A DNA stretch of 64,000 nucleotides, from positions 124,001-188,000 of the forward strand of contig NZ_MWQI01000005.1 of NCBI RefSeq assembly GCF_002210345.1, in the 5' to 3' direction. Under the pieces are notes generated by a model. The model was given only the letters and a program-made list of their open reading frames with translations. It did not search any database and was not told the DNA's origin. The stretch's first letter is position 1. Every line of letters begins with the position of its first letter. Source of the DNA: Fibrobacter sp. UWB4 (lineage in GTDB: Bacteria; Fibrobacterota; Fibrobacteria; Fibrobacterales; Fibrobacteraceae). Position numbers and translations under genes: made by a program. Shown piece after piece: positions 1-64,000 of the stretch.

Positions 1-309
1 CTTGTCATTGCGGCGGAGGCGGTTCCAGATCACGGCGGGAACGTAGCCGTAAATAATTTGGACGAAAAATCCTGGGATGAAGATGATCGCATCGTAGCCT
101 GAAATGATGTCTGCGACGAGGTTGGCGATGGCGCAGCCGAGAACGCCTGCAAATCCAAAAGAAATACCGAACAATAGGGGGAGTGCAGCTACAATGCGGA
201 CTTCGGTCGTGTCGGAAATCTTGAAAAGCTCTCGGCAGGGGTACCCGAGTACAAAGAAAATCAGCCCGCAAATAATAGCTATGAGTATATACTTATGAAT
301 TTTCTTCAT
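1..309 (-). CDS. Integral membrane protein, 3' end cut by window edge
   Basis: An open frame on the minus strand starts with ATG at 309-307 behind a clear AAGGAG ribosome binding site (316-321) and runs off the left edge, giving the first 103 residues. It begins MKKIHKYILIAIICGLIFF and shows about three hydrophobic segments. A stretch around residues 35-70 reading VRIVAALPLLFGISFGFAGV then GCAIANLVADIISGYD resembles the fold of small ECF/QueT-type membrane components, where a conserved charged residue precedes a long helix and an AN(L) motif. That likeness is weak, so the function is left open. The 12-bp hairpin at 365-391 separates it from the tRNA upstream. Confidence 0.65.
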   Translation of the reverse strand, partial: MKKIHKYILIAIICGLIFFVLGYPCRELFKISDTTEVRIVAALPLLFGISFGFAGVLGCAIANLVADIISGYDAIIFIPGFFVQIIYGYVPAVIWNRLRRNDK

Positions 310-364
310 AAAAACTCCTTCTTGTTTTTTAATATAAACATTTTTGGGAGAAGGAGAAAAACGA

Positions 365-391
365 AAAGCACTTCTCAGAGAGAAGTGCTTT
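365..391. terminator. Bidirectional hairpin terminator
   Basis: A perfect 12-bp stem (365-376 with 380-391) has a 3-base loop (AGA). It lies just beyond the 3' end of the minus-strand tRNA-Asp and is followed on that strand by a T-rich run, so it most likely ends the tRNA transcript before the membrane-protein gene. Confidence 0.7.
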
Positions 392-395
392 ATCG

Positions 396-471
396 CGGGA
401 TAGACGAGGCTTGAACTCGCAACCTCCGGCGTGACAGGCCGGTGCTCTAACCAAAATTGAGCTACCACCCC
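396..471 (-). tRNA. tRNA-Asp (GTC)
   Basis: The reverse complement folds as a 76-nt cloverleaf. The acceptor GGGGTGG pairs with CTATCCC through two G-U pairs, and the discriminator base is G, as expected for tRNA-Asp. The D arm is TAGCTC...GAGC, the anticodon arm CCGGCCTGTCACGCCGG has anticodon GTC, and the T arm contains GTTCAAGC. No CCA is encoded. A promoter (506-534) lies upstream and a terminator hairpin (365-391) downstream, so it is a single-gene unit. Confidence 0.95.
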
Positions 472-505
472 AAGTGGTCTGATTGATTTCTCAATCAGTG
501 AACCA

Positions 506-534
506 TATTTAAAAACTTGTTTTGATTCAGTCAA
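506..534 (-). promoter_or_regulatory. Promoter of tRNA-Asp
   Basis: On the minus strand TTGACT (534-529) is separated by exactly 17 bases from TAAATA (511-506). Transcription would start near 499, about 28 bases before the mature tRNA. The leader contains a small hairpin (CTGATTGA / TCAATCAG, about 479-498), probably removed during tRNA processing. Confidence 0.6.
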
Positions 535-606
535 GTCCTTTGGGCAAAAAAAGTGAAATTTCTTTTTAATATGGGATAGTTTTCTATCCAAATGTTCACT
601 ATTTTT

Positions 607-635
607 TAGACAATTTGGCGGTCTTTTCCTATATT
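607..635 (+). promoter_or_regulatory. Promoter of uvrA, probably giving a leaderless mRNA
   Basis: TAGACA (607-612) and TATATT (630-635) are 17 bases apart, a good sigma-70-type match. Only seven bases separate the -10 box from the uvrA ATG at 643, so transcription would start at or one base before the start codon. No ribosome binding site is present between them. Confidence 0.55.
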
Positions 636-642
636 TGCGGTC

Positions 643-3600
643 ATGACGAAATCTATTGAAATCCGCGATGCTCATGAACATAATTTACGCCATGTCGATT
701 TGACGATTCCCCGCGACTCGATTGTCGTGGTCACAGGCGTTTCGGGCTCGGGCAAGTCGAGCCTTGCCTTTGATACGGTGTTCCAGGAAGGGCAGCGCCG
801 CTTTGTGGAATCGCTTTCGGCGTATGCGCGCCAGTTCATCGGGCGTATGAAGCATCCGGATGTGGAAAGCGTTCGCGGGATTTCGCCGACGATTTCGATT
901 GACCAGAAGACGGTGAACCGTAACCCGCGCAGTACGGTGGGTACGGTGGTCGAGATTTTGGACCATTACCGTTTGATGTTTGCGCGCCTCGGTGTTCCGC
1001 ATTGCCCCAAGTGCGGCAAGGTGATTCAGGCGCAGTCGGTGGATCAGATTGTCGATAACTTGTATGCTAGCGACGAGAACAAAAAGATTTTGGTGATGGC
1101 GCCGATTGTGCAGGAGCGCAAGGGCGAATACCGCAAGGAACTCGCGGAACTCAAGGAAAATGGATTTGTCCGCGTACGCGTGGACGGGACGATTTACAGG
1201 CTCGAAGACGTGCCGCTGTTGGTGCGTTACGAGAAGCACACGATTGAAGTGGTGATTGACCGCTTGACGCTCGAACGCAAGAACATGAGCCGTTTGCGTG
1301 AGGCGATTGAAGGTGCGCTCAAGCTCACGGACGGAAAGCTTGTATCGTTCTTGCTGACATCGCAGGAGGCGGGCGCGGATGGTGCTGCGAAGGAAGAATA
1401 CCGCTTGCAGGGTACGCAGCTTGCTTGCCCGAAGTGCGGAATTTCTATCCCGGAACTTGAACCGCGATTCTTTAGCTTTAACGATCCGAAGGGCCAATGC
1501 CCCGCCTGCAAGGGCCTTGGCGAAAGTTGCAAGTTCGATATCAATTTGATTGTGCCGAATCCGAATTTGTCGTTGAAAGAGGGCTGCCTTGCCCCGCAAA
1601 AGAAGGATGACGGCTGCATCATCTTTAGCGATTTTGGTTGGCGCAATTTGCGCACGATTGCAAACGAAATGCACTTTTCGCTCGATACTCCGTGGAATAA
1701 GCTCAAGACGGCGCAACAGGATGCCGTGCTGTACGGGACTCCGAGCGGGAGCGAACGCGGCGTGGTGACGATTATGCAGGAACTTTGGGACATGTGGCAT
1801 ATTTACCACTTCCGAAAGTACATGCAGATTGGTGTTTGCCCTGAATGTCACGGCACGCGAATCAACCGCATTGCGGCGGCTGTCGATTTCCACGGTCATA
1901 ACATTTGCGAGATGACGGAATGGTCCGTCGAAAAGTCTGTCGAGTTTTTTGACAAGTTAAAGCTCAGTCCAAAGGAACAGCGCATCGGTCGCGAAGTGCT
2001 CAAGGAAATCCGCGGGCGCCTTGGATTCTTGAAGGCGGTGGGCCTTGGCTATTTGGACATTAGCCGCAAGGCTTCGACGCTTTCGGGCGGTGAGGCGCAG
2101 CGTATCAGGCTCGCAAGCGCCGTGGGGGCGGGGCTCCAGGGCGTGCTTTATGTGCTTGATGAACCGAGCATTGGACTGCACCCACGTGACAACGATAAGT
2201 TGCTCGAAATGCTCGAGCGCTTGCGAGCCCAAGGCAACAGCCTTCTCATCGTAGAACACGATGAGGATACGATGCGTCATGCGGACTGCGTGATTGATGT
2301 GGGCCCTGGCGCGGGTGTCGAGGGCGGTCGCATTTTGGCGGCAGGCACGGTCGAAGAGCTGGAGAAGAACAAGGCTTCGCTTACGGGCGCGTATTTGAGC
2401 GGTCGCAAGTCGATTGAAATTCCGTCGCAGCGCTTGAAGATTGATGCAAAGACGCCGAAGCTTAAGATTTGCGGTGCCTGCGAAAACAACCTCAAGAATG
2501 TCGATGTCGAAATTCCGCTCGGAGGTGCGTTTACCGTGGTCACGGGCGTTTCGGGCTCGGGCAAGAGTACGCTCATCAACCAGATTTTGCGCCGTGAACT
2601 TGCTCGCGTGTTCTACAATTCCGAAGAACCGGTTGGCAAGTTTGACCATTTGGAAGGTCTCGAAAACATCGACAAGGTCATTGAAATTGACCAGACGCCG
2701 ATTGGACGCACCCCGCGCAGCAACCCGGCGACTTACACGAAAATCTGGGATGATATCCGCGATTTGTTTGCGGGTATGGAAGAAAGTAAGGTGCGAGGCT
2801 ACACGAAGAGTCGCTTTAGCTTTAACGTGAAGGGCGGTCGCTGTGACGCTTGCGAAGGTGCTGGCGTGAAGGTCATCGATATGCACATTTTGCCGAGCGT
2901 GCAAGTCACTTGCGATGTGTGCGATGGCAAGCGCTTTAACGAAGCGACCAGAGAAGTTTATTTCAAGGGCAAGAACATTTCTGAAGTTCTTGACATGAGC
3001 ATCAGCGAAGCTGCTGAATTTTTTAAGGACATTCCGAAAATTGCAGAACCGCTCAAGCTCCTTTGCGAAGTGGGCCTTGGCTATTTGACGCTTGGTCAGC
3101 CATCGACGACTTTGAGCGGTGGCGAAGCGCAACGAGTGAAGATTGCTTCGGAACTGCGCCGCCCGGGTACGGGCAAGACGCTTTACTTGCTTGATGAACC
3201 GACAACAGGTCTCCATTTTGAAGATATTCGCCGATTGCTCGAATGCCTGAATCGCTTGCGCAGTCTCGGCAATAGCGTCGTGGTGATTGAACACAACCTC
3301 GATGTGATCAAGTGCGCAGACTGGATTATCGATTTGGGCCCGGATGCGGGCGTGAACGGCGGTCGCATTATTGCGACGGGAACTCCCGAACAAATTGCCA
3401 AATGCAAAAAGAGCGAAACAGGGCGATACTTGGCTCCGGTGCTTGCGAAAAAGCATGGTGAAAACAAGCATTTTGAACGCACGGATGAAAAGGGCGAAGA
3501 TTACTCGCTCGATATCGAAGTGCATGGCGCTCGCAAGCACAATCTCAAGAACATCGACGTGACGATTCCGCGCCACAAGCTCACTGTGATTACGGGCGTT

Positions 3601-5934
3601 TCGGGCTCGGGCAAGTCGAGCCTCGCGTTCCATACGCTCTTTAGCGAAGGGCAGCGCCGCTTTGTGGAAACACTCAGCACATATGCTCGCCGCTTCTTGG
3701 GCCGCCCTGACCGTGGTAGCATTGATTCCATTTCAGGCTTGGCGCCTGCGATTGCGATTGACCAAAAGAGCGCAAGCAAGAGTCCGCGCAGTACGGTGGC
3801 AACGCTCACTGAAATTTACGACTACTTCCGCATTTTGTGGGCTCGCGTGGGTACGGCTCACTGCCTCCATTGCGGAAAGCCGGTCAGCTCATATGCAACG
3901 GGCGACTTGATGCAGCATGCGTTTGACCGCGACCTCAACAAGATGGTGACGGTGCTTGCTCCGTTCGAAATCAAGGATGAAATTAAGTTGTCCAAGATTC
4001 TCACGGAAAAGGGTTACCGCAAGGCGTATCTTGGCAAAAAGCTTGTAGAACTCCCGCTGCCGAAAATTCCGATTCGCGAAAAGCAGTTGCTTGCCGTTGT
4101 GGATTCCGTGGTGGTCAAGGAAGAAAATCGTGCCCGCTTGGTCGAAGCGTTTGAACGTGGCTACCGCGATGGTAACGGCATTTTGTACGTGGATTGCGAT
4201 GGCGAAGAACGCCTCTCGGCAAGCGAAAAGCCGGGCTGCCCGGATTGCGGCTGGTACATGGATTCCGCGCTCAATCCAAAGCATTTCAGTTTCAATACGC
4301 ATTGGGGCGCTTGCGAAACTTGCCTCGGCCTTGGTCATTTCAAGGATGGCGAAGAATGCCCGGATTGCCATGGCGAACGCTTGAAGCCTGAATATCTTGC
4401 GGTGCGCATCTTGGGCAAGAACATCATGGATGTGCATCACATGAGCATTGCCGAAGCCCGCGACTGGTTTGCGAAAGTCGATTTCACAAAAGAAGAAAAT
4501 GCGACTTCCGTGACTGCCGAAAGCAAAAAGACGATTGCGTCTCCGCTCCTCCGCGAAATCATTGGCCGCTTGGACTTCTTGATTAGCGTGGGCCTTGGGT
4601 ACATTGGCCTTGACCGCGCGGGCGATACTTTGAGCGGTGGCGAGTCTCAGCGCATCCGCTTGGCAAGCCAGATCGGTAGCGGTCTCGAAGGCGTCTTGTA
4701 TGTGCTTGACGAACCGACGGTTGGCCTCCATGAAAGCGATACCGCAAAACTTTTGGACACGCTTTACCGCTTGCGCGACCTCGGTAATACGCTTGTAGTC
4801 GTGGAACACGATCTCAAGATGATGCAGGCCGCAGACCACATTATTGATATGGGACCGGGTGCGGGTGATTTCGGTGGCGAAGTCGTTGCTGAAGGAAGTC
4901 CGGCAGAACTTGCAAAACCGTATGCGTTGCAGCAGTTCCCGCGCAGCGAGACGGTCAAGTTCCTCACGTATTCCACTCCGGTCGCAAACCAGCTGGAACC
5001 GGTGCTCATCACGGATGATACGGAATTTTACGAGTTCAAGAACCTCAAGGCAAACAACTTGAAAAACTTGTCTGTGAAATTCCCGAAAAAGGCGGTGAGC
5101 GTTGTCTGTGGCGTTTCGGGGTCGGGCAAAAGTTCGCTTGTTGTCGATGAAATTTTCCCGGCGCTCAAAAAGCAGTTCCAGGCATGCGGTCGCAAAAAGC
5201 AGAGCGGCGAAGTGCTGCTAGTCGATCAAAGCCCGATTTCCGGGACTCCTCGCAGTACGCCGGCGAGCTTCACGGGCGTGTTTGACGATATCCGCAAGCT
5301 GTTTGCAAAGCTCGAACAGTCCAAGATGAAGGGCTTCGATTACGGCCGCTTTAGCTATAACCTTGCGCGTGGGCGATGCCCCGCTTGCGAGGGCCGTGGC
5401 GCCGTTGCTGTCGAGATGCACTTCCTCTCGGACATCTGGGAAACTTGCGAAGTTTGCGGTGGCAAGCGCTACAACCAGGAAACGCTTACGGTCACGTTCA
5501 AGGGCAAGAACATTGCCGACGTGCTTGACATGCAAGTCGTAGAAGCCTGCGAGTTTTTCAAGGACCAGCCGAAGATTTTGCCGAAGCTCGAATGCCTCCG
5601 CGATGTGGGCCTCCCGTACGTGAAACTCGGTCAGCCGGTCACGACGCTTTCGGGCGGAGAATCCCAGCGCTTGAAGCTTGCTGCAGAACTCTGCCGCCGT
5701 CCGGCGACGGAAATGGTCTACTTGCTTGATGAGCCGACAACAGGCCTCCATTTGAAGGATATTCAGATTCTTTGGAACCTCCTGCGCAGGCTCTCGGCCC
5801 GTGGCGATACGGTCATTGTCATTGAACACCACCCCGATATTATCCGCTTGGCCGACTGGAAGGTCGAATTGGGACCTGTGGGCGGGGCAAATGGCGGTTA
5901 CTTACTCGAAATGGGCGCAAATTCGTCAAAATAA
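643..5934 (+). CDS. uvrA: Excinuclease ABC subunit A, double-length tandem UvrA
   Basis: UvrA is the DNA-damage sensor of nucleotide excision repair and normally has about 940 residues with two ABC ATPase cassettes. This protein has 1763 residues and reads as two complete UvrA units in one chain, about 1-945 and 954-1763. Four Walker A motifs (GVSGSGKS) lie near residues 32, 635, 985 and 1490. Each cassette has its own LSGGE(A/S)QR signature and DEP(S/T)xGLH Walker B region. Both halves keep the zinc-finger pairs: CPKCG/CPAC and CDAC/CDVC in the first, CPDC/CETC and CPAC/CEVC in the second. A similar tandem UvrA is known in Chlamydia. Since normal UvrA is a dimer, one chain may act as a covalent dimer (inference). 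The start ATG has no ribosome binding site. Confidence 0.95.
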
Positions 5935-6002
5935 TGGAACTACTTTTCTTATAAGAAATTATTTTTCTAGGCTAGAAGGTTCCTAAAAAGACAGGAGTGC
6001 TT

Positions 6003-8225
6003 ATGACATTTTCCCGATTGCTTCCGCTTTTGTTGCTGGTCCCGGCGTTAACTATGGCCGATGAGGATCGTAACTTTAAATTGACTTCGGAAAATTTTAA
6101 AGTCGGTAGTCTTTTAGATGGTAGTCTTTTGGAAAATGCATCCAAGAAAGCAATTGCGCTGGACCGTGCGATTGCTATTTCTCAGGAACCCGTATTTCCG
6201 TTGCAGCCCAATACGCTTTATCTTCGCTATAAGAAATCCGCTAAGGAGTATTTCTGGTTCTCTGGAGAAGCAAAGCCTGAAGAATATAAAAAGCTTCATG
6301 CTTTCAACCTTAAGGAAAACCATCTGAGTGCACGTGAAGTTATCGGACTTCGTCTGTACGCTTCTCGTCAGTATAAGGCGTTTCAGGATGAGTCCGATAT
6401 TTATTTTGATGCAGAATACGTTTATTCCCCACGTGTGCCTAAGCTTTTGTTCATGAAGAATGGCCAGTGGCAGATTTTAAAAGAAAGTACCCATCCTGGA
6501 ATGGTGCAAATCAAATCCGACGAAAAGGATTTGGATATCGTTGCGCTTAATTCGTCTTTGAAGGCTGGTTCAAAAGCTGTTTATCCAGTAAACGACGGTG
6601 TCTACATTTTCTCGTTTGGCGCCCCGGATAAGCTGCCCTATGTAGATGCAGGTGTTCTTAAACCTGGTGACGTGCTTACCTTTAATGTTAATTTCCCGGT
6701 TCCGGATTCTGGAGATGTTGCCCCTGTAAATATGTCTGTTTCGCTGGAGCAGGTTCATGCTCTTCAGACTGTAGAAGAGGCAGAAAATCTTTACGATGTA
6801 TTCTCTTCTGAAGTGGATAGAAATTTCACGCGAATAGATACAACGGAATTTTCAAAGTTCTATCCGCCGGTAAAATCTGCCGATTCTCTTGGATTGGATG
6901 ATTCGAACAAGGTTTATCGCAGTTATGTTTCTCACTATAATTTTAAGCGCAGTGAGGCCCAAACTCTTTGGCGTAATAAAAAGCTTGGAACCGTAAGTGA
7001 ACTGTACAAGGCTTTCCATGCGAAGTTTGATAGTCTTCAGGCTCTTCCGGCCCAAATCAACATGACTCCGGTTTTTGTGAAAAAGATTATGAGCGCGACG
7101 GATTCGACAAAGATCGATTCTCTGGAATTCCGCTTCGGCATTGATCGTAATCGCGTTGAAACCACATGGAATGGTGTCGTTGATGAAATCCCGATGGATT
7201 CGCTTTTGAAATTGATGATGGTCGGCGATGGATCCTTTGTGACAACTCTGTTCTTAGCGAATAATAAGCCGGTGTGGGTGTTCAAGGAAGGTAAAATTGT
7301 CGGTCGATACCATTATCGCTATGATAAGCTCGGCTTCCGTATGGGCGATAAACTCATTTTTGGAAAAGGTGAGTTTACTTTGCCGTTGCACATCGCTGTT
7401 GAACCAGAGGTTGTTGAATGGCTTAAAAACCGTGCGCCGGAATCCTCTTCGTCTTCCATTGCAAGTTCATCATCTTCCGAGGTCGTGAAGGATACGGTTG
7501 TTGCTGAACCGAATAAAAAAATTATCGAACATGCGACTCGTGGAACTGTTGCCCTGATTGATTCTGGTTCTTTCCGTTTCCGTGGAAAAGTTGTTTCCAT
7601 GTCTCCGTATGCCATTCATACAACAGAAGTGACTCAGGAATTTTTCCATAAGATTATGGGACTTCTGGATTCTGCCAAGCGTATTCCGGATCGGTCTGCG
7701 TTCAAGGGCGCAAATAAGCCTGTTCAGGGAATTACCTGGGAAAACGCTCAGTATGCTTGCAAGGTTCTTGGCGGTGATTTGCCGACTGAGGCCCAGTGGG
7801 AATTCGCGGGTCGTGCCGGTAGCAATGACGGAGTCCTCTGGACAGATGATGATGCTATGAGCGTGGGCAAATATTCGATCTTTGCAGAAAACTCCTTGAA
7901 GAGGGGTAAGAAAGACGCTGCCTATGGTCCGCACGATGTTGCAACAAAGACTCCGAATGCCTGGGGTATTTACGATATGTCAGGAAACGTCGCTGAATGG
8001 ACTCGCGATAATTATTTTGCGATCACGTTCTCTATCGAAAGTTCTAATCCGACGGGTTCCTACTGGGGTACGAACAAGGTCTTGAAAGGTGGTTCCTGGA
8101 AAGACAAGGCCAAGAATTTGAACATGACCGTTCGTGATGACGAAGATCCGCGCTACTGGTCTGACCATATCGGTTTCCGCTGTGTGTTCCCGCTCGAACG
8201 AATTATTCAGGATAACAAAAAATGA
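6003..8225 (+). CDS. Exported protein with C-terminal SUMF1/formylglycine-enzyme-like domain
   Basis: This 740-residue protein starts at ATG 6003. An AGGAG ends five bases before it, so the GTG at 5997, which lies inside that site, is not used. A signal peptide (about residues 1-20) ends near ALTMA-DE. About 450 residues of unrecognised sequence follow, then a serine-rich linker (ESSSSSIASSSSSE). The last 220 residues form a SUMF1/EgtB/PvdO-type domain: EVTQEFF, GITWENAQYAC, LPTEAQWEFAGR, GIYDMSGNVAEW, VLKGGSW and HIGFRCVF. In Fibrobacter such domains are common on exported proteins and are not necessarily sulfatase-modifying enzymes. The stop codon overlaps the next ATG (ATGA), so the two genes are probably translationally coupled. 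Confidence 0.85.
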   Translation: MTFSRLLPLLLLVPALTMADEDRNFKLTSENFKVGSLLDGSLLENASKKAIALDRAIAISQEPVFPLQPNTLYLRYKKSAKEYFWFSGEAKPEEYKKLHAFNLKENHLSAREVIGLRLYASRQYKAFQDESDIYFDAEYVYSPRVPKLLFMKNGQWQILKESTHPGMVQIKSDEKDLDIVALNSSLKAGSKAVYPVNDGVYIFSFGAPDKLPYVDAGVLKPGDVLTFNVNFPVPDSGDVAPVNMSVSLEQVHALQTVEEAENLYDVFSSEVDRNFTRIDTTEFSKFYPPVKSADSLGLDDSNKVYRSYVSHYNFKRSEAQTLWRNKKLGTVSELYKAFHAKFDSLQALPAQINMTPVFVKKIMSATDSTKIDSLEFRFGIDRNRVETTWNGVVDEIPMDSLLKLMMVGDGSFVTTLFLANNKPVWVFKEGKIVGRYHYRYDKLGFRMGDKLIFGKGEFTLPLHIAVEPEVVEWLKNRAPESSSSSIASSSSSEVVKDTVVAEPNKKIIEHATRGTVALIDSGSFRFRGKVVSMSPYAIHTTEVTQEFFHKIMGLLDSAKRIPDRSAFKGANKPVQGITWENAQYACKVLGGDLPTEAQWEFAGRAGSNDGVLWTDDDAMSVGKYSIFAENSLKRGKKDAAYGPHDVATKTPNAWGIYDMSGNVAEWTRDNYFAITFSIESSNPTGSYWGTNKVLKGGSWKDKAKNLNMTVRDDEDPRYWSDHIGFRCVFPLERIIQDNKK

Positions 8226-8806
8226 GTAGCAACTCCAATAAAGAAAAAAGCCTTTTTAAAAAGCTGACAGCAATCCCTTATTTGCTTGTATTACTTGCTT
8301 TATTGATGCCTTTGGCAAATGTATCTTGCTCTGCAAAAGATGGTGGCAAGCCGATTGCCGAAATGACGATTTACCAGATTGCATCTGGTGTGGATCTGGA
8401 CAAGTCGCTTGAAGAACCGGCTCTCGGTCAGATGCATCGCATGGTGAAGGAAAATCCGAAAGTTCTTGACCGTTTCAAAATGCAGATGCCGAATTTCCCG
8501 AAAATGGAACCGGTACATCATTTGTATGGTATTCTTGCCGCAGTATTCCTTGCTGCTGTATTTGCCTGGATAGTGCCTCTAGCTTCAACGGTGATGGGAC
8601 TTTTGTCCATGGTCTCGTTGTGGTCCTTGTTGATGAAACTTTCGCAGGTGGGTGATGCTCTTGGAATTCCGCTACTGAAAGTTGAAGCAGGCATAGGCCT
8701 TTATGCCGCGAGCTTCTTGATTTTGATCGGGACGGCGATGAATATTGCAACTGTTATCCGTCCGGCGGTGATTGCCCGCCGCGAACGGAAGAAAGCTCGA
8801 AAGTAG
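8222..8806 (+). CDS. Small membrane protein of unknown function
   Basis: This 194-residue protein overlaps the preceding gene by four bases. It has one hydrophobic segment near the N-terminus (about 18-36, AIPYLLVLLALLMPLANVS), a polar middle part of about 65 residues, and three further hydrophobic segments (about 102-180). It ends in a strongly basic tail (RRERKKARK) that should stay in the cytoplasm. No family is recognised. Coupling to the SUMF1-type protein suggests a shared envelope role, but nothing in the sequence shows what that is. A strong terminator follows 12 bases after the stop. Confidence 0.75.
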   Translation: MSSNSNKEKSLFKKLTAIPYLLVLLALLMPLANVSCSAKDGGKPIAEMTIYQIASGVDLDKSLEEPALGQMHRMVKENPKVLDRFKMQMPNFPKMEPVHHLYGILAAVFLAAVFAWIVPLASTVMGLLSMVSLWSLLMKLSQVGDALGIPLLKVEAGIGLYAASFLILIGTAMNIATVIRPAVIARRERKKARK

Positions 8807-8817
8807 AATCGAAAAAG

Positions 8818-8849
8818 AAAGGTCGCGAGTGTTCGCGACCTTTTCTCTT
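8818..8849 (+). terminator. Rho-independent terminator
   Basis: GGTCGCGA (8821-8828) pairs with TCGCGACC (8833-8840) around a GTGT loop. The stem extends by three A-T pairs and is followed by TTTTCTCTT. It closes the 6003-8806 operon. Confidence 0.9.
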
Positions 8850-8864
8850 ACATACGCTAGACTT

Positions 8865-8911
8865 GACTGGATCCTTCGACTACGAGGCATCGCCTCTCCG
8901 CTCAGGATGAC
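8865..8911. repeat. Dispersed palindrome, GGATCC...GGATGAC family
   Basis: ACTGGATCCTTCGACTAC...CTCAGGATGAC has the form of a GTCATCCTGA...GGATCCAGT element seen from the other strand. Other copies in this window are at 11804-11828, 17713-17744, 18654-18699, 22401-22432, 34888-34922 and 59914-59947. It sits between a + strand terminator and the 3' end of ychF. Confidence 0.75.
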
Positions 8912-8920
8912 AATGCTGTT

Positions 8921-10018
8921 TTACACGTTAAACAAGAAGTACATGATGTCGCCATCCTGTACGAGGTATTCTTTACCTTCCGTACGGACAAGCCCTGCTT
9001 CCTTGGCGGCGTTCCAGCTGCCATGCTTGAGGAAGTCGGCATAGCTCAAGGTCTCTGCGCGGATGAAGCCGCGTTCGAAGTCTGTGTGGATGACGCCTGC
9101 GCACTGCGGGGCCTTGAAGCCTGCGTGGAACGTCCAGGCGCGGCATTCCTTTTCGCCTGCGGTAAAGAACGTGCGGAGGCCGAGAATTTCATAACCCTTG
9201 CGGACAACAGAATCGAGGCCGGATTCCGTCATGCCGAGTTCCTTCAAGAAGTCTGCCTTGTCGGCCGGTTCCATGGCGGAGAGTTCTTCTTCGATCTTGC
9301 CGCTGATGACGATGACGTCGTGACCGTGCTTGGATGCGTATTCCTTGAGCTGATCCACATAAGCGTTACCGGTGAGGATGTCGTCTTCCTTGACGTTTGC
9401 GCAGTAGAAGAGCGGCTTTGCAGTGAGGAGGCCGAGATCCTTGACGATGAGTTCCATTTCTTCGCTGTCGTGCATCACGGTGCGAGCGGCATGACCTTCT
9501 TCCATGCTCTTCTTCAAGAGTTCGCAAGCAGCGAGGCGAGCCTTGGCTTCGGCGTTGCCGGTACGTGCGGACTTTGCTTCGGTAGCGAGGCGCTTTTCGA
9601 CAGTGTCCAAGTCCTTGAGGATGAGTTCCGTTTCGATCACTTCGACGTCGCGGATCGGGTCCACGGAGCCGTTCACGTGAATGATGTTTTCGTCGTCAAA
9701 GCAGCGCACCACTTCCATGATGGCTTCGCATTCGCGGATGTGGGTGAGGAACTGGTTGCCGAGACCTTCGCCCTTGGAAGCGCCCTTTACAAGACCTGCA
9801 ATGTCCACGAATTCTGTAACGGCCGGGACGATGGATTTCGGGTTGTAGACCTTCACAAGTTCATCGAGGCGGGCATCCGGGACGCTGACCATGCCGACGT
9901 TCGGATCGATGGTGCAGAACGGATAGTTGGCGGATTCTGCGCCTGCGTTAGTGATTGCGTTGAAGATTGTGCTCTTGCCTACGTTCGGGAGGCCTACGAT
10001 GCCGCATTTAAAACCCAT
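8921..10018 (-). CDS. ychF: Redox-regulated ATPase YchF (Obg-like)
   Basis: This 365-residue protein matches YchF over its full length. It has a P-loop GLPNVGKST (residues 9-17), switch region [21 protein letters not shown], a central coiled-coil insertion (about 135-200) and a C-terminal TGS-like domain ending in [16 protein letters not shown]. In the G4 position it has NVKE rather than NKxD, consistent with the ATP preference known for the family. YchF associates with ribosomes and affects translation and stress responses. The ATG at 10018 has a good site (CGGAGA, five bases upstream). It is a single-gene unit with the + strand MATE gene divergent from it. Confidence 0.95.
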
Positions 10019-10159
10019 GATAATCTCCGATTTGTGGCGCTTGTAATCGCTTTATCCTATAGCGATTCTAGTCACCTGTTTTTTGCGATGTAAAGGTAGA
10101 AAATTGACCTTTAAGCTTAAATGTAAAAATCTAAATTTGCCGCGGTTTTAAGGTGCTGT

Positions 10160-11509
10160 ATGGCAACGGATGCGTTAAAGACGAATATGGATATGTTGAA
10201 CGGACCTCTCGGTCGGAAGATTCTGAGGTTTGCCGTTCCGCTTGCGGCGACGAGCATTTTGCAGCAGCTATTCAATGCGGCAGACGTTGCTGTGGTCGGG
10301 CAGTTCGCGGGCGATAAGGCTCTGGCCGCTGTCGGTGCGAATACTTTCGTTATCAATTTGCTGATAAACTTGTTCGTTGGCATCTCTGTCGGTGCGAACG
10401 TTGTCGTCGCCAATTCCATCGGCGCCCAAAGTTACCGCGCTGTTACCCGCAGTGTCCATACGTCGGTGATGGTTTCGTTCTTTAGCGGAATTTTCCTTTC
10501 GTTTATCGGCGTCTTTTTTGCAAGGCAAATCCTTTCGGCAATTTCGACACCTGAGGATATCTTAGACATGGCGGTGCGCTATCTGCGGATTTATTTTGCT
10601 GGCATACCGTTTGTCATGCTGTATAACTTTATTGCTGCGATTTTGCGCGGCAAGGGCGATACCAAGCGCCCGCTTTATGTGCTTCTTGCGACGGGTGCTA
10701 TTAACGTGTTGCTGAACATCCTCTTTGTCGCGGGCTTTGGCATGGGCGTTACAGGTGTGGCTTTTGCGACCGTGATTGCAAATGCGTTGAGTGCAGGAAC
10801 TTTGTTCTACTTTTTGCTCCATGAGGTTGGGCCGTTCAAACTCGAATTCTGGAAGTTGAGGATTACGCCTGTCTTTTTCGGGCGCATTATGCGTGTGGGG
10901 CTTCCGGCGGGGCTTCAGGGCGTCGTCTTTTCGTTTAGCAATGTGTGTCTCCAGTCGGCGATTAACAGTCTCGGTTCTGCGACGGTGGCTGCTTCTGCGG
11001 CTGCACTCAATTACGAGTTCATTGTCTATTACTGGCTCAATTCGTTCTCGCATGCATGCGTGACGTTTGTGGGGCAAAACTACGGTGCGAAAAACATAGC
11101 GCGTTGCCGTAGTGCGGTCCGATGGACGATCTTGCTTGCATCGACTTCGACGCTTGCGTTGAGCCTGCTCTGTTGCCTCTTTGCCGATCAGTTGCTTTCT
11201 GTATTTACGTCCGATCCTGGGATTATCGCGACTGGTTCTATCCGCATGAATGTCGTTGTGGGCTTGCTGTTTATCAATGTCTTTTTGGATGTGTTCTCTG
11301 GCGCATTACGAGGCATGGGGCAGTCTTTGGCTCCGGCGCTCACTTGCGTTGTTGGGGTCTGCGGTATCCGAATCCTCTGGGTGATTTTTGTATTCCCGAT
11401 GTACCAGAACTTTACTTCGCTGATGGTAGTTTATCCGGTCAGCTGGATTGTTACCATAATGGTCCTTGTTGGGATATACGTTCACCGGGTGAAACGCCTG
11501 AAATTTTAA
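10160..11509 (+). CDS. MATE-family multidrug/Na+ exporter
   Basis: This 449-residue protein has about 12 hydrophobic segments arranged as two MatE repeats. The N-terminus reads LGRKILRFAVPLAATSILQQ then LFNAADVAVVGQFAG, the standard MATE helix-1/2 signature. The second repeat begins near residue 235 with IMRVGLPAGLQGVVFSFSN. It belongs to the NorM/DinF-like group that exports cationic compounds in exchange for Na+ or H+; the substrate cannot be read from sequence. The start ATG follows AGGTG by four bases. Confidence 0.93.
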   Translation: MATDALKTNMDMLNGPLGRKILRFAVPLAATSILQQLFNAADVAVVGQFAGDKALAAVGANTFVINLLINLFVGISVGANVVVANSIGAQSYRAVTRSVHTSVMVSFFSGIFLSFIGVFFARQILSAISTPEDILDMAVRYLRIYFAGIPFVMLYNFIAAILRGKGDTKRPLYVLLATGAINVLLNILFVAGFGMGVTGVAFATVIANALSAGTLFYFLLHEVGPFKLEFWKLRITPVFFGRIMRVGLPAGLQGVVFSFSNVCLQSAINSLGSATVAASAAALNYEFIVYYWLNSFSHACVTFVGQNYGAKNIARCRSAVRWTILLASTSTLALSLLCCLFADQLLSVFTSDPGIIATGSIRMNVVVGLLFINVFLDVFSGALRGMGQSLAPALTCVVGVCGIRILWVIFVFPMYQNFTSLMVVYPVSWIVTIMVLVGIYVHRVKRLKF

Positions 11510-11592
11510 TGTAAATGTTTGTTTTCTGAATTGCGCTTATACGCGCTATTGCCAATTATTTGACATTTTGTCAATGAACGAAAAATGGCTTT

Positions 11593-11795
11593 TTGGAAAA
11601 AAAGCCTTAAATAAACATAATTTATGGACATCCAAATACACTGCCGATTTGGGATTGGATTCTTGTGGTGCCTGTTAGTGTTGGAGAATAGGCGCTTCTG
11701 TATCGGATGGAGACTCGGATCACTTTTCTTCATGATATAAATTTAAGTGTCCTTGGCCGAACAGAGCTTTCAATCCCAAACGGCCTTATTTTATG
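11593..11795 (+). ncRNA. Candidate structured RNA in the gap after the MATE gene (low confidence)
   Basis: The 330-base gap 11510-11839 has no supportable ORF. It holds a promoter-like pair, TTGGAA (11593-11598), 17 bases, CATAAT (11616-11621), pointing right. A transcript from about 11626 would begin GGACATCCAAAT and could close against ATTTAAGTGTCC (11741-11752). Inside are CCGAT/ATCGG and GTGCCT/AGGCGC stems. This gives a long rod with internal loops, the general shape of 6S RNA, but no class-defining sequence is recognised. GGCCG (11755-11759) and CGGCC (11781-11785) before TTATTTTAT may form a weak terminator. A palindromic repeat copy follows at 11804-11828. Confidence 0.3.
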
Positions 11796-11839
11796 CGCAG
11801 CTCTGTCATCCTGGCAATAGGATCCAGAGCTGTTTTCAA

Positions 11840-13378
11840 TTACAGCAAATCGTCCAGATTGATTCCGTACATTTTGGCATTGTCAATCCACAGGTCTTCA
11901 CCGTTGTACATGAAGATTGTGAAACGTGTAATCTTGTTACGGGTCACATTCCATCCGTGGTAGCTCTTTTTCTCGTCAGGACTTGTGAAGTCTGAAGGCT
12001 TGATGGCGACGCGTGTCCATTTTTCGTTGACGCTACCTTTGTACGTGGTTTTGTAGTTTGTATCGGACTCGATGATGGTTTCAAGAACGACCTCGAAATC
12101 ACCGCTGCCTTTCAACCAGACTTCAACGGAATCCAATCTGCTCAAGTCGTGTTGCTTGTTTGCGATGCGTGTTCCAAGAACAACGTAACGACCTAATTTG
12201 TTGGCCTGATACTGCACGTGCAAAACGTTCTTGCCGAAAATGGAACTGTCGGCTTTCTCGATACCGCTAGTCGGGTCTTTTTCAAGAGCTTTGCTGATGG
12301 TTGCGCTGTCGTGTGGCTGGATGTACCAGTAGTTGTGCAATGGAGAGGGGAGCGCATTGTATTCGGACCCTTCTTCGAAGTCGAAAATGGTAACGCTGTT
12401 GAGGGCCTTTACGAGTGAATCGCTGAGACCTTCCCAGACATCGACGTCCTTGAGCTTCTGGGCTTTCTTATCGCCCCACATGAGCATCCACGGCCTTACT
12501 GTATCTGCGGCGTTTTCGACGCGGATATTGAGCGTTGCGCTGTTGATGGTCGTGTCCCAGCCGTCGATTTCAAACGGGATGAGGTTTCCGCTACCGTCGT
12601 AGAGTCGAATATCGCTGCCATCTTTTTCGGCTTTGCTAAAGTCGAAGTTCTCGTCGTTCAAGCGCATGACGAGGACTGTCGGGAAGCTGAGCGGGCGCAT
12701 CCAGTCCGAGATGAGTTCGGAGGGCATAAAGCGGATGGCGTTTTCCGGGATTTCCTTATTGGGGTTCTCGATGAGTCCTACGTTTATCGTATCGCTTGTG
12801 GTTACCGTTGTAGAGACTTGCCCGATGGCGTTAAGGTCTTCTGCATCCCAGGCGCTTACGGTGATGTTTCCGCACGGAGCCTTCTGGATGACGAACTGTC
12901 CGAGCGTATCGGTCTTGACGATTGTGTTGATGCCTTGAACAGCGACCCAGGCGTAATCTGCGGAGTCTGGCAAGTCAACAAGCCCCATGACTGTTCCTGC
13001 GGCTTCGAGCGATGCACTGTCGAGCGTGTATTCGTGGTTAAGGTTGTTGAGCGTGTACTGCAAGACGATCGAAGAATCGCCCTTGGTAAATATGATAGTG
13101 TAGGAACCGTTCTTGTGGCCATCGATGTGCATCCAACCGTCGGTGCCCGTAGTGCCTTGATAGGTGTATTTGACTTTACTCGTTTCGGTTGTATCTGCAA
13201 CATACCAGGAGGGGAGCACCTGATAGCGGATATTTGCTGCGGGCGCTCCGTCATCAAAGACTCGAATGGCGATGGCGTTTTCGATTTCCGTCGTATTCCC
13301 AGCAGAATCGCTACCTATACCGCAGGCGGCGAGAAGTACAAAGGGTACAAAATAAAGAAGCTTGTTAAAACTGTTCAT
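11840..13378 (-). CDS. Lipoprotein with DUF2341-like and carbohydrate-binding-like regions
   Basis: This 512-residue protein has a type II signal ending in the lipobox LLAAC, with Cys19 as lipid site. Residues about 30-215 look like two small beta-rich repeats. From about 220, SFPTVLVMRLND, NFDFSKAEKDGSDIRLYD and LIPFEIDGWD are typical of DUF2341, found on surface glycan-active proteins. The last 165 residues (FDFEEGSEYN..., SVEVWLKGSG, LWIDNAKMYGI) have the pattern of a CBM11-like jelly roll. An envelope role in polysaccharide binding is a reasonable inference. The ATG is two bases after the stop of the upstream regulator gene and has an AAGGAAA site, so the two are cotranscribed. Confidence 0.85.
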   Translation of the reverse strand: MNSFNKLLYFVPFVLLAACGIGSDSAGNTTEIENAIAIRVFDDGAPAANIRYQVLPSWYVADTTETSKVKYTYQGTTGTDGWMHIDGHKNGSYTIIFTKGDSSIVLQYTLNNLNHEYTLDSASLEAAGTVMGLVDLPDSADYAWVAVQGINTIVKTDTLGQFVIQKAPCGNITVSAWDAEDLNAIGQVSTTVTTSDTINVGLIENPNKEIPENAIRFMPSELISDWMRPLSFPTVLVMRLNDENFDFSKAEKDGSDIRLYDGSGNLIPFEIDGWDTTINSATLNIRVENAADTVRPWMLMWGDKKAQKLKDVDVWEGLSDSLVKALNSVTIFDFEEGSEYNALPSPLHNYWYIQPHDSATISKALEKDPTSGIEKADSSIFGKNVLHVQYQANKLGRYVVLGTRIANKQHDLSRLDSVEVWLKGSGDFEVVLETIIESDTNYKTTYKGSVNEKWTRVAIKPSDFTSPDEKKSYHGWNVTRNKITRFTIFMYNGEDLWIDNAKMYGINLDDLL

Positions 13379-13379
13379 T

Positions 13380-14210
13380 TTATTTTTCCTTCTTTTTATT
13401 GAGAGCGACGGGAAATAGGGCGAGATTCAGCTGCATAACGCGATCGGGGACGATGCATTTATCGACTCGGATCTGTATTTCTTTGCGAAATTCCTTGAGC
13501 ATGTTCTTGATGTCATCAAATCCCTTTGAGTCAACAGCCATTGTGATTGTAGAGATGTCTCTGTTCTCTGGAGGGATTTCGCTCAGCGAACGGATCCCGA
13601 ATTGCATGACCTTGGAATGGAAGCTGCGGATGGCTTCGGCCTTTTCGGCACCTTGAACTGTGATATGCGGGTCGGCGAGCCGGACTTTGCTGTTGTTGTT
13701 GATGGGCTGGATGAATCCAAGCGATTTTAAAATTTCGATGCTCTCTTGCGCTTGTTCTTCGGTGATCGGTGGAATTACGCTGCTTGCAATTTCTGGAATG
13801 TTGACGTTGCCGTGATTCACCTCGATGAGCGCTCTTACGACGATTGTCCACCACGCACTTAAATATTTTAGTTCGTTGTCCTTGAGCAAATGACGCTTGA
13901 CATCCCGAAGCTGGAATGCCTTTTGCAAAATCTCGGCTTTCGTCTTTTCAGACTTTGTGCGCGATGCCACGATGAGCAAGTCAAAGTAGGCGGCTCCGCG
14001 ACCGTCGAGTCCGAGCATTTTTTTTGCGGCGGGAACTGCGTGAACGGGAAGATTGCGTTTCTTTTGAACTATATAGTAAGCGTGACTTGAATCCAAGCCA
14101 AGCGTCTTGCCGAGAGTGCTAAAGGAATACAAGGAGTTGTGCTTTTTGTGCTCCAAGTAGTAATCCTTGATCATATCCCGGTAATCATCGTAATCAAAGA
14201 TTTCTGCCAT
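13380..14210 (-). CDS. TIGR02147 / DUF4423 family protein, probable transcription regulator
   Basis: This 276-residue protein starts at ATG 14210; an upstream TTG (14216) is less likely. It matches the TIGR02147 family, first described as a large paralogous family of F. succinogenes. The N-terminus (FDYDDYRDMIKDYYLEHKK) and the following helical region with SFSTLGKTLGLDSSHAYYIVQ look like a helix-turn-helix module. The middle part has IPEIASSVIPPITEEQAQES and ILKSLGFI, a winged-helix-like arrangement. Members usually lie next to exported or lipoprotein genes, as here. Its target may be the cotranscribed lipoprotein or its own promoter, but this is inference. Confidence 0.88.
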   Translation of the reverse strand: MAEIFDYDDYRDMIKDYYLEHKKHNSLYSFSTLGKTLGLDSSHAYYIVQKKRNLPVHAVPAAKKMLGLDGRGAAYFDLLIVASRTKSEKTKAEILQKAFQLRDVKRHLLKDNELKYLSAWWTIVVRALIEVNHGNVNIPEIASSVIPPITEEQAQESIEILKSLGFIQPINNNSKVRLADPHITVQGAEKAEAIRSFHSKVMQFGIRSLSEIPPENRDISTITMAVDSKGFDDIKNMLKEFRKEIQIRVDKCIVPDRVMQLNLALFPVALNKKKEK

Positions 14211-14304
14211 AACCAAACCTAAGTGAAATATACTTTAATTTTCTGAACTCTGCACACATATATTCCTTCTGAAGGTGCTATCGGTCACGCGTAATGTCTG
14301 TTTT

Positions 14305-14940
14305 TTAGTGAAGCGTCATTTTGCAAAAAACGAATATGATCGCGTATAATGGAATGGCGATTGCCCAGATCCCTTTTAAATAAAGCTTTAAATCGGCGGT
14401 GCTCATGGAGGAATGGTTGATAATCGAAATGCCGAGATATATTAGCAAGGTCTGCGCCCAGACCCCATAAGTTGTTGTAAGGAAAATGTATGAAACGAGA
14501 ATGAAGCTTGCGATACCCACAATGACGGGTGCACACGCCGTAAGTGAGTGTTGCACGGCCTGCAAAAAGAAAGGGCCTTTTGGCTGGTAGGCGATATGTC
14601 CGAGCGATTCCTTATCGCGGTCGAAAAAACTTATTTCTGTAATTTTTGCGCCAGTGATAAATGCGAATAGCGCATGAGATAGTTCGTGGAGGATTGTGCC
14701 TGCGAGGGTCGCGTAATTGACGATATAGAACGCCGCTTTGTAACCGAAGAAGTAGCAAAAAAAGGTGAATTCTAGCCGTTCGATAAGATTGAGTAAAAGT
14801 CCGACGATGACCAGTGAAAGGATAATTGCAACGAGGATTATCCCGCTGACGGCGGCCGTGCCTTCGAAACCTGTTCCGCAGTTGACTACGTCGTAAAGCC
14901 AAGCGACGAATTTTAGGAGCTGTGGGTAAAGATTAAACAT
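14305..14940 (-). CDS. Membrane zinc metalloprotease, M50-like
   Basis: This 211-residue protein has about five hydrophobic segments and an HELSH zinc motif at residues 85-89 within a membrane helix (ATLAGTILHELSHALFAFIT). Downstream it has GHIAYQPKGPFFLQA, then a helix starting TACAPVIVG, then SIINHSSMSTADLKLYLKG, where the D may be the third zinc ligand as in M50-type proteases. It lacks PDZ domains. The ATG at 14940 is not preceded by a ribosome binding site; a TATAAT lies at 14976-14971 on this strand. It is divergent from the HExxH gene at 15057. Substrate unknown. Confidence 0.7.
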   Translation of the reverse strand: MFNLYPQLLKFVAWLYDVVNCGTGFEGTAAVSGIILVAIILSLVIVGLLLNLIERLEFTFFCYFFGYKAAFYIVNYATLAGTILHELSHALFAFITGAKITEISFFDRDKESLGHIAYQPKGPFFLQAVQHSLTACAPVIVGIASFILVSYIFLTTTYGVWAQTLLIYLGISIINHSSMSTADLKLYLKGIWAIAIPLYAIIFVFCKMTLH

Positions 14941-15056
14941 AAGGAGGTGTGGGGTAGGAATTTTAATGGAATTATAAAAATAATTTAAAGGATTAAATCT
15001 CCCCTGTAGATTTAATTGCTAGAATTATATAGGACTTATTTGATGGAAATAGTATT

Positions 15057-16067
15057 GTGAAGAAAAATTCGAATTGGATCAAACGCGTTGTTTGCCTTTT
15101 GCCAATCTATGTTGCTATGCTTGTGGGATATCTATATTACGAAAAAAAAGTCGAAGAAAGCATTCGATATGATGACATGATTGCAATGACAAATAAATGC
15201 CTTCGGATTGGCGATTGGAAGTGCGCCGAGCATTATGTCCGGGAACTTTTAAAGTCGGAACCGAACGATACGAATTTGCAGATGCACATGGCTGGCATTC
15301 TCTTTGAACAGGAACGTTATAAAGAGTGCATCAATTACATTGAAACGTTGAGTTTCAAACATCAGGATTTAGATTACCTTGTTAAAAAGTCAAATGCTTT
15401 GGAACAGGAATTAAAAAATCTCGGCGTTGAAAAGTCCATGCATTTCCGCCTGGAATTTGACGGCGGCCCTTCGAAAAAAGACGTGATGGAAGCGCTTGCC
15501 GTTTTGGAAGTTGCCTACGATTCGATTAGTAATTTGTTCGACTTCTTGCCTGAAAACAAGATTAGCATTGTGCTGTATCAAGAAGAGGAATATCAGGGAA
15601 CGGGGCCGCGCCCGGACTGGGTCGCAGCCGTGTTTGACGGCAAGTTGCGCGTCCCGGTGAACATGATGGCTTATCGTGAAGTTTATCGCCCGGTGCTGTT
15701 CCATGAACTAACTCATTCATTTGTTCGTGCGATGACGCATGCAAATGTGCCTTGCTGGATGAACGAAGGAATTGCTCAGGTGATTGACGGCTCGCATAAC
15801 AATGAAGAACGCCCGGTGGGGGCGTATCCGACTGTCGAATCGTTAAGAAAATCTTTTGTCAAAGAGAAGGACTCGGCAACGGTGAAAAAACTTTATTGGT
15901 TCTCGAGACGGATGGTCGAAGAACTTTTGTGGCGTGATGGCGGCGGTCCGGATGCATTCCGCAAGTTTGCCAAGTGCTTGCAGGACCTTCGTGAGCTAGG
16001 GATGGATGGCTCCCTGAAAAAGCATTATGGAACAACCGCTCAGGATTTGTTGGAGTCTGTAAGATGA
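15057..16067 (+). CDS. Membrane-anchored TPR protein with gluzincin (peptidase MA-like) domain
   Basis: This 336-residue protein starts with GTG. Residues 10-27 form a membrane anchor (VVCLLPIYVAMLVGYLYY). Residues about 40-125 are helical and TPR-like (CLRIGDWKCAEHYVRELL, ILFEQERYKECINYIE). The catalytic part has HELTH at 216-220 and WMNEG with Glu237, the usual zinc-binding arrangement of gluzincin metalloproteases. The C-terminus (FRKFAKCLQDLRELG...HYGTTAQDLLES) is typical of peptidase MA-like proteins. It overlaps the asparaginase gene by four bases, so they form an operon. The target is probably periplasmic, but this cannot be shown from sequence. Confidence 0.82.
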   Translation: MKKNSNWIKRVVCLLPIYVAMLVGYLYYEKKVEESIRYDDMIAMTNKCLRIGDWKCAEHYVRELLKSEPNDTNLQMHMAGILFEQERYKECINYIETLSFKHQDLDYLVKKSNALEQELKNLGVEKSMHFRLEFDGGPSKKDVMEALAVLEVAYDSISNLFDFLPENKISIVLYQEEEYQGTGPRPDWVAAVFDGKLRVPVNMMAYREVYRPVLFHELTHSFVRAMTHANVPCWMNEGIAQVIDGSHNNEERPVGAYPTVESLRKSFVKEKDSATVKKLYWFSRRMVEELLWRDGGGPDAFRKFAKCLQDLRELGMDGSLKKHYGTTAQDLLESVR

Positions 16068-17080
16068 AAAATATCGTGATTTTAGCGACGGGCGGCACTA
16101 TTGCAGGCGCGGGCGAGCAAGGTAAGGATATTGGGTACAAGTCGGGGGCGATCAAGGCGCAAACGCTGATAGATGCCATCCCGGAATTGAAGAATGTGGC
16201 AAACATTTGCGTGGAGCAATTTTGCAATATCAATTCGGACGATGTCACTTCTGAAATCTGGATTGCTTTGGCGAAGCGGATTGAAGAACTCTTGCAGCGA
16301 AACGATGTTGACGGCATTGTGATCTTGCACGGGACCGATACGATGGAAGAAACGGCGTTCTTCCTGAGTCTGACATTGGATGGCTTTGGTTCGAGAGTCG
16401 TCGGGAATGTCGCGAAGCCCGTGATTTTGACCGGATCGATGCGACCTGCTACTGCCACAGAACCTGACGGCCCAGCAAACCTCCTCTTTGCCGTGAAAAG
16501 CGCTGTGTCATGCCCGCCACCGAGCGGGCATCACCTTCTCGTAAATGCGGAAAATACCGCAGGTGTTTACGTAGCCTTTGCTGGCAAACTGATGAACGCC
16601 CGTTCGGTGCAAAAAATTCATGCGAACGATTTGGATGCTTTTGCTGAATTGTCATGTCCGCCTACAACTTGTCATGCCCGCGAAGGCGGGCACCTCCCTC
16701 TCGAAAAAGCATTCGACATCTCGAATATGCGCGAATTGCCTCGCGTCTCTGTCCTCTACTTTAACGCTGATGCCGATGCAGAACTGGTGCGTTTTGCGGC
16801 TGAACGCTCGGCTGGGCTTGTCATTGCAGGCGCTGGCGCCGGTGAATTTTCTCGCGAATGGGCAGACGCTTTGTCGGATGTTGTTTCTAAAAATAAAATC
16901 CCCGTCGTGATTTCGACGCGAATCAATCGCGGTCGCATTGTCCCGGAGCAGCTCCTTGTGCCAGGAACGATTGCCGCTTACGATTTGCCTCCAGCCAAAG
17001 CCGCTGTGCTCTTGCGCCTTGCGCTAATCGTCACGACCGCCCCTGCCGCCATTCAAAAGTTCTATCAGAGGTATACATAG
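16064..17080 (+). CDS. L-asparaginase with two in-frame palindromic-repeat insertions
   Basis: This 338-residue protein hydrolyses L-asparagine to aspartate and ammonia. It has both catalytic-threonine motifs, ATGGTIAG (Thr12) and HGTDTMEETA (Thr91 region). There is no signal peptide, which points to a cytoplasmic enzyme. Two stretches do not fit the family: residues about 149-157 (SCPPPSGHH) and about 197-214 (SCPPTTCHAREGGHLPLE). The DNA beneath them is the same GTCATGCCCGC...GCGGGCATC palindrome that occurs between genes elsewhere in the window. Both insertions keep the frame. They lie after the active-site half, in a region that varies in length among asparaginases, so activity may be retained. 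Confidence 0.92.
   Translation: MKNIVILATGGTIAGAGEQGKDIGYKSGAIKAQTLIDAIPELKNVANICVEQFCNINSDDVTSEIWIALAKRIEELLQRNDVDGIVILHGTDTMEETAFFLSLTLDGFGSRVVGNVAKPVILTGSMRPATATEPDGPANLLFAVKSAVSCPPPSGHHLLVNAENTAGVYVAFAGKLMNARSVQKIHANDLDAFAELSCPPTTCHAREGGHLPLEKAFDISNMRELPRVSVLYFNADADAELVRFAAERSAGLVIAGAGAGEFSREWADALSDVVSKNKIPVVISTRINRGRIVPEQLLVPGTIAAYDLPPAKAAVLLRLALIVTTAPAAIQKFYQRYT
16506..16541. repeat. In-gene palindromic element 1 (asparaginase)
   Basis: ATGCCCGC (16510-16517) pairs with GCGGGCAT (16524-16531) around a 6-base loop, preceded by GTC and followed by CACCTTCTCG. It matches the intergenic copies at 31231, 49596 and 52966 in stem sequence and flanks. It is read in frame as SCPPPSGHHLL. Confidence 0.85.
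16651..16706. repeat. In-gene palindromic element 2 (asparaginase), one and a half copies
   Basis: A partial copy, GTCATGTCCGCC (16651-16662), is followed by a full one. In the full copy TGCCCGC (16675-16681) pairs with GCGGGCA (16686-16692), and the tail CCTCCCTCTCGAAAA matches the tail of the intergenic copy at 31251-31267. The region is read in frame with the asparaginase. Confidence 0.85.
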
Positions 17081-17264
17081 TAAGCGAGATGAGTGGTTAA
17101 ATAATTTAAGGATAATGAAGGAACGTCGAGAGAATGGTGGCGTCGGCCAAGGATGGGGAGGGTGCAGGGAGGGGCCCGTGCGGCCTTCGCAACTCCGAGC
17201 TGGGGCCCCGCCCGCATGACGTACTTTTGCGTTTCAAAAACAATTAATTTTAGAGTAATTAAAA

Positions 17265-17702
17265 ATGAAATTTTTAATACAGCGAGTCACTAAGGCTCAA
17301 GTTGATATTGAAGGTCAAACCGTCGGTAAAATTGATAACAAGGGGTTCCTTGTACTGATTGGCGTAGGCGAGGGCGATACCCGCGAAATCGCTGACCGCT
17401 TCATCAAGAAAATGCTTGCGCTCCGCATTTTTGCCGACGAAAACGGAAAGACGAACCTCTCCATCAAGGATGTCGGCGGTTCGCTTTTGCTCGTATCCCA
17501 ATTTACGTTGTATGCCAATTGCAATAAGGGCAATCGTCCGACGTTCAATGGAGCTGGTAACCCGACACTCGCCAATGAGCTTTATGAGTACATCATTGAA
17601 CAGTGCAAAAAAGAAGTTGCCAATGTCGAAACCGGAAAATTCGGTGCCGATATGCAAGTGAGCCTCGTCAACGACGGCCCATTTACTATAATGCTAGAAT
17701 AA
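17265..17702 (+). CDS. dtd: D-aminoacyl-tRNA deacylase
   Basis: This 145-residue protein has the normal length of Dtd, which removes D-amino acids (and glycine from mischarged tRNA-Ala). Motifs include MKFLIQRVTKAQV at the start, LLVSQFTLYA (the SQxT active-site motif), KGNRPTF, and near the end VSLVNDGPFTIMLE. In most homologues that last motif is NDGPVT; here it is NDGPFT. The 184-base gap upstream contains GC-rich imperfect palindromes (around 17176-17209) but no gene. No strong ribosome binding site precedes the ATG. Confidence 0.95.
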   Translation: MKFLIQRVTKAQVDIEGQTVGKIDNKGFLVLIGVGEGDTREIADRFIKKMLALRIFADENGKTNLSIKDVGGSLLLVSQFTLYANCNKGNRPTFNGAGNPTLANELYEYIIEQCKKEVANVETGKFGADMQVSLVNDGPFTIMLE

Positions 17703-17712
17703 AGCCTTCTAC

Positions 17713-17744
17713 GTCATTCTGACGCCGAAGGCGGAAGAATCCAG
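17713..17744. repeat. Dispersed palindrome, GTCATCCTGA...GGATCC family
   Basis: GTCATTCTGACGCCGAAGGC then GGAAGAATCCAGT is a slightly diverged copy. It lies directly after dtd. Confidence 0.7.
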
Positions 17745-17781
17745 TTAAGTCTTGTTCTGCAAAATGTTTTGGAGCTTTTTT

Positions 17782-18609
17782 ATGAAATTTTTTCATTTTA
17801 TCTTATTGTGCGCCTCAACGCTTTTCATCGCTTGTGCGGGGTCGCGCGATAGCGCTCCCGAAGGCGGCGACATGGCGGACGCTCCGTGCACTGAATGTGG
17901 CACGCAAGGCGATATCGTGCTGAAAATCACGGACGAAAAGTTCTACCGCGAATGGAACCAGGTCGCGTTTAGCCGTATTGATTCGAATGCAGTTGTGGGC
18001 GTTTTCCCATCGCTCAAGGTGACGGCGACCCGCCCTGAAGATTGCAAAATGTGCCACAGCTTTAGCGCCGATGCTCTAGACTTTGACCTTGCCCGTGTCG
18101 AAGATTCTTTGTTCGCAAAAGCATTCCCGAAAATGCAACGAGACTTGATGATTGTCGGCATGTGTGTGCCTGATGCGGATTCCGCTTACGTCGATTCTTT
18201 GTCTGCAAAGATCCTTGCCGAAAAATTCGTGGAAGGCAAGCGCTTGGATGACGTGACACCGTGGGAAGAGCGCGATGGCGTGGAACAGACGATTGCGCGC
18301 CAGTTGCCGTTTAAACTTAAAGAATTGCTGAATGGCATTGCTAGCCGTTATGAACTGCGCTATTTGACGATTCCGCTTGTGCTGAATGTGGAAATGGATC
18401 CGGATTTAGGCAAGAAGGGTGGATTCACATGGCAAATTGTGTGGAGCATGTGGGATGCCCGCTACGGTGAACTTGTCGCTCTCACTTACTCCAAATTCAC
18501 CGCTGCAACGACAACCCGCGTGGCGCCCGAGAAGGAATGGGCAACGCCATTTGCCGCGAGACTCTGGAAACTGCTCAACACCGACGTCGCGCATTTCGAA
18601 AACCACTGA
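17782..18609 (+). CDS. Lipoprotein of unknown function
   Basis: The start at ATG 17782 is chosen because GGAG (17771-17774) is seven bases upstream and because it gives a clean lipoprotein signal, MKFFHFILLCASTLFIAC, with Cys18 as lipid site. The protein has 275 residues. Two CxxC-type pairs follow (CTECG near residue 36 and CKMCHS near 83). The region about 150-275 reads like the GNA1162/DUF799-type lipoprotein fold (ILAEKFVEGKRLDDVTPWEE, YLTIPLVLNVEMDPDLG, WQIVWSMWDARYGELVAL), but this is only a resemblance. Dispersed repeats flank the gene on both sides. Confidence 0.75.
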   Translation: MKFFHFILLCASTLFIACAGSRDSAPEGGDMADAPCTECGTQGDIVLKITDEKFYREWNQVAFSRIDSNAVVGVFPSLKVTATRPEDCKMCHSFSADALDFDLARVEDSLFAKAFPKMQRDLMIVGMCVPDADSAYVDSLSAKILAEKFVEGKRLDDVTPWEERDGVEQTIARQLPFKLKELLNGIASRYELRYLTIPLVLNVEMDPDLGKKGGFTWQIVWSMWDARYGELVALTYSKFTAATTTRVAPEKEWATPFAARLWKLLNTDVAHFENH

Positions 18610-18653
18610 TTTAGAACACTTCAAGCCCCTTTTTAAAATTAGATTAAAAAGTC

Positions 18654-18699
18654 ACTGGATCCTTCGACTACACCCTAAAGGGTTTCGCTCAGGATGACG
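18654..18699. repeat. Dispersed palindrome, GGATCC...GGATGAC family
   Basis: CACTGGATCCTTCGACTACA followed by CCCTAAAGGGTTTCGCTCAG and GATGAC, with a small inner CCCTAAAGGG stem. It is followed at 18717-18755 by the degenerate CTACTTCCTACT repeat. Confidence 0.75.
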
Positions 18700-18770
18700 C
18701 GGCTTTCATCCTGTTGTACTGCTGCCTACTGTCTACATCCTACTTCCTACTAATTACTATTATTGCAATC

Positions 18771-19628
18771 ATGAACACTCCTTTCTACGTTTTTATGAAG
18801 CTTTTGCCGAAGAATGCCGCAAGCCGCATTTTCGGTGCCTTTACGCGTTTGCGCATCCCGTTCCTGAGCAAAATCGCTCGCAACGCCTTTGCTAGCTATT
18901 ACAAGCTCGACATGTCCGAAGCGGAATACCCGCTCAGCCATTACAAGAACATCGGTGAACTTTTTATCCGCAAGCTCAAGCCGGGTATGCGCCCGGTTGC
19001 CGACGGTGCCGAAATCGTAAGCCCGGTCGATGGAGTGCTTTCGCAGACGGGAACGTTCGATGACGATGACCAGAACTTGATCCAGGCGAAGGGCAAGACT
19101 TACACGCTCAAGAGCCTTTTGCGTAATGAGGAAATGGCCGAACGTTTCAAGGGCGGCGCCTTTGCGACGATTTACCTGGCTCCGTTCAACTACCACCGCA
19201 TCCACAGCCCCGTCAAGGGCGACCTCGTGCTTTCGAGCTATTGCCCGGGTACGCTTTGGCCGGTCAACGCAGGCAGTGTCGAACGTGTCGAAGGTCTTTT
19301 CTGCATCAATGAACGCTTGACGAGTGTGTTACGCTTGGCAGACGGTTCCGAAGTGCTTGTGGTCAAGGTGGGTGCTACAAACGTTGGTCGAATCGGCGTT
19401 GTGTATAATGAATCCATCTTGACGAACGCCGGCAAACTTCCACGTGACGATAAACGCGTGGACTGGATTCCCAATCAGGTGTATTCGTTTGACCGTGGTG
19501 ATGAACTTGGCCGCTTTGAAATGGGCAGCACCGTGATTCTCGTGGTCGACAAGAAAATTCGCGAACGCCATCCGGACTTGTTCAAGTCTCGTCTTGGACA
19601 GGCGGTGAAGGTGGGCGAGGCTCTCTAG
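18771..19628 (+). CDS. psd: Phosphatidylserine decarboxylase proenzyme
   Basis: This 285-residue enzyme makes phosphatidylethanolamine from phosphatidylserine and is membrane-associated. Recognised motifs are FIRKLKPGMRPV, SPVDGVLSQTG, YLAPFNYHRIHSPV and, near the C-terminus, GRFEMGSTVILV. The GST there is the self-cleavage site that yields the pyruvoyl group; many homologues have LGST where this has MGST. The ATG at 18771 is preferred over an upstream one at 18714, whose extra codons come from the dispersed CTACTTCCTA repeat. TATTAT (18758-18763) lies seven bases before this ATG with no ribosome binding site, so the mRNA may be leaderless. Confidence 0.93.
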   Translation: MNTPFYVFMKLLPKNAASRIFGAFTRLRIPFLSKIARNAFASYYKLDMSEAEYPLSHYKNIGELFIRKLKPGMRPVADGAEIVSPVDGVLSQTGTFDDDDQNLIQAKGKTYTLKSLLRNEEMAERFKGGAFATIYLAPFNYHRIHSPVKGDLVLSSYCPGTLWPVNAGSVERVEGLFCINERLTSVLRLADGSEVLVVKVGATNVGRIGVVYNESILTNAGKLPRDDKRVDWIPNQVYSFDRGDELGRFEMGSTVILVVDKKIRERHPDLFKSRLGQAVKVGEAL

Positions 19629-20459
19629 TTGGTCTCGGTAAAGCGTTTTATTCACGATGAACCAGCGCTATTCAAGGCTTCGAAAGCTTTTGTAGCGCTT
19701 CTTTTCAAGTGCGCTGATCCCGTAGTTTATGTTGCTCAAAAAATGCCCACGGCAAATGAACAGATTGCGTGGACATTGCTTGGTACGGTCTTGTTTCAAG
19801 ATCGTTCTTACCCCGATATTTTGCGGCTCCTCGTGAAACTGCACGAGCGTTTCCCGGGCGATAAACTCTGGTCTTTGCCGGTGCCGAAAGGGAGCGAAAT
19901 AGAAGAGGTCGTCGAGCAGACGTTCAATAGCCGCAACTGGACCGCCTTTGAACATGTCTCTGGGATTTTTTGGAGTGTTGGGCTTTTTGTCCGGCATCAT
20001 CCAGATTTGACCGCTTGGGTTCGTGAACATACTCCCGAAGAAATGTGGCAAGACTTGGGCGAAATCTATTTCATGGGTCGCGCAAATCCGCGCCCTAAAG
20101 CGTGTGCCGCGATTTACCGCTTGCTTGCTCCGCAGCCTCTTGGCCTTGGGCTTGCATGCCGCGACAATTCCAGAATGCCTCCGCTGCCGCTTACGATGGG
20201 TGCCCGTCGTTTTTTGGCGATGCTCGGACCTGCAAAGGAATCTAGCTTTGCGGAACTTGAACCTGCTCAAAAACAGAAACTTGCAAATGAATATTTTGCA
20301 GCACTTGCCCCGGAGAACCCGTATTTCGCGGCGCATTCCCTCCAGTTCTTTTTGGAGAACGGGTCGGAAGGCTTCATTTGCCGCGAGCTGACATCGCATT
20401 GTTCGAAGTGTCCTCTTTATGAGTACTGTAATTACGCTGAAGTCCGTAAACGTGATTGA
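19629..20459 (+). CDS. Endonuclease III-superfamily-like protein with 4Fe-4S loop
   Basis: This 276-residue protein appears to start at TTG 19629, right after the psd stop, with GAGG eight bases upstream. The C-terminus holds Cys251-x6-Cys258-x2-Cys261-x5-Cys267, exactly the iron-sulfur loop spacing of EndoIII/MutY glycosylases. The helical body (EQIAWTLLGTVLFQDRSYPD, ILRLLVKLHERFPGDKLWSL) resembles the EndoIII fold. However, the helix-hairpin-helix LPGVGxKTA and the catalytic VDTHxxR are not conserved; PLTMGARRFLAMLGPAK occupies that area. It may be a divergent glycosylase or a non-catalytic relative, and could have been lost from standard annotation. It is probably cotranscribed with psd. 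Confidence 0.7.
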   Translation: MVSVKRFIHDEPALFKASKAFVALLFKCADPVVYVAQKMPTANEQIAWTLLGTVLFQDRSYPDILRLLVKLHERFPGDKLWSLPVPKGSEIEEVVEQTFNSRNWTAFEHVSGIFWSVGLFVRHHPDLTAWVREHTPEEMWQDLGEIYFMGRANPRPKACAAIYRLLAPQPLGLGLACRDNSRMPPLPLTMGARRFLAMLGPAKESSFAELEPAQKQKLANEYFAALAPENPYFAAHSLQFFLENGSEGFICRELTSHCSKCPLYEYCNYAEVRKRD

Positions 20460-20462
20460 TGT

Positions 20463-21338
20463 ATGCTAAATTTTAAGAGTATGAATCGTTTCTTTTCGGT
20501 GTTGCCTAAGTTTGTTTGCGCTTGTGCTTGTGCGACTGCGTTTGTGCTGTGCGCCTGCGAACCGAAAGAAGAAGAAACTGTCGATTATACGGAACTGTGC
20601 TACAACGACAGGTGGCCGATGGATGATATCCGTATCGACGAGAATCCGAACGATGATATAAAAGCTCTTATGAGGCGCATCGATTTACGTTATCCGATGG
20701 GGATGACGGGCGACACGCTGGATGTGACGATTCTGGAATTCAAGAGCGACGTGTATGCGCTTGATTATTACATGAACAGTGGGCGGTTCCAGGGGATTGT
20801 CCCGATTTTGCGTGGTTCGTTCCTGGAACAGAGCATCCGTTCTGCGGCACGAATCTTCATTTTCAAGCATGATAGCTTCCGTCGCTATGAACGCAGCGAT
20901 CTTGAAAATTACGTGCGGCAATTCCCGAACGCACGTCATGGCGGGTTCCCGCAAGAGTTCCTTAGTCTCCCGTTCGAACATCGAGAGCCGGGACATACGT
21001 CCATCCAGACGAAGTATTTTATTGGCGTAAAGGCGTACTTCCCGGTGCTTGCGCAAAGCTATCGCGACTCCGATTTGCAGTGGAACGTTGCCCGCAGCTG
21101 GGATCTGGTGGATGAAAATGATTTTATCGCTTGGGGGCGTCAGCTGAACATTGTTCACCCGAAAGGCATTTACCGTGAAACGTCTACGCTTTACTTTAAT
21201 GCTGGCGATGGCGTGAACGGAATGGCGACAAGACTCCCGGGTGGGCGTGTCGTGGCCGTTTGGGGCTATCTCGACTGGGCCGATCTGGAACGCAAGTTCT
21301 TTACCGCCAGCGACCGTATCTACAGCGCTAGGTATTAG
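20463..21338 (+). CDS. Lipoprotein of unknown function
   Basis: This 291-residue protein has an unusual cysteine-rich signal (FVCACACATAFVLCACEP). The likely lipid site is Cys32, counting from ATG 20463. A second ATG at 20481 gives an equally good signal, so the start is uncertain. The mature part is mixed alpha/beta with repeated aromatic segments (VYALDYYMNSGRFQGIVPIL, FHREPG-like loop, GVKAYFPVLAQSYRDSDLQW). No family is recognised. It follows the EndoIII-like gene by three bases and is probably in the psd operon. Confidence 0.72.
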   Translation: MLNFKSMNRFFSVLPKFVCACACATAFVLCACEPKEEETVDYTELCYNDRWPMDDIRIDENPNDDIKALMRRIDLRYPMGMTGDTLDVTILEFKSDVYALDYYMNSGRFQGIVPILRGSFLEQSIRSAARIFIFKHDSFRRYERSDLENYVRQFPNARHGGFPQEFLSLPFEHREPGHTSIQTKYFIGVKAYFPVLAQSYRDSDLQWNVARSWDLVDENDFIAWGRQLNIVHPKGIYRETSTLYFNAGDGVNGMATRLPGGRVVAVWGYLDWADLERKFFTASDRIYSARY

Positions 21339-21485
21339 GGCTATGGGCTCGGGCTTTGCCCTCTCGGCTCGCTTCGCTTTGAGGTTGTCGGGCTTTAGCT
21401 GAACAATGTGTATTAAACATTAAATCCCATACCCCAAAGCACCGAAGGTGCGTCCCCATACCTCATAGCTTGCAGTTCCTTTTAC

Positions 21486-21491
21486 TATATT
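21486..21491 (+). promoter_or_regulatory. -10 element of the GerW-like gene
   Basis: TATATT is followed by six bases (CAAGAT) and then the ATG at 21498. There is no ribosome binding site and no clear -35 box at the normal distance. The arrangement is the same as in front of uvrA and suggests a leaderless transcript. Upstream, 21339-21480 holds GC-rich repeat material including an AGCACC-GAA-GGTGC hairpin. Confidence 0.4.
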
Positions 21492-21497
21492 CAAGAT

Positions 21498-21836
21498 ATG
21501 GCTATTGAAAAACTTGCTGAAACTCTTTTAGAAAAGCTCCGCTTCATCACGAAGGCGGAAACTGTCATCGGTGAACCCATCCAGGCGGGTGAAACGACGG
21601 TCGTGCCTGTAAGCCGAGTCTCTGTTGGTTTTGGATTTGGCGGGCACCAGAACAAAGGGGACACGTCTGCGTCTGGCGGTGGTGCTTCGGTCGAACCGGT
21701 CGCGTTTCTTGTCATCAAGGGGGATGACGTGCGCATCATGCCTATCACCAAGGACAGCTCGCTTGCGTCAAAGGTGATGGAAATTATTCCTGATATTACG
21801 AATAAATTTACGTCCAAGAAAAACGCGGACAATTAA
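21498..21836 (+). CDS. GerW/YtfJ family protein
   Basis: This 112-residue protein matches the GerW (YtfJ) family. Recognised parts are the N-terminal helix (IEKLAETLLEKLRFITKAET), VIGEPIQAGETTVVPVSRVS, the glycine-rich GFGFGG...SGGGAS loop, and VEPVAFLVIKGDDVRIMPI. In Bacillus the family member is needed for spore germination, but family members also occur in non-sporulating bacteria with unknown roles. It stands alone, between a leaderless-type promoter and a terminator. Confidence 0.85.
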   Translation: MAIEKLAETLLEKLRFITKAETVIGEPIQAGETTVVPVSRVSVGFGFGGHQNKGDTSASGGGASVEPVAFLVIKGDDVRIMPITKDSSLASKVMEIIPDITNKFTSKKNADN

Positions 21837-21849
21837 ATTTCTTGTAGCG

Positions 21850-21877
21850 GCGCCTTTGTTGGCGCTTTTTTCTTTTT
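21850..21877 (+). terminator. Rho-independent terminator of the GerW-like gene
   Basis: GCGCC (21850-21854) pairs with GGCGC (21861-21865) around TTTGTT, followed by TTTTTTCTTTTT. Confidence 0.8.
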
Positions 21878-21906
21878 AAAAACGATTTTCTAGAAAACGC
21901 CAAAAT

Positions 21907-21946
21907 TTACGTGAAGTAATAATGGATTTTATTGCTGTTCACGTAA
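21907..21946. repeat. Long inverted repeat in AT-rich gap
   Basis: TTACGTGAA (21907-21915) is complementary to TTCACGTAA (21938-21946). The inner AGTAATAA / TTATTGCT arms extend the stem with one bulge and one G-U pair. A T-rich run follows (TTTTTGGTCTTTCGTTTTTT). It could be a second terminator or a binding site. The 21878-22120 stretch holds nothing else that can be supported. Confidence 0.4.
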
Positions 21947-22120
21947 TTTTTGGTCTTTCGTTTTTTAGCCATATTTATCAAAATGGTTGAAATTTGAACT
22001 TTTTTGGTCTTTTTGTCGTTGCACGATGTGTTCTTAATAACCAGAAAATTTTTGAGAACATTTTGAAATGTTCTCAAACTTAAAATTTTGCTAAATAATA
22101 TTAAAAAACGCTTTTTCCTA

Positions 22121-22149
22121 TTGACACGTGCTGTTTAATAGAGTATCTT
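22121..22149 (+). promoter_or_regulatory. Strong sigma-70-type promoter in the GerW-serC gap
   Basis: TTGACA (22121-22126), 17 bases, TATCTT (22144-22149). It has the only perfect TTGACA with ideal spacing noticed in the window. It points away from the GerW gene and drives no annotated gene, which supports an RNA gene downstream. The expected start of transcription is about 22156. Confidence 0.65.
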
Positions 22150-22155
22150 TTGTAA

Positions 22156-22394
22156 CGTAAAAAACGAGAACATGAAAGCCTTTGGGTATGTATGGGTTGC
22201 TTTTTTGAGAACAAAAAGAAGGCTTTCCCATAACTCGATAGTTTTACAAGACCGTGTTTGGTTGTTGGGTCTTGTAAAGCGTCCGGCACGGGGATATACG
22301 TGCCACGACATCCTCCTCCAAGGCGCCGTAATGGCGTACTCCTAACACAAAAAATAGGACCTCCCCATACCCCATGGGGAGGTTCTTCTTTTTC
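22156..22394 (+). ncRNA. Candidate small RNA, about 240 nt, own promoter and terminator
   Basis: The unit begins at the promoter above and ends at a textbook terminator (22358-22394). Stems are GAAAGCCTT (22174-22182) with AAGGCTTTC (22219-22227), an 11-bp TTTACAAGACC (22243-22253) with GGTCTTGTAAA (22268-22278), and GGCACG (22285-22290) with CGTGCC (22299-22304). TATGGG (around 22190) could also pair with CCCATA beside the first stem, giving a pseudoknot. It lacks the signatures of RNase P, tmRNA and SRP RNA. An ATG at 22172 opens a 57-codon frame (MKAFGYVWVAFLRTKRRL...) without a good ribosome binding site. A small protein or a dual-function RNA therefore cannot be excluded. It is convergent with serC. 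Confidence 0.55.
22358..22394 (+). terminator. Rho-independent terminator of the candidate RNA
   Basis: ACCTCCCC (22359-22366) pairs with GGGGAGGT (22376-22383) around a 9-base loop, then TTCTTCTTTTT. Confidence 0.85.
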
Positions 22395-22400
22395 ATGTCT

Positions 22401-22432
22401 TGTCATCCTCGGAGCGAAGCGAAGGGGATCCA
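22401..22432. repeat. Dispersed palindrome, GTCATCCT...GGATCC family
   Basis: TGTCATCCTCGGAGCGAAGC then GAAGGGGATCCATT. It is followed at 22456-22480 by a half copy of the other family (GACGGGGCATCTCCCTTAAG). Confidence 0.75.
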
Positions 22433-22474
22433 TTATTTTTCATCCCTTACGTTTGACGGGGCATCTCCCTTAAG

Positions 22475-22504
22475 CGAAAAAGCCCCGGCCATAGGCCGAG
22501 ACTT
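22475..22504 (-). terminator. Rho-independent terminator of serC
   Basis: On the minus strand AGTCTCGGCC, loop TAT, GGCCGGGGCT gives a 10-bp stem with two G-U pairs, followed by TTTTTCGC. Confidence 0.85.
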
Positions 22505-22543
22505 TCTCAAATGCGTTTCACCGTGCGGGGCGCGGCGCAGTTC

Positions 22544-23650
22544 TTAACCGAGAACCTTCTTTTCGAAGTCGCCGAGGCAGTCAACGAGAGCCTGCACGCC
22601 TTCGACCGGCATTGCGTTGTAGATAGAAGCGCGGAAGCCGCCGACAGAACGGTGACCCTTGAGCTGCTGGAGGCCACGAGCCTTAGCGAATTCAAGGAAT
22701 TCCTTGGCGAGATCGTCAGCCTTGTCAGCTGCAACGACGTCCTTGTTGAACACGAACGGAACGTTCATGATGGAACGGTCTTCCTTAGCAGCTGTACCGA
22801 CGAACACCTTGGAGTTATCGAGTGCGCTGTAAAGGAGAGCAGCCTTGGAGCGGTTCACCTTTTCGATAGCGTCCACGCCACCGAAATCCTTGAGCCACTT
22901 GAGGGTGCGGTTCATCACGTACACGGCAAAGACCGGAGGAGTGTTGAACATGTTGGCAGCGTCGATGTGGGTCTGGAAGTTGAGCATGGTCGGGATGGTG
23001 CGGTTCACCTTGCCGAGGAGGCCCTTCTTGATGATCGTGACAGTCACGCCAGCGCAGCTGATGTTCTTCTGAGCGCCGCCATAGACGACACCGAAGTCAG
23101 ACACGTTGATCTTGCGAGCGAGGAAGTCGGAGCTCACGTCAGCCATGAGGAAGCCAGACTTCGGCTTCGGGAAGTTGTGCCATTCCGTACCGTAGATCGT
23201 GTTGTTGGCGGTCACGTGGAGGTAAGTAGCGTTGTCGCTGAGCTTCAAGTTCTTGTCGATGCGGCTGTAAGTTTCGGACTTAGTGTCGCAAGCGGCGAGT
23301 GCGTTACCGAACTGCTTAGCTTCCTTGTAAGCCTTGTTTGCCCAAACGCCGGTCAAAGCGTAGTCGGCCGTAGCGTCCTGGTTGAGGAAGTTCATCGGGA
23401 GCATGCAGAACAAAAGTGAGCAACCACCACCGAGGAACACGATGTCGTAATCTTCCGGGATGCCCATCAATTCACGGAGGTACTGTTCCGTCTGGGCGAA
23501 CATATTTTCAATCGGCTTTGAACGGTGACTCATGGAGAGGATACTGATGCCGCTGTTTTCGAAGTCGATGCATGCAGCAGATGCTTCCTTGAGTGCCTGT
23601 TCCGGCAAGACCGACGGTCCTGCGCTAAAGTTATAGACTTTATTTGCCAT
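22544..23650 (-). CDS. serC: Phosphoserine aminotransferase
   Basis: This 368-residue PLP enzyme makes 3-phosphoserine from 3-phosphohydroxypyruvate in serine synthesis (also used in pyridoxal phosphate synthesis in some bacteria). Motifs are NFSAGPSVLPEQAL at the N-terminus, SHRSKPIE, FLGGGCSLLFCMLPMNFL, and VYGGAQKNISCAGVTV, where the lysine carries PLP. The C-terminus has GHRSVGGFRASIYNAMP, the usual phosphate-binding arginines. The ATG follows AAGGAAC. It is a single-gene unit with its own terminator. Confidence 0.97.
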   Translation of the reverse strand: MANKVYNFSAGPSVLPEQALKEASAACIDFENSGISILSMSHRSKPIENMFAQTEQYLRELMGIPEDYDIVFLGGGCSLLFCMLPMNFLNQDATADYALTGVWANKAYKEAKQFGNALAACDTKSETYSRIDKNLKLSDNATYLHVTANNTIYGTEWHNFPKPKSGFLMADVSSDFLARKINVSDFGVVYGGAQKNISCAGVTVTIIKKGLLGKVNRTIPTMLNFQTHIDAANMFNTPPVFAVYVMNRTLKWLKDFGGVDAIEKVNRSKAALLYSALDNSKVFVGTAAKEDRSIMNVPFVFNKDVVAADKADDLAKEFLEFAKARGLQQLKGHRSVGGFRASIYNAMPVEGVQALVDCLGDFEKKVLG

Positions 23651-23754
23651 TGTTGTGTTCCTTTTTAGGGGTTGGTGCCTGTTAGGGCTAAAAAAATTAC
23701 GGTGTAAAATTAGTAAATAGGTGGTGGAGTGGCAATAGAATATATTGCTCCAAA

Positions 23755-23785
23755 AATGGAGAAACCCGCCATAAATGGCGGGCTA
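23755..23785 (-). terminator. Hairpin terminator
   Basis: CCCGCCAT (23765-23772) pairs with ATGGCGGG (23775-23782). On the minus strand TTTCTCC follows, a weak T tract. It ends the 23814 gene. Confidence 0.6.
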
Positions 23786-23813
23786 TTCCTAATTCCGAAT
23801 TCCTAAATTCGAA

Positions 23814-24338
23814 TTATACTCCGAGAGCCTGGATGGCGGCCTTGTACTTCTTGAGACGGAACTTCGTCTTGAGTTCGCGGCGTTCCTGGCGGTGGATGTA
23901 CTTGTCGTCCATGAGCACGTTCAGAATGGCGCTCTTCGCCTTTGCGGCTGTCGGATTGTCCTTGAGCGTTTCAACAAAGCGGACGAAGTCCTTTTCGCGG
24001 GCATCGTAGGTGGCGTCTTCGGCCGGAACGCCCTTTTCCATGAGATGGCAGCTGTACTCGTCAATCCAGGCCTGGTTCTTGTGGTACGTCATCTTCTGGA
24101 TGAGGTCAACCATGTCGGCTGGAACGCCCATCTGAATCATGTCGTCCGGAGTTTTTTGGGTTGCTGATGTAATGGAATCCTGCAAAATAGCGAGAACTTG
24201 GACATCTTCGGATTCGCCCTTGTTTTTGAGGTAGTCGGCGACGTTCTGGAGGAAGTCGATGTATGGGCCGCCAGCCTTGTCTTGCTGGCCTTTGTGTACG
24301 GATTCTGCAATTTTGTAGGCGTCTTGATAAGAAAGCAT
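23814..24338 (-). CDS. HD/RelA-SpoT-hydrolase-like protein, catalytic residues apparently lost
   Basis: The start at ATG 24338 is chosen because AAGG lies about six bases upstream; the longer frame to 24431 adds an unlikely AT-rich leader. The protein has 174 residues. Its first half (AYKIAESVHKGQQDKAGGPY, VQVLAILQDSI, PADMVDLIQKMTYHKNQ) follows the pattern of RelA/SpoT-type HD hydrolases. The usual HDxxED motif is replaced by LQDSITS and the PYIxH histidine by PYIDF, so metal binding is doubtful. The rest is charged and helical. A regulatory or nucleotide-sensing role is possible but not shown. Confidence 0.65.
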   Translation of the reverse strand: MLSYQDAYKIAESVHKGQQDKAGGPYIDFLQNVADYLKNKGESEDVQVLAILQDSITSATQKTPDDMIQMGVPADMVDLIQKMTYHKNQAWIDEYSCHLMEKGVPAEDATYDAREKDFVRFVETLKDNPTAAKAKSAILNVLMDDKYIHRQERRELKTKFRLKKYKAAIQALGV

Positions 24339-24666
24339 TATTAACCTTTTTTTAAAAACTTCGAGCATCGTTGATGCCCATGCCTTGAATATACATAAAG
24401 CATAGCTAAAAAAAACGCTCTTTTTTATCAAGAGAATCGAAAAAGCATCATTTTTTACGCCAAAAAGGGGGGCAAATCAAAAATTTTAGTCCTAAATGTC
24501 TGTTTTTTAGGTTGAAAAATCTGTTTTTGGCCTGTATGGGTGTTTCCATAGCCCAAATGGGCTATAAAAATAGTCTTTACGGATGGGTAAAAAAAAATTA
24601 GATTTCGCGCCGTTTTAAATGAAATTAAAAAGTTCATAATAAAATAAGAAAAACGTGAGAAACACA
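24339..24666. other. AT-rich intergenic region upstream of the giant lipoprotein gene
   Basis: No gene is supported here. It holds a perfect 7-bp inverted repeat, ATAGCCC (24548-24554) and GGGCTAT (24559-24565), a possible operator. A CATAAT box (24635-24640) lies about 26 bases before the lipoprotein ATG at 24667, without a convincing -35 element. Confidence 0.4.
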
Positions 24667-27600
24667 ATGAAGAAAAACACCTTGAAAATTGCTTTAGCGG
24701 CATCTGCAATGACTTTGTTCTTTGCTGGTTGCGGTGATGACCTGCTTTATTCACAGGATGGTAATCAGTTTACAACGGTAACTGCGTTAAATCCTGATGA
24801 TTGTAGTGATTCGACCGAAGGCTCCATGGCTTTTGTGAAGTCGAAAGCAACAATGTATGTGTGTTCCGAAGGCGAATGGATCGCTATGAATGACCACGAA
24901 GCGATCCAGTACCGTTGCGAATCCAAGGAACTCAAGGACAAGTCCGGCATTGCCATTATATGCGATGGCTCTGACACGATCGGCGTTGTGTACAATGGTA
25001 AGGATGGTAAAGACGGCACCAACGGCAAGAACGGCACTAATGGCTCCAATGGCACCAACGGTGATAATGGTGACAATGGTAAAGATGCCGATATGGACAA
25101 GATCCAGAAGGACATCGATGCCAAGCTGAGCAGTGCTTCTGCTCAGATCCAGAAGGACATCGACTCCAAGATGAGCAGTGCGTCCGCTAAGAACCAGAAA
25201 GATGTCGATGACGCAATTAAGGGCTTGAGTAGCGCCTCTGCCAAGAATGAAAAGGATATTAACGACAAGCTGAGCAGCGCTTCTGCCAAGAACGAAAAGG
25301 ACCTCAACGACAAGTTAAGCAGCGCCTCCCGCGAAATTGACGAAAAGTTCAACGATGCTTACAGCAGCTTGAGTGCAGAACTAGAAGACAAGTCTTGCGC
25401 CATCGTCGATACGGTTCGTGACAACGAAAAGGCTATTATCACCGTGACAATCCGTTGCGGCGAAGCCGAAACCAAGATGGAAATCCCGTTCACGCCCGTG
25501 AACGAGAATCTCGCCAAGGTGTACAAGAAGCATGTTGTCGTGCGTTTCCCGGTGCAGGCCAATAAGGAAACAAAAACCAACGACATCTACGAAGAAATCT
25601 GGAAGAACCTCAAGGGTGGCGATAATGCAGAACTTACCGTGACGGACCTTGACGAAAAGTTCGCCCCGAGCGGCAAGGTGTTTATGCAGGACTTGTTCGC
25701 CTCTGCCAATAAATCCTTTGTGACAATCGAAGAAACTAACGAAAAGGCGGTGGAATACAAGGTTGCACGCCTCGAAGGGGATCTCGACATCACGAACCTT
25801 ACGACCCCGGTTGTGAAGCTCCGCGTTAAGCTGAACTTGAGTAACAACGCTTTCGGCGCCTTTGGCGGATTTGGCTCGAACGCAACGGATGTCATTTACA
25901 ACGCCTATGCAGACTTGTCCGATGCGTCCGATACGGTTGTCATCGACTTCTTGACCGACTACAAGGCCGCCCGCGTAAAGAAATTGGTTGACGATGGTAA
26001 CGGTTTTGATGTTGCAAACGAGCTGGCAAACAAGGACCTTGCCCACGCCCTATATTTGGAAAACAGCGAAGAATATCCGTCTTTCGAACATTATGCCCCC
26101 GATCAGATTGGCCTGGCCGAAAACTTCAACAGCATCGTGTGGGTAATGGCCCTCATTGACCAAAAGGACAAGACTCCGGGTTTTAACTCGGTCTATAACG
26201 CTTTCCGCAATGTCTTTGCCGAAAACGGCAACTTTAACACCGCCGTCAATACGACTTACGCAGGCAAGGAACACAGCATGTTCTTTGTTGATTACCTCGC
26301 TTTGCTTATCGACGCGAACTTCTTCAAGTGGAACCAAATGCAGCATGACGACTATACTGCTGAAACGAATGTCTGGAGTGGTACGGATGCCGTCTATTAC
26401 AAGATTTTGCAGAATGGATTTGTGGAAGCCTATAAGCTTAAAGTCGAAGACGCAAAGGTTTTCAATGATCCGTCTGGCTATAGCAGCAAGGTGTATAAGT
26501 CTGATGTCGAAGGGGGATATTTCCGTTACTTTGAATATATCGAAAACGAACAAGTTTGGTATCCTATAACACTTTGGGCTGTAGGTGTTGCAACGGTGGA
26601 ACAAGTTTGCGATGCTGACGCAGTTAATTCGACCTTCTTCTATAGCTTTGAAGGTCTTGATGACAATGCCGTTTGTGTATGCGACAATGGAAAATGCTAC
26701 TGGCAAGATACTGAAAATGTATGCTTGGGCCGTAATAAAGGAGATAAGGGATCGGCGTTCTTTGACGGGGAAATTCAAGAGTATGAGTGCGAATGTGATC
26801 TATCAGCTTCTTCTACTTGCGATGCTCTTGTGCCTGGTATTCCGAACTCTTCGAACTCTGTTGCATCCTCTTCTAGCGCTGCAAGTGGCATGACTCCAGA
26901 AGAACTTGCAAATGATCCGTCTTCTAAGCTTTACCTCGGTGAATGCAGCGCTACCGTAAACGAAGGCAAAGAAAAGCTGTTCGACTACAAAAATGCGGAA
27001 CTTGCCACGGCAACGAGCAAAACAACCTTTGTATGCGATGGCTCCAAATGGAGACAGAAAGATTATCATGATGAGAAATATGGAATATGTTCAAAAACTA
27101 CGATGGAAAAGGGCGAAGTCAAGGAAGAAAATGGTTCCGAACATTATAAGTGCGATTACCTTGATAAACAGGAAAAATACGAATGGATCGCTACTGATTG
27201 GCAAGACGTGTATAATGAAAAGGCTTGCCATTATGGCTATGTCAATAAAAAAATGGTTACTGGATCCGGTTATGAATATGTTTGTGAAGAAAATTCTGAA
27301 TATACAGACAACTGGGGTAACCATAGCCATGAATGGCGTGAAACGACAGTTGATGAATATTGCGTGGGTGATCGCGTCAAGGCTACAGTGCAGAAGCTTG
27401 AAGACGAAGACCTCGGCGAATCAACCTTCAACGAAAAGTGTAGCTACCACGGTTCTACCTATGCGAGAAACAATACTGCTAGCGGGGCCAAGAAATGGGT
27501 GTACTACGGTAATTTTACCAACGAAAGCACAAGAAACAGCGCCCTCTTGCTCTTGAATGGTTATAAGGATAATATAATTTACACTTGTAACGATTGGGTC

Positions 27601-28872
27601 AACATCTACTGTGAGCCTGATTCTGTAGAAACCGTGCAGAGTAAAATTGCCTCGAATATGCCAGAAGTCGAAAAACAGAAATGGATTAATGTCCTTTGCA
27701 ACTATGGCGATTACAAGCGTGCTAGTGGCTACGCCGACGGCATCGCCTTTGAAGTCAACGTAACGTTAAAGAATGGCGAAAATCCGAAGACGTTTGTCGC
27801 TAGTGCCAAGAGAGATGATTGGCACGAACCTACCTTTGAGGAGATCTATGGCAAGTGCGATGAAGATAAGATGAAAAATCAAACCAAAGTAGCTGTTTAC
27901 GGAGGGGAAAAATACAAGTGTAACTACATTTCTGGAGGTCCTTCCAGCGGATACTACTCTTGGGTTAAAGCAAGCGATTTGGATGAAAACGCAACGCTTG
28001 GAATTTGCACGAGAAATCGAAAAAAAGATGCCGCTGTAGTCGGTGACGCATACTATGAATGTCTTAGTAATGGTAACGCAGAAGGAATCCCCGCAAGTTC
28101 TTCCTCCACAGATTGGCTAGTAATTGATGAAAATGAGTACCTTAACGCCAAGTTTGGTTATTGCGATACCGATAGAGGTGATACTAAAAACATTGCAGAC
28201 ATTAAGAGCGAAACCCTCAAGGATGGTGAAAGCCACAGTTTCAAGTGCTCTATAGCTAAAGACGTCGTAAATGACTATGGTAAGTGGGTTGACGCCTCCA
28301 CAGACATTGCTCTCGACAAGATTTGCAACAGAGATAAAGAAGATACAACTGTTACCAAAGAAAGCGTAATCTATGTCTGTGTGTACAAGGATGAATCATC
28401 CATGTATCAGTGGATTACTTCTGATGAGTACTGCGAAACTCATGGTGAAAATTTGATATATGGTGGGTATCATAACAATCCGCATAGTTCTTCTAGTATG
28501 TCTCACTGTGGTGAATATATTGAATGTCAAACGGAAACCGACAGGAAAATCTGCCATGTCGGTACCGAGTCTTTCGTCAAATTGGATAGCGAGTGGCAAT
28601 CTGTGGCAGTATATTGCGATAGACATTCTACAGGTTCCGCCTGTGAATTTGTCAATCATGTAGGTGAAGATATAACTGAGTCTACTCTTAGGTATTACGA
28701 ACAAACGGAATACTACGTAAAGACAAATCAAGTTTATAAGAAAGCAGAAACTGTGGAAGAATATTGCGAAGCGTTTAATCCGGAACATAATGAGACCTGC
28801 ATATTTAATTTTGCAGTTTACATTTATTGCGAAGTTTTAAGTAAATGGGCTGGGTGGTGCCCGACCCGCTGA
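24667..28872 (+). CDS. Giant surface lipoprotein: collagen-like, coiled-coil and Cys-rich repeats
   Basis: This 1401-residue protein starts at ATG 24667. The signal MKKNTLKIALAASAMTLFFAGC places the lipid on Cys22. After a small domain with a CSEGEWIAMN motif come Gly-Xaa-Yaa collagen-like triplets (GKDGKDGTNGKNGTNG and on, about residues 114-137). Four or five repeats of the type KDINDKLSSASAKNE follow and should form a coiled coil. A large globular part spans about 240-700. A linker SSNSVASSSSAAS precedes a long tail of repeated modules of about 45-60 residues, each with a pattern like YxCxxxxWxxxxxxxxxxxxxGxC. The layout is that of a stalked surface adhesin or display protein. The OmpA-like gene follows 18 bases later. 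Confidence 0.85.
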   Translation: MKKNTLKIALAASAMTLFFAGCGDDLLYSQDGNQFTTVTALNPDDCSDSTEGSMAFVKSKATMYVCSEGEWIAMNDHEAIQYRCESKELKDKSGIAIICDGSDTIGVVYNGKDGKDGTNGKNGTNGSNGTNGDNGDNGKDADMDKIQKDIDAKLSSASAQIQKDIDSKMSSASAKNQKDVDDAIKGLSSASAKNEKDINDKLSSASAKNEKDLNDKLSSASREIDEKFNDAYSSLSAELEDKSCAIVDTVRDNEKAIITVTIRCGEAETKMEIPFTPVNENLAKVYKKHVVVRFPVQANKETKTNDIYEEIWKNLKGGDNAELTVTDLDEKFAPSGKVFMQDLFASANKSFVTIEETNEKAVEYKVARLEGDLDITNLTTPVVKLRVKLNLSNNAFGAFGGFGSNATDVIYNAYADLSDASDTVVIDFLTDYKAARVKKLVDDGNGFDVANELANKDLAHALYLENSEEYPSFEHYAPDQIGLAENFNSIVWVMALIDQKDKTPGFNSVYNAFRNVFAENGNFNTAVNTTYAGKEHSMFFVDYLALLIDANFFKWNQMQHDDYTAETNVWSGTDAVYYKILQNGFVEAYKLKVEDAKVFNDPSGYSSKVYKSDVEGGYFRYFEYIENEQVWYPITLWAVGVATVEQVCDADAVNSTFFYSFEGLDDNAVCVCDNGKCYWQDTENVCLGRNKGDKGSAFFDGEIQEYECECDLSASSTCDALVPGIPNSSNSVASSSSAASGMTPEELANDPSSKLYLGECSATVNEGKEKLFDYKNAELATATSKTTFVCDGSKWRQKDYHDEKYGICSKTTMEKGEVKEENGSEHYKCDYLDKQEKYEWIATDWQDVYNEKACHYGYVNKKMVTGSGYEYVCEENSEYTDNWGNHSHEWRETTVDEYCVGDRVKATVQKLEDEDLGESTFNEKCSYHGSTYARNNTASGAKKWVYYGNFTNESTRNSALLLLNGYKDNIIYTCNDWVNIYCEPDSVETVQSKIASNMPEVEKQKWINVLCNYGDYKRASGYADGIAFEVNVTLKNGENPKTFVASAKRDDWHEPTFEEIYGKCDEDKMKNQTKVAVYGGEKYKCNYISGGPSSGYYSWVKASDLDENATLGICTRNRKKDAAVVGDAYYECLSNGNAEGIPASSSSTDWLVIDENEYLNAKFGYCDTDRGDTKNIADIKSETLKDGESHSFKCSIAKDVVNDYGKWVDASTDIALDKICNRDKEDTTVTKESVIYVCVYKDESSMYQWITSDEYCETHGENLIYGGYHNNPHSSSSMSHCGEYIECQTETDRKICHVGTESFVKLDSEWQSVAVYCDRHSTGSACEFVNHVGEDITESTLRYYEQTEYYVKTNQVYKKAETVEEYCEAFNPEHNETCIFNFAVYIYCEVLSKWAGWCPTR

Positions 28873-28890
28873 TAGAAATTGTACTAGAAT

Positions 28891-31224
28891 ATGAAAAAAC
28901 TTACCCTTATACTTGCTCTTGCGCAGGCGGCGGTCTTTGCTCAGACCGGCCTCCTGGGGGGTAAAACTGGCCTCCACCAGCAAGATGCGAATACGCTTGG
29001 ATTTTTCCACTTCCGTTTAGGGACGGGCGGTACAATTGCGATCGATAACTGGGGCTACACCCGTGGCGCCTTGTTTACGGACCAACATGGTCGTACCCAG
29101 AAACTCGACGTGTGGGACGCCCGTATGGAAAAGGGCCGCATTGACGGCGCTTTGGCCGGTAACTTCAACTTTGCGTTTGGCCTCCGTGATGACTTGGATA
29201 TCGGCGTGAGCCTCCCGATTTACTACGACCACGCGAAGGATTACTCTGGCGAAGCTATCCGCGCTCACATGGGCAAGGGTGGTCTCGGCGACTTGCAGTT
29301 CTATGCCAAGTACCGCACACCGCACTGGTTTGGCCCGGATTACATGACAACTGCCGCTGTTGTGGATTTGACGGTCCCGACTGGCTGGAGGGGCGTGGGT
29401 ATCCGTCCGCGTCACGCCTGGTTCCTCGATAACGAAGGCGGCCCGACGTATGCCTATACGGCGAACAGCGTGATGCTTGGTCTCACGGGTGTTGTCTCTG
29501 TCGATTACACCAAGAAGAATGTTCCGCTCGTCTGGAATTCTTCTCTTGGACTCATGATTGGCTTTGGCGATGCTTCGAATACGCTCGTGTATAGCACTGG
29601 CGTGAACTGGCTCGTGAACGATTATTTCCAGCCGTTCCTCGAATTCAGTGGCGAAATGCGCTTTGGAAACGATGCGTATCCGTTCAGTCCGATCACCGAC
29701 CCGATGGTGCTTACGCCGGGTATCAATGTGAAGATTCCGTTCCTCAACATTGACTTTGCCGCAGGTATCGATATCGGTATCGGAAACCTCGTAGATGGCT
29801 ATGATCGCAAAGACGCGATGGACAACTGCAAGGATTTCCAGATCAAGTACAAGGGTGAAACGGGTTACAGGGCTAGTTACTGCTATGTGGCCCAGCCGCT
29901 TATTGCTGGTATCGCCAAGCTCACCTGGACGTTTGGCTTTGACGGCGATGACGACAACGATGGTGTAAAGAACCGCAAGGACAAGTGCCCGGATACGTTC
30001 CCGCCGATCGTCGTGGACGAAGACGGCTGCGGCATCGATACGGACGAAGACAAGGTCTTTGACGGCCTCGACAAGTGCCCGGATACGCCGAAGGGTGTGC
30101 CTGTGGATAGCGTCGGCTGCCCGTTCGATACGGACGAAGACGGTGTCGTGGACTACAAGGATATGTGCCCGGATACGCCGAAGGGTGTGCCTGTAGATAG
30201 CGTCGGCTGCCCGTTCGATACGGACGAAGACGGGGTGCTGGATTACAAGGACCAGTGCCCGAATACGCCGAAGGGTGTCAAGGTGGATTCTGTCGGTTGC
30301 CCGCTCGACACGGACAAGGACGGAGTGTTCGATGGGCCGGACAAGTGCCCGGACACGCCGGAAGGTGTCGCCGTGGATGCTGACGGTTGCCCGCTTGATA
30401 CCGATAAGGATGGTGTGCCGGATTACCGTGACAAGTGCCCGAATACGCTCCCGGGAATCAAGGTGAACAAGCGTGGTTGCCCGCTGCGCCGCAAGGAAGA
30501 CCTGGATTACCTCAAGAAGGGCATCCAGTTCGAATTCGACTCGGCAAAGCTCTTGAAGTCCAGTTACCCGACTTTGGACGACATTATCGCGCTTTTGGAA
30601 AAGATTCCGGAAGTGAAGCTTGAAGTCCAGGGCCATACGGACATCGTGGGTACCGAAGATTACAACCAGAAGCTTTCTGAAGACCGCGCCCACTCCGTGA
30701 CGGACTACTTCGAGTCGAAGGGCATTGCTGGCGAACGCCTCCGTGCGATCGGCTTTGGTACTCGTGTGCCGGTTGCTGATAACGTAACGGACGAAGGCCG
30801 TGCCAAGAACCGCCGCGTGGAACTTATCCCGTTCAGTTACTACACCGAAGGCGATAGCACTGTGGCTGCTCCGTCAGATTCGCTTTTGAATGATAGCACT
30901 GCCGTGCCGCCTCCGACGAAGTCTGAGGTGAAGCCGGAAACCAAGCCCGAAGTGAAGGTGAGGCTCAAGGCTGACCCGGCAAAGAAGGTGAGGTCTGCAT
31001 CGAAGGCCGGTTCCAAGCGCAAAAAGGAAATTGAGGCGAAAGCCGCGAAGGCCGTCGAAGAGCTGAAAGCCGAAGTGAAAACGAAGGTTGAAGAAATCAA
31101 GGCTAAGGTCGCTCCGGCTGCTGAAAAGCCTGCTGAAACTCCCGCCGAGAAGCCCGTCGCTGCCGAACCTGCAAAGGCAAGTGCGCCGGCCCCGGCTGCC
31201 GCTGAGACTGCGCCGACTCCGTAA
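28891..31224 (+). CDS. OmpA-family outer membrane protein with thrombospondin type 3 repeats
   Basis: This 777-residue protein has a signal peptide ending at AVFAQ. Residues about 20-340 are a beta-barrel-like region with alternating aromatic strands. Residues about 350-530 are five or six TSP3 repeats (DTDEDGVVDYKDMCPDTPKG and variants), which bind calcium in other proteins. Residues about 535-650 form an OmpA domain with EVQGHTD and KNRRVEL, the peptidoglycan-binding Asp and Arg positions. The last 110 residues are rich in Lys, Ala, Pro and Glu, resembling a periplasmic tether. It probably anchors the envelope, and the close upstream lipoprotein gene suggests that the two act together. Confidence 0.93.
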   Translation: MKKLTLILALAQAAVFAQTGLLGGKTGLHQQDANTLGFFHFRLGTGGTIAIDNWGYTRGALFTDQHGRTQKLDVWDARMEKGRIDGALAGNFNFAFGLRDDLDIGVSLPIYYDHAKDYSGEAIRAHMGKGGLGDLQFYAKYRTPHWFGPDYMTTAAVVDLTVPTGWRGVGIRPRHAWFLDNEGGPTYAYTANSVMLGLTGVVSVDYTKKNVPLVWNSSLGLMIGFGDASNTLVYSTGVNWLVNDYFQPFLEFSGEMRFGNDAYPFSPITDPMVLTPGINVKIPFLNIDFAAGIDIGIGNLVDGYDRKDAMDNCKDFQIKYKGETGYRASYCYVAQPLIAGIAKLTWTFGFDGDDDNDGVKNRKDKCPDTFPPIVVDEDGCGIDTDEDKVFDGLDKCPDTPKGVPVDSVGCPFDTDEDGVVDYKDMCPDTPKGVPVDSVGCPFDTDEDGVLDYKDQCPNTPKGVKVDSVGCPLDTDKDGVFDGPDKCPDTPEGVAVDADGCPLDTDKDGVPDYRDKCPNTLPGIKVNKRGCPLRRKEDLDYLKKGIQFEFDSAKLLKSSYPTLDDIIALLEKIPEVKLEVQGHTDIVGTEDYNQKLSEDRAHSVTDYFESKGIAGERLRAIGFGTRVPVADNVTDEGRAKNRRVELIPFSYYTEGDSTVAAPSDSLLNDSTAVPPPTKSEVKPETKPEVKVRLKADPAKKVRSASKAGSKRKKEIEAKAAKAVEELKAEVKTKVEEIKAKVAPAAEKPAETPAEKPVAAEPAKASAPAPAAAETAPTP

Positions 31225-31230
31225 GGCGAT

Positions 31231-31262
31231 GTTATGCCCGGCTTGACCGGGCATCTCCCTCT
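31231..31262. repeat. Dispersed palindrome, GTCATGCCCGC family
   Basis: GTTATGCCCGG, loop CTTGA, CCGGGCATCTCCCT. The C-to-G change on one arm is matched by the opposite change on the other arm, so the stem is kept. Confidence 0.8.
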
Positions 31263-31272
31263 AGAAAATGTG

Positions 31273-31303
31273 AAAAGACCTGGCCGTGAGCCAGGTCTTT
31301 TTC
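31273..31303 (+). terminator. Rho-independent terminator of the lipoprotein/OmpA operon
   Basis: AAAAGACCTGGC (31273-31284), loop CGTGA, GCCAGGTCTTTT (31290-31301). Confidence 0.9.
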
Positions 31304-31631
31304 GTGTTAAGAAGTGAAAAATTCAAAAAAACTTGTTTTTTACGTCATTTTTAGCCTCTTTTGATTCTTTTTGACGTAAAATTTTAATGTTGTCTGCAAT
31401 AAAAAGGGCCTTTTTTAGCTTTTTGTGAGCGAAAATCTGCAAAAATGCTGCTTTGGGGATACAAAAACAGGGCTAAAAGCGAATTTTTAGCCCTGTTTAA
31501 TGCAAAATTTGATACTTTGTCTAAAAATTTACGTCAAAAACTCAGTTCTAGTTGCTTTTTTTACGTAAAAAAGCCCGAAAATCAAAAATTTGCTTTGAAA
31601 GTGCAGGTTTGGGCGCTTTCAATACAAATTC
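31304..31631. other. AT-rich convergent gap with 14-bp hairpin and TTTACGT(C/A)A motifs
   Basis: No gene is supported. A perfect 14-bp stem (31465-31478 with 31485-31498, loop GCGAAT) is followed on the minus strand by TTTTTG, so it may terminate metF. Four copies of a TTTACGTCA/TTTACGTAA-type motif occur: near 31338, 31371 (inverted), 31529 and 31559. Their role is unknown. Confidence 0.5.
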
Positions 31632-32522
31632 TTACCCTGCAAAGTTCTTGCCGAGGATGGCAGAGACGTTCTTGAGGATTCCTTCGGCGACGTCCGGCTT
31701 GTTCATGGAATAGACGTGGACGTTCGTGATGCCGTTGGCGTAGAGGTCGATGATCTGGTCGGTGGCGTAGATGATGCCGGCCTGCTTCATGGCGTCCGGA
31801 TCGCTACCGAACTTGTCCACGAGCGATTTGAAGCGCTGCGGCATGAACGAACCCGAAAGCTTGATGGCGCGTTCGACCTGGTTTGCGTTCGTGATGGGCA
31901 TGATGCCGGGGAGCACCGGGCAGTTCACGCCTGCGTCGCGGAGCTTGTAAAGGAAGCTGAAGAAAAGGTTGTTGTCGAAGACCATCTGTGTGGTGAGGAA
32001 GTCTGCGCCTGCTTCGACCTTTTCCTTGAGGTGCTTGATATCATCGGCCTGGTTCGCGCTTTCCGGGTGCTTTTCGGGGTAGCATGCGGCGCCAATGCAA
32101 AAATCGGCATCAGCGGCTTTGAGTTCGCGGATAAGCTCGACGGCGTGGTGGTAGTCGCAGTCGCCACGACCGTTTGCAATGAGTTCTGGCGTGAGGTCGC
32201 CACGGAGGGCCATCACGTTCTTGATGCCGGCAGCCTTCATGTCTTCGATGCGCTGGTGGATGGTTTCCTTAGTGCTCGAAATGCAAGTGAGGTGCGCAAG
32301 CATCGGAATGTTGAAATTGTACTTGAGGTTTTTCGCAATCTCGAGCGTGTACTGGCTCACGCCGCCGCCTGCGCCGTATGTGACGCTCATGAATGCGGGG
32401 TTAAGCTTTGCAATCGCTTCGGTAGCTGCTTTAACGTTTTCAAAACTCGTTTCTTTCTTTGGCGGGAACACCTCGAAGGAGAGGCTCATCTTGTCTTGCT
32501 TCAGGATGTCGATAATCTTCAT
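31632..32522 (-). CDS. metF: Methylenetetrahydrofolate reductase
   Basis: This 296-residue flavoprotein reduces 5,10-methylene-THF to 5-methyl-THF for methionine synthesis. ATG 32522 is chosen because GGAGA lies six bases upstream; the extra 16 codons of the longer frame do not fit the family. Motifs are SFEVFPPK near the N-terminus (catalytic Glu), FMSVTYGAGG, AHLTCISSTK, NVMALRGD, CIGAACYPEKH, and FLTTQMVFD. The 5' side faces a tRNA-Arg gene that is transcribed the other way. Confidence 0.96.
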   Translation of the reverse strand: MKIIDILKQDKMSLSFEVFPPKKETSFENVKAATEAIAKLNPAFMSVTYGAGGGVSQYTLEIAKNLKYNFNIPMLAHLTCISSTKETIHQRIEDMKAAGIKNVMALRGDLTPELIANGRGDCDYHHAVELIRELKAADADFCIGAACYPEKHPESANQADDIKHLKEKVEAGADFLTTQMVFDNNLFFSFLYKLRDAGVNCPVLPGIMPITNANQVERAIKLSGSFMPQRFKSLVDKFGSDPDAMKQAGIIYATDQIIDLYANGITNVHVYSMNKPDVAEGILKNVSAILGKNFAG

Positions 32523-32698
32523 TGTATCTCCGTGCAACGGTCGGCTTTGTGCTATTGTTTTGCGGGGCAATGCCTAGTGTTGCGCTTTTGGTTTATGCAA
32601 ATATTTAAATTCATGCATAAATGTAAATAAAATTCCCGACAATGGCAATGGGAATAGCGTAAAATTTTTGGAGAGATTGGCTGAGCTTGTTGCGTAAA

Positions 32699-32728
32699 TT
32701 GACGAAAAATCAAATTATTTACTATATT
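32699..32728 (+). promoter_or_regulatory. Promoter of tRNA-Arg
   Basis: TTGACG (32699-32704), 18 bases, TATATT (32723-32728). Transcription would start about eight bases before the mature tRNA. Confidence 0.65.
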
Positions 32729-32742
32729 GTGTGCTCACAAAC

Positions 32743-32816
32743 GCCGTCGTAGCTCAGTTGGATAGAGCAGTTGCCTTCTAAGCAACGGGTCGTGGGTTCG
32801 ACTCCCGCCGACGGTA
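32743..32816 (+). tRNA. tRNA-Arg (TCT)
   Basis: A 74-nt cloverleaf. The acceptor GCCGTCG pairs with CGACGGT, with a G-U pair at position 1-72, and the discriminator is A. The D arm is TAGCTCAGTTGGATAGAGCA, the anticodon arm GTTGCCTTCTAAGCAAC gives anticodon TCT (reads AGA), and the T arm has GTTCGACTC. CCA is not encoded. Confidence 0.95.
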
Positions 32817-32854
32817 TGAAAAAAGCCCCCTTGTGGGGCTTTTTTCATACCGTC
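32810..32854 (+). terminator. Terminator fused to the tRNA-Arg 3' end by a 20-bp perfect inverted repeat
   Basis: AAAAAAGCCCC, loop CTTGT, GGGGCTTTTTT forms the core terminator (32819-32845). The repeat continues outward without mismatch: 32810-32829 is fully complementary to 32835-32854. It therefore includes the last seven bases of the mature tRNA. Confidence 0.85.
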
Positions 32855-32879
32855 TGACGCCACAGGAGAAGCCAAGTTC

Positions 32880-33060
32880 GACATCTTCGCAGGGCGAGCG
32901 TCGCGGGCAAGCTCGCTTGCCCATGACCGAGCCGAAGAAAATGCTACAAAGCACGGAGTGCTTTGTGACTACGGCGTAAGGCGAGAGCAGCGCCTGAGCT
33001 TGCTCGAGCTTTGCCGAGCCATAGCAGAGGCTGCAAAGTACGCTGTGCTTTGTGCTTCCC
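32880..33060. repeat. GC-rich repeats with variable hairpins
   Basis: On the minus strand two units share CTCTCGCC/GCTCGCCC and GGCTCGG elements around different hairpins: CAAAGCAC-TCC-GTGCTTTG (about 32973-32955) and one built on AAAGCACAGCG...ACTTTG near 33050-33030. GGGCAAGC / GCTTGCCC (32908-32923) is a further stem. The layout resembles 49240-49595. No coding frame fits. Confidence 0.55.
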
Positions 33061-33069
33061 GCCGCCAGC

Positions 33070-33105
33070 CTAAAAACAACAAACCCCGGCTCTAGTGCCG
33101 GGGCT
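33070..33105 (-). terminator. Rho-independent terminator
   Basis: On the minus strand AGCCCCGGC, loop ACTAGA, GCCGGGG, then TTTGTTGTTTTT. It ends the 33125 gene. Confidence 0.85.
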
Positions 33106-33124
33106 GTCTAAAAATGGAGAACAA

Positions 33125-33667
33125 TTACTTCTTCAAAATGGTGTTCAGTGTTGCGCGCAAGTGGTTCATGTTCGCTTCGTTGAGCGTCTCGTAACGGTAG
33201 AACGTGCCGTCTTTTTGCACGAGGTAGACGACCGGGATGTAGCCCGTGCCGTAGGCCGGCCCGAACTTGCTGTCTGTATCCTGGAACACCGGGATGACGG
33301 CGTGGTACTGGTCGATGAACAAGCGGATATCGTTCTTCTTGATACCGCCATTCAGGCCGATGGCAATGCCCGTAAGTCCCTTGGATTCATATTCCCTGAT
33401 AAGGTTCTGGATTTCAGGGAAGTGCTTTTGGCAATGTGGGCACTTCGGGCTGAAATAGTAAATGAGCAATGGGCGGTTGCTGAAGTGGCTGAACAGAATG
33501 CCTGGATCGCTGATACCTGAAAGATGCTTGGAAAAGTCCATCTTCATCGGTTTGTTTGTTGTAGAATCCATCATCAATTTGATGTCGGCGACCTGTGGCT
33601 CTGGTGCAAGCTGCGCGAAACTCATTGCTGCAGCGAAAGCAATCAAACTGAAAATGCGGATAAGCAT
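33125..33667 (-). CDS. Exported thioredoxin-fold (TlpA/AhpC-like) protein
   Basis: The start at ATG 33667 is chosen because AGGAG lies seven bases upstream, while the ATG at 33673 is only one base from it. The protein has 180 residues with a signal peptide MLIRIFSLIAFAAAMSFA. The thioredoxin-like part has LLIYYFSPKCPHCQKHFPEI with the CPHC redox pair, then GTGYIPVVYLVQKDG, in which IP is the cis-proline position. It is probably a periplasmic thiol-disulfide reductase or peroxiredoxin-like protein. The partner is unknown. Confidence 0.85.
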   Translation of the reverse strand: MLIRIFSLIAFAAAMSFAQLAPEPQVADIKLMMDSTTNKPMKMDFSKHLSGISDPGILFSHFSNRPLLIYYFSPKCPHCQKHFPEIQNLIREYESKGLTGIAIGLNGGIKKNDIRLFIDQYHAVIPVFQDTDSKFGPAYGTGYIPVVYLVQKDGTFYRYETLNEANMNHLRATLNTILKK

Positions 33668-33812
33668 ATACATACTCCTAAAGTCTTTTTGAGGTTCTAC
33701 GGACCTCACTTTAAACATGTTGTAAAATACCAAAAAATAGAGACCTGAATTGTGATTTTGCGCAAAAATAGGGAAAAATATTGTAAAAAAACATCATTTT
33801 TGCACTTTGCCG

Positions 33813-34865
33813 CTATTCCTTCAGGATCCTCTTAAAAATATGTGTTGAAAAAGCCGGATTTTCCATGAATTCCTGTTCAAAAATGTCCATAATTTCTTCG
33901 GAATATTCGGTTTGCTTGCTGAGCAGCTTGATGGCTGAAATTTTAGCGGACGGTGTGGCGCCGGTGGCGTTTGCAAGTATATTGCCGAATTTTTGGAGCA
34001 TTATCCAGAAGTATAATGTGAATTTTACTTTGGTAAGATTGTTCCCGTCAAAAAGGCTTTTGCCGTAATATCGGAAAAGTAGATAGGCGATGATCTTTTC
34101 GCTTTCGGTTTCTGTGTATAAGCTTGCGCCTGTGTTGCTCCAGCTGCTTTGCTTTACGAGCTTGTATGCGGTGCTCCATGCTGGCCCGAAGCTATCTCCC
34201 TTGCCCAAAAGGTCAATCCACGACCGGTGGATGTTGTCTGAAATTCCTTTGTTTGTAATCGAGAAAGCGGGGCTTTCTGCTTCCGGGATGTCGAAGCCGC
34301 TAGTTTCTACAGCGTAATCAAGCAGCTCGACGAGACGTTCATTCAGCGGACGGTCGTGATTGGCGAGAATTGCGAATAAATTATTTCTTTCATTGAAAAT
34401 GACGTCGCGGGCTTCGATCGCGTCTTCGGGAATCTCGTCCGGAATGTCGTCGATTTCGTGCTCGACAAATGCGATGGGCGAGGTGGCTGTTCCTTTGCTT
34501 TCGAACAGCAGTCGCGCGGCCTCTTCACAGCAGAGACCGAGCCCCTTTTCCATGATGTCTCCGTAGACTTCGACAAATCGCGGGTGTTCGCGGCAAATGT
34601 CACAAAGACTGTCTTCGCCAAGATGACAAATCATGTCGCAGAGTCCGTCCCGTCTTAAAAATGGGCAGCGGTCGCCGGGCAATAATTTGAAATGTCCGTC
34701 CACGATGTTTTGGCGAAGGATGTCGCCGATGTCGCCTTTGATGGCGTTGTAGCGTTTTGCGCTTTTTTCGTCGATGTCTATTTCCCAGCCGATGCAGCAG
34801 GTGTCGGTGCATTTACCGGCGATGCACTGGAATGAATCGTAAAAATCAGGAACACGGAGAAGCAT
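33813..34865 (-). CDS. FliB-type lysine-N-methylase (flagellin methylase family)
   Basis: This 350-residue protein begins MLLRVPDFYDSFQCIAGKCT and continues DTCCIGWEIDID. A cysteine-rich cluster follows: CPFLRRDGLCDMICHLG, SLCDICREHPRF and GLCCEEAARLL. This is the pattern of the FliB lysine-N-methylase family, which methylates flagellin lysines in enterics and probably binds a metal or Fe-S centre. No flagellar gene is seen in the window, and Fibrobacter is generally described as non-flagellated. The substrate may therefore be another surface protein (inference). It stands alone, with AT-rich spacing on both sides. Confidence 0.8.
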   Translation of the reverse strand: MLLRVPDFYDSFQCIAGKCTDTCCIGWEIDIDEKSAKRYNAIKGDIGDILRQNIVDGHFKLLPGDRCPFLRRDGLCDMICHLGEDSLCDICREHPRFVEVYGDIMEKGLGLCCEEAARLLFESKGTATSPIAFVEHEIDDIPDEIPEDAIEARDVIFNERNNLFAILANHDRPLNERLVELLDYAVETSGFDIPEAESPAFSITNKGISDNIHRSWIDLLGKGDSFGPAWSTAYKLVKQSSWSNTGASLYTETESEKIIAYLLFRYYGKSLFDGNNLTKVKFTLYFWIMLQKFGNILANATGATPSAKISAIKLLSKQTEYSEEIMDIFEQEFMENPAFSTHIFKRILKE

Positions 34866-34887
34866 GTAATAAAGATAGAAAGCATTC

Positions 34888-35055
34888 CGTCATCCTGACG
34901 CTAAAAGCGGAAGGATCCAGTCATTTCTTGTGTTACTTTTACGAGACTTGACTAGACCCTTTCCTTCGGCAAGCTCAGGACAGGCTTGCTATGCTCCTCA
35001 GGGTGACGGAGATGCTTTTGATAAACCTGACCATCGCTATGCTCCTCTGGGTGAC
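34888..35055. repeat. Cluster of dispersed palindrome copies
   Basis: One full GTCATCCTGACGCTAAAAGC then GGAAGGATCCAGT copy lies at 34888-34922. It is followed by diverged pieces: GACCCTTTCCTTCGGCAAGC then TCAGGACAGGC near 34955-34985, CTCCTCAGGGTGACGG near 34993-35010 and CTCCTCTGGGTGACG near 35041-35056. These look like decayed or recombined copies of the same family. Confidence 0.65.
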
Positions 35056-35196
35056 GATGATGCGTTCTAACAAAAAACTTACGTAAATATTATCTTTGTT
35101 CATTTAAAACTTGCTCAAATGAGCAAAAATTTGTGTAAAAATTTTTATAAAAAGTGCGAAAAATATGTTTTTTTTAAGTTCGACCCTGGTTTTCTA

Positions 35197-35225
35197 TTGC
35201 CATGGTGGTAGAAAGTGGGTATATT
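35197..35225 (+). promoter_or_regulatory. Promoter of the dcw cluster
   Basis: TTGCCA (35197-35202), 17 bases, TATATT (35220-35225). Transcription should begin near 35232, about 33 bases before the mraZ ATG. Confidence 0.65.
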
Positions 35226-35249
35226 TGTGGTGTGTGATAAGTGTTGTGG
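35205..35249 (+). promoter_or_regulatory. Possible MraZ operator: repeated GTGG boxes over the promoter
   Basis: GTGG occurs at 35205, 35215, 35227 and 35246. The first two are exactly 10 bases apart and lie between the -35 and -10 boxes. MraZ is known to bind short direct repeats of GTGG/TGGG type upstream of its own gene and repress the cluster. The boxes fit that model, but the assignment is inference. Confidence 0.45.
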
Positions 35250-35264
35250 TAAAATGTGTCAAAT

Positions 35265-35738
35265 ATGAATTTCACTTCTTTCATAGGACAAGCCCAAACG
35301 GCGATCGATGGAAAGGGAAGAACCTCCTTCCCTAGGGAATTCCGTCGTCAGCTTTCGGCGTCCGAAGGGAATGAGTTCGTGGTCACCCGTGGCCCGGACC
35401 GCACCCTCCGGTTGTTTGTCCTACCTGAGTTTGAGAAATTCATGGCGGACTTGGATGCTAGGTCCGACCGCCGTCAAGCCGATTTAGTTCGGAGAGGCCT
35501 CTGCCCCACAGTCGTGGAGATGGATGGCCAGAATCGCATTTTACTCCCCAAGATTTTGCTGGAGTATGCCGGCCTTAAAGACGAAGTTCTTTATGTCCAG
35601 GCCAGCGGTAAAACTCTCGAATTATGGAATCCTGAACGTTACAACGAAAAGTATGGCTTACAAACAAATGAAGCTATCGACGCTTTCGATGCCGCGTTCT
35701 ATGGTGAAGGCTTGACGGAGGGGGATAATGGCAGATAA
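35265..35738 (+). CDS. mraZ: Transcriptional regulator MraZ
   Basis: This 157-residue protein has two AbrB-like halves, each with the family's D-x-K/N-x-R motif: AIDGKGRTSFPREFRRQL (first) and EMDGQNRILLPKILLEYAGL (second). MraZ represses the division cluster. ATG 35265 is chosen by fit to the family start (MNF...); a GTG at 35256 would add three residues. No good ribosome binding site precedes either. The gene overlaps rsmH by 11 bases. Confidence 0.92.
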   Translation: MNFTSFIGQAQTAIDGKGRTSFPREFRRQLSASEGNEFVVTRGPDRTLRLFVLPEFEKFMADLDARSDRRQADLVRRGLCPTVVEMDGQNRILLPKILLEYAGLKDEVLYVQASGKTLELWNPERYNEKYGLQTNEAIDAFDAAFYGEGLTEGDNGR

Positions 35739-36741
35739 AGATCTCCGCAAGTCAGTACATGTAAATGAAATTTCCGAAGCCGCGGTCGCTGGAGTTCAAG
35801 GGAGAGAATTCTATCACGATCCGGTAATGCTCCAGGAATGCCTTGAAGGTTTGAATATCAAGGCTGACGGAGTGTATGTGGACTGCACCCTTGGCGGTGG
35901 CGGCCACTCTTATGCTATAGCCCAAAAGCTGAACGAGGCGGGAACGCTCCATGCTTTTGACCGCGACGATGAAGCGGTCCAGTTTGCAACGAAGCGGCTT
36001 GCCGGTGTTCTCCCCAAGTTTATTGTCCATCCGGTTCCGTTTGCTGAACTCGGAAACGAAATTGAACCGAATACTATTGACGGTATCCTTTACGATCTCG
36101 GCATCAGCAGCCATCAGGTGGATGACTCTAGCCGTGGTTTTACGTTTGTAGGCGATAATCCGCTTGATTTGCGTATGGACCGTCGCGAAAATGTTTCTGC
36201 CCAGGAATGGCTCCGCACGGTAAGCGAAGATGATTTTGCCGCTGCGCTCCGCAAGAATGCCGATATGGACCGTGCATTTAAGCTTGCGACCCGCATCAAG
36301 GAAAAAGTGGGAGAAATTGCCACTCAGGGTCGCGATGTGCTTCCGAGCGATATCAAGTCCGTTGTCGAGGCTGTGTTCCCGGACAAGCGCCGTGACGCCA
36401 ATAGTTTGCTTGCCCGTGTCTTCCAGGCTATCCGCATGGAAGTGAACGGCGAACTCAAGCAGATCGAGGATAGTCTTCGCGCCGCTGTCGATTGCCTCAA
36501 GGTGGGCGGTCGCCTCGTGGTGATGAGCTACCATTCCGTGGAAGACCGCTGCGTCAAGGAAACGGCGGCAGAATTTGAAAAAGCGTGCATTTGCCCGGAA
36601 AACTTGCCGGTCTGCATGTGCGGTGGCGACCACCAGCGTTTGAAAAAAGTGAATCGTAAGCCGATTTTGCCCTCGGCCGATGAAATCAACAGGAACAGTC
36701 GGGCTCGTTCTGCAAAACTTAGGATCTATGAAAGAGTATGA
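35728..36741 (+). CDS. rsmH: 16S rRNA (cytosine-1402-N4)-methyltransferase
   Basis: This 337-residue SAM-dependent enzyme has the usual N-terminus HDPVMLQECLEGL, the SAM motif GVYVDCTLGGGGHS, DGILYDLGISSHQVDDSSRG, and near the C-terminus VMSYHSVEDRCVK and RKPILPSADEINRNSRARSA. A GAGGGG site precedes the ATG within the end of mraZ. The region of about 15 residues before HDPV is slightly longer than in many homologues. Confidence 0.97.
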   Translation: MADKDLRKSVHVNEISEAAVAGVQGREFYHDPVMLQECLEGLNIKADGVYVDCTLGGGGHSYAIAQKLNEAGTLHAFDRDDEAVQFATKRLAGVLPKFIVHPVPFAELGNEIEPNTIDGILYDLGISSHQVDDSSRGFTFVGDNPLDLRMDRRENVSAQEWLRTVSEDDFAAALRKNADMDRAFKLATRIKEKVGEIATQGRDVLPSDIKSVVEAVFPDKRRDANSLLARVFQAIRMEVNGELKQIEDSLRAAVDCLKVGGRLVVMSYHSVEDRCVKETAAEFEKACICPENLPVCMCGGDHQRLKKVNRKPILPSADEINRNSRARSAKLRIYERV

Positions 36742-37055
36742 TCGATAATGTGCAGAATGAATCCGTTAAATCAGGGAAGCATGGTCTTATGGGTATAGTG
36801 CTTCTGTTTGTTCTTGTCGGATCAATGGTCAGTATGATTCCTGTGTACATGCAGAATCGTATCAATCGTCTTTACGGTACGTTCTATGGCCTCAAGGAAA
36901 AGGCGAGCTTGCTCAACCGCGAAATTCTTTTGAAGAATTACGAGATCAACAAGCTTTCGTCGATAAATCACCTTTCGAAGTTTGCGGAACGCGCAGGGCT
37001 TGGCCTTAACGCCGTTCCGGTTAAAGTCATGATAACAGGGGGGACGAATGAATAA
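36738..37055 (+). CDS. ftsL: FtsL-like division protein
   Basis: This 105-residue bitopic protein has a short basic cytoplasmic tail, one membrane segment (about 16-38, LMGIVLLFVLVGSMVSMIPVYM) and a heptad-like periplasmic part (INRLYGTFYGLKEKASLLNREI). Size, topology and position between rsmH and ftsI identify it, since FtsL sequences are poorly conserved. FtsL bridges FtsB/FtsQ to FtsW-FtsI. It overlaps rsmH (ATGA) and ftsI (8 bases). Confidence 0.85.
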   Translation: MIDNVQNESVKSGKHGLMGIVLLFVLVGSMVSMIPVYMQNRINRLYGTFYGLKEKASLLNREILLKNYEINKLSSINHLSKFAERAGLGLNAVPVKVMITGGTNE

Positions 37056-38934
37056 GTTCGGTGCTGATCCTCTGTTTATATTGAAGAGCCTTGTGCTTTG
37101 TACGATTGGCGTACTGATTTTGCAGACCTTTGATATTCAGGTTTTGAATCGCAATGTCTATCAGGTGAATACGCGGTCTATGGTAACGCATACGAAGAAT
37201 TTGTATGCAGAACGTGGCACGATCATGGACCGCAACGGAATTGTTTTTGCCGAAAGCATGCGCGATACGAGCGATAACCTGGGTTACAGTCGCTTGTTCT
37301 TGCAGGGTTCGCTTGCCTCGCAGATTGTGGGGAAGGTGGGCTACGATGGCAGCGGCAGCATGGGCATGGAAAAAATTTTCAATGACAGCTTGCGCGGTGA
37401 CGATGGCATTCGCCTGAGCATCCAGGACGTGAAAAGGCGTGAAGTTCATTCGCGTTCGAAGAATGTTGTTGAAGCAAAGTCTGGCTTGAATCTCGTGTTG
37501 ACGATTGACCGCAATATGCAGGAAATTGTCGAGAAAGCTTTGAAGGATGGCGTTGCCGAGTTCATGGCGACGAGCGCAAGTGCTGTCGTCGTGGATCCGT
37601 ACACCGGCGAAATCCTTGCGATGGCAAGCTATCCGACGTTTGACCCGAATTCCAAGAATCAGGGTGTCGATCGCGCTGGTAAAAATGAAATTGTCTCGAT
37701 GTCGTACGAACCTGGGTCTACGTTCAAGGTGATTACGGCTGCCGCAGCTCTTGAAAATCATGTCGTTAGTCCGAACAAGGTCTTTGCAAATGAAGGCCGC
37801 TGCTGGCAATGGAACCCGAGATCCGAAAAGATTTGCGATACTCACGTCTATGGCGATATGGATATGAGTGAAGCTATGGTGCAGTCTTCGAATATCGTGT
37901 TTGCGAAGATCGCCTCTGAAGTGGGCGCCGTGCGGATGCAGAAAATGGCTCGCGCTTTTGGTATCGGGGAAAAGGCTTTTGACAATTACATTGGCGAAGA
38001 AAACGGAAGACTCTTAACGCCTGCGGAACTGACTCGCGATGATAGAACTTTAAAGACGATGGGCTTTGGCCACGCTGTTTCTGTAACGCCGATCCAGATG
38101 GTCATGGCGTATGCCGCTATTGCTAATGGCGGTAAGCTCATGCGCCCGCAGATTGTGAAGGAATGGCGCAATTCTAATGGTGATGTTGTCAAAAAGATTG
38201 AACCGATGGAAATCCGCAGGGCTGTTTCTGAAAAGACAGCCGCATCGATTCGCAAGATGCTCAATCGCGTGGTGAATAGCGGTACTGCGAAGAAAGTTGC
38301 GTCGCAGAAGCTTAACGATGTGCTGTTTGGCGGCAAAACGGGTACGGCTGAAAAGTACAACCGCGAGACTCGTTCTTACGACCGCAATTCCCAGGTGGCT
38401 TCGTTTATTGGTCTTGCTCCGTCCGAAGATACGCGCTATGTGTGCCTGGTGCTTGTGGATGACCCGCAGGGAAAACATGTGGGCGGCCTCACTGCTGGTC
38501 CGATTTTCCGCCGCATCATGGAAGGAATTTATTACCATCCGTCGCTCTCCCCGCTGGCTCATAACTTGAAACAGGTGAAACTCGGTTCTCCTTGTGACAG
38601 GGATTTTGCCGGGATGACGGCGACGTCGGCTAAGGATTATGCTAAAAAGAACAAGTGTCCGGTTCGTTTCGAAGGCAAGGGTCTCCGCGTGATTTCGGAA
38701 CGTATGGATGCGGGTCTGGTGAATGGAAAGACGCTTGTGCTTGGCGATGCTGTTGCGCACAGGATGCCCAACTTGCAGGGACTTTCGTTAAAGGATGCTC
38801 TCGAAGTGATGGGGAACATCCGCATGAATGTTGAATATACAGGAAAGGGACGCGTTGTAGCCCAGGAGCCGAAGGCCGAAGAAGCTTTGCGGAAGGGCGC
38901 TATTTGCAAGCTTACCTTAAAGGAGAAAAGCTGA
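37048..38934 (+). CDS. ftsI: Division transpeptidase FtsI (PBP3-like) with C-terminal PASTA domain
   Basis: This 628-residue class B penicillin-binding protein has one N-terminal membrane segment. Its transpeptidase motifs are STFK (Ser224), SSN (VQSSNIVF) and KTG (Lys430). Residues about 560-625 form one PASTA domain (MPNLQGLSLKDALEVM...GRVVAQEPKAEEA). Enterobacterial FtsI lacks PASTA; the domain is usual in SpoVD/PBP2x-type proteins and occurs in several deep-branching Gram-negatives. It cross-links septal peptidoglycan with FtsW. An ATG overlap (TGATG) links it to murE. Confidence 0.95.
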   Translation: MNKFGADPLFILKSLVLCTIGVLILQTFDIQVLNRNVYQVNTRSMVTHTKNLYAERGTIMDRNGIVFAESMRDTSDNLGYSRLFLQGSLASQIVGKVGYDGSGSMGMEKIFNDSLRGDDGIRLSIQDVKRREVHSRSKNVVEAKSGLNLVLTIDRNMQEIVEKALKDGVAEFMATSASAVVVDPYTGEILAMASYPTFDPNSKNQGVDRAGKNEIVSMSYEPGSTFKVITAAAALENHVVSPNKVFANEGRCWQWNPRSEKICDTHVYGDMDMSEAMVQSSNIVFAKIASEVGAVRMQKMARAFGIGEKAFDNYIGEENGRLLTPAELTRDDRTLKTMGFGHAVSVTPIQMVMAYAAIANGGKLMRPQIVKEWRNSNGDVVKKIEPMEIRRAVSEKTAASIRKMLNRVVNSGTAKKVASQKLNDVLFGGKTGTAEKYNRETRSYDRNSQVASFIGLAPSEDTRYVCLVLVDDPQGKHVGGLTAGPIFRRIMEGIYYHPSLSPLAHNLKQVKLGSPCDRDFAGMTATSAKDYAKKNKCPVRFEGKGLRVISERMDAGLVNGKTLVLGDAVAHRMPNLQGLSLKDALEVMGNIRMNVEYTGKGRVVAQEPKAEEALRKGAICKLTLKEKS

Positions 38935-40355
38935 TGATTTCGGAAGGACTTATGGAAAAGTTGTCCGTGACGGGGCTTTGTGATGATTCCCGCCGTGTGA
39001 AACCGGGAAATTTATTCTTCTCCATTCCGGCAGAAGGCTACGAGGCTTTTGCCCGCAGTGCGATTGCTGCCGGTGCCGTTGCTGTCGTGGGCGAGACGAT
39101 GGCTCCCGAAGGACTTACGTCCAAGTGGATTCAGGTGCCAGACGTGAAGGCTGCCCGCCTCGAAGCCGCAAGAATTTTTTACAAGGATCCGTTCAGCAAG
39201 CTCACTTGCCATGCCATTACGGGTACGAACGGCAAGACGACTAGCGCGTTCCTCATGAATGCGATGCTCGAAGCGGAAGGCCGCAAGACGGCATTGCTCG
39301 GTACCATCAAGAACAAGATTGGCGACAAGTCTGTGCCGGCATCGCTTACGACTCCGGGTCTTTTGGACCTTTATGAATTTGCATCCCGTGCTGTGGCTGA
39401 AGGCTGTACCGACCTCGTGATGGAAGCGTCTTCGCATTCGCTCCACCAGGGGCGTGTTGCTGGAATCAAGTTTAGAAGCGGTCTCTTTAGCAACTTGACG
39501 CAGGATCACCTTGATTACCACAAGACGATGGATGCCTACTTCGAAGCGAAAAAGTTGCTCTTTACGAAGTACCTTGCAGAAAATGGCGTGGCTGTCATCA
39601 ACATTGACGATGCTCACGGCGAACAGCTCTTTAATTCTCTCGACTGCCGCAAGGTGGCTGTTTCGAGACTCGGCAAGGCTAAGGCTGACGTGAAGCCGTT
39701 TGGCGAAATCAAGAGCACCGAAGACGGCCTTGAATTCACGCTCCCGATGATTGCAACGGAAAAGTTTGAAACTCCGCTCTGCGGCGACTTTAACGTGGAC
39801 AACTTGCTCCTCGTGCTTGCATGGGCACACGCCCTTTGCGTACCGGAAGATGCGATGCGCAAGGCGATTGCGACCGTGCGCGTTCCGGGTCGCTTTGAAA
39901 AGGTCTGGAGCAAGGACGGCAAGCATGTGATTGTGGACTACGCCCACACGCCGGATGCTCTTGAACGTGTGCTGAATGTGGCCCGTAGCCTCTGCCGCGG
40001 CAAACTTTCGACCGTGTTTGGCTGCGGTGGCGACCGCGACAAGACGAAGCGTCCGATCATGGGTGGCATTGCCGAACGCATTGCGGACAAGGCTTGGCTC
40101 ACGTCGGACAATCCGCGTACCGAAAAGCCTGCAGACATCATCGCTGACGTTCGCGCCGGCATGACGACGGACAAGTTTGAAGTGGTCGAAAACCGCGAAG
40201 AAGCCATCATTCGCGCCTGTGCGGAACTCAAGAGCGGCGACTGGCTTGTGATTGCGGGCAAGGGCCATGAGGATTACCAGATTATTGGTAAGACCAAACA
40301 TCATTTTGACGATCGCGAAATTGCGGTGAAGGCGATGACTGATGCTGAAGCTTGA
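38934..40355 (+). CDS. murE: UDP-MurNAc-tripeptide ligase (meso-DAP type)
   Basis: This 473-residue Mur ligase starts at ATG 38934, with AAGGAG eight bases upstream; the longer frame inside ftsI is not used. It has ITGTNGKTTSAF (P-loop), SLTTPGLLDLYEF, MEASSHSLHQGRV, NLTQDHLDYH and TVFGCGGDRDKTKRPIMG. DNPRTEKP carries the DNPR motif typical of meso-diaminopimelate-adding enzymes, as expected for a Gram-negative wall. The last 14 bases overlap murF. Confidence 0.95.
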   Translation: MISEGLMEKLSVTGLCDDSRRVKPGNLFFSIPAEGYEAFARSAIAAGAVAVVGETMAPEGLTSKWIQVPDVKAARLEAARIFYKDPFSKLTCHAITGTNGKTTSAFLMNAMLEAEGRKTALLGTIKNKIGDKSVPASLTTPGLLDLYEFASRAVAEGCTDLVMEASSHSLHQGRVAGIKFRSGLFSNLTQDHLDYHKTMDAYFEAKKLLFTKYLAENGVAVINIDDAHGEQLFNSLDCRKVAVSRLGKAKADVKPFGEIKSTEDGLEFTLPMIATEKFETPLCGDFNVDNLLLVLAWAHALCVPEDAMRKAIATVRVPGRFEKVWSKDGKHVIVDYAHTPDALERVLNVARSLCRGKLSTVFGCGGDRDKTKRPIMGGIAERIADKAWLTSDNPRTEKPADIIADVRAGMTTDKFEVVENREEAIIRACAELKSGDWLVIAGKGHEDYQIIGKTKHHFDDREIAVKAMTDAEA

Positions 40356-41727
40356 TTTGACAATTGGAGAAATGCTCAAGATTCTGGAAACCGAGGCTGT
40401 CGGTGTTCCGGCCCGCACCTTGAAGCGCAAGGTGAATCTTTGCATGGATTCTCGTGAAAGTGCTAAGGGCGTTGTCTTTTGGCCGATTAAGGGTGCTCGC
40501 TTTGACGCCCACCAGTTTGTATCTCAAATGGAAAAGGATGGAGCTTTGATGAGCGTTGTAAACCAGACTGCTATCGATCCGAATTTCAAGATGTACGCTC
40601 CAGTCGATGATACGACGAAAGCCCTCTTGAAGCTTGCCAAGGGCTATCAAAGACTTTTCAAGTTGAAGAAGGTCGCCATTACCGGAAGTAATGGCAAGAC
40701 CACTACAAAGGAAATGACGAAGGCTGTGCTTTCGATGAAGTTCAATACCCATGCGACAAAGGGGAACTTCAATAACCATATCGGTGTCCCGATGACGCTT
40801 TTCCAGCTGAAGCATAGCCATGAAGCTGCCGTTGTCGAAATGGGCACAAGCGGTCCGGATGAAATTCGTCCACTTTCCCTGGCTACGGAACCGGATATTG
40901 CCGTGATTACGAACATTGGCGCAAGCCACCTCGAACGCCTTGGCGATCTGGACGGCGTTTTCAACGAAAAGATCAACATTGTCGCAGGTCTCAAGAAGGG
41001 CGGCACGTTGATTGTGAACGCCGATGACGAGCGCCTCTGCAAGGTGAAGGCGACCAAGAATTACAAGGTCGTGACGTTCGGTGTTCGCCGTGGTATCCTC
41101 AAGCCTGAAAAGCTCAAGTGGACTGAAAACCTCTGCGCTGATTTCTACATCGGCCGTACGCATTTTGTGTTGAATGTCCCGGGTGACCATAACCTTTATG
41201 ACGCTCTTGCTGCAATTGCCGTGGGTGAGGCTCTCCGCATCCCGAAGAGTGATATTGCAAAGGCTTTGGCTGGCTTTACCTCCACAAGCATGCGCATGGA
41301 AATCAAGGCCGCAAACGGCTTCAAGGTGATTTCGGACTGCTACAATGCAAACCCGTCTTCGACGAAGATGGCGCTCCAGACGCTTGGCAACATGCGTGTT
41401 GAAGGCAAGCGCATTGCAGTGCTTGGCGACATGCTTGAACTTGGCAAGGAAAGTGGCAATTTGCACAAGCAGATAGGAACTTTGGTTCCTGAAATGAATT
41501 TTGACGTGCTCCTTGCCGTTGGTAAGGAAGCTAAGAAATATGTTGAAGGGGCGAAGTCTCGCGGTATGAAAAATGTCCAGTACTTCGAAACTGTCCCGGA
41601 AGTCATCAGCCATTTGAGCGAAACGGTTGCGGAAGGCGATATCCTCTTGGTGAAGGGGAGCCGCGGCATGCACATGGAACAAGTGGTCGATGCGCTCCTC
41701 CACATGGTGCCCGTGTTCAAGATTTAA
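40342..41727 (+). CDS. murF: UDP-MurNAc-tripeptide-D-alanyl-D-alanine ligase
   Basis: This 461-residue Mur ligase adds D-Ala-D-Ala to the stem peptide. Motifs are AITGSNGKTTTKEM, NFNNHIGVPMTL, VEMGTSGPDEI, ITNIGASHLERLG, and VISDCYNANPSSTKMAL. The usual mraY and murD do not follow; ftsW begins 20 bases later. Start ATG 40342 has GAAGC upstream and overlaps murE. Confidence 0.95.
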   Translation: MLKLDLTIGEMLKILETEAVGVPARTLKRKVNLCMDSRESAKGVVFWPIKGARFDAHQFVSQMEKDGALMSVVNQTAIDPNFKMYAPVDDTTKALLKLAKGYQRLFKLKKVAITGSNGKTTTKEMTKAVLSMKFNTHATKGNFNNHIGVPMTLFQLKHSHEAAVVEMGTSGPDEIRPLSLATEPDIAVITNIGASHLERLGDLDGVFNEKINIVAGLKKGGTLIVNADDERLCKVKATKNYKVVTFGVRRGILKPEKLKWTENLCADFYIGRTHFVLNVPGDHNLYDALAAIAVGEALRIPKSDIAKALAGFTSTSMRMEIKAANGFKVISDCYNANPSSTKMALQTLGNMRVEGKRIAVLGDMLELGKESGNLHKQIGTLVPEMNFDVLLAVGKEAKKYVEGAKSRGMKNVQYFETVPEVISHLSETVAEGDILLVKGSRGMHMEQVVDALLHMVPVFKI

Positions 41728-41747
41728 GATAAGGTTTACAGGTTAAG

Positions 41748-42920
41748 ATGTCTAACGCACAGTCCACAGGAATGAACAAACTGTTGATGTTTGTCACACT
41801 AATGTTAGTGTGCTTTGGCTGTGTTGTTGTCTATTCGGCATCGGCACCTGTGGCTTTGTCGAAAAATTTGCCCGCAGAGCATTATCTCTTGGCTCATTTA
41901 AGCAAGGTCTTGGCATCTGTCGTCATTATTGGCGTGTTCTATAAGATTGACTATGCGTTATGGAAGGTGATGTCTCGTGTGATTTTTGGTGTCGGCGCCG
42001 TTCTTACGCTTGCAGCTATTGTTTCTGGGGGCGAGGTGAAAGGAGCTTCTCGCTGGATCTTTGGTATACAGCCCTCCGAGATTATGAAGTTTGGCTTTAT
42101 CACTTGGGTTTGTGCGAAGCTGTCGGATGCAGGTGATGAAATCAAGTCGCTCAAGTGCTCGATTATCCAGCCTGCAGTACCTCTCGGAATTGCCGCGATT
42201 TTGCTTCTTTGCCAGCCGAATTACTCGATGCTGATCATGTTCTGCACCTTGTTGCTCGTTTTGCTCTTTATTGCGGGTGCAAACTATAAGTATGTAGGTT
42301 TGAGTGTCCTTGTGAGTGTTCCTTTGGGAATTATCGCAATGCTTCTAAAATCCCATACCCGTATGCGTATTCTTGCCTTTTTCTCTGATGAAGGCGCCAT
42401 GAAAAATTCGCAGTACCAGGTGGATCATGCTCTCGAGGCTCTTGGAAATGGCGGAGTCTTTGGAAGAGGCGTTGGCATGGGTGAACAGAAACTCGGCTAT
42501 TTGCCCGAAGCTTATAAGGATGTTGTCTACGCGTCGATTGGCGAAGAATTTGGCTTTATCGGTACATTTGCCGTTTTGATTGCTTTCGCGATTCTTTTCT
42601 CGCAGGGCTACAATATTGCAAGGTCTTCGACGACGCGTTTTGGCAGGTATATGGCTGTAGCGCTTACGACATCGCTTTTCATGAATTTTGTCATTCATGT
42701 GTGCGTGTGCGTGAGGCTTATTCCGGCAACAGGCCAGCCGCTTCCGTTCCTTAGCTTTGGCGGAACGAACTTGCTCTTGTCGGCTGCCTTTATTGGAATT
42801 TTGTTGAATATTTCTCGCCCGACAAGTGGCAAGAGCATCCGTGAACCCTATATGAGTAGTACGCTTTCTTTTGATACGGGTCGGTTTATGAATTTTAGGA
42901 CAAGAAGGAGTTCTATATGA
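41748..42920 (+). CDS. ftsW: Septal peptidoglycan glycosyltransferase FtsW
   Basis: This 390-residue SEDS protein has about ten membrane segments. It shows VVYSASAP, GASRWIFGIQPSEIMKFGFI, QPNYSMLIMF (a region with the catalytic-Asp neighbourhood of SEDS enzymes), GEEFGFIGTFAVLIAF, and TGQPLPFLSFGGTNLLLSAAFIGILLNI. It polymerises lipid II together with FtsI. The position right after murF replaces the usual mraY-murD-ftsW order. Confidence 0.95.
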   Translation: MSNAQSTGMNKLLMFVTLMLVCFGCVVVYSASAPVALSKNLPAEHYLLAHLSKVLASVVIIGVFYKIDYALWKVMSRVIFGVGAVLTLAAIVSGGEVKGASRWIFGIQPSEIMKFGFITWVCAKLSDAGDEIKSLKCSIIQPAVPLGIAAILLLCQPNYSMLIMFCTLLLVLLFIAGANYKYVGLSVLVSVPLGIIAMLLKSHTRMRILAFFSDEGAMKNSQYQVDHALEALGNGGVFGRGVGMGEQKLGYLPEAYKDVVYASIGEEFGFIGTFAVLIAFAILFSQGYNIARSSTTRFGRYMAVALTTSLFMNFVIHVCVCVRLIPATGQPLPFLSFGGTNLLLSAAFIGILLNISRPTSGKSIREPYMSSTLSFDTGRFMNFRTRRSSI

Positions 42921-43987
42921 AAAAGTTCCTCTTTGTTTGCGGTGGCACTGGTGGCCATATTTTCCCGGCAGTGGCTATTGCCGAAAGCTTGAAGAAGATG
43001 GGTGTTACTCAGATTACGTTTGCTGGCCGTAAGGATTCCATGGAAGAACGCCTTGTGGCAAAGAACTGGCCGTATGAATACATTTCGGCCGTTCCGCTGC
43101 ATCGTGGACCGTTCCTCAAGAATTTGGCTTTGCCGTTCAACTTGACCAAGTCCTTGATTCGTGCAAAGAGCGTCGTAAAGAAAGTGGCGCCGGATGTCGT
43201 GATTGCAACTGGCGGTTATGTCTCGCTCCCGATTGTCCTTGCCGCTGGTTCTATGGGAATTCCTGTTTATTTGCAGGAACAGAATGCTGTTGCCGGTATT
43301 GCAAATAAGGTTGGTGCCCGTTATGCAAAGACTGTCTTTGTCACTTCCGAAGAAGCGATGAAGGGCTTCCCGATTGAAAAGACGCGTATTCTCGGCAATC
43401 CGATTCGTGATTTGCCTTCTGCGGATTCCTTGACTCGTCCGGTGGAATTCCGTGAAGGACGCAAGGCTGTGTTTATCGTTGGTGGTTCCCAGGGTGCCGT
43501 GGGCATCAACAACAAGATTGAAGAAAGCATTGGCCGCATTGCCGCCCACGAAGATATTAGCGTGGTCTGGCAGGTGGGTGTAAAGAATGTCGATAGCATC
43601 AACGAACGCCTTGGCATTTTGCCGAACGTCGCTGTGCGTGGCTTCTTGGACAACATTTATGCTTACATGAAGCATGCCGACTTGATTATCAGCCGTGCAG
43701 GGGCGTCGGGACTTGCAGAAATTCTTGCGTTTGGCAAGCCTTCTATTCTGCTCCCGTACCCGCATGCTACCGCAAACCATCAGGAACACAATGCCCGCGT
43801 GGTCGAGAAGGCTGGCGCTGCTCTCGTGGAACTTGATGATGAACCGAATGATCTTTGGAATAAAGTAGAAGCACTCCTTTATGATCCGGAGCGCTTGAAG
43901 CAGATGGGCGAAGCCGCTGCAACGCTTGGCATGCCTGATGCCGCTGACCAGATTGCGAAAATTATTCTGGATATGGAGAGATCGTAA
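42917..43987 (+). CDS. murG: Lipid II synthase MurG
   Basis: This 356-residue glycosyltransferase adds GlcNAc to lipid I at the inner face of the membrane. Motifs are VCGGTGGHIFPAVAIAESL, GGYVSLPIVLAA, LQEQNAVAGIANK, VGGSQGAVGIN and ISRAGASGLAEILAFGKPSI then LLPYPHATANHQEHNA. The ATG overlaps the ftsW stop (ATGA), and its stop overlaps the murC start (TAATG). Confidence 0.97.
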   Translation: MKKFLFVCGGTGGHIFPAVAIAESLKKMGVTQITFAGRKDSMEERLVAKNWPYEYISAVPLHRGPFLKNLALPFNLTKSLIRAKSVVKKVAPDVVIATGGYVSLPIVLAAGSMGIPVYLQEQNAVAGIANKVGARYAKTVFVTSEEAMKGFPIEKTRILGNPIRDLPSADSLTRPVEFREGRKAVFIVGGSQGAVGINNKIEESIGRIAAHEDISVVWQVGVKNVDSINERLGILPNVAVRGFLDNIYAYMKHADLIISRAGASGLAEILAFGKPSILLPYPHATANHQEHNARVVEKAGAALVELDDEPNDLWNKVEALLYDPERLKQMGEAAATLGMPDAADQIAKIILDMERS

Positions 43988-45369
43988 TGCAGATTAATGA
44001 TTGTAAACGTGTTCGTCGCCTTCATTTTGTGGGTATCGGTGGTGCCGGTATGTCCGGTATTGCTGAGGTGCTTCACGAAAACGGTTTCGTGGTGACAGGT
44101 TCCGATATGGGCGAAGGCGCTGTCATTGACTATTTGAAGGGCCTTGGCATCCGTATTGACTCGAAACACGAAGCAAAGAATGTCGTAGATGCGGACTTGG
44201 TCGTTTATTCTTCTGCCATTCCGTTTGACAATCCGGAACTTGTCGAAGCCCGCAATCGCCGCATTCCGGTGATTCGCCGTGCCGAAATGCTCGGTGAACT
44301 GATGCGCCTCAAGTACACGCTCTCTATTGCCGGTACGCATGGCAAGACCACGACGACGTCTATCGTTGGCGCCATCTGGGAAGAAGCTGGTCTTGACCCG
44401 ACGATTATCGTCGGTGGCATTGTGAAGGGCAAGTGCAGTGGCGCAAAAGTGGGCCACGGCGACTACCTCATTGCCGAAAGTGACGAATTTGACCGTAGTT
44501 TCCTTTCGATGATGCCCTCTTCGGCGATCATCACGAACATCGATGCCGACCATCTCGATACTTACGAGAACATTGATGCCATCAAGGATGCGTTCACTCA
44601 GTTTGCAAACAAGATCCCGTTCTACGGTCAGGTGATTGTATGCCTCGACGATCCGAACGTGCAGCAGATTTTGTCGCACTTGAAGAAGCCGGTGATTACG
44701 TATGGCTTTACTCGCCAGGCGAAGTACCGCATTGAAAATCTCAAGTTCGTGAAGGGCTATCCGCAGTTTGAAATCTTGAATGACGGCAAGAGCCTTGGCG
44801 AATTCAAGCTCCAGATTCCGGGCCGCCACAATGTGTTGAATGCGACTGCCGCTGTGGCTCTCGCTGTCGAAGAAGGCATTTCGATTGAAGTTGCTCGCAA
44901 GGCCGTGGCTGCATTCGAAGGCGTGAAGCGCCGCTTTGAATTTATCGGCGAAAAGAACGGTGTCATGGTTTTTGATGACTATGCGCACCATCCGACGGAA
45001 GCGACTGCTACACTCCTCGGATTCCGCGAAGCGTTCCCGGACAAGCGCATCATTGTCGCTTTCCAGCCGCACTTGTTTACGCGTACCCGCGACCAGCACG
45101 AAGCTTTTGGTAGCGCCTTTGCAAACTGCGATGTGCTCTTGGTGACCGATATCTATCCGTCTCGCGAAAAGCCGATTGAAGGCGTGACCGGTGCGATGGT
45201 TGCTAACAGTGCCGCTGACCGTGGTCATCGCGATGCCCGCTTTATCGGAGATTTGAACAACTTGATTCCGGTTTGCAAGGACTTGCTCAAGCCGAACGAC
45301 GTGATCGTTCTGATGGGTGCCGGCAATATCTGGAAGCTTGGACAGACGATTTTGGAGAAAAGCATTTGA
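43987..45369 (+). CDS. murC: UDP-N-acetylmuramate-L-alanine ligase
   Basis: This 460-residue Mur ligase begins with VRRLHFVGIGGAGMSGIAEV, then has IAGTHGKTTTTSIVGAIW, ESDEFDRSFL, ITNIDADHLDTYE, VFDDYAHHPTEATATLLGFR and FQPHLFTRTRD. All positions expected for MurC are seen. In many clusters murB and ddl follow; here ftsQ starts inside the murC stop codon region. Confidence 0.97.
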   Translation: MQINDCKRVRRLHFVGIGGAGMSGIAEVLHENGFVVTGSDMGEGAVIDYLKGLGIRIDSKHEAKNVVDADLVVYSSAIPFDNPELVEARNRRIPVIRRAEMLGELMRLKYTLSIAGTHGKTTTTSIVGAIWEEAGLDPTIIVGGIVKGKCSGAKVGHGDYLIAESDEFDRSFLSMMPSSAIITNIDADHLDTYENIDAIKDAFTQFANKIPFYGQVIVCLDDPNVQQILSHLKKPVITYGFTRQAKYRIENLKFVKGYPQFEILNDGKSLGEFKLQIPGRHNVLNATAAVALAVEEGISIEVARKAVAAFEGVKRRFEFIGEKNGVMVFDDYAHHPTEATATLLGFREAFPDKRIIVAFQPHLFTRTRDQHEAFGSAFANCDVLLVTDIYPSREKPIEGVTGAMVANSAADRGHRDARFIGDLNNLIPVCKDLLKPNDVIVLMGAGNIWKLGQTILEKSI

Positions 45370-46208
45370 CTTTAGAAGAAACAACAATGTTCGGTCGACG
45401 GATCGGATACAACGAACGCAAGCGTAAGCGTAAGCGCGCCCGTATGAGACGGATGCGTGTGGCTGGCGTCGTTCGTTGGTACAAGCGTAAGGGCTGGATC
45501 TTGACCTTGCTCCTTATTGTGGCTACCGTCGCGCTGTGGCAGAGTCGTTTCTATCTACACCAGATCAATCCGCTTGAACTCAGGCATTTGCAGTACATCG
45601 AAATCGAGGGCAATCGTATGCTCTCTTGGGAAGATGTGGTGCAGAGTGCGCAGGTTGAAACGGGCATGCTCATGTCGGAACTGGATGCCGACTCTGTCAA
45701 GAAGTCTCTCTTGCAGATCCCGCTCATCCATTCTGCCGAAGTGGAAAGCAAGTTTCCTTCGTCGCTTTACATCAAGTTGCAGGAAGCGTCGCCAATCGTG
45801 TCTGTCCTTGAAGGTGGCAAGGGAACAGTCTATTCTGAACGTGGACTTTCGCTCCCGATGTCGATGATGACGGCTTTGCATTTGCCGATTCTTGAAAATG
45901 AATCGGTAGGGAAGGTAAAGCTTGTGGCCCAGTTCCTGTTTGCCATGCGTAAGGAGGACAAGCCTCTTTATGACCGCGTGTCGCAAGTGGGATGGTCGGA
46001 GAAGGATAAGGCTTTTGAAGTGTTCTTTAAGGATGCCGGATTTCGCGTAATGTTTCCGGAATCGAACTGGGATAAGGACTTGTTTATGTTGTATGATGCT
46101 ATCGGAAAGGGCTTTAGAAAAGATCTCCTTTGTGCTAGCGAGGTTGATATGAGATTTCATGGATTTGCGTATATAAAAAACTTTGATAAGAGGTGTATCA
46201 ATGGATGA
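45366..46208 (+). CDS. ftsQ: Division protein FtsQ/DivIB
   Basis: This 280-residue protein most likely starts at TTG 45366. GGAG (45354-45357) is eight bases before it, while the first ATG (45387) lacks such a site. A very basic N-terminus (NERKRKRKRARMRRMR) precedes one membrane segment (about 44-60, ILTLLLIVATVALW). A POTRA domain follows (LQYIEIEGNRMLSWEDVVQS...). The beta domain contains VSQVGWSEKDKAFEVFFKDA. FtsQ scaffolds FtsL/FtsB at the septum. It overlaps the next gene by eight bases. Confidence 0.88.
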   Translation: MTLEETTMFGRRIGYNERKRKRKRARMRRMRVAGVVRWYKRKGWILTLLLIVATVALWQSRFYLHQINPLELRHLQYIEIEGNRMLSWEDVVQSAQVETGMLMSELDADSVKKSLLQIPLIHSAEVESKFPSSLYIKLQEASPIVSVLEGGKGTVYSERGLSLPMSMMTALHLPILENESVGKVKLVAQFLFAMRKEDKPLYDRVSQVGWSEKDKAFEVFFKDAGFRVMFPESNWDKDLFMLYDAIGKGFRKDLLCASEVDMRFHGFAYIKNFDKRCING

Positions 46209-47442
46209 CGATAAGCAAATAGTCAAAAAAGAGGACTACATTTTCGGGCTGGATATTGGCGCCTCGAAAGTGAATTTGTTCGTTGGCATCTCGGAAGGTG
46301 AATCCGTCCGAGTTGTGGAATGTGGTGACTTTCCGTTGGAATCGTCTGACGAATACGATTCCGTTGTGGAAACGCTGCAAAAGGCCGTCCATGTGCTTGA
46401 ATCATCGGCGGGTGTCGATGTGCGCGATGTCTATGTGGGCATCGCAGGAAAACATGTGTCCTCGTTCAGCTACAAGGGCCTGGTGACGCTTCCGACAAAC
46501 GAAGTGCGCGATGAAGACATTATCAATGTTCAGCGTCAGGCAAGTACGCTTCCGGACAAGGCTGGCGAAATCATCCATATCTTCCCGGGTGAATATACGC
46601 TGGACGACAGAACGGGTATCCGCAATCCGAAAGGCTATTCTGGCCGTCGCTTAGGAGTTGAAGTTCAGGTGGTTACCTCACGCCCGAATGCTCTCCAGGA
46701 TATCGCCAAGTGCGTGAATCGTGCGGGCCTCAACGTGGCGGGCTTTGTCCTCGAACCGCTCGCTGCTGCGTCCGCTGTTCTGTCCGATGACGAACGTGAA
46801 CTTGGAGTGGCGCTGATTGATATTGGTGCCGGCTCTGCAGACGTGGCCGTCTTTGTCAAGGATTCCGTGCGCTATACGGCATCGCTCGACATTGCTGGCA
46901 ACATTATTACAAGCGATATTAGCAAGTGCCTCAAGGTTCCGGTTTCTCTCACGAAGGCCGAAGAACTCAAGAAGAAGTATGGCACCTGCTCGCTCAACAA
47001 TTTGATTGAAGATGAAACTTTCCCGGTTCCAGGTGTGGGCGACCGTGGAGAAGTTCTTTGTTCCCGTAAGCTTTTGGCTCAAATTATTACTGCGCGTGTT
47101 GCAGAAATCTTCAAGCTTTTGGCGAAGGACTTGGAAAAGCACCACCTCGACACCGTCATTGATGGCGGTATCGTCCTTACGGGTGGCTGCTGCAACCTTG
47201 CTGGCATTGAAGAAATTGCAGCTAAAGTATTCAAGAAGCCTGTGCATATCGGCAAGCCGAGAGGCATGAGCGGCATTCAGGAAGCTTTCCAGAATCCGTC
47301 TTATGCAACCGGCATTGGCCTCTTGTACTACGCGAACAAGAAGCATCGCGAAAAGAAACAACGTGATACAGATACCCAGCTGCTTGTTACAGTAAAGAAG
47401 GGTATGCAGCGTATTCGCGACATCTTTAAGACTTACTTTTAA
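46201..47442 (+). CDS. ftsA: Cell division ATPase FtsA
   Basis: This 413-residue actin-like protein tethers FtsZ to the membrane. ATG 46201 follows AGAGGTG by a normal spacing; longer frames inside ftsQ are rejected. It shows FGLDIGASKVNLFVG (phosphate 1), VGIAGKHVSSFSYKG (SHS2/1C domain), GVALIDIGAGSADVAVFV (phosphate 2) and GIVLTGGCCNLAGIEEIAAK (adenosine). The C-terminal helix (VKKGMQRIRDIFKTYF) fits the amphipathic membrane anchor. Confidence 0.96.
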   Translation: MDDDKQIVKKEDYIFGLDIGASKVNLFVGISEGESVRVVECGDFPLESSDEYDSVVETLQKAVHVLESSAGVDVRDVYVGIAGKHVSSFSYKGLVTLPTNEVRDEDIINVQRQASTLPDKAGEIIHIFPGEYTLDDRTGIRNPKGYSGRRLGVEVQVVTSRPNALQDIAKCVNRAGLNVAGFVLEPLAAASAVLSDDERELGVALIDIGAGSADVAVFVKDSVRYTASLDIAGNIITSDISKCLKVPVSLTKAEELKKKYGTCSLNNLIEDETFPVPGVGDRGEVLCSRKLLAQIITARVAEIFKLLAKDLEKHHLDTVIDGGIVLTGGCCNLAGIEEIAAKVFKKPVHIGKPRGMSGIQEAFQNPSYATGIGLLYYANKKHREKKQRDTDTQLLVTVKKGMQRIRDIFKTYF

Positions 47443-47474
47443 CCGTTAAACCACTCAAATCAGGGAGATAAACT

Positions 47475-49118
47475 ATGAGTGACTTTGAAAACATCAACTT
47501 CGAGGCTAAGTCTCGTATCACGGGCGATGACGCTCCATCCAGAAATGCTAAGGTCAAGGTGTTTGGCGTCGGCGGTGCCGGCGGCAATACTGTGAACCGT
47601 ATGAAGCAGATGAATATTGAAGGTGTAGAATACTACGCTATCAATACTGATGCTATGGCTTTGGATCAGAGTCTCGCCGACCACAAGATCCTTATCGGTG
47701 AAAAGAGCACGAGAAATCTCGGTGCTGGCATGGATCCGGAAATGGGCCGCAAGGCTGTCGAAGAAAACATCGATGACTTGAAAAAGTCTATGATGGGCGC
47801 TGACCTCGTGTTCGTTACGGCGGGCATGGGTGGTGGTACCGGTACGGGTGCCGCTCCGATCGTTGCAACTGTTGCCCGTGAACTTGGCATCCTTACGGTT
47901 GCCGTTGTCACGAAGCCGTTCCGCTTCGAAGGCAATGTCCGTAATTCCTTGGCTCAGAATGGCGTTCGCGCTCTCCGCGAAGCTGCTGATACGATCATCG
48001 TTATCGAAAACAAGAAGCTCTTGAACCTCATCCAGAATACGAACAAGAACGCTACTGTTGATGAAGCTTTCAAGATGGCCGACGAAATCCTCGGTAATGC
48101 CGTGCAGAGCATCTGCAGCATCATGTTCCGTCATGGTCTTGTTCACGTTGACTTTGCCGATATCCGCAAGGTCATGCTCAAGGGCGGTTCTGCTCTCATG
48201 GGTACGGGTACTGCAGAAGGCGAAGGCCGCGGTGTTGCCGCTGCCGATGCAGCCCTCTCTTCTCCGCTTCTCGAAGACATCGATATCCAGGGCGCTTCTG
48301 GTGTGCTCATCAATGTTTCTCATGGCGAAAACTACTCCTTGCTCGAACACAACGAAGCAATGGAACACATTTACGACGCTGTGGGCGAAGAAGGCAACCC
48401 GAATATCATCGTCGGCGATATCACTCTTCCGGAACTTGGCGACAAGGTTTGCATCACCATCATCGCAACGGGTTGCGGTGGCACGAACAATGCTGCTGCT
48501 GTGAACTATGCAGGCATCGGTTCTGCTGCTTATCAGCAGGCTCAGACTTATCAGGCTGCAGCCGCTCCGGTACAGGCTGCAACTCCGCGTCCGACCACTA
48601 ACTTTGTGGCTCTCGCAGGCCGTGCTACGGCTGCCATGCCGACCGCTCCGATGGCTGCTGCCCCGACGGTTGCCGCTCCGGCTGTCACTCAGCGCGTTGT
48701 TCCGGCTACAGCTCCTGCTGCTCCGTCTTACATGGCTCCGCAGAACACTTATGCTAGCGCAGCTCGCCAGGCCGCTCCGGTGAACACGGCTGCCGCCATG
48801 TTTGCTCCGGCTTCTTCTTTCGCTTCTCCGAGCTTTGACGTTAAGGCCGGTTATGCAGAAGAAGCTGTTGCTACAAAGACTGTTCGTGAAACAGAAGAAA
48901 TGCCGGGTGTTGCAGAAGCAGATCCGCTTTCCAATGGCAACTATGCAAGTTCCTTCAAGCAGGAATCTCGTCCGGCTCAGACGGAACAGGTGAGTGCTGT
49001 AGATTATGACACTCCGGCTTTCATGCGCAACCAGAAGGCTCCTGAAGACGCTCTTAAGGAAAGCAATGTCGATTATGACTTGCCGGCCTTTATGCGTATG
49101 AATTCTGACTTGTTCTAA
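47475..49118 (+). CDS. ftsZ: Cell division GTPase FtsZ with long Ala/Pro linker and two tandem C-terminal peptides
   Basis: This 547-residue protein has the tubulin-like core: VFGVGGAGGNTVNRM, GGGTGTGAAPIVATVARELG (GTP signature), VTKPFRFEG, and the NxxD catalytic loop region near MFRHGLVHVDFADIR. After about residue 340 a long Ala/Pro/Thr-rich linker follows, about 165 residues. The conserved C-terminal peptide, which in E. coli (DYLDIPAFLR) binds FtsA and ZipA, is present twice: VDYDTPAFMRNQ (509-520) and VDYDLPAFMRMN (532-543), separated by 11 residues. The gene follows ftsA by 32 bases with an AGGGAGA site. A hairpin covers the stop codon. Confidence 0.97.
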   Translation: MSDFENINFEAKSRITGDDAPSRNAKVKVFGVGGAGGNTVNRMKQMNIEGVEYYAINTDAMALDQSLADHKILIGEKSTRNLGAGMDPEMGRKAVEENIDDLKKSMMGADLVFVTAGMGGGTGTGAAPIVATVARELGILTVAVVTKPFRFEGNVRNSLAQNGVRALREAADTIIVIENKKLLNLIQNTNKNATVDEAFKMADEILGNAVQSICSIMFRHGLVHVDFADIRKVMLKGGSALMGTGTAEGEGRGVAAADAALSSPLLEDIDIQGASGVLINVSHGENYSLLEHNEAMEHIYDAVGEEGNPNIIVGDITLPELGDKVCITIIATGCGGTNNAAAVNYAGIGSAAYQQAQTYQAAAAPVQAATPRPTTNFVALAGRATAAMPTAPMAAAPTVAAPAVTQRVVPATAPAAPSYMAPQNTYASAARQAAPVNTAAAMFAPASSFASPSFDVKAGYAEEAVATKTVRETEEMPGVAEADPLSNGNYASSFKQESRPAQTEQVSAVDYDTPAFMRNQKAPEDALKESNVDYDLPAFMRMNSDLF

Positions 49119-49135
49119 TCGTGAATAACGATTAG
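49115..49135 (+). terminator. Hairpin over the ftsZ stop codon
   Basis: CTAATCGT (49115-49122) pairs with ACGATTAG (49128-49135) around GAATA. There is no T-tract, so it may act as an mRNA 3'-end protector or a weak terminator. Confidence 0.45.
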
Positions 49136-49239
49136 CCTTACAGTGCAATAACGAAATTCGACCTGGTGCGTTCGAAGTTTTCGAGTGCGCCTTCGAGAAA
49201 GAACACACACACACGGGTGCGTGAGTGCGCACCCACCAC

Positions 49240-49595
49240 AACACAAGGGATCACCCGGGTCTCCCTGCCTGGGTGGTCCTTATCGTGTCCGCTTCGCTTT
49301 GGTTTAATAGAAAAACTCCGTCGGCGCTTTGCTCTCGCCAACACGGCACGCTTACGCCGTGCCGCTTATGGCTTACGGTGAGTCCGCTCGGCTCTTGTGC
49401 AATACAAGACTCCGTCTTCGCCTCACTCTCGCCAACACGGCACGCTTACGCCGTGCCGCTTATGGCTCATGGTGTGTCCGCTCGGCTCTTGTGCAAAGGA
49501 CAAGTTCCTTCTTCGCCTCGCTCTCGCCTTCGATGACTCGTCAATACGAGTCACCTCCGGCTCACGGCGTGTCCGCTTCGCTTCATGCTTGATTT
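49240..49595. repeat. Tandem repeat, about 94-bp period, with a different hairpin in each unit
   Basis: CTCTCGCC recurs at 49332, 49426 and 49521 and GTGTCCGCT-type motifs follow each hairpin, including one before the first CTCTCGCC. Units 1 and 2 share GGCAC-GCTTACG-CCGTGCC. Unit 3 has GACTCG-TCAATA-CGAGTC instead. The incomplete unit 0 has a CACCCGGG...CCTGGGTGG stem. The hairpin is kept while its sequence changes. Before it, 49136-49239 holds an (AC)n run and a GGGTGCG/CGCACCC hairpin. Reading frames across the repeats look accidental. Confidence 0.75.
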
Positions 49596-49622
49596 GTCAT
49601 GCCCGCCTTGAGCGGGCATCTC
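49596..49622. repeat. Dispersed palindrome, GTCATGCCCGC family
   Basis: GTCATGCCCGC, loop CTTGA, GCGGGCATCTCC. Same stem as the copies inside the asparaginase gene. Confidence 0.85.
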
Positions 49623-49655
49623 CATGTTCAAAAGACTTTTTAATACATTTATATT

Positions 49656-51212
49656 ATGTTATCTCGTGCGTTATTGTTTGCTTGTTTGATGGCGGTGGCT
49701 GTGTTTGCCTCGGCTGAAGATCCTTCTGAAAAGCCTGCGGAAAAGGTTGGCTATTTCCAGATCGGGACGGATTTCAATTTCGGTTTCAACGGCGGCCCTA
49801 CGGATCCGATGTTTGCTGTGGATACTGCCGAAAAATATGGTGTCAACTGGCGTGGACTCCGGATTCCGCTGGAGACGGCTCGCAATTACGAGGAACACAT
49901 CAGTCCGTTTTTTACGCTCAGTTTTCGTGCCGGCTACAAGAATTTTGACTTTTTGCTAGAGGCTCCTTTGCGAAAGGATCTGGAAGCCTGGTTCAATAGT
50001 GAACTCAAGACGAATTTTACTTACAAGCCGAGCGAACTTGATATCAATGTCCCGACAAATGCTTATGCTAAATGGGAAAATTCTGTAGGCTTTGTTCAGT
50101 TTGGTAGGTTCAATCCCGAAGATTTGAAAATTTCTAAAAATGATGTTTTTCTTGGTGGCTTGCCGTATCACGATGGAATCCATTGGAATTTGAATATTGG
50201 CATTTTCCGTTATGACTTTTTGCTGAGTTCATTGAATGCGTGGCTTTTTGACGATGTGATAAATCACGAAACGGGCTGCCCGCCGGAAGGTAGCGAAGCG
50301 TATGCCCAAAAATGTACATCTCCGGGTCGTCAGGTGAGCAACCAGCGCAATCGCACTTATACAGAAAATGTGAAGAACATGGTTTTCCACAGATTTGGCG
50401 TGGATACGAAAAAGTTCTGGATTTATATTGTTGAACAAAGTGTGATTGGCGGCAAGTCCTTGGAATTCCGCTCTATCAATCCGTTTATGTTCTGGCACGA
50501 TAATTACGCAACGGGTTATACGTCTGCGGCAACGTCTGTAGAATTTGGTTACAAGACTTCTAATGGCGCAAAGTTCTATAGCCAAATCAATATGGAAGAT
50601 ATTGCGAGCCCGGTCGGTGAAGACAAAAAGATGGGCACGAACCGCTCTATCATCAATTACATGGTGGGTTACTATCATGAACTCGAAACCCGCAATTACG
50701 GAAAGTTCTCCTGGCGCTTGGATGTTGTTAAAACTGACCCTGCATCAAACAACAGCAAACTTCCGCTTTTGAAATACACTGGGCGCCGCAATTACCGCAG
50801 TAATTATCGCGAACAGGGCGATAGCGATTATGCTGATGCATACTTTGTTGATTATCCTATTGGCTACCGTCGTGGTTCTGATGCGCTTGATTTGTGGTTT
50901 GACATGAACTGGAATTGGAATCATCATTCTGCGACGATGACGCTTGCTTGGCTGCGTCAAGGCGATAAGGAACTTTATACGGACTATGACAAAGCTTTAA
51001 AATCAGAAGAAACTCTTTCAGGAGTTGTCGAAAAGCAGTTCCTCGTTGATGTGCTTTATGAAAGAGAAGTGCGTGAATGGTTTAAGTTTTATGCCGGCGG
51101 TGGTTTCCGCGTGTATCGCAATCTCTCGCATGATAAAAAGGAAGATGGTTCGGATGCCTGGATCCGTTCGGGCGTGAAGTTCTATTTCAATCCTGTGGAT
51201 ATGAAGTTCTGA
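49656..51212 (+). CDS. Outer membrane beta-barrel protein, porin-like
   Basis: This 518-residue protein has a signal peptide (MLSRALLFACLMAVAVFASA, cleaved before EDP). The mature part has many alternating strands with aromatic ends (YFQIGTDFNFGFNGG, FFTLSFRAGYKNFDFLLEAP, FYAGGGFRVYRNLSHD) and finishes in WIRSGVKFYFNPVDMKF, with a C-terminal Phe as in many barrels. It may be related to Wzi-like or carbohydrate porins, but no specific family is clear. TTCAAA-N17-TATATT (49627-49655) ends directly at the ATG, and TACATT (49644-49649) is six bases before it, so the true transcription start is uncertain. No ribosome binding site is seen. Confidence 0.75.
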   Translation: MLSRALLFACLMAVAVFASAEDPSEKPAEKVGYFQIGTDFNFGFNGGPTDPMFAVDTAEKYGVNWRGLRIPLETARNYEEHISPFFTLSFRAGYKNFDFLLEAPLRKDLEAWFNSELKTNFTYKPSELDINVPTNAYAKWENSVGFVQFGRFNPEDLKISKNDVFLGGLPYHDGIHWNLNIGIFRYDFLLSSLNAWLFDDVINHETGCPPEGSEAYAQKCTSPGRQVSNQRNRTYTENVKNMVFHRFGVDTKKFWIYIVEQSVIGGKSLEFRSINPFMFWHDNYATGYTSAATSVEFGYKTSNGAKFYSQINMEDIASPVGEDKKMGTNRSIINYMVGYYHELETRNYGKFSWRLDVVKTDPASNNSKLPLLKYTGRRNYRSNYREQGDSDYADAYFVDYPIGYRRGSDALDLWFDMNWNWNHHSATMTLAWLRQGDKELYTDYDKALKSEETLSGVVEKQFLVDVLYEREVREWFKFYAGGGFRVYRNLSHDKKEDGSDAWIRSGVKFYFNPVDMKF

Positions 51213-51327
51213 TTTTTCCTTCCTGTTTGTTGAAGGCTTGCTGGAATCTTTTTTACTACATTTGTACTGTAAGTTTTTTGTAATCAGAATGAATGCGCTG
51301 TGTGCGTGTTCTTTTAGGAGAAAATAA

Positions 51328-52950
51328 ATGAAAAAATATCTTTTGCCATTGTTTGGTATGGCTCTATATTTTACAGCTTGCGAGGATGAACTTGCGCCTG
51401 TTTCAGGGAGTGCTGCTGAAACAGTAACTTCGTTCAGTGATTTGAGCGAATGCAACAAAAAAATTATTGGCAAGTTCGTCTACGTGTCCGATTCCGTAAA
51501 GGTTTATGCCTGCACGGATGATGGCTGGGCTGCAGTTACCGGCGCTGCTGTCAGTGGCAAGAATGGTAGCAATGGAACCAATGGTAAGAACGGAAAAGAC
51601 GGTAATGATGGCAAAGATGGTAAAGACGGAAAGTCTTGCACCATGACTCCTTTTAAGGACGGTTCGGGCTTTGATGTTATCTGTGATGGCAAGTCGATCG
51701 GAAGTGTGAAAAATGGTGCGGATGGCGTCAAAGGTAAAGACGGTACTAATGGCTCGAACGGTAAGGATGGAACTTCTTGCTCTGTCGCTAAGGCCGCAGA
51801 TAGCGATGACGTTGTTGTGACTTGCGGAGACAAGTCTGTGATGATTCACAATGGCGTCGATGGTAAACCGGGTGCTCCTGGTACAAAAGGCACAGACGGT
51901 ACGAACGGCACTGATGGCACGAATGGTAGTGATGGCGCCAGCTGCAAGATCGTGAGCGACATGGATGGTGTTGTTCAAATCCAGTGCGGCGAAGGCAAAG
52001 ATGCGACAACGACAAAGCTTTACAAGGCCATATGCGGAACAAAGCCTTATGACCCTGAAAAAAGTTTCTGCACGGCAGAGGGGGAAGCGTATCCACTTTG
52101 CAATGGCAAAAAATATGACCCAGCGACGTATGAATGCGTTAATGGCGAACCTGTAGAAGTTTTGAAATCTTGTGGTGACGAATTATATAACGCACATGCA
52201 AAATTCTGTTTTAACAATAAAACGTATCCTCTGTGTAATGGGGAAGAATATGATGTGGAATTAGAGACTTGCGAAAATGGCAAAAAAGTTGTGGTCTATG
52301 AAAAATGCGGTGATGAAAAATTTAAAATAGCAGATGCAGATCACTTGTTCTGTGCTGAATTTGAAAATAAAACCACTGAAGAAAAAACTTATCAGGTTTA
52401 CAAGTACACGACGATTGAAGTTAAGGATAAAGATTACTCCGAAACTTGGATGGCCGAAAACGTGAATTACAAAACAGATGATAGCTATTGCTATAATGGT
52501 GCTGATAAAAATTGCAAAACATATGGGCGACTCTATGCTTGGGATGACGCCCAGAATGTTTGCCCCAATGGTTGGCGCATGCCTAGCTTGGATGAATGGC
52601 ATATCCTTTTTGATGTTGTTGGTGGTACTTCTGCTGACAATATTTCTGGTAAAGTTCTCAAGTCTGTAGAAGGCTGGAAATATGACAGTCCTGCAACGAC
52701 GGGTTCTGATAAATATGGCTTTACGGCGCTCCCTGGTGGATTGCAGGTGTATGATGGTGGTATGTTTATGTTTGATGGAATAGATACCGATGCTGTTTTT
52801 TGGACTTCTAGTGGTTCAGGATCTGATGGTACTGGACCGAATGCGGTTTATGTGAGAATCTCATATGATAAGGTAACAGCAAATATTAGTTCCTTCTTAA
52901 AGGAATCTAGAGTTTCTGTCCGTTGCATAAAAAACGTTGAAAAAAACTAA
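51328..52950 (+). CDS. FISUMP lipoprotein with collagen-like segments
   Basis: This 540-residue lipoprotein (lipobox YFTAC, Cys18; AGGAG upstream) has a short module ending in VKVYACTDDGWAAV. Three runs of Gly-Xaa-Yaa triplets follow (about residues 73-95, 131-150 and 176-205), separated by SC-containing units (KSCTMTPFKDGSGFDVICDG and similar). Then come repeats with YPLCNGxxYD and CGDE. The last 180 residues form the FISUMP domain (TIGR02145): SETWMAENVNY, CKTYGRLYAWDDAQNVCPNG, WRMPSLDEWHIL, YGFTALPGG, VFWTSSGSG and SVRCIKN. FISUMP is a major paralogous domain of F. succinogenes surface proteins with unknown ligand. Confidence 0.93.
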   Translation: MKKYLLPLFGMALYFTACEDELAPVSGSAAETVTSFSDLSECNKKIIGKFVYVSDSVKVYACTDDGWAAVTGAAVSGKNGSNGTNGKNGKDGNDGKDGKDGKSCTMTPFKDGSGFDVICDGKSIGSVKNGADGVKGKDGTNGSNGKDGTSCSVAKAADSDDVVVTCGDKSVMIHNGVDGKPGAPGTKGTDGTNGTDGTNGSDGASCKIVSDMDGVVQIQCGEGKDATTTKLYKAICGTKPYDPEKSFCTAEGEAYPLCNGKKYDPATYECVNGEPVEVLKSCGDELYNAHAKFCFNNKTYPLCNGEEYDVELETCENGKKVVVYEKCGDEKFKIADADHLFCAEFENKTTEEKTYQVYKYTTIEVKDKDYSETWMAENVNYKTDDSYCYNGADKNCKTYGRLYAWDDAQNVCPNGWRMPSLDEWHILFDVVGGTSADNISGKVLKSVEGWKYDSPATTGSDKYGFTALPGGLQVYDGGMFMFDGIDTDAVFWTSSGSGSDGTGPNAVYVRISYDKVTANISSFLKESRVSVRCIKNVEKN

Positions 52951-52965
52951 CCGCAAAATCTTATT

Positions 52966-52992
52966 GTCATGCCCGCCTCTGCACGGGCATTT
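52966..52992. repeat. Dispersed palindrome, GTCATGCCCGC family, after FISUMP gene
   Basis: GTCATGCCCGC, loop CTCT, GCACGGGCATTTCTTTTT. The T-run after the stem may let it act as a terminator here. Confidence 0.75.
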
Positions 52993-53046
52993 CTTTTTAA
53001 TGGTTGCCTAATAATTTTATATTTGTAGTCACAACAAGGAGTTTTT

Positions 53047-54231
53047 ATGGCAGAAATCGGTACACCTCTTAGTTCTACCGCAACAAAGGTTCTCTTTTGC
53101 GGTTCTGGTGAATTGGGCAAGGAAGTCATCATCGAAATGATGCGTCTTGGCGTCGAAGTGATTGCAGTGGACCGTTATGCCAACGCTCCGGGCATGCAGG
53201 TGGCTCATCGCAGCTACGTGATCAACATGCTCGATGGCAAGGAACTCCGTGCCGTCATTGAAAAGGAAAAACCGGACTACATCGTGCCGGAAGTCGAAGC
53301 GATTGCAACGGACACGCTCGTGGAACTCGAAAAGGAAGGCTACAACGTCATCCCGACCGCCAAGGCCACGAAGCTCACGATGAACCGCGAAGGCATCCGC
53401 CGCCTGGCTGCCGAAGAACTCGGACTCAAGACGAGTCCGTACCGCTTTGCGGACAACTACGAAGATTTCAAGGCTGCGGTCAAGGAAATCGGCATCCCGT
53501 GCGTGGTGAAGCCGGTGATGAGTTCTTCTGGTCATGGTCAGAGTGTCATCAAGACCGAAGCCGACGTTGAAAACTCCTGGAACATTTCTCAGACGGGTGG
53601 CCGCACTGGTGCTGCCAGCCGCGTGATTGTCGAAGGCTTTGTGCCGTTCGATTACGAAATTACTTTGCTCACGGTTCGCCATGTGGCAGGCACGAGCTTC
53701 CTGGAACCGATTGGCCACCATCAGGTGGGCGGCGACTATCAGGAATCTTGGCAGCCGCAGCCGATGAAGCCGGAACTCTTGGAACAGGCAAAGGTGATTG
53801 CAAAGAAGGTCACGGACGCTCTTGGCGGTCGCGGCATCTTTGGTGTGGAACTTTTCGTTTGCAAGGATGAAGTCTTGTTCAGCGAAGTTTCTCCGCGTCC
53901 GCACGATACGGGCATGGTGACGCTCATTTCTCAGGACCTTTCCGAATTTGCATTGCATGCACGCGCCATTCTCGGCCTCCCGATTCCGAACATTGCATTC
54001 CACGGCCCGAGCGCATCGAAGGCTATCGTCGTCGATGGCAATTCTGACCACGTGAAGTTCAGTGGTTTGGAAGAAGTTCTTGCAGAACCGGATACGGGCC
54101 TTCGCTTGTTCGGAAAGCCGGAACTCAAGGGTCACCGCCGTATGGGCGTTCTCCTCGCTCGTCGCGATACAGTCGAAGAAGCCAAGGCGACGGTTATGGC
54201 TATGCGCGAAAAAGTGAAAGTGACATTATAG
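53047..54231 (+). CDS. purT: Formate-dependent phosphoribosylglycinamide formyltransferase
   Basis: This 394-residue ATP-grasp enzyme uses formate and ATP for the third step of purine synthesis. Motifs are [24 protein letters not shown]-like [66 protein letters not shown] and [20 protein letters not shown] then [15 protein letters not shown] precedes the ATG by six bases. A -10 box TATATT lies at 53018-53023. Length equals that of E. coli PurT. Confidence 0.97.
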
Positions 54232-54323
54232 TGGTTAGTAAACAGTGGTTAAGTAAACAGGAATGTAGTCGTCCTCCCAAGGTTGGGGGTTGGCTGCATT
54301 CCGCTTCCCAACCACTAACCACT
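54231..54323. repeat. Long imperfect inverted repeat between purT and rsmE
   Basis: AGTGGTTAGT (54232-54241) is complementary to ACTAACCACT (54312-54321), and GGAATGTAG (near 54261) pairs with CTGCATTCC through a G-T. The two genes are convergent, so the structure may end both transcripts. The AGTGGTTAG core belongs to a degenerate repeat also seen at 55083 and 57580. Confidence 0.6.
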
Positions 54324-55052
54324 TTACAGCACTTTTCCTAGTGCAATTATTGCGGCGGTGCGGGCGCGGAGGCGCGTGTTGCCGAGGTTCAGTAGATGGA
54401 CTTTCCCGTTCTTGAACGCTTTTATCGCATCGATTTCACGGGGCGAGAATCCGCCTTCTGGCCCTACAAGTAAAGTAATAGGCGTGGCGTTTCCGTTTGC
54501 GGAACTTTTCCCCAATCCCAAATCCAACTTGCGTTCCCCATCGATATCGCAGAGAATCAAGTCTCCCTGATAATCCTTGAGCCACTTGTCGAATTCAATC
54601 GGCCCTTCGATGCGTGTCATCCAGGGCTTCTTGGATTGCTTGAGGCTCACGAGCGATTTGAGTTCGGCGCGTCGAACCGTCTTTTTCAAGTCGGAGTTCT
54701 TGGGTTCCTGGGAATAGTCCGTACGCAAAAAGATGATGCTGTCCGTTTCAGTCTGAGCCGCATGGAAAACGACTTCTTCGAGCGCGTCGTCCTTGAGGCA
54801 GGCGATGCCGAGGTTCAGGCGCGGACGATTGAACGGTGCGTCTTCGACGGTGTCTACGCGGACTTCGCAGGCTTTGGCGTCTGCCTTGGTGATTGTTGCA
54901 TCGGCGTAATGCCCGAGGCCGTCGCAGAGCTGTAGAATTTCGCCATTCACGGCGCGGCAAACGCGTACGGCATGGCTGCTTTCGTTTTCGTCCAAGATGA
55001 TGGTGCCGACGCTAATGAGCGGGCAATAGAAACGACTATCAGGTGTTTTCAT
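54324..55052 (-). CDS. rsmE: 16S rRNA (uracil-1498-N3)-methyltransferase
   Basis: This 242-residue SPOUT enzyme has the N-terminal PUA-like part (HAVRVCRAVNGEILQLCDGLG), GIACLKDDALEEVVFHAAQ (family motif KxxxxexxvxkatElG is degenerate here), LLVGPEGGFSPREIDAI and LNLGNTRLRARTAAIIALG, the SAM-binding knot. It is slightly shorter than some homologues. It faces the HAD-phosphatase gene across a repeat-filled gap. Confidence 0.93.
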   Translation of the reverse strand: MKTPDSRFYCPLISVGTIILDENESSHAVRVCRAVNGEILQLCDGLGHYADATITKADAKACEVRVDTVEDAPFNRPRLNLGIACLKDDALEEVVFHAAQTETDSIIFLRTDYSQEPKNSDLKKTVRRAELKSLVSLKQSKKPWMTRIEGPIEFDKWLKDYQGDLILCDIDGERKLDLGLGKSSANGNATPITLLVGPEGGFSPREIDAIKAFKNGKVHLLNLGNTRLRARTAAIIALGKVL

Positions 55053-55082
55053 AGGAGTAAAAATAGCAAACCAAACAGCAAA

Positions 55083-55135
55083 TCACTATAGACTAATGAC
55101 TAGCGACTAAAAACTAAAGACTAAATTTCTATATT
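55083..55135 (+). repeat. Degenerate GACTAA repeat with embedded -10 box
   Basis: ACTATAGACTAATGACTAGC then GACTAAAAACTAAAGACTAA is a run of five or six 7-mer-like units. It ends in TATATT (55130-55135), seven bases before the GTG of the next gene, so the repeat also forms part of its promoter. Confidence 0.55.
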
Positions 55136-55142
55136 ACATCCC

Positions 55143-55937
55143 GTGAAAAATCCTGTTAAAGCTGTTGTCTTCGATTTAGACGGAACTCTCTATTTGAGTG
55201 GCCGCCCATACCCTGGTGCGGTCGAAACGGTCAATAGCGTTGCTAAGCGTGTGCCGGTCTATTATTTGAGCAACAACACGAGCAAGTCTCCGGTTTTTTA
55301 CGAGAATCGCCTCAAGGTCATGGGGCTTCCGCTTGCCGATGATTCCATCATCTCGGCGCTATACCTTTCGCTTGATGCAATTCACGAACGCAAGATCAAG
55401 AACGTCTTTTTCTTTGCGAACCCGGAAGTGTACGAATGGTTTGCGGCGCAGGATCCGAGCCTCAATTTGCGCCCGTCGGTTGAGGAAACCGAACTCGTGC
55501 TTGTCGCTTACCACAATAGCTTTGACTACCGCGAACTTTGTGAGCTTTCTTTCCGAGTGCAGCGAGGCATCCCGTTCTGGGTCACGCATACGGATTTTGT
55601 CTGTCCCGACGAACGCGGTCCGGTGCCAGATATCGGTAGCTTCATGGCTCTCCTCAAGACCGCTTACGGCGTTGAACCTGAGATGAGCTTTGGCAAGCCG
55701 AACCCGGCAATGCTTTCGGGACTTTTGAAACTTTACCGCCCCGAAGAAATTCTGTTTGTGGGGGACCGCCTTTATACGGACTTTGAACTGGCTAAGCGTT
55801 CCGGCTGCCGTTTTGTGTTGCCCCTGTGCGGCGAATCGAAAATGGCGGATGTCGAAAAGCTCGACGTGAAGCCTGAATTTATTGTCAATAATGTTAGCGA
55901 AATTGATTTTAACGCCTTTTTGGAAGGAAAAAAATAA
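55143..55937 (+). CDS. HAD-superfamily phosphatase, NagD-like (class IIA)
   Basis: This 264-residue protein has VVFDLDGTLYLSGRPYPGA (nucleophile DxD), YYLSNNTSKS (motif II), MSFGKPNPAML (motif III lysine) and ILFVGDRLYTDFELAKRSGC (motif IV). These are the hallmarks of NagD/PGP-like phosphatases, which act on nucleotides, sugar phosphates or 4-nitrophenyl phosphate; the substrate is not predictable. It starts with GTG and has no ribosome binding site; a -10 box lies seven bases before. Its stop overlaps the znuA start (TAATG). Confidence 0.88.
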   Translation: MKNPVKAVVFDLDGTLYLSGRPYPGAVETVNSVAKRVPVYYLSNNTSKSPVFYENRLKVMGLPLADDSIISALYLSLDAIHERKIKNVFFFANPEVYEWFAAQDPSLNLRPSVEETELVLVAYHNSFDYRELCELSFRVQRGIPFWVTHTDFVCPDERGPVPDIGSFMALLKTAYGVEPEMSFGKPNPAMLSGLLKLYRPEEILFVGDRLYTDFELAKRSGCRFVLPLCGESKMADVEKLDVKPEFIVNNVSEIDFNAFLEGKK

Positions 55938-56818
55938 TGCGTCTTCTTCGATCCCTGTTTTTGCTTGTCTTGATTCCTGCCGCAATTGTCTGCGCTGGCA
56001 ATGAACATATCACGGTTGCGGTTTCTTTACAGCCTTATTCAACTTTGTTAAAAATGCTTGGTGGTGCTCGCTTAAATGTGGTGACGCTTTTGCCGCCGGG
56101 TGCGGACCCGCACAATTATGAACCGAAGCCTGCGATTATCAAGGCGTTTTCGCTTGCCAAGGTTTACTTCACAGATGGGTCTGGCTTGGATAATGCCTGG
56201 CTTCCTCGTTTTTTGGGTGCTAATAAAAATGTTCAGGTCGTGAATTTCTCCAGGAATATCGAATGGATGAAAGCCGAAGATCACGATCATGACGCAATTG
56301 GTCATCATCACGATGATGAAAATGAGCTTGATCCGCATATTTGGACGTCTCCGTACCGTATGCAACTTTTGGCCATAAATATTTATGAAGCTTTGAAGAA
56401 TATTGATCCTGAACATGTTGCTTACTATACGGCTAGATTCCAGAACACGCAGGAACTTTTGCGCAAGGTCCATCGTAAGTTGACTTCTGTGATCATGGGT
56501 TTGCCATTAGATCGTCGATCGTTCATCGTGTTCCATCCGTCGTATGGCTATCTCGCTAAGGACTACAAGCTCACTCAGTATGCAATTGAAGTGAATGGTA
56601 AAGAGCCGAAACCTCGGGATTTGGCGAAGCTCATCCAGATGGGGCGCAAAAACAATATCAAGGCTGTCTTTGTGCAGCCGGAATTCAGCAAACGAGCTGC
56701 TGCGACTATAGCAAAGGATTTAGGTGCTGTTGTTGTCGAAACAGATCCGCTGTCTGACGACTTTATCGGTAATACTCAAAAGTTTATTGATGCTCTTGCT
56801 GAGGCGAAAAAGAGATAA
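55937..56818 (+). CDS. znuA: Zinc ABC transporter substrate-binding protein
   Basis: This 293-residue protein has a signal peptide (MRLLRSLFLLVLIPAAIVCA). It is an A-I type metal-binding protein: PPGADPHNYEP with His59, the ELDPHIWTSP motif with His134, FHPSYGYLAKDYKL with a third His, and a late Asp in VVETDPLS. Between them lies a His/Asp-rich loop (about 114-131, EDHDHDAIGHHHDDE), typical of zinc-specific ZnuA. It overlaps the next gene by one base. Confidence 0.93.
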   Translation: MRLLRSLFLLVLIPAAIVCAGNEHITVAVSLQPYSTLLKMLGGARLNVVTLLPPGADPHNYEPKPAIIKAFSLAKVYFTDGSGLDNAWLPRFLGANKNVQVVNFSRNIEWMKAEDHDHDAIGHHHDDENELDPHIWTSPYRMQLLAINIYEALKNIDPEHVAYYTARFQNTQELLRKVHRKLTSVIMGLPLDRRSFIVFHPSYGYLAKDYKLTQYAIEVNGKEPKPRDLAKLIQMGRKNNIKAVFVQPEFSKRAAATIAKDLGAVVVETDPLSDDFIGNTQKFIDALAEAKKR

Positions 56819-57576
56819 TGTCTGCCATTGACATCAAAGATCTTTCGTTTGGCTATGGTAAGTCGCCCGTGCTCACGGACGTGAACTTGTCTATTGACGA
56901 AAATGACTTTGTTGCAATTATCGGGCCGAATGGCGGTGGCAAGTCTACGCTGATGAGGTTGATGGTCGGGCTCTTGAAGCCGACGTCTGGAACGGTGCGC
57001 GTTTTCGGCGAAAAGGTCCCGACGAAGAAAGTGGCTATCGGCTATGTGCCGCAGAACACGAACAAGAATATCGACTTCCCGATTACGGTGGGCGAGTGCG
57101 TTGCAACAGGCAAGACTGGGCTTTCACCCAAGTCAGATGAAGTGAAGGCTGCACTTGAGCGTGTGCATATCGCGGGCTTCTTGGACCGCCGTCTTGGTGA
57201 ACTGAGTGGCGGTGAACGCCAGCGTGTCTTGATTGCCCGTTCTCTTGTCTGCAATCCGAAAATCCTCTTTTTGGATGAACCGTCCAACAATATTGACGTT
57301 GCGGGAATTGAAGCGCTTTACAACATGCTTGCGGAATTTAGCGAAACGATGACGATTGTAATCGTGACGCACGACTTGATGGCGCTTTCGCATAAGGTGA
57401 AGAGCGTTGTCTGCGTGAACCATTCCGTGCATTACCACGAAGGGGCGAATCTGACCGAAGAAATGCTCCATAGCACTTATGGCTGTGAGGTCGATCTGAT
57501 TGCCCACGGGGTGCCGCATCGCGTTCTCGGGAGCCATGACCACACCCACGGCGGCTGCTGCGAACATCATCACTAG
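56818..57576 (+). CDS. znuC: Zinc ABC transporter ATP-binding protein
   Basis: This 252-residue ABC ATPase has Walker A GPNGGGKST, Q-loop VPQNTNKNIDFPITVG, signature LSGGERQRVLIARSL and Walker B ILFLDEPSNNID. It ends in a His/Cys tail (SHDHTHGGCCEHHH) that may bind metal. With ZnuA it should form a zinc importer, but no permease (znuB) gene follows; the next gene is unrelated and preceded by repeats. Confidence 0.92.
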   Translation: MSAIDIKDLSFGYGKSPVLTDVNLSIDENDFVAIIGPNGGGKSTLMRLMVGLLKPTSGTVRVFGEKVPTKKVAIGYVPQNTNKNIDFPITVGECVATGKTGLSPKSDEVKAALERVHIAGFLDRRLGELSGGERQRVLIARSLVCNPKILFLDEPSNNIDVAGIEALYNMLAEFSETMTIVIVTHDLMALSHKVKSVVCVNHSVHYHEGANLTEEMLHSTYGCEVDLIAHGVPHRVLGSHDHTHGGCCEHHH

Positions 57577-57579
57577 TGA

Positions 57580-57680
57580 GTAGACAGTAGACGGTAGGAA
57601 GTTGGCAGTTGACTGCAAAAAAATTGCCTATTTGTTTTTCTTCCTACTTCTAACTTCCTACTTCCTACTGCATTCTCCTA
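57580..57680. repeat. Degenerate CTTCCTA/TAGGAAG inverted repeat
   Basis: TAGACAGTAGACGGTAGGAA then GTTGGCAGTTG on the left is roughly complementary to TTCCTACTTCTAACTTCCTA then CTTCCTACTG on the right. The same units occur at 18717-18755. It occupies the space where znuB would be expected. Confidence 0.6.
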
Positions 57681-57759
57681 TACTTTCCTAATTACATTTC
57701 CCATCGCTTCCATAATAATGTTATAATTGTATAGTACTTGTGTTTCATTGGAGGTAAAA

Positions 57760-58050
57760 ATGAGTGCAGAAGTCGAAGATTTGACCGTCGAATACACTGA
57801 CGAAGAAACCGGCGAAGTCGTCATCAAGGAATTGAGCAAGGAAGTCCTTTCGAAGGGCGCTTGGCCGACCGTGATGTTCTTCTACCAGGACCGTGACCCG
57901 AAAACGGGCGAGTTCAGCGAACCGAAGGTCTCTCTGCGCCGTTACCGCAAGATGCAAGGCACATTCAAGCCCCAAGGCAAGTTCAAGATTACAGGCAAGG
58001 CGCAAGCCGAAGCCATTATCAACGTCTTAAAAAAGTGGTATAACATTTAA
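57760..58050 (+). CDS. Small conserved protein of unknown function
   Basis: This 96-residue protein starts at ATG 57760, with GGAGG (57750-57754) five bases upstream. A TATAAT lies at 57722-57727. The N-terminal 35 residues are acidic (EVEDLTVEYTDEETGEVVI). The C-terminal part reads LSKGAWPTVMFFYQDRDPKTG, KVSLRRYRKMQGTFKPQGKF, and ITGKAQAEAIINVLKKWY, a conserved pattern I recall from uncharacterised proteins in several phyla. The role is unknown. Its stop overlaps the ybeY start (TAATG). Confidence 0.85.
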   Translation: MSAEVEDLTVEYTDEETGEVVIKELSKEVLSKGAWPTVMFFYQDRDPKTGEFSEPKVSLRRYRKMQGTFKPQGKFKITGKAQAEAIINVLKKWYNI

Positions 58051-58535
58051 TGCCAGACCCTGCTAGTAAAAAGAAAGACTACACTATCGATTTCCTGTGC
58101 GAGGGGAATATCGAGTCCTTCCCGTGGAAGGATAAGTTCGAAGCTATGGCCCGCAAGCTCCTTGCCGAAGAAGGCACGGAGAACAACGTCAATATCGTGC
58201 TCTGCACCGACGAGTTCGTTCGCGAGATGAACAAGAACTACCGCGGGCTCGACAAGGTGACGGACGTGCTTTCGTTCGAATGGCACGAAGAAATTCCGGG
58301 CGAAGAAGAAATGCTCGGCGAAATCTACATCGCAAGGGATCAGGTCAAGCGCCAGGCCCCGCAGTACGGCAATAGCTTTTTTGCCGAGATGAAGCGCGTG
58401 ATTGTTCACGGACTACTCCACCTGTCGGGGTACGACCATATCAAGGCCGCCGACCGAAAGGTGATGCGCGCCCGCGAATGCGAGTTCCTTGGCTTGGATC
58501 CGTACAAGGACAAGGAGAGCATGGAAAATGGGTGA
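58050..58535 (+). CDS. ybeY: Endoribonuclease YbeY
   Basis: This 161-residue metal-dependent RNase works in 16S rRNA maturation and ribosome quality control. The zinc motif HGLLHLSGYDH near residues 113-123 is complete. VTDVLSFEWHEEIPGEEEML then GEIYIARDQV is the other conserved block. It overlaps the small protein upstream and the CBS protein downstream, giving an operon of three genes. Confidence 0.95.
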   Translation: MPDPASKKKDYTIDFLCEGNIESFPWKDKFEAMARKLLAEEGTENNVNIVLCTDEFVREMNKNYRGLDKVTDVLSFEWHEEIPGEEEMLGEIYIARDQVKRQAPQYGNSFFAEMKRVIVHGLLHLSGYDHIKAADRKVMRARECEFLGLDPYKDKESMENG

Positions 58536-59853
58536 TCCGAACACCATTGCGATTGTTCTTCTCGTTTTCTTTCTTTTAGTTTCGGCATCGTTTACTTTAA
58601 TCAAGGCAGTCTTTGCCGCCATCTATGCCAAGCGTGAAGACCACGACCGCACGGACCGAGAAGCGAAGATTGCAAAGATTGTCGAAAACCGCGGCTACAA
58701 CGAGACCGTCTCCATCGGCCGAATCTTCTCGGACGTGGGCATTGGCGTGTTCGGATTTTATCTGTTCTCGAATGCCCCGTGGCAGTGGACGCACGACTTT
58801 TGGCTGCTCGGGATCATGGCGTATATGCTTTGCGCCTGTGCCGTGATCTATATTGTGACCATCTTTTGTCCGAACCTGATCGGCAACTTGAAACCGGATA
58901 CTTTGTCCGTGGTGCTCGTGCCGCTGTACAGGCTCATCCGTATGCCGTTTGTGCCGGTGGGCCGCGTTTGCCATACCATTTACCTCAAGCTTTTGGACGC
59001 TCTCGGCTACGATGCCAAGCTCAGCTTCTTGCCCGAAGAACGCCGCGACGCTGTGCAGGCGGACCTTTCGGATTCTTCGCTCTCTGAAGGCGAGGGCCTC
59101 GAGAAAGAAGAACGGCAGATGATTCTTAACATCTTCGACTTCGTGGAAACTCCGGTGCGCGAAATCATGACACCGCGTGTGGACATGTGTGCGATTGATG
59201 TGGACACTTCGCTTGAGGACCTGGTGAAGGTCTTGAATAACGAACGCCATTCTCGTTTGCCGGTGTACAAGGAAACGGTAGACAACATTGTCGGTATTCT
59301 TTCGAACCGCGACTTCTTGGAATGGTACACGGAACATCACGATGAACCGTTTGACTTGATGAAGCTTGTGATGCCGCCGGTCTACGTGCCGTACCACAAG
59401 AAGATTGATGATCTTTTGACGGAACTCCGCAAGACGGGTAACCAGCTCGCGATTGTCGTGGACGAATACGGCGGAACGGCTGGCCTTGTGACGCTCGAAG
59501 ACATTCTCGAAGAAATCGTCGGTGAAATCCGCGACGAAGACGACATGGACGAAGATGAGGACGTGCAGAAGTTGAAGGACGGACGCTACATTCTCGATCC
59601 GCTGATGACGCTCTCGGACTTGGAATACGAACTCGACGTGGAACTCAAACCGCCTGAGAATTCCCACGTGGAAACGCTTTCCGGCCTCATTCAGGCAACG
59701 CTTGGAATCATCCCGTCACCGGGCGCCGAAGTCAAAATTCAGGGTTACACGTTCCGCGTTTTGCGCATGGACGGCACCCGCATGGAAAAGGTCATGATGA
59801 TTCTCCCTGCCGGCGTGAAAGGCCCGAAGACGCAGACACTCCATAAGGTGTAG
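58528..59853 (+). CDS. CBS-domain CorC/TlyC-type membrane protein (hemolysin C-like)
   Basis: The 441-residue protein starts at ATG 58528, with AAGGAG ten bases upstream inside ybeY; the ORF from 58489 is not used. The N-terminal region (about 1-165) has three or four hydrophobic segments but is shorter and less typical than a full DUF21. Two CBS domains follow (EIMTPRVDMCAIDVDTSLED and RLPVYKETVDNIVGILSNRD; LLTELRKTGNQLAIVVDEYG, GTAGLVTLEDILEEIVGEI). A CorC_HlyC domain is at the end (about 350-435). Members are linked to Mg2+/Co2+ homeostasis; the ybeY neighbourhood is conserved in many bacteria. Confidence 0.92.
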   Translation: MGDPNTIAIVLLVFFLLVSASFTLIKAVFAAIYAKREDHDRTDREAKIAKIVENRGYNETVSIGRIFSDVGIGVFGFYLFSNAPWQWTHDFWLLGIMAYMLCACAVIYIVTIFCPNLIGNLKPDTLSVVLVPLYRLIRMPFVPVGRVCHTIYLKLLDALGYDAKLSFLPEERRDAVQADLSDSSLSEGEGLEKEERQMILNIFDFVETPVREIMTPRVDMCAIDVDTSLEDLVKVLNNERHSRLPVYKETVDNIVGILSNRDFLEWYTEHHDEPFDLMKLVMPPVYVPYHKKIDDLLTELRKTGNQLAIVVDEYGGTAGLVTLEDILEEIVGEIRDEDDMDEDEDVQKLKDGRYILDPLMTLSDLEYELDVELKPPENSHVETLSGLIQATLGIIPSPGAEVKIQGYTFRVLRMDGTRMEKVMMILPAGVKGPKTQTLHKV

Positions 59854-59872
59854 CGCTCTTTAAATGCAAATG

Positions 59873-59912
59873 AAAAAGCTCGCGACCTTTATGTTCGCGA
59901 GCTTTTTTTTTC
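59873..59912 (+). terminator. Rho-independent terminator
   Basis: AAAAAGCTCGCGA (59873-59885), nine-base loop, TCGCGAGCTTTTT (59895-59907), then further T residues. It ends the 57760-59853 operon. Confidence 0.92.
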
Positions 59913-59913
59913 T

Positions 59914-59947
59914 CGTCATCCTCGACCGTCGGGGAGGGGATCCATTA
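59914..59947. repeat. Dispersed palindrome, GTCATCCT...GGATCC family
   Basis: CGTCATCCTCGACCGTCGGG then GAGGGGATCCATT, directly behind the terminator and before the AT-rich 76-codon gene. Confidence 0.75.
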
Positions 59948-59950
59948 TTT

Positions 59951-60181
59951 TTAAAAATTAAATGTGCTTTTTAGAATATCGTAGAGTTGCTTTGCGGAGT
60001 CTTCTTCCAGTACATAGACCTGACTCGTTTTTTTCTTTGTTTTTCGATTGTCTGACCCTTTAGAACCTAATCGAACAGCTGTATTTCCTTCATAGCTCCC
60101 AATAGTGATATCCATAGGAATATCTGTATCCTGATGTTGTATGATTCCTGATTTTTGATTGATTTTATTGACTAAGGCCAT
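59951..60181 (-). CDS. Small AT-rich orphan protein (76 residues)
   Basis: The ATG at 60181 is preceded by AAGGAGA at a normal distance, which makes this a real gene candidate although it is short. The protein begins MALVNKINQKSGIIQHQDTD and ends VLEEDSAKQLYDILKSTF, with a charged centre. No family is recognised. The base composition is clearly more AT-rich than its neighbours, so recent acquisition is possible. Terminators and a palindrome flank it; parE lies upstream on the same strand, 186 bases away. Confidence 0.7.
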   Translation of the reverse strand: MALVNKINQKSGIIQHQDTDIPMDITIGSYEGNTAVRLGSKGSDNRKTKKKTSQVYVLEEDSAKQLYDILKSTFNF

Positions 60182-60367
60182 TAGAGTTTCTCCTTAAAAA
60201 GATCTTCCAGAAAATACCTTTTGTCGAATGCAAAAGATGACAAAGTAGTAAATAAGTAAGTTTATATGGGTGAATTTATTCTTTTGATTTGCTTTTTTTG
60301 GGGCAAAATAAAAATGCCATTCTATTGCCTTAGGCTTTAGAATGGCGTTATAATGACCAAAGACCAC

Positions 60368-62212
60368 TTACAATTCTTCCACTGCTTCTGCTCTCAGGTT
60401 CAGCACGATGTGTTCCTGGCGCATAGGCGTGTTGTTGCCCATGTAGTATTCCAGCATCTTGCCGAGCGAGGCGTCAGGCGGAATGCTCACCGTCTCAAGG
60501 CGCATGTCCTCGTTGATGAACTGTCCGAATTCTTCCGGGCTGATTTCGCCAAGACCTTTGAATCGAGTGATTTCGAGGCCGGTCTTGCCGATTTCCTTTG
60601 CAGCCTTGTCGCGTTCGGCTTCGTCGTAGCAGTACTTGGTCACCTGCTTGTTGCGCACGCGGAAAAGCGGCGTTTGCAAGATGTACAAGTGCTTCTGTTC
60701 CACAAGTTCCGGGAAGAACTGCAAGAAGAACGTCATGAGCAAAAGGCGAATGTGCATACCGTCCACATCAGCATCGGTCGCGATAATCACTTTGTCGTAA
60801 CGCAAGTTCTCAAGACCGTTTTCGATGTCGAGCGCGTGCTGCAACAAGTTGAATTCTTCGTTCTCGTACACGACCTTCTTCGTCATGCCAAAGCTGTTGA
60901 GCGGTTTACCGCGGAGGCTGAACACTGCCTGCGTCTGCACGTTACGGGCCTTGGTGATAGAGCCAGATGCGGAGTCACCTTCTGTAATGAAAATCATCGA
61001 TTCGCGGTTGAGCGCGTTTTTGACGTCGGTGAGGTGGATCTTGCAGTCGCGGAGTTTGCGGTTGTGCAAGTTCGCCTTCTTGGCGCGTTCGTTCGCGAGC
61101 TTCTTGATGCCTGCGATTTCCTTGCGTTCACGTTCGTTCTGCGTGATGCGGTTGAGGAGCGCCTTTTCGGTTTCGGGATTCTTGTGCAAGAAGTTGTCGA
61201 ACTCGCTTGCCACGTAATCCACGACCCAGGAGCGCAGCTGGGCTCCACCCGGAGCGACCGTCGTCGAACCGAGCTTTGTCTTTGTCTGGGATTCGAAAAC
61301 CGGTTCCTGGATGCGTACGGAAATCGCGCCAATGACGCAGTTGCGCACGTCTTGCGGGTCCAAGTCCTTCTTGAAGTGGTCGCGGGCGCCTTTGACAAGG
61401 CCTTCGCGGAATGCCTGCTGGTGTGTACCGCCCTGCGTGGTGTGCTGACCGTTCACAAAGCTATAGTAATGTTCGCCGTACTGGTTCCCGTGCGTGAAGG
61501 CGCATTCGATATCCTTGCCCTTGAAGTGGATCACCGGGTAGCGGATGGAATCGTCCACGTGCTTGTTCAAAAGGTCCAAAAGGCCGTTCGGACTCGTGTA
61601 GACCTTGTCGTTCATGATGAGCTGGAGGCCGTTGTTCAAGTAGGCGTAGTTCCAGACCTTCTCTTCCATGTAGGCCGGGAGGAAACGATAATTCTTGAAA
61701 ATGTCGGCATCCGGTTCAAAGTAAATTTCGGTACCGTTCTTTTCGGTTGTAGCGCATTCCTTGTAGTCCTGCACCAGAACGCCACGGCAGAATTCAGCCT
61801 GCTTCATGCGGCCGTCGCGGTAGCTTTTGACGATGAATTTGGTAGAAAGGGCGTTTACTGCCTTTGTACCCACGCCGTTCAAGCCGACGGATTTCTGGAA
61901 CGCTTCGGAATCGTACTTACCGCCTGTGTTGATCTTCGACACGCAGTCGATGACCTTGCCAAGAGGAATACCGCGGCCGTAGTCGCGCACGCGGGCTGCA
62001 TGGTCGTCAATGTTGATTTCAATCTTCTTGCCGGCACCCATCACGAATTCGTCGATGGAGTTGTCGATAATTTCCTTGACGAGCACGTAAATGCCGTCGT
62101 CCGGACTCTGTCCGTCGCCAAGTTTACCGATGTACATACCGGGGCGCAGACGGATGTGTTCATGCCACTCTAGGGATTTGATGCTGTCTTCTGTATATTT
62201 CGTAGCTGCCAT
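60368..62212 (-). CDS. parE: DNA topoisomerase IV subunit B
   Basis: This 614-residue type IIA topoisomerase B subunit has the ATPase part ([56 protein letters not shown]), the transducer, and the TOPRIM domain ([38 protein letters not shown]). The sequence style ([14 protein letters not shown]) and length match the ParE of Bacteroidetes-type bacteria rather than GyrB. The partner parC, often next to it, is not in this window. An AAGAGAT site precedes the ATG. Confidence 0.93.
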
Positions 62213-62370
62213 TAATCAATCTCTTTAAAATTCAATTCCATATATAGCAAACGATTTTTTGTGCCAACCTTGATGGGGCTTTTGGCGTTAGCTATGATCG
62301 TCCAGCAAATATATAAAAATTTCAAATACTGCACGTTAGTGCATTTGAAATGCGCAGAAGATCCGAATTT

Positions 62371-63987
62371 CTAGTTGTCCTTGATGCAGCGGACGGGAAC
62401 GAGCTGTCCTTTTTCGCGCGGGTCAACATCGCTGAAGTTGGCATGCGTTGTGGCGATGTAGAATTCTTTTCTTGAATCTACCCAAAAGTATCCGTATGTC
62501 ACACCGATATGATCCCAACCATACGGGTCCACGGAGTTTATGGATAAAAGGGAAAGTCCGGATTCATTTGTCGCGCCGCGTTCGCCAGTCAGGCGTGAAA
62601 ATAGTTTTGGCAAGAATACGGTCGCTTCGGCGTAGGGCATCTCGTCCCACCTGGATACGTCCGCTTCTTTGGGCAGGTGCCAGCCTTCGGGGCATGCGTG
62701 GGTGGCCGCATCGACATTGTAGAATCGCCCGTATCTGCAACCGATTTTTTGTGCGCATTTGCTGTAGTTCTTGATGAGGGAGTCGCTTTCGCTGTAGTAG
62801 TTGATGTTTTCAGCCATCCAGACTTGATTCTCGAAAACGACGGTTCTGTATTTCTTGCCGTCTCTCGGATCGGTCAATGTATCGTATTTGATGTTCTCGT
62901 TGAAAAAGTATTCCTGGGGCAGGCTATCGACGAGATTGTCCCTAGAAAGGTACCACCGTCCTTCGTAGCAAATGTAGAATTCACTTGGGAACGAATCGCT
63001 CGGGAAACGCGTGTTGTTTACGGTGCATTCCTTGTTGTGTGTTTCGTATTCCTTTGCGTTTGGTGTTCTCCAATTGTTGTAGGCACAGACGAAATCCTTG
63101 CCGTTATCTTTGCAATTTACCTTGTCCGAGCTGCAACGGTATGTCTTGAAAAGTCCGTAATGGGCGGAGTCGCAATAGGGAAGCTGTCCGCAATGCCTCC
63201 ACAAGTTCCTTAAAATGTATTGCGGTTCCTGAACGGCGTAATTGGTGCTGTATCTTCCGTAATCTCCCCAGGTTGATGTCGGGTTGATTATGCTTAAGAA
63301 TTTCTCGATAGAAAAGCCTTCATAGGCAGAACATATAAAAGTCTCGTCGAAGGTCTCGCCTTTCGTGAATTTCTCGATAAAATCGCTTCTCGTCTTTGAA
63401 GAATCGTTGTCGGGAGGGATTAAATGTGAAAATGTATAGCCGATAGATGTGGAATGTAAAGTTTGGTGTTGTAGCAGTGTGTCTAGGGAGAATATGGAAT
63501 AAAGTTTTAGCTTTGCCGTATTGAACGCGCTGGTGGAATCTATGCCTTGCTTTACAAGAGTTTCAACGACGCCAGCTGTCAGCTGCCTGATGACACATTC
63601 GGGGTCTTCGTTGTAATTGTCTGGATTAAAGGAACTCGTGTAGGTAATGCAGTTTGTTCTTGCTGAACTTGATGCTGTAGAACTGCTCGATACTTTTGTT
63701 TCGGGCGCTTGCGCGCTTGACAGCGGGGCCGAAGATGACGATTCGCTTAATGAACTTGAAGACGGTAGTTCGGACAAAACGCTTGATGACGGTTCTGATG
63801 ACGCGACGGATGATTCTACGGATGATTCTGGCGATGCACTGGAGGACGAAATCTCGGAATCGCTAGACGGTGAAAGCACCTCTAGAGGCGGCTGGCTGAT
63901 GTTTTCTTCGTCGCAACCTGCAAGAAAAACAGTGAAGGCAATTCCTATAATTGAACTGGTTATAAATGCTTTGTTTTTGAAATTCAT
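62371..63987 (-). CDS. FISUMP lipoprotein with long serine-rich linker
   Basis: This 538-residue protein (AAAGGGGGAAAG site upstream) has a lipobox VFLAGC with Cys25. Residues about 38-110 are very rich in Ser/Ala/Glu/Pro (SSSSSLSESSSS and similar), a flexible linker of Fibrobacter type. A central domain of about 220 residues is not recognised, with paired cysteines (CSAYEGFS, CGQLPYC). From about residue 365 the FISUMP domain follows: DGKKYRTVVFENQVWMAENI, CRYGRFYNVDAATHACPEGW, HLPKEADVSRW and VPVRCIKDN. It is a single gene in the window, running towards parE on the same strand with a 158-base gap. Confidence 0.92.
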   Translation of the reverse strand: MNFKNKAFITSSIIGIAFTVFLAGCDEENISQPPLEVLSPSSDSEISSSSASPESSVESSVASSEPSSSVLSELPSSSSLSESSSSAPLSSAQAPETKVSSSSTASSSARTNCITYTSSFNPDNYNEDPECVIRQLTAGVVETLVKQGIDSTSAFNTAKLKLYSIFSLDTLLQHQTLHSTSIGYTFSHLIPPDNDSSKTRSDFIEKFTKGETFDETFICSAYEGFSIEKFLSIINPTSTWGDYGRYSTNYAVQEPQYILRNLWRHCGQLPYCDSAHYGLFKTYRCSSDKVNCKDNGKDFVCAYNNWRTPNAKEYETHNKECTVNNTRFPSDSFPSEFYICYEGRWYLSRDNLVDSLPQEYFFNENIKYDTLTDPRDGKKYRTVVFENQVWMAENINYYSESDSLIKNYSKCAQKIGCRYGRFYNVDAATHACPEGWHLPKEADVSRWDEMPYAEATVFLPKLFSRLTGERGATNESGLSLLSINSVDPYGWDHIGVTYGYFWVDSRKEFYIATTHANFSDVDPREKGQLVPVRCIKDN

Positions 63988-64000
63988 CTTTCCCCCTTTG

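Follow-up and report, generated by a model that had tools for sequence, protein, structure and literature searches.

Two loops of an intact L-asparaginase gene from Fibrobacter sp. UWB4 contain in-frame segments which, with a probability of about 0.8, represent copies from a REP family of Fibrobacter, i.e., selfish or neutral elements copied in trans and tolerated in surface loops, with later gain, loss and exchange. The gene is located in a stretch of 64,000 nucleotides (the window). The element is a short palindrome of the form TTGTCATGCCCGC-loop-GCGGGCATCTCC, and the asparaginase reading frame holds two full copies and one partial copy. The copy number of the family, the conservation of its hairpin, the preservation of the reading frame and the differences among species were observed directly.

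Palindromes in the asparaginase gene and the window

Both asparaginase domains of the encoded protein were recognized in Pfam (PF00710, E 1.3e-51; PF17763, E 1.9e-21), and the residues that are invariant in an alignment across the family are kept. The dN/dS ratio of the gap-free body versus relatives is 0.09-0.13, and a value near 0.1 indicates an enzyme under purifying selection. All palindrome copies of the gene lie within its single open frame, in agreement with the preliminary description, in which the insertions were claimed to be in frame. AlphaFold predicts a confident fold (pTM 0.88), with low confidence at residues 109-113, 153-165 and 199-209; all three are variable loops, the latter two coincide with the inserts, and the inserts are predicted to be disordered. 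An Rfam search over the gene revealed no known structured RNA.

Copy 1 (GTCATGCCCGC-CACCGA-GCGGGCATC, 16507-16532) has a perfect 8-bp stem and is translated as VSCPPPSGHH (residues 148-157). Copy 2 (GTCATGCCCGC-GAAG-GCGGGCAC, starting at 16671, with the tail CTCCCTCTCGAAAA ending at 16707) is translated as CHAREGGHL (residues 203-211), such that the reading frames of the two copies (SCPPPSGHH and CHAREGGHL) differ. The second site had been described as a partial plus a full copy with a shared tail, and this arrangement was confirmed. The sequence TGTCATGCCCGC occurs exactly at 16506 and 16670, and with one mismatch at 16650. The partial copy, TTGTCATGTCCGCC, has a counterpart, TTGTCATGCCCGCC, in the sister species G013, and a codon comparison placed tails akin to CTCGTAAATGC after the palindromes at both asparaginase sites of sister species.

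Table 1. Asparaginase host gene and repeat elements in the window.
Feature	Positions	Strand	Remarks
L-asparaginase gene, intact, host of the inserts	16064..17080	+	ORF list; 338 aa; both asparaginase Pfam domains
Full REP, copy 1	16505..16537	+	Hairpin 16510-16531; model R2 45.8 bits, E 1e-11
Tail segment after copy 1	16538..16548	+	CTCGTAAATGC; codon comparison
Partial REP, 5' arm only	16649..16662	+	TTGTCATGTCCGCC; translated LSCPP
Full REP, copy 2, loop GAAG	16669..16699	+	Model R2 38.4 bits, E 2.2e-9
Tail of copy 2	16694..16707	+	CTCCCTCTCGAAAA; one change versus tail of 31231 copy
Intergenic REP, stem and loop diverged	31229..31260	+	Model R2 43.8 bits
Intergenic REP	49594..49625	+	Model R2 51.6 bits; core identical in G013
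Intergenic REP, stem shortened	52964..52996	+	Model R2 28.3 bits, E 3.3e-6

On the + strand of the window, the covariance model of the family (R2) detected exactly five full copies, two in the asparaginase gene and three between genes (E 1.5e-13 to 3e-6). Allowing up to one mismatch, GTCATGCCCGC matched eight times versus 1.2 expected, and none of 100 shuffles reached eight. The intergenic copies had been reported earlier at 31231, 49596 and 52966. Those at 49596 and 52966 (the latter with a shorter stem) were recovered as described, while the 31231 copy (GTTATGCCCGGC-TTGA-CCGGGCAT) is diverged and does not contain an exact GTCATGCCCGC, its tail (CTCCCTCTAGAAAA) matching the asparaginase tail except for one change.

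Other repeated sequences were observed near these copies. Repeated intergenic blocks (CTCTCGCCAACACGGCACGCTTACGCCGTGCCGCTTATGGCT) occupy positions 49330-49590, upstream of the 49596 REP, and are fewer in G013. An AT-rich block between genes (31300-31600), which contains TTTACGT(C)A motifs, is not found at the corresponding place in G013; short pieces resembling it occur elsewhere in the genome, and it is possibly another dispersed element.

The repeat family and its relation to known REPs

The census of the family was based on a 464-kb sample and on genome-wide searches. In the 3.58-Mb genome, 46 exact palindromes were found versus none for the reversed pattern, and a broader search of the sample gave 35 versus one in the reversed sequence, which extrapolates to approximately 270 per genome. 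Model R2 recognized at least 153 copies in the genome of the window (G000) and had matches in all 37 of the Fibrobacter species genomes, ranging from two (G020) to at least 118, a value at which the number of candidates scored per genome sets a limit; the rest of the phylum had almost none, mostly scattered and weak. The enrichment across the genome that had been proposed as a check is therefore evident. Chance palindromes in naturally variable loops would be in keeping with the varying length of both loops across the asparaginase family, but their probability is negligible: the same sequence recurs throughout the genome, the controls having given 0 and 1, R2 matches (lowest E 2.7e-12) lie within the asparaginase ORF in six further species, and the copy counts rule chance out.

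The stem consists of eight pairs, the first being AU in 37 of 39 and the second UA in 39 of 39, and its covariation comprises 41 double changes, a number attained in none of 500 shuffles. The consensus tag in the alignment is TTGTCAT (TGTC), in which the G and T of GTC are invariant and the C is present in at least 90%. Loops measure 3-6 bases, of which the 6-base CACCGA and CTCCGA are the commonest, the 5-base CTTGA and 4-base GAAG also being common. The unpaired tail is CTCC in most copies and CACC or CGCC in the rest. The copies are mostly intergenic, with a minority within genes, and close pairs are typically + then - (head-head, tags outside; four of five sampled pairs and the majority of some ten genome-wide). 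Each element has on average 4.41 of six frames open versus 4.39 in shuffles; this fits DNA that was not built to code, and an origin as a coding element was rejected on this count. A phage origin was likewise rejected, as phages gave no match and viral contigs no exact match. At one locus (L175:3667-3690), the last codons and the stop TAG of the upstream gene come from a REP, and the end of the gene differs in G013.

CGTC-tagged REPs carry an unpaired terminal tag (CGTC or TGTC, also CCTC), a stem of 8-9 bp beginning with A-T, a loop of 4-5 bases (other loops in some species) and an unpaired tail, mostly CCA; their dimers are mainly head-head, other arrangements being rare, and no transposase is associated with them (Di Nocera et al. 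2013, PMC3733652). The Fibrobacter elements are similar in the TGTC tag, the 8-bp stem starting with A-T, the head-head dimers, the heterogeneous stems and loops, the in-gene copies and the lack of an associated transposase in the PF01797 search. They differ in the tail (CTCC, CACC or CGCC versus CCA) and in the loop (3-6 bases, six being commonest, versus 4-5). Judged by these sequence features, they are REPs of a family very similar to those tagged with CGTC or TGTC; owing to the CTCC tail and the often longer loops, they are filed as a Fibrobacter family of the CGTC kind, outside the four published families.

The comparison with Rickettsia palindromic elements (RPEs) made in the preliminary description is apt in that RPE-4 and RPE-6 correspond to CGTC-4 and CGTC-1, respectively, as does Neisseria dRS3 to CGTC-1 (PMC3733652), but in-frame REPs are known from many bacteria: the same study reports CGTC REPs in frame within genes of several species, not Rickettsia only, as well as REPs that differ between two Xanthomonas species at nearly the same position in recB. 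RPE-1 is longer (~100-150 bp; about 150 bp in the review PMC10969869). As in Rickettsia, several families occur in frame, sometimes two per gene, in genes for functional proteins; here there are five copies in four genes, whose products are probably functional as judged by Pfam and dN/dS. In contrast, Fibrobacter belongs to another phylum and has a larger genome, only a minority of its copies are in genes, and its elements have no more open frames than shuffled sequence. The literature searched, mostly open papers, held no description of such repeats in Fibrobacter, as had been stated earlier, and PMC3733652 does not mention the genus. This is apparently the first report of in-frame REPs for the phylum Fibrobacterota, intragenic REPs themselves having already been published.

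GTAG-type REPs, which a RAYT transposase mobilizes, are also short hairpins that occur in inverted pairs (REPINs), and the other strand of the Fibrobacter element starts with GGAG. Such an affiliation is nevertheless very improbable, since the GTAG tag is absent and no RAYT was found in the genus, where the PF01797 (Y1_Tnp) search gave only strong IS200-type matches or fragments. In G000, the matches belong to an identical pair of IS200-type copies (L181, C1:280990; L182, C7:68792) with terminal hairpins of their own, and neither is flanked by the Fibrobacter REP; one REP lies ~1 kb from one of them, past another gene, and none is beside its identical twin.

In-frame copies across Fibrobacter species

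In the asparaginase tree, the seven species that bear inserts form one clade, apart from the short-loop species, and include all of the nearest relatives of G000. Sites 1 and 2 measure 9 and 12 residues in five species of the G007 type, versus 19 and 22 in G000, the outcome of the alignment with other Fibrobacter asparaginases that had been suggested earlier. The segments had been said to lack a counterpart in the family; they are indeed extra relative to the short-loop Fibrobacter proteins, but at site 2 the proteins of other phyla contain ~20-25 residues of unrelated sequence. An insert is present at site 1 in all seven species of the clade and at site 2 in six, always in frame, the exception at site 2 being G026, which lacks a palindrome there. 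Inserts are found in species with R2 counts near the scoring limit (G000, G013, G001, G018, G005 and G026), and are absent from G020 (2 copies), G012 (21), G025 (26), G007 (31), G030 (60) and G017 (70).

Other palindromes are inserted at one or both sites in six sister species, and insert length and palindrome vary from species to species. At site 2, the start GCTGAATTGTCAT and similar tails are common to G000, G013 and G001, although the cores differ (that of G001 being a different palindrome). The asparaginase L061 contains nested composites, and the copies at its two sites are alike in 104 of 115 positions. There are additional nested palindromes of other types, and in the asparaginase of G018 (L153) a third insert was observed in an N-terminal loop, encoding RSVILSEVEGARKN and apparently derived from a GTCATCCTGAGC-type palindrome.

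The inserts could be useful, the peptide or mRNA hairpin altering the stability, oligomerisation or expression of the asparaginase and being kept by selection. Their retention at site 1 in seven of seven species could reflect some use, and REPs elsewhere are thought to work as RNA elements (PMC3733652). We consider this explanation improbable: the peptides are almost completely different between sister species while the body of the enzyme is conserved, G026 dispenses with a palindrome at site 2, and disorder is predicted.

The asparaginase is not the only host. Five in-frame copies were found in four Pfam-supported genes of G000, encoding the asparaginase, an HrpB helicase, an FAD-dependent protein and a NUDIX protein. 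Four of the 35 copies of the 464-kb sample fall in such ORFs (asparaginase, two; HrpB helicase and FAD-dependent protein, one each), and the NUDIX copy was taken from the genome-wide list, outside these 35. Copies in ORFs that came from simple ORF calling and lacked Pfam support (L161, L167, L180, L166 and L011) were left out of the count, and the copy at L015 is near a probably misplaced start. The in-gene copies use both orientations and several frames, and in alignments the orthologues have shorter loops or other repeats at the same sites. The element of the FAD-dependent protein is common to G000, G013 and G018, and the loop is shorter in G009 and G003. In HrpB, the same element is present in G018 and absent from G013 and others. 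Elsewhere, short repeats (CCCTTCGACAGGGCTCAGGG, GGTTCGGCAGGCTCACCAACC and GACGAGAGACGAGAG) fill the same HrpB loop (L173:14927-17551 and orthologues), so that this loop is invaded by several repeat families.

The NUDIX gene provides the clearest comparison with short loops. Its loop is short in G009 and G016 and contains one element in G018; in G000 and G013, the element of G018 is joined by a second, different type of palindrome (GTCATCCTGAGC-like). In the G000 gene (L019:1204-1842, contig C3), palindromes of two families adjoin in one in-frame loop. The corresponding loop of G017 is a long repetitive stretch, ~60 residues of repeated TRDERGNTKNERRE.

Turnover and significance

At orthologous sites of G000 and G013, an element is shared, is present in one and absent from the other, or retains similar flanks around a core that is not the same. 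Four sites at which the two species differ showed no target duplication, which speaks against a MITE. Turnover of this type supports gain, loss and exchange of palindromes, as far as sequence comparison allows. A rather unlikely alternative is that each loop received a single old insertion, after which only the core was exchanged in place, either by recombination with other copies in the genome or through template switching at the hairpin, such that hardly any further insertions would be required. The intergenic 31231 element, whose core differs between G013 and G000 within similar flanks, the common start and tails at site 2, and the composite shared by both sites of L061 are all consistent with such exchange. 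However, whole elements and dimers are present or absent elsewhere between G000 and G013, there are additional nested palindromes of other types and the third insert site of G018, and exchange in place accounts for turnover and not for first arrival.

According to the preferred reading, of REP copies tolerated in surface loops, the elements would be selfish or neutral DNA that spreads through copying in trans, and most copies would persist between genes. Those within genes would survive only where the frame was kept and a surface loop was hit, and would be translated as short disordered linkers that leave the enzyme working. In the asparaginase, the first insertion would have occurred on the branch to the seven-species group, after which palindromes may have been added, removed and swapped in both loops, with selection on the enzyme preserving the frame. 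We infer that the inserts are neutral and that elements are both copied and exchanged in place. A more doubtful extension holds that the loops are lasting landing pads, whose cores are repeatedly replaced or nested by exchange, sister species differing in the hairpin-coded peptide at the same place; if true, REPs would drive the diversification of loops as an ongoing natural process.

The findings extend gene-invading CGTC-like REPs to the Fibrobacterota, whose Fibrobacter genomes of ~3.5 Mb indicate that in-gene REPs are not confined to intracellular bacteria with reduced genomes. They also carry a warning for annotation, in that such loops are repeats and not conserved sequence. The value of the case lies in a new phylum combined with related species having short, filled and refilled loops. 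In corresponding loops of housekeeping enzymes, the Fibrobacter species provide a graded series, from the short loop to one element, two and nested composites, which renders both the spread of REPs without a transposase and the neutrality of REP peptides testable.
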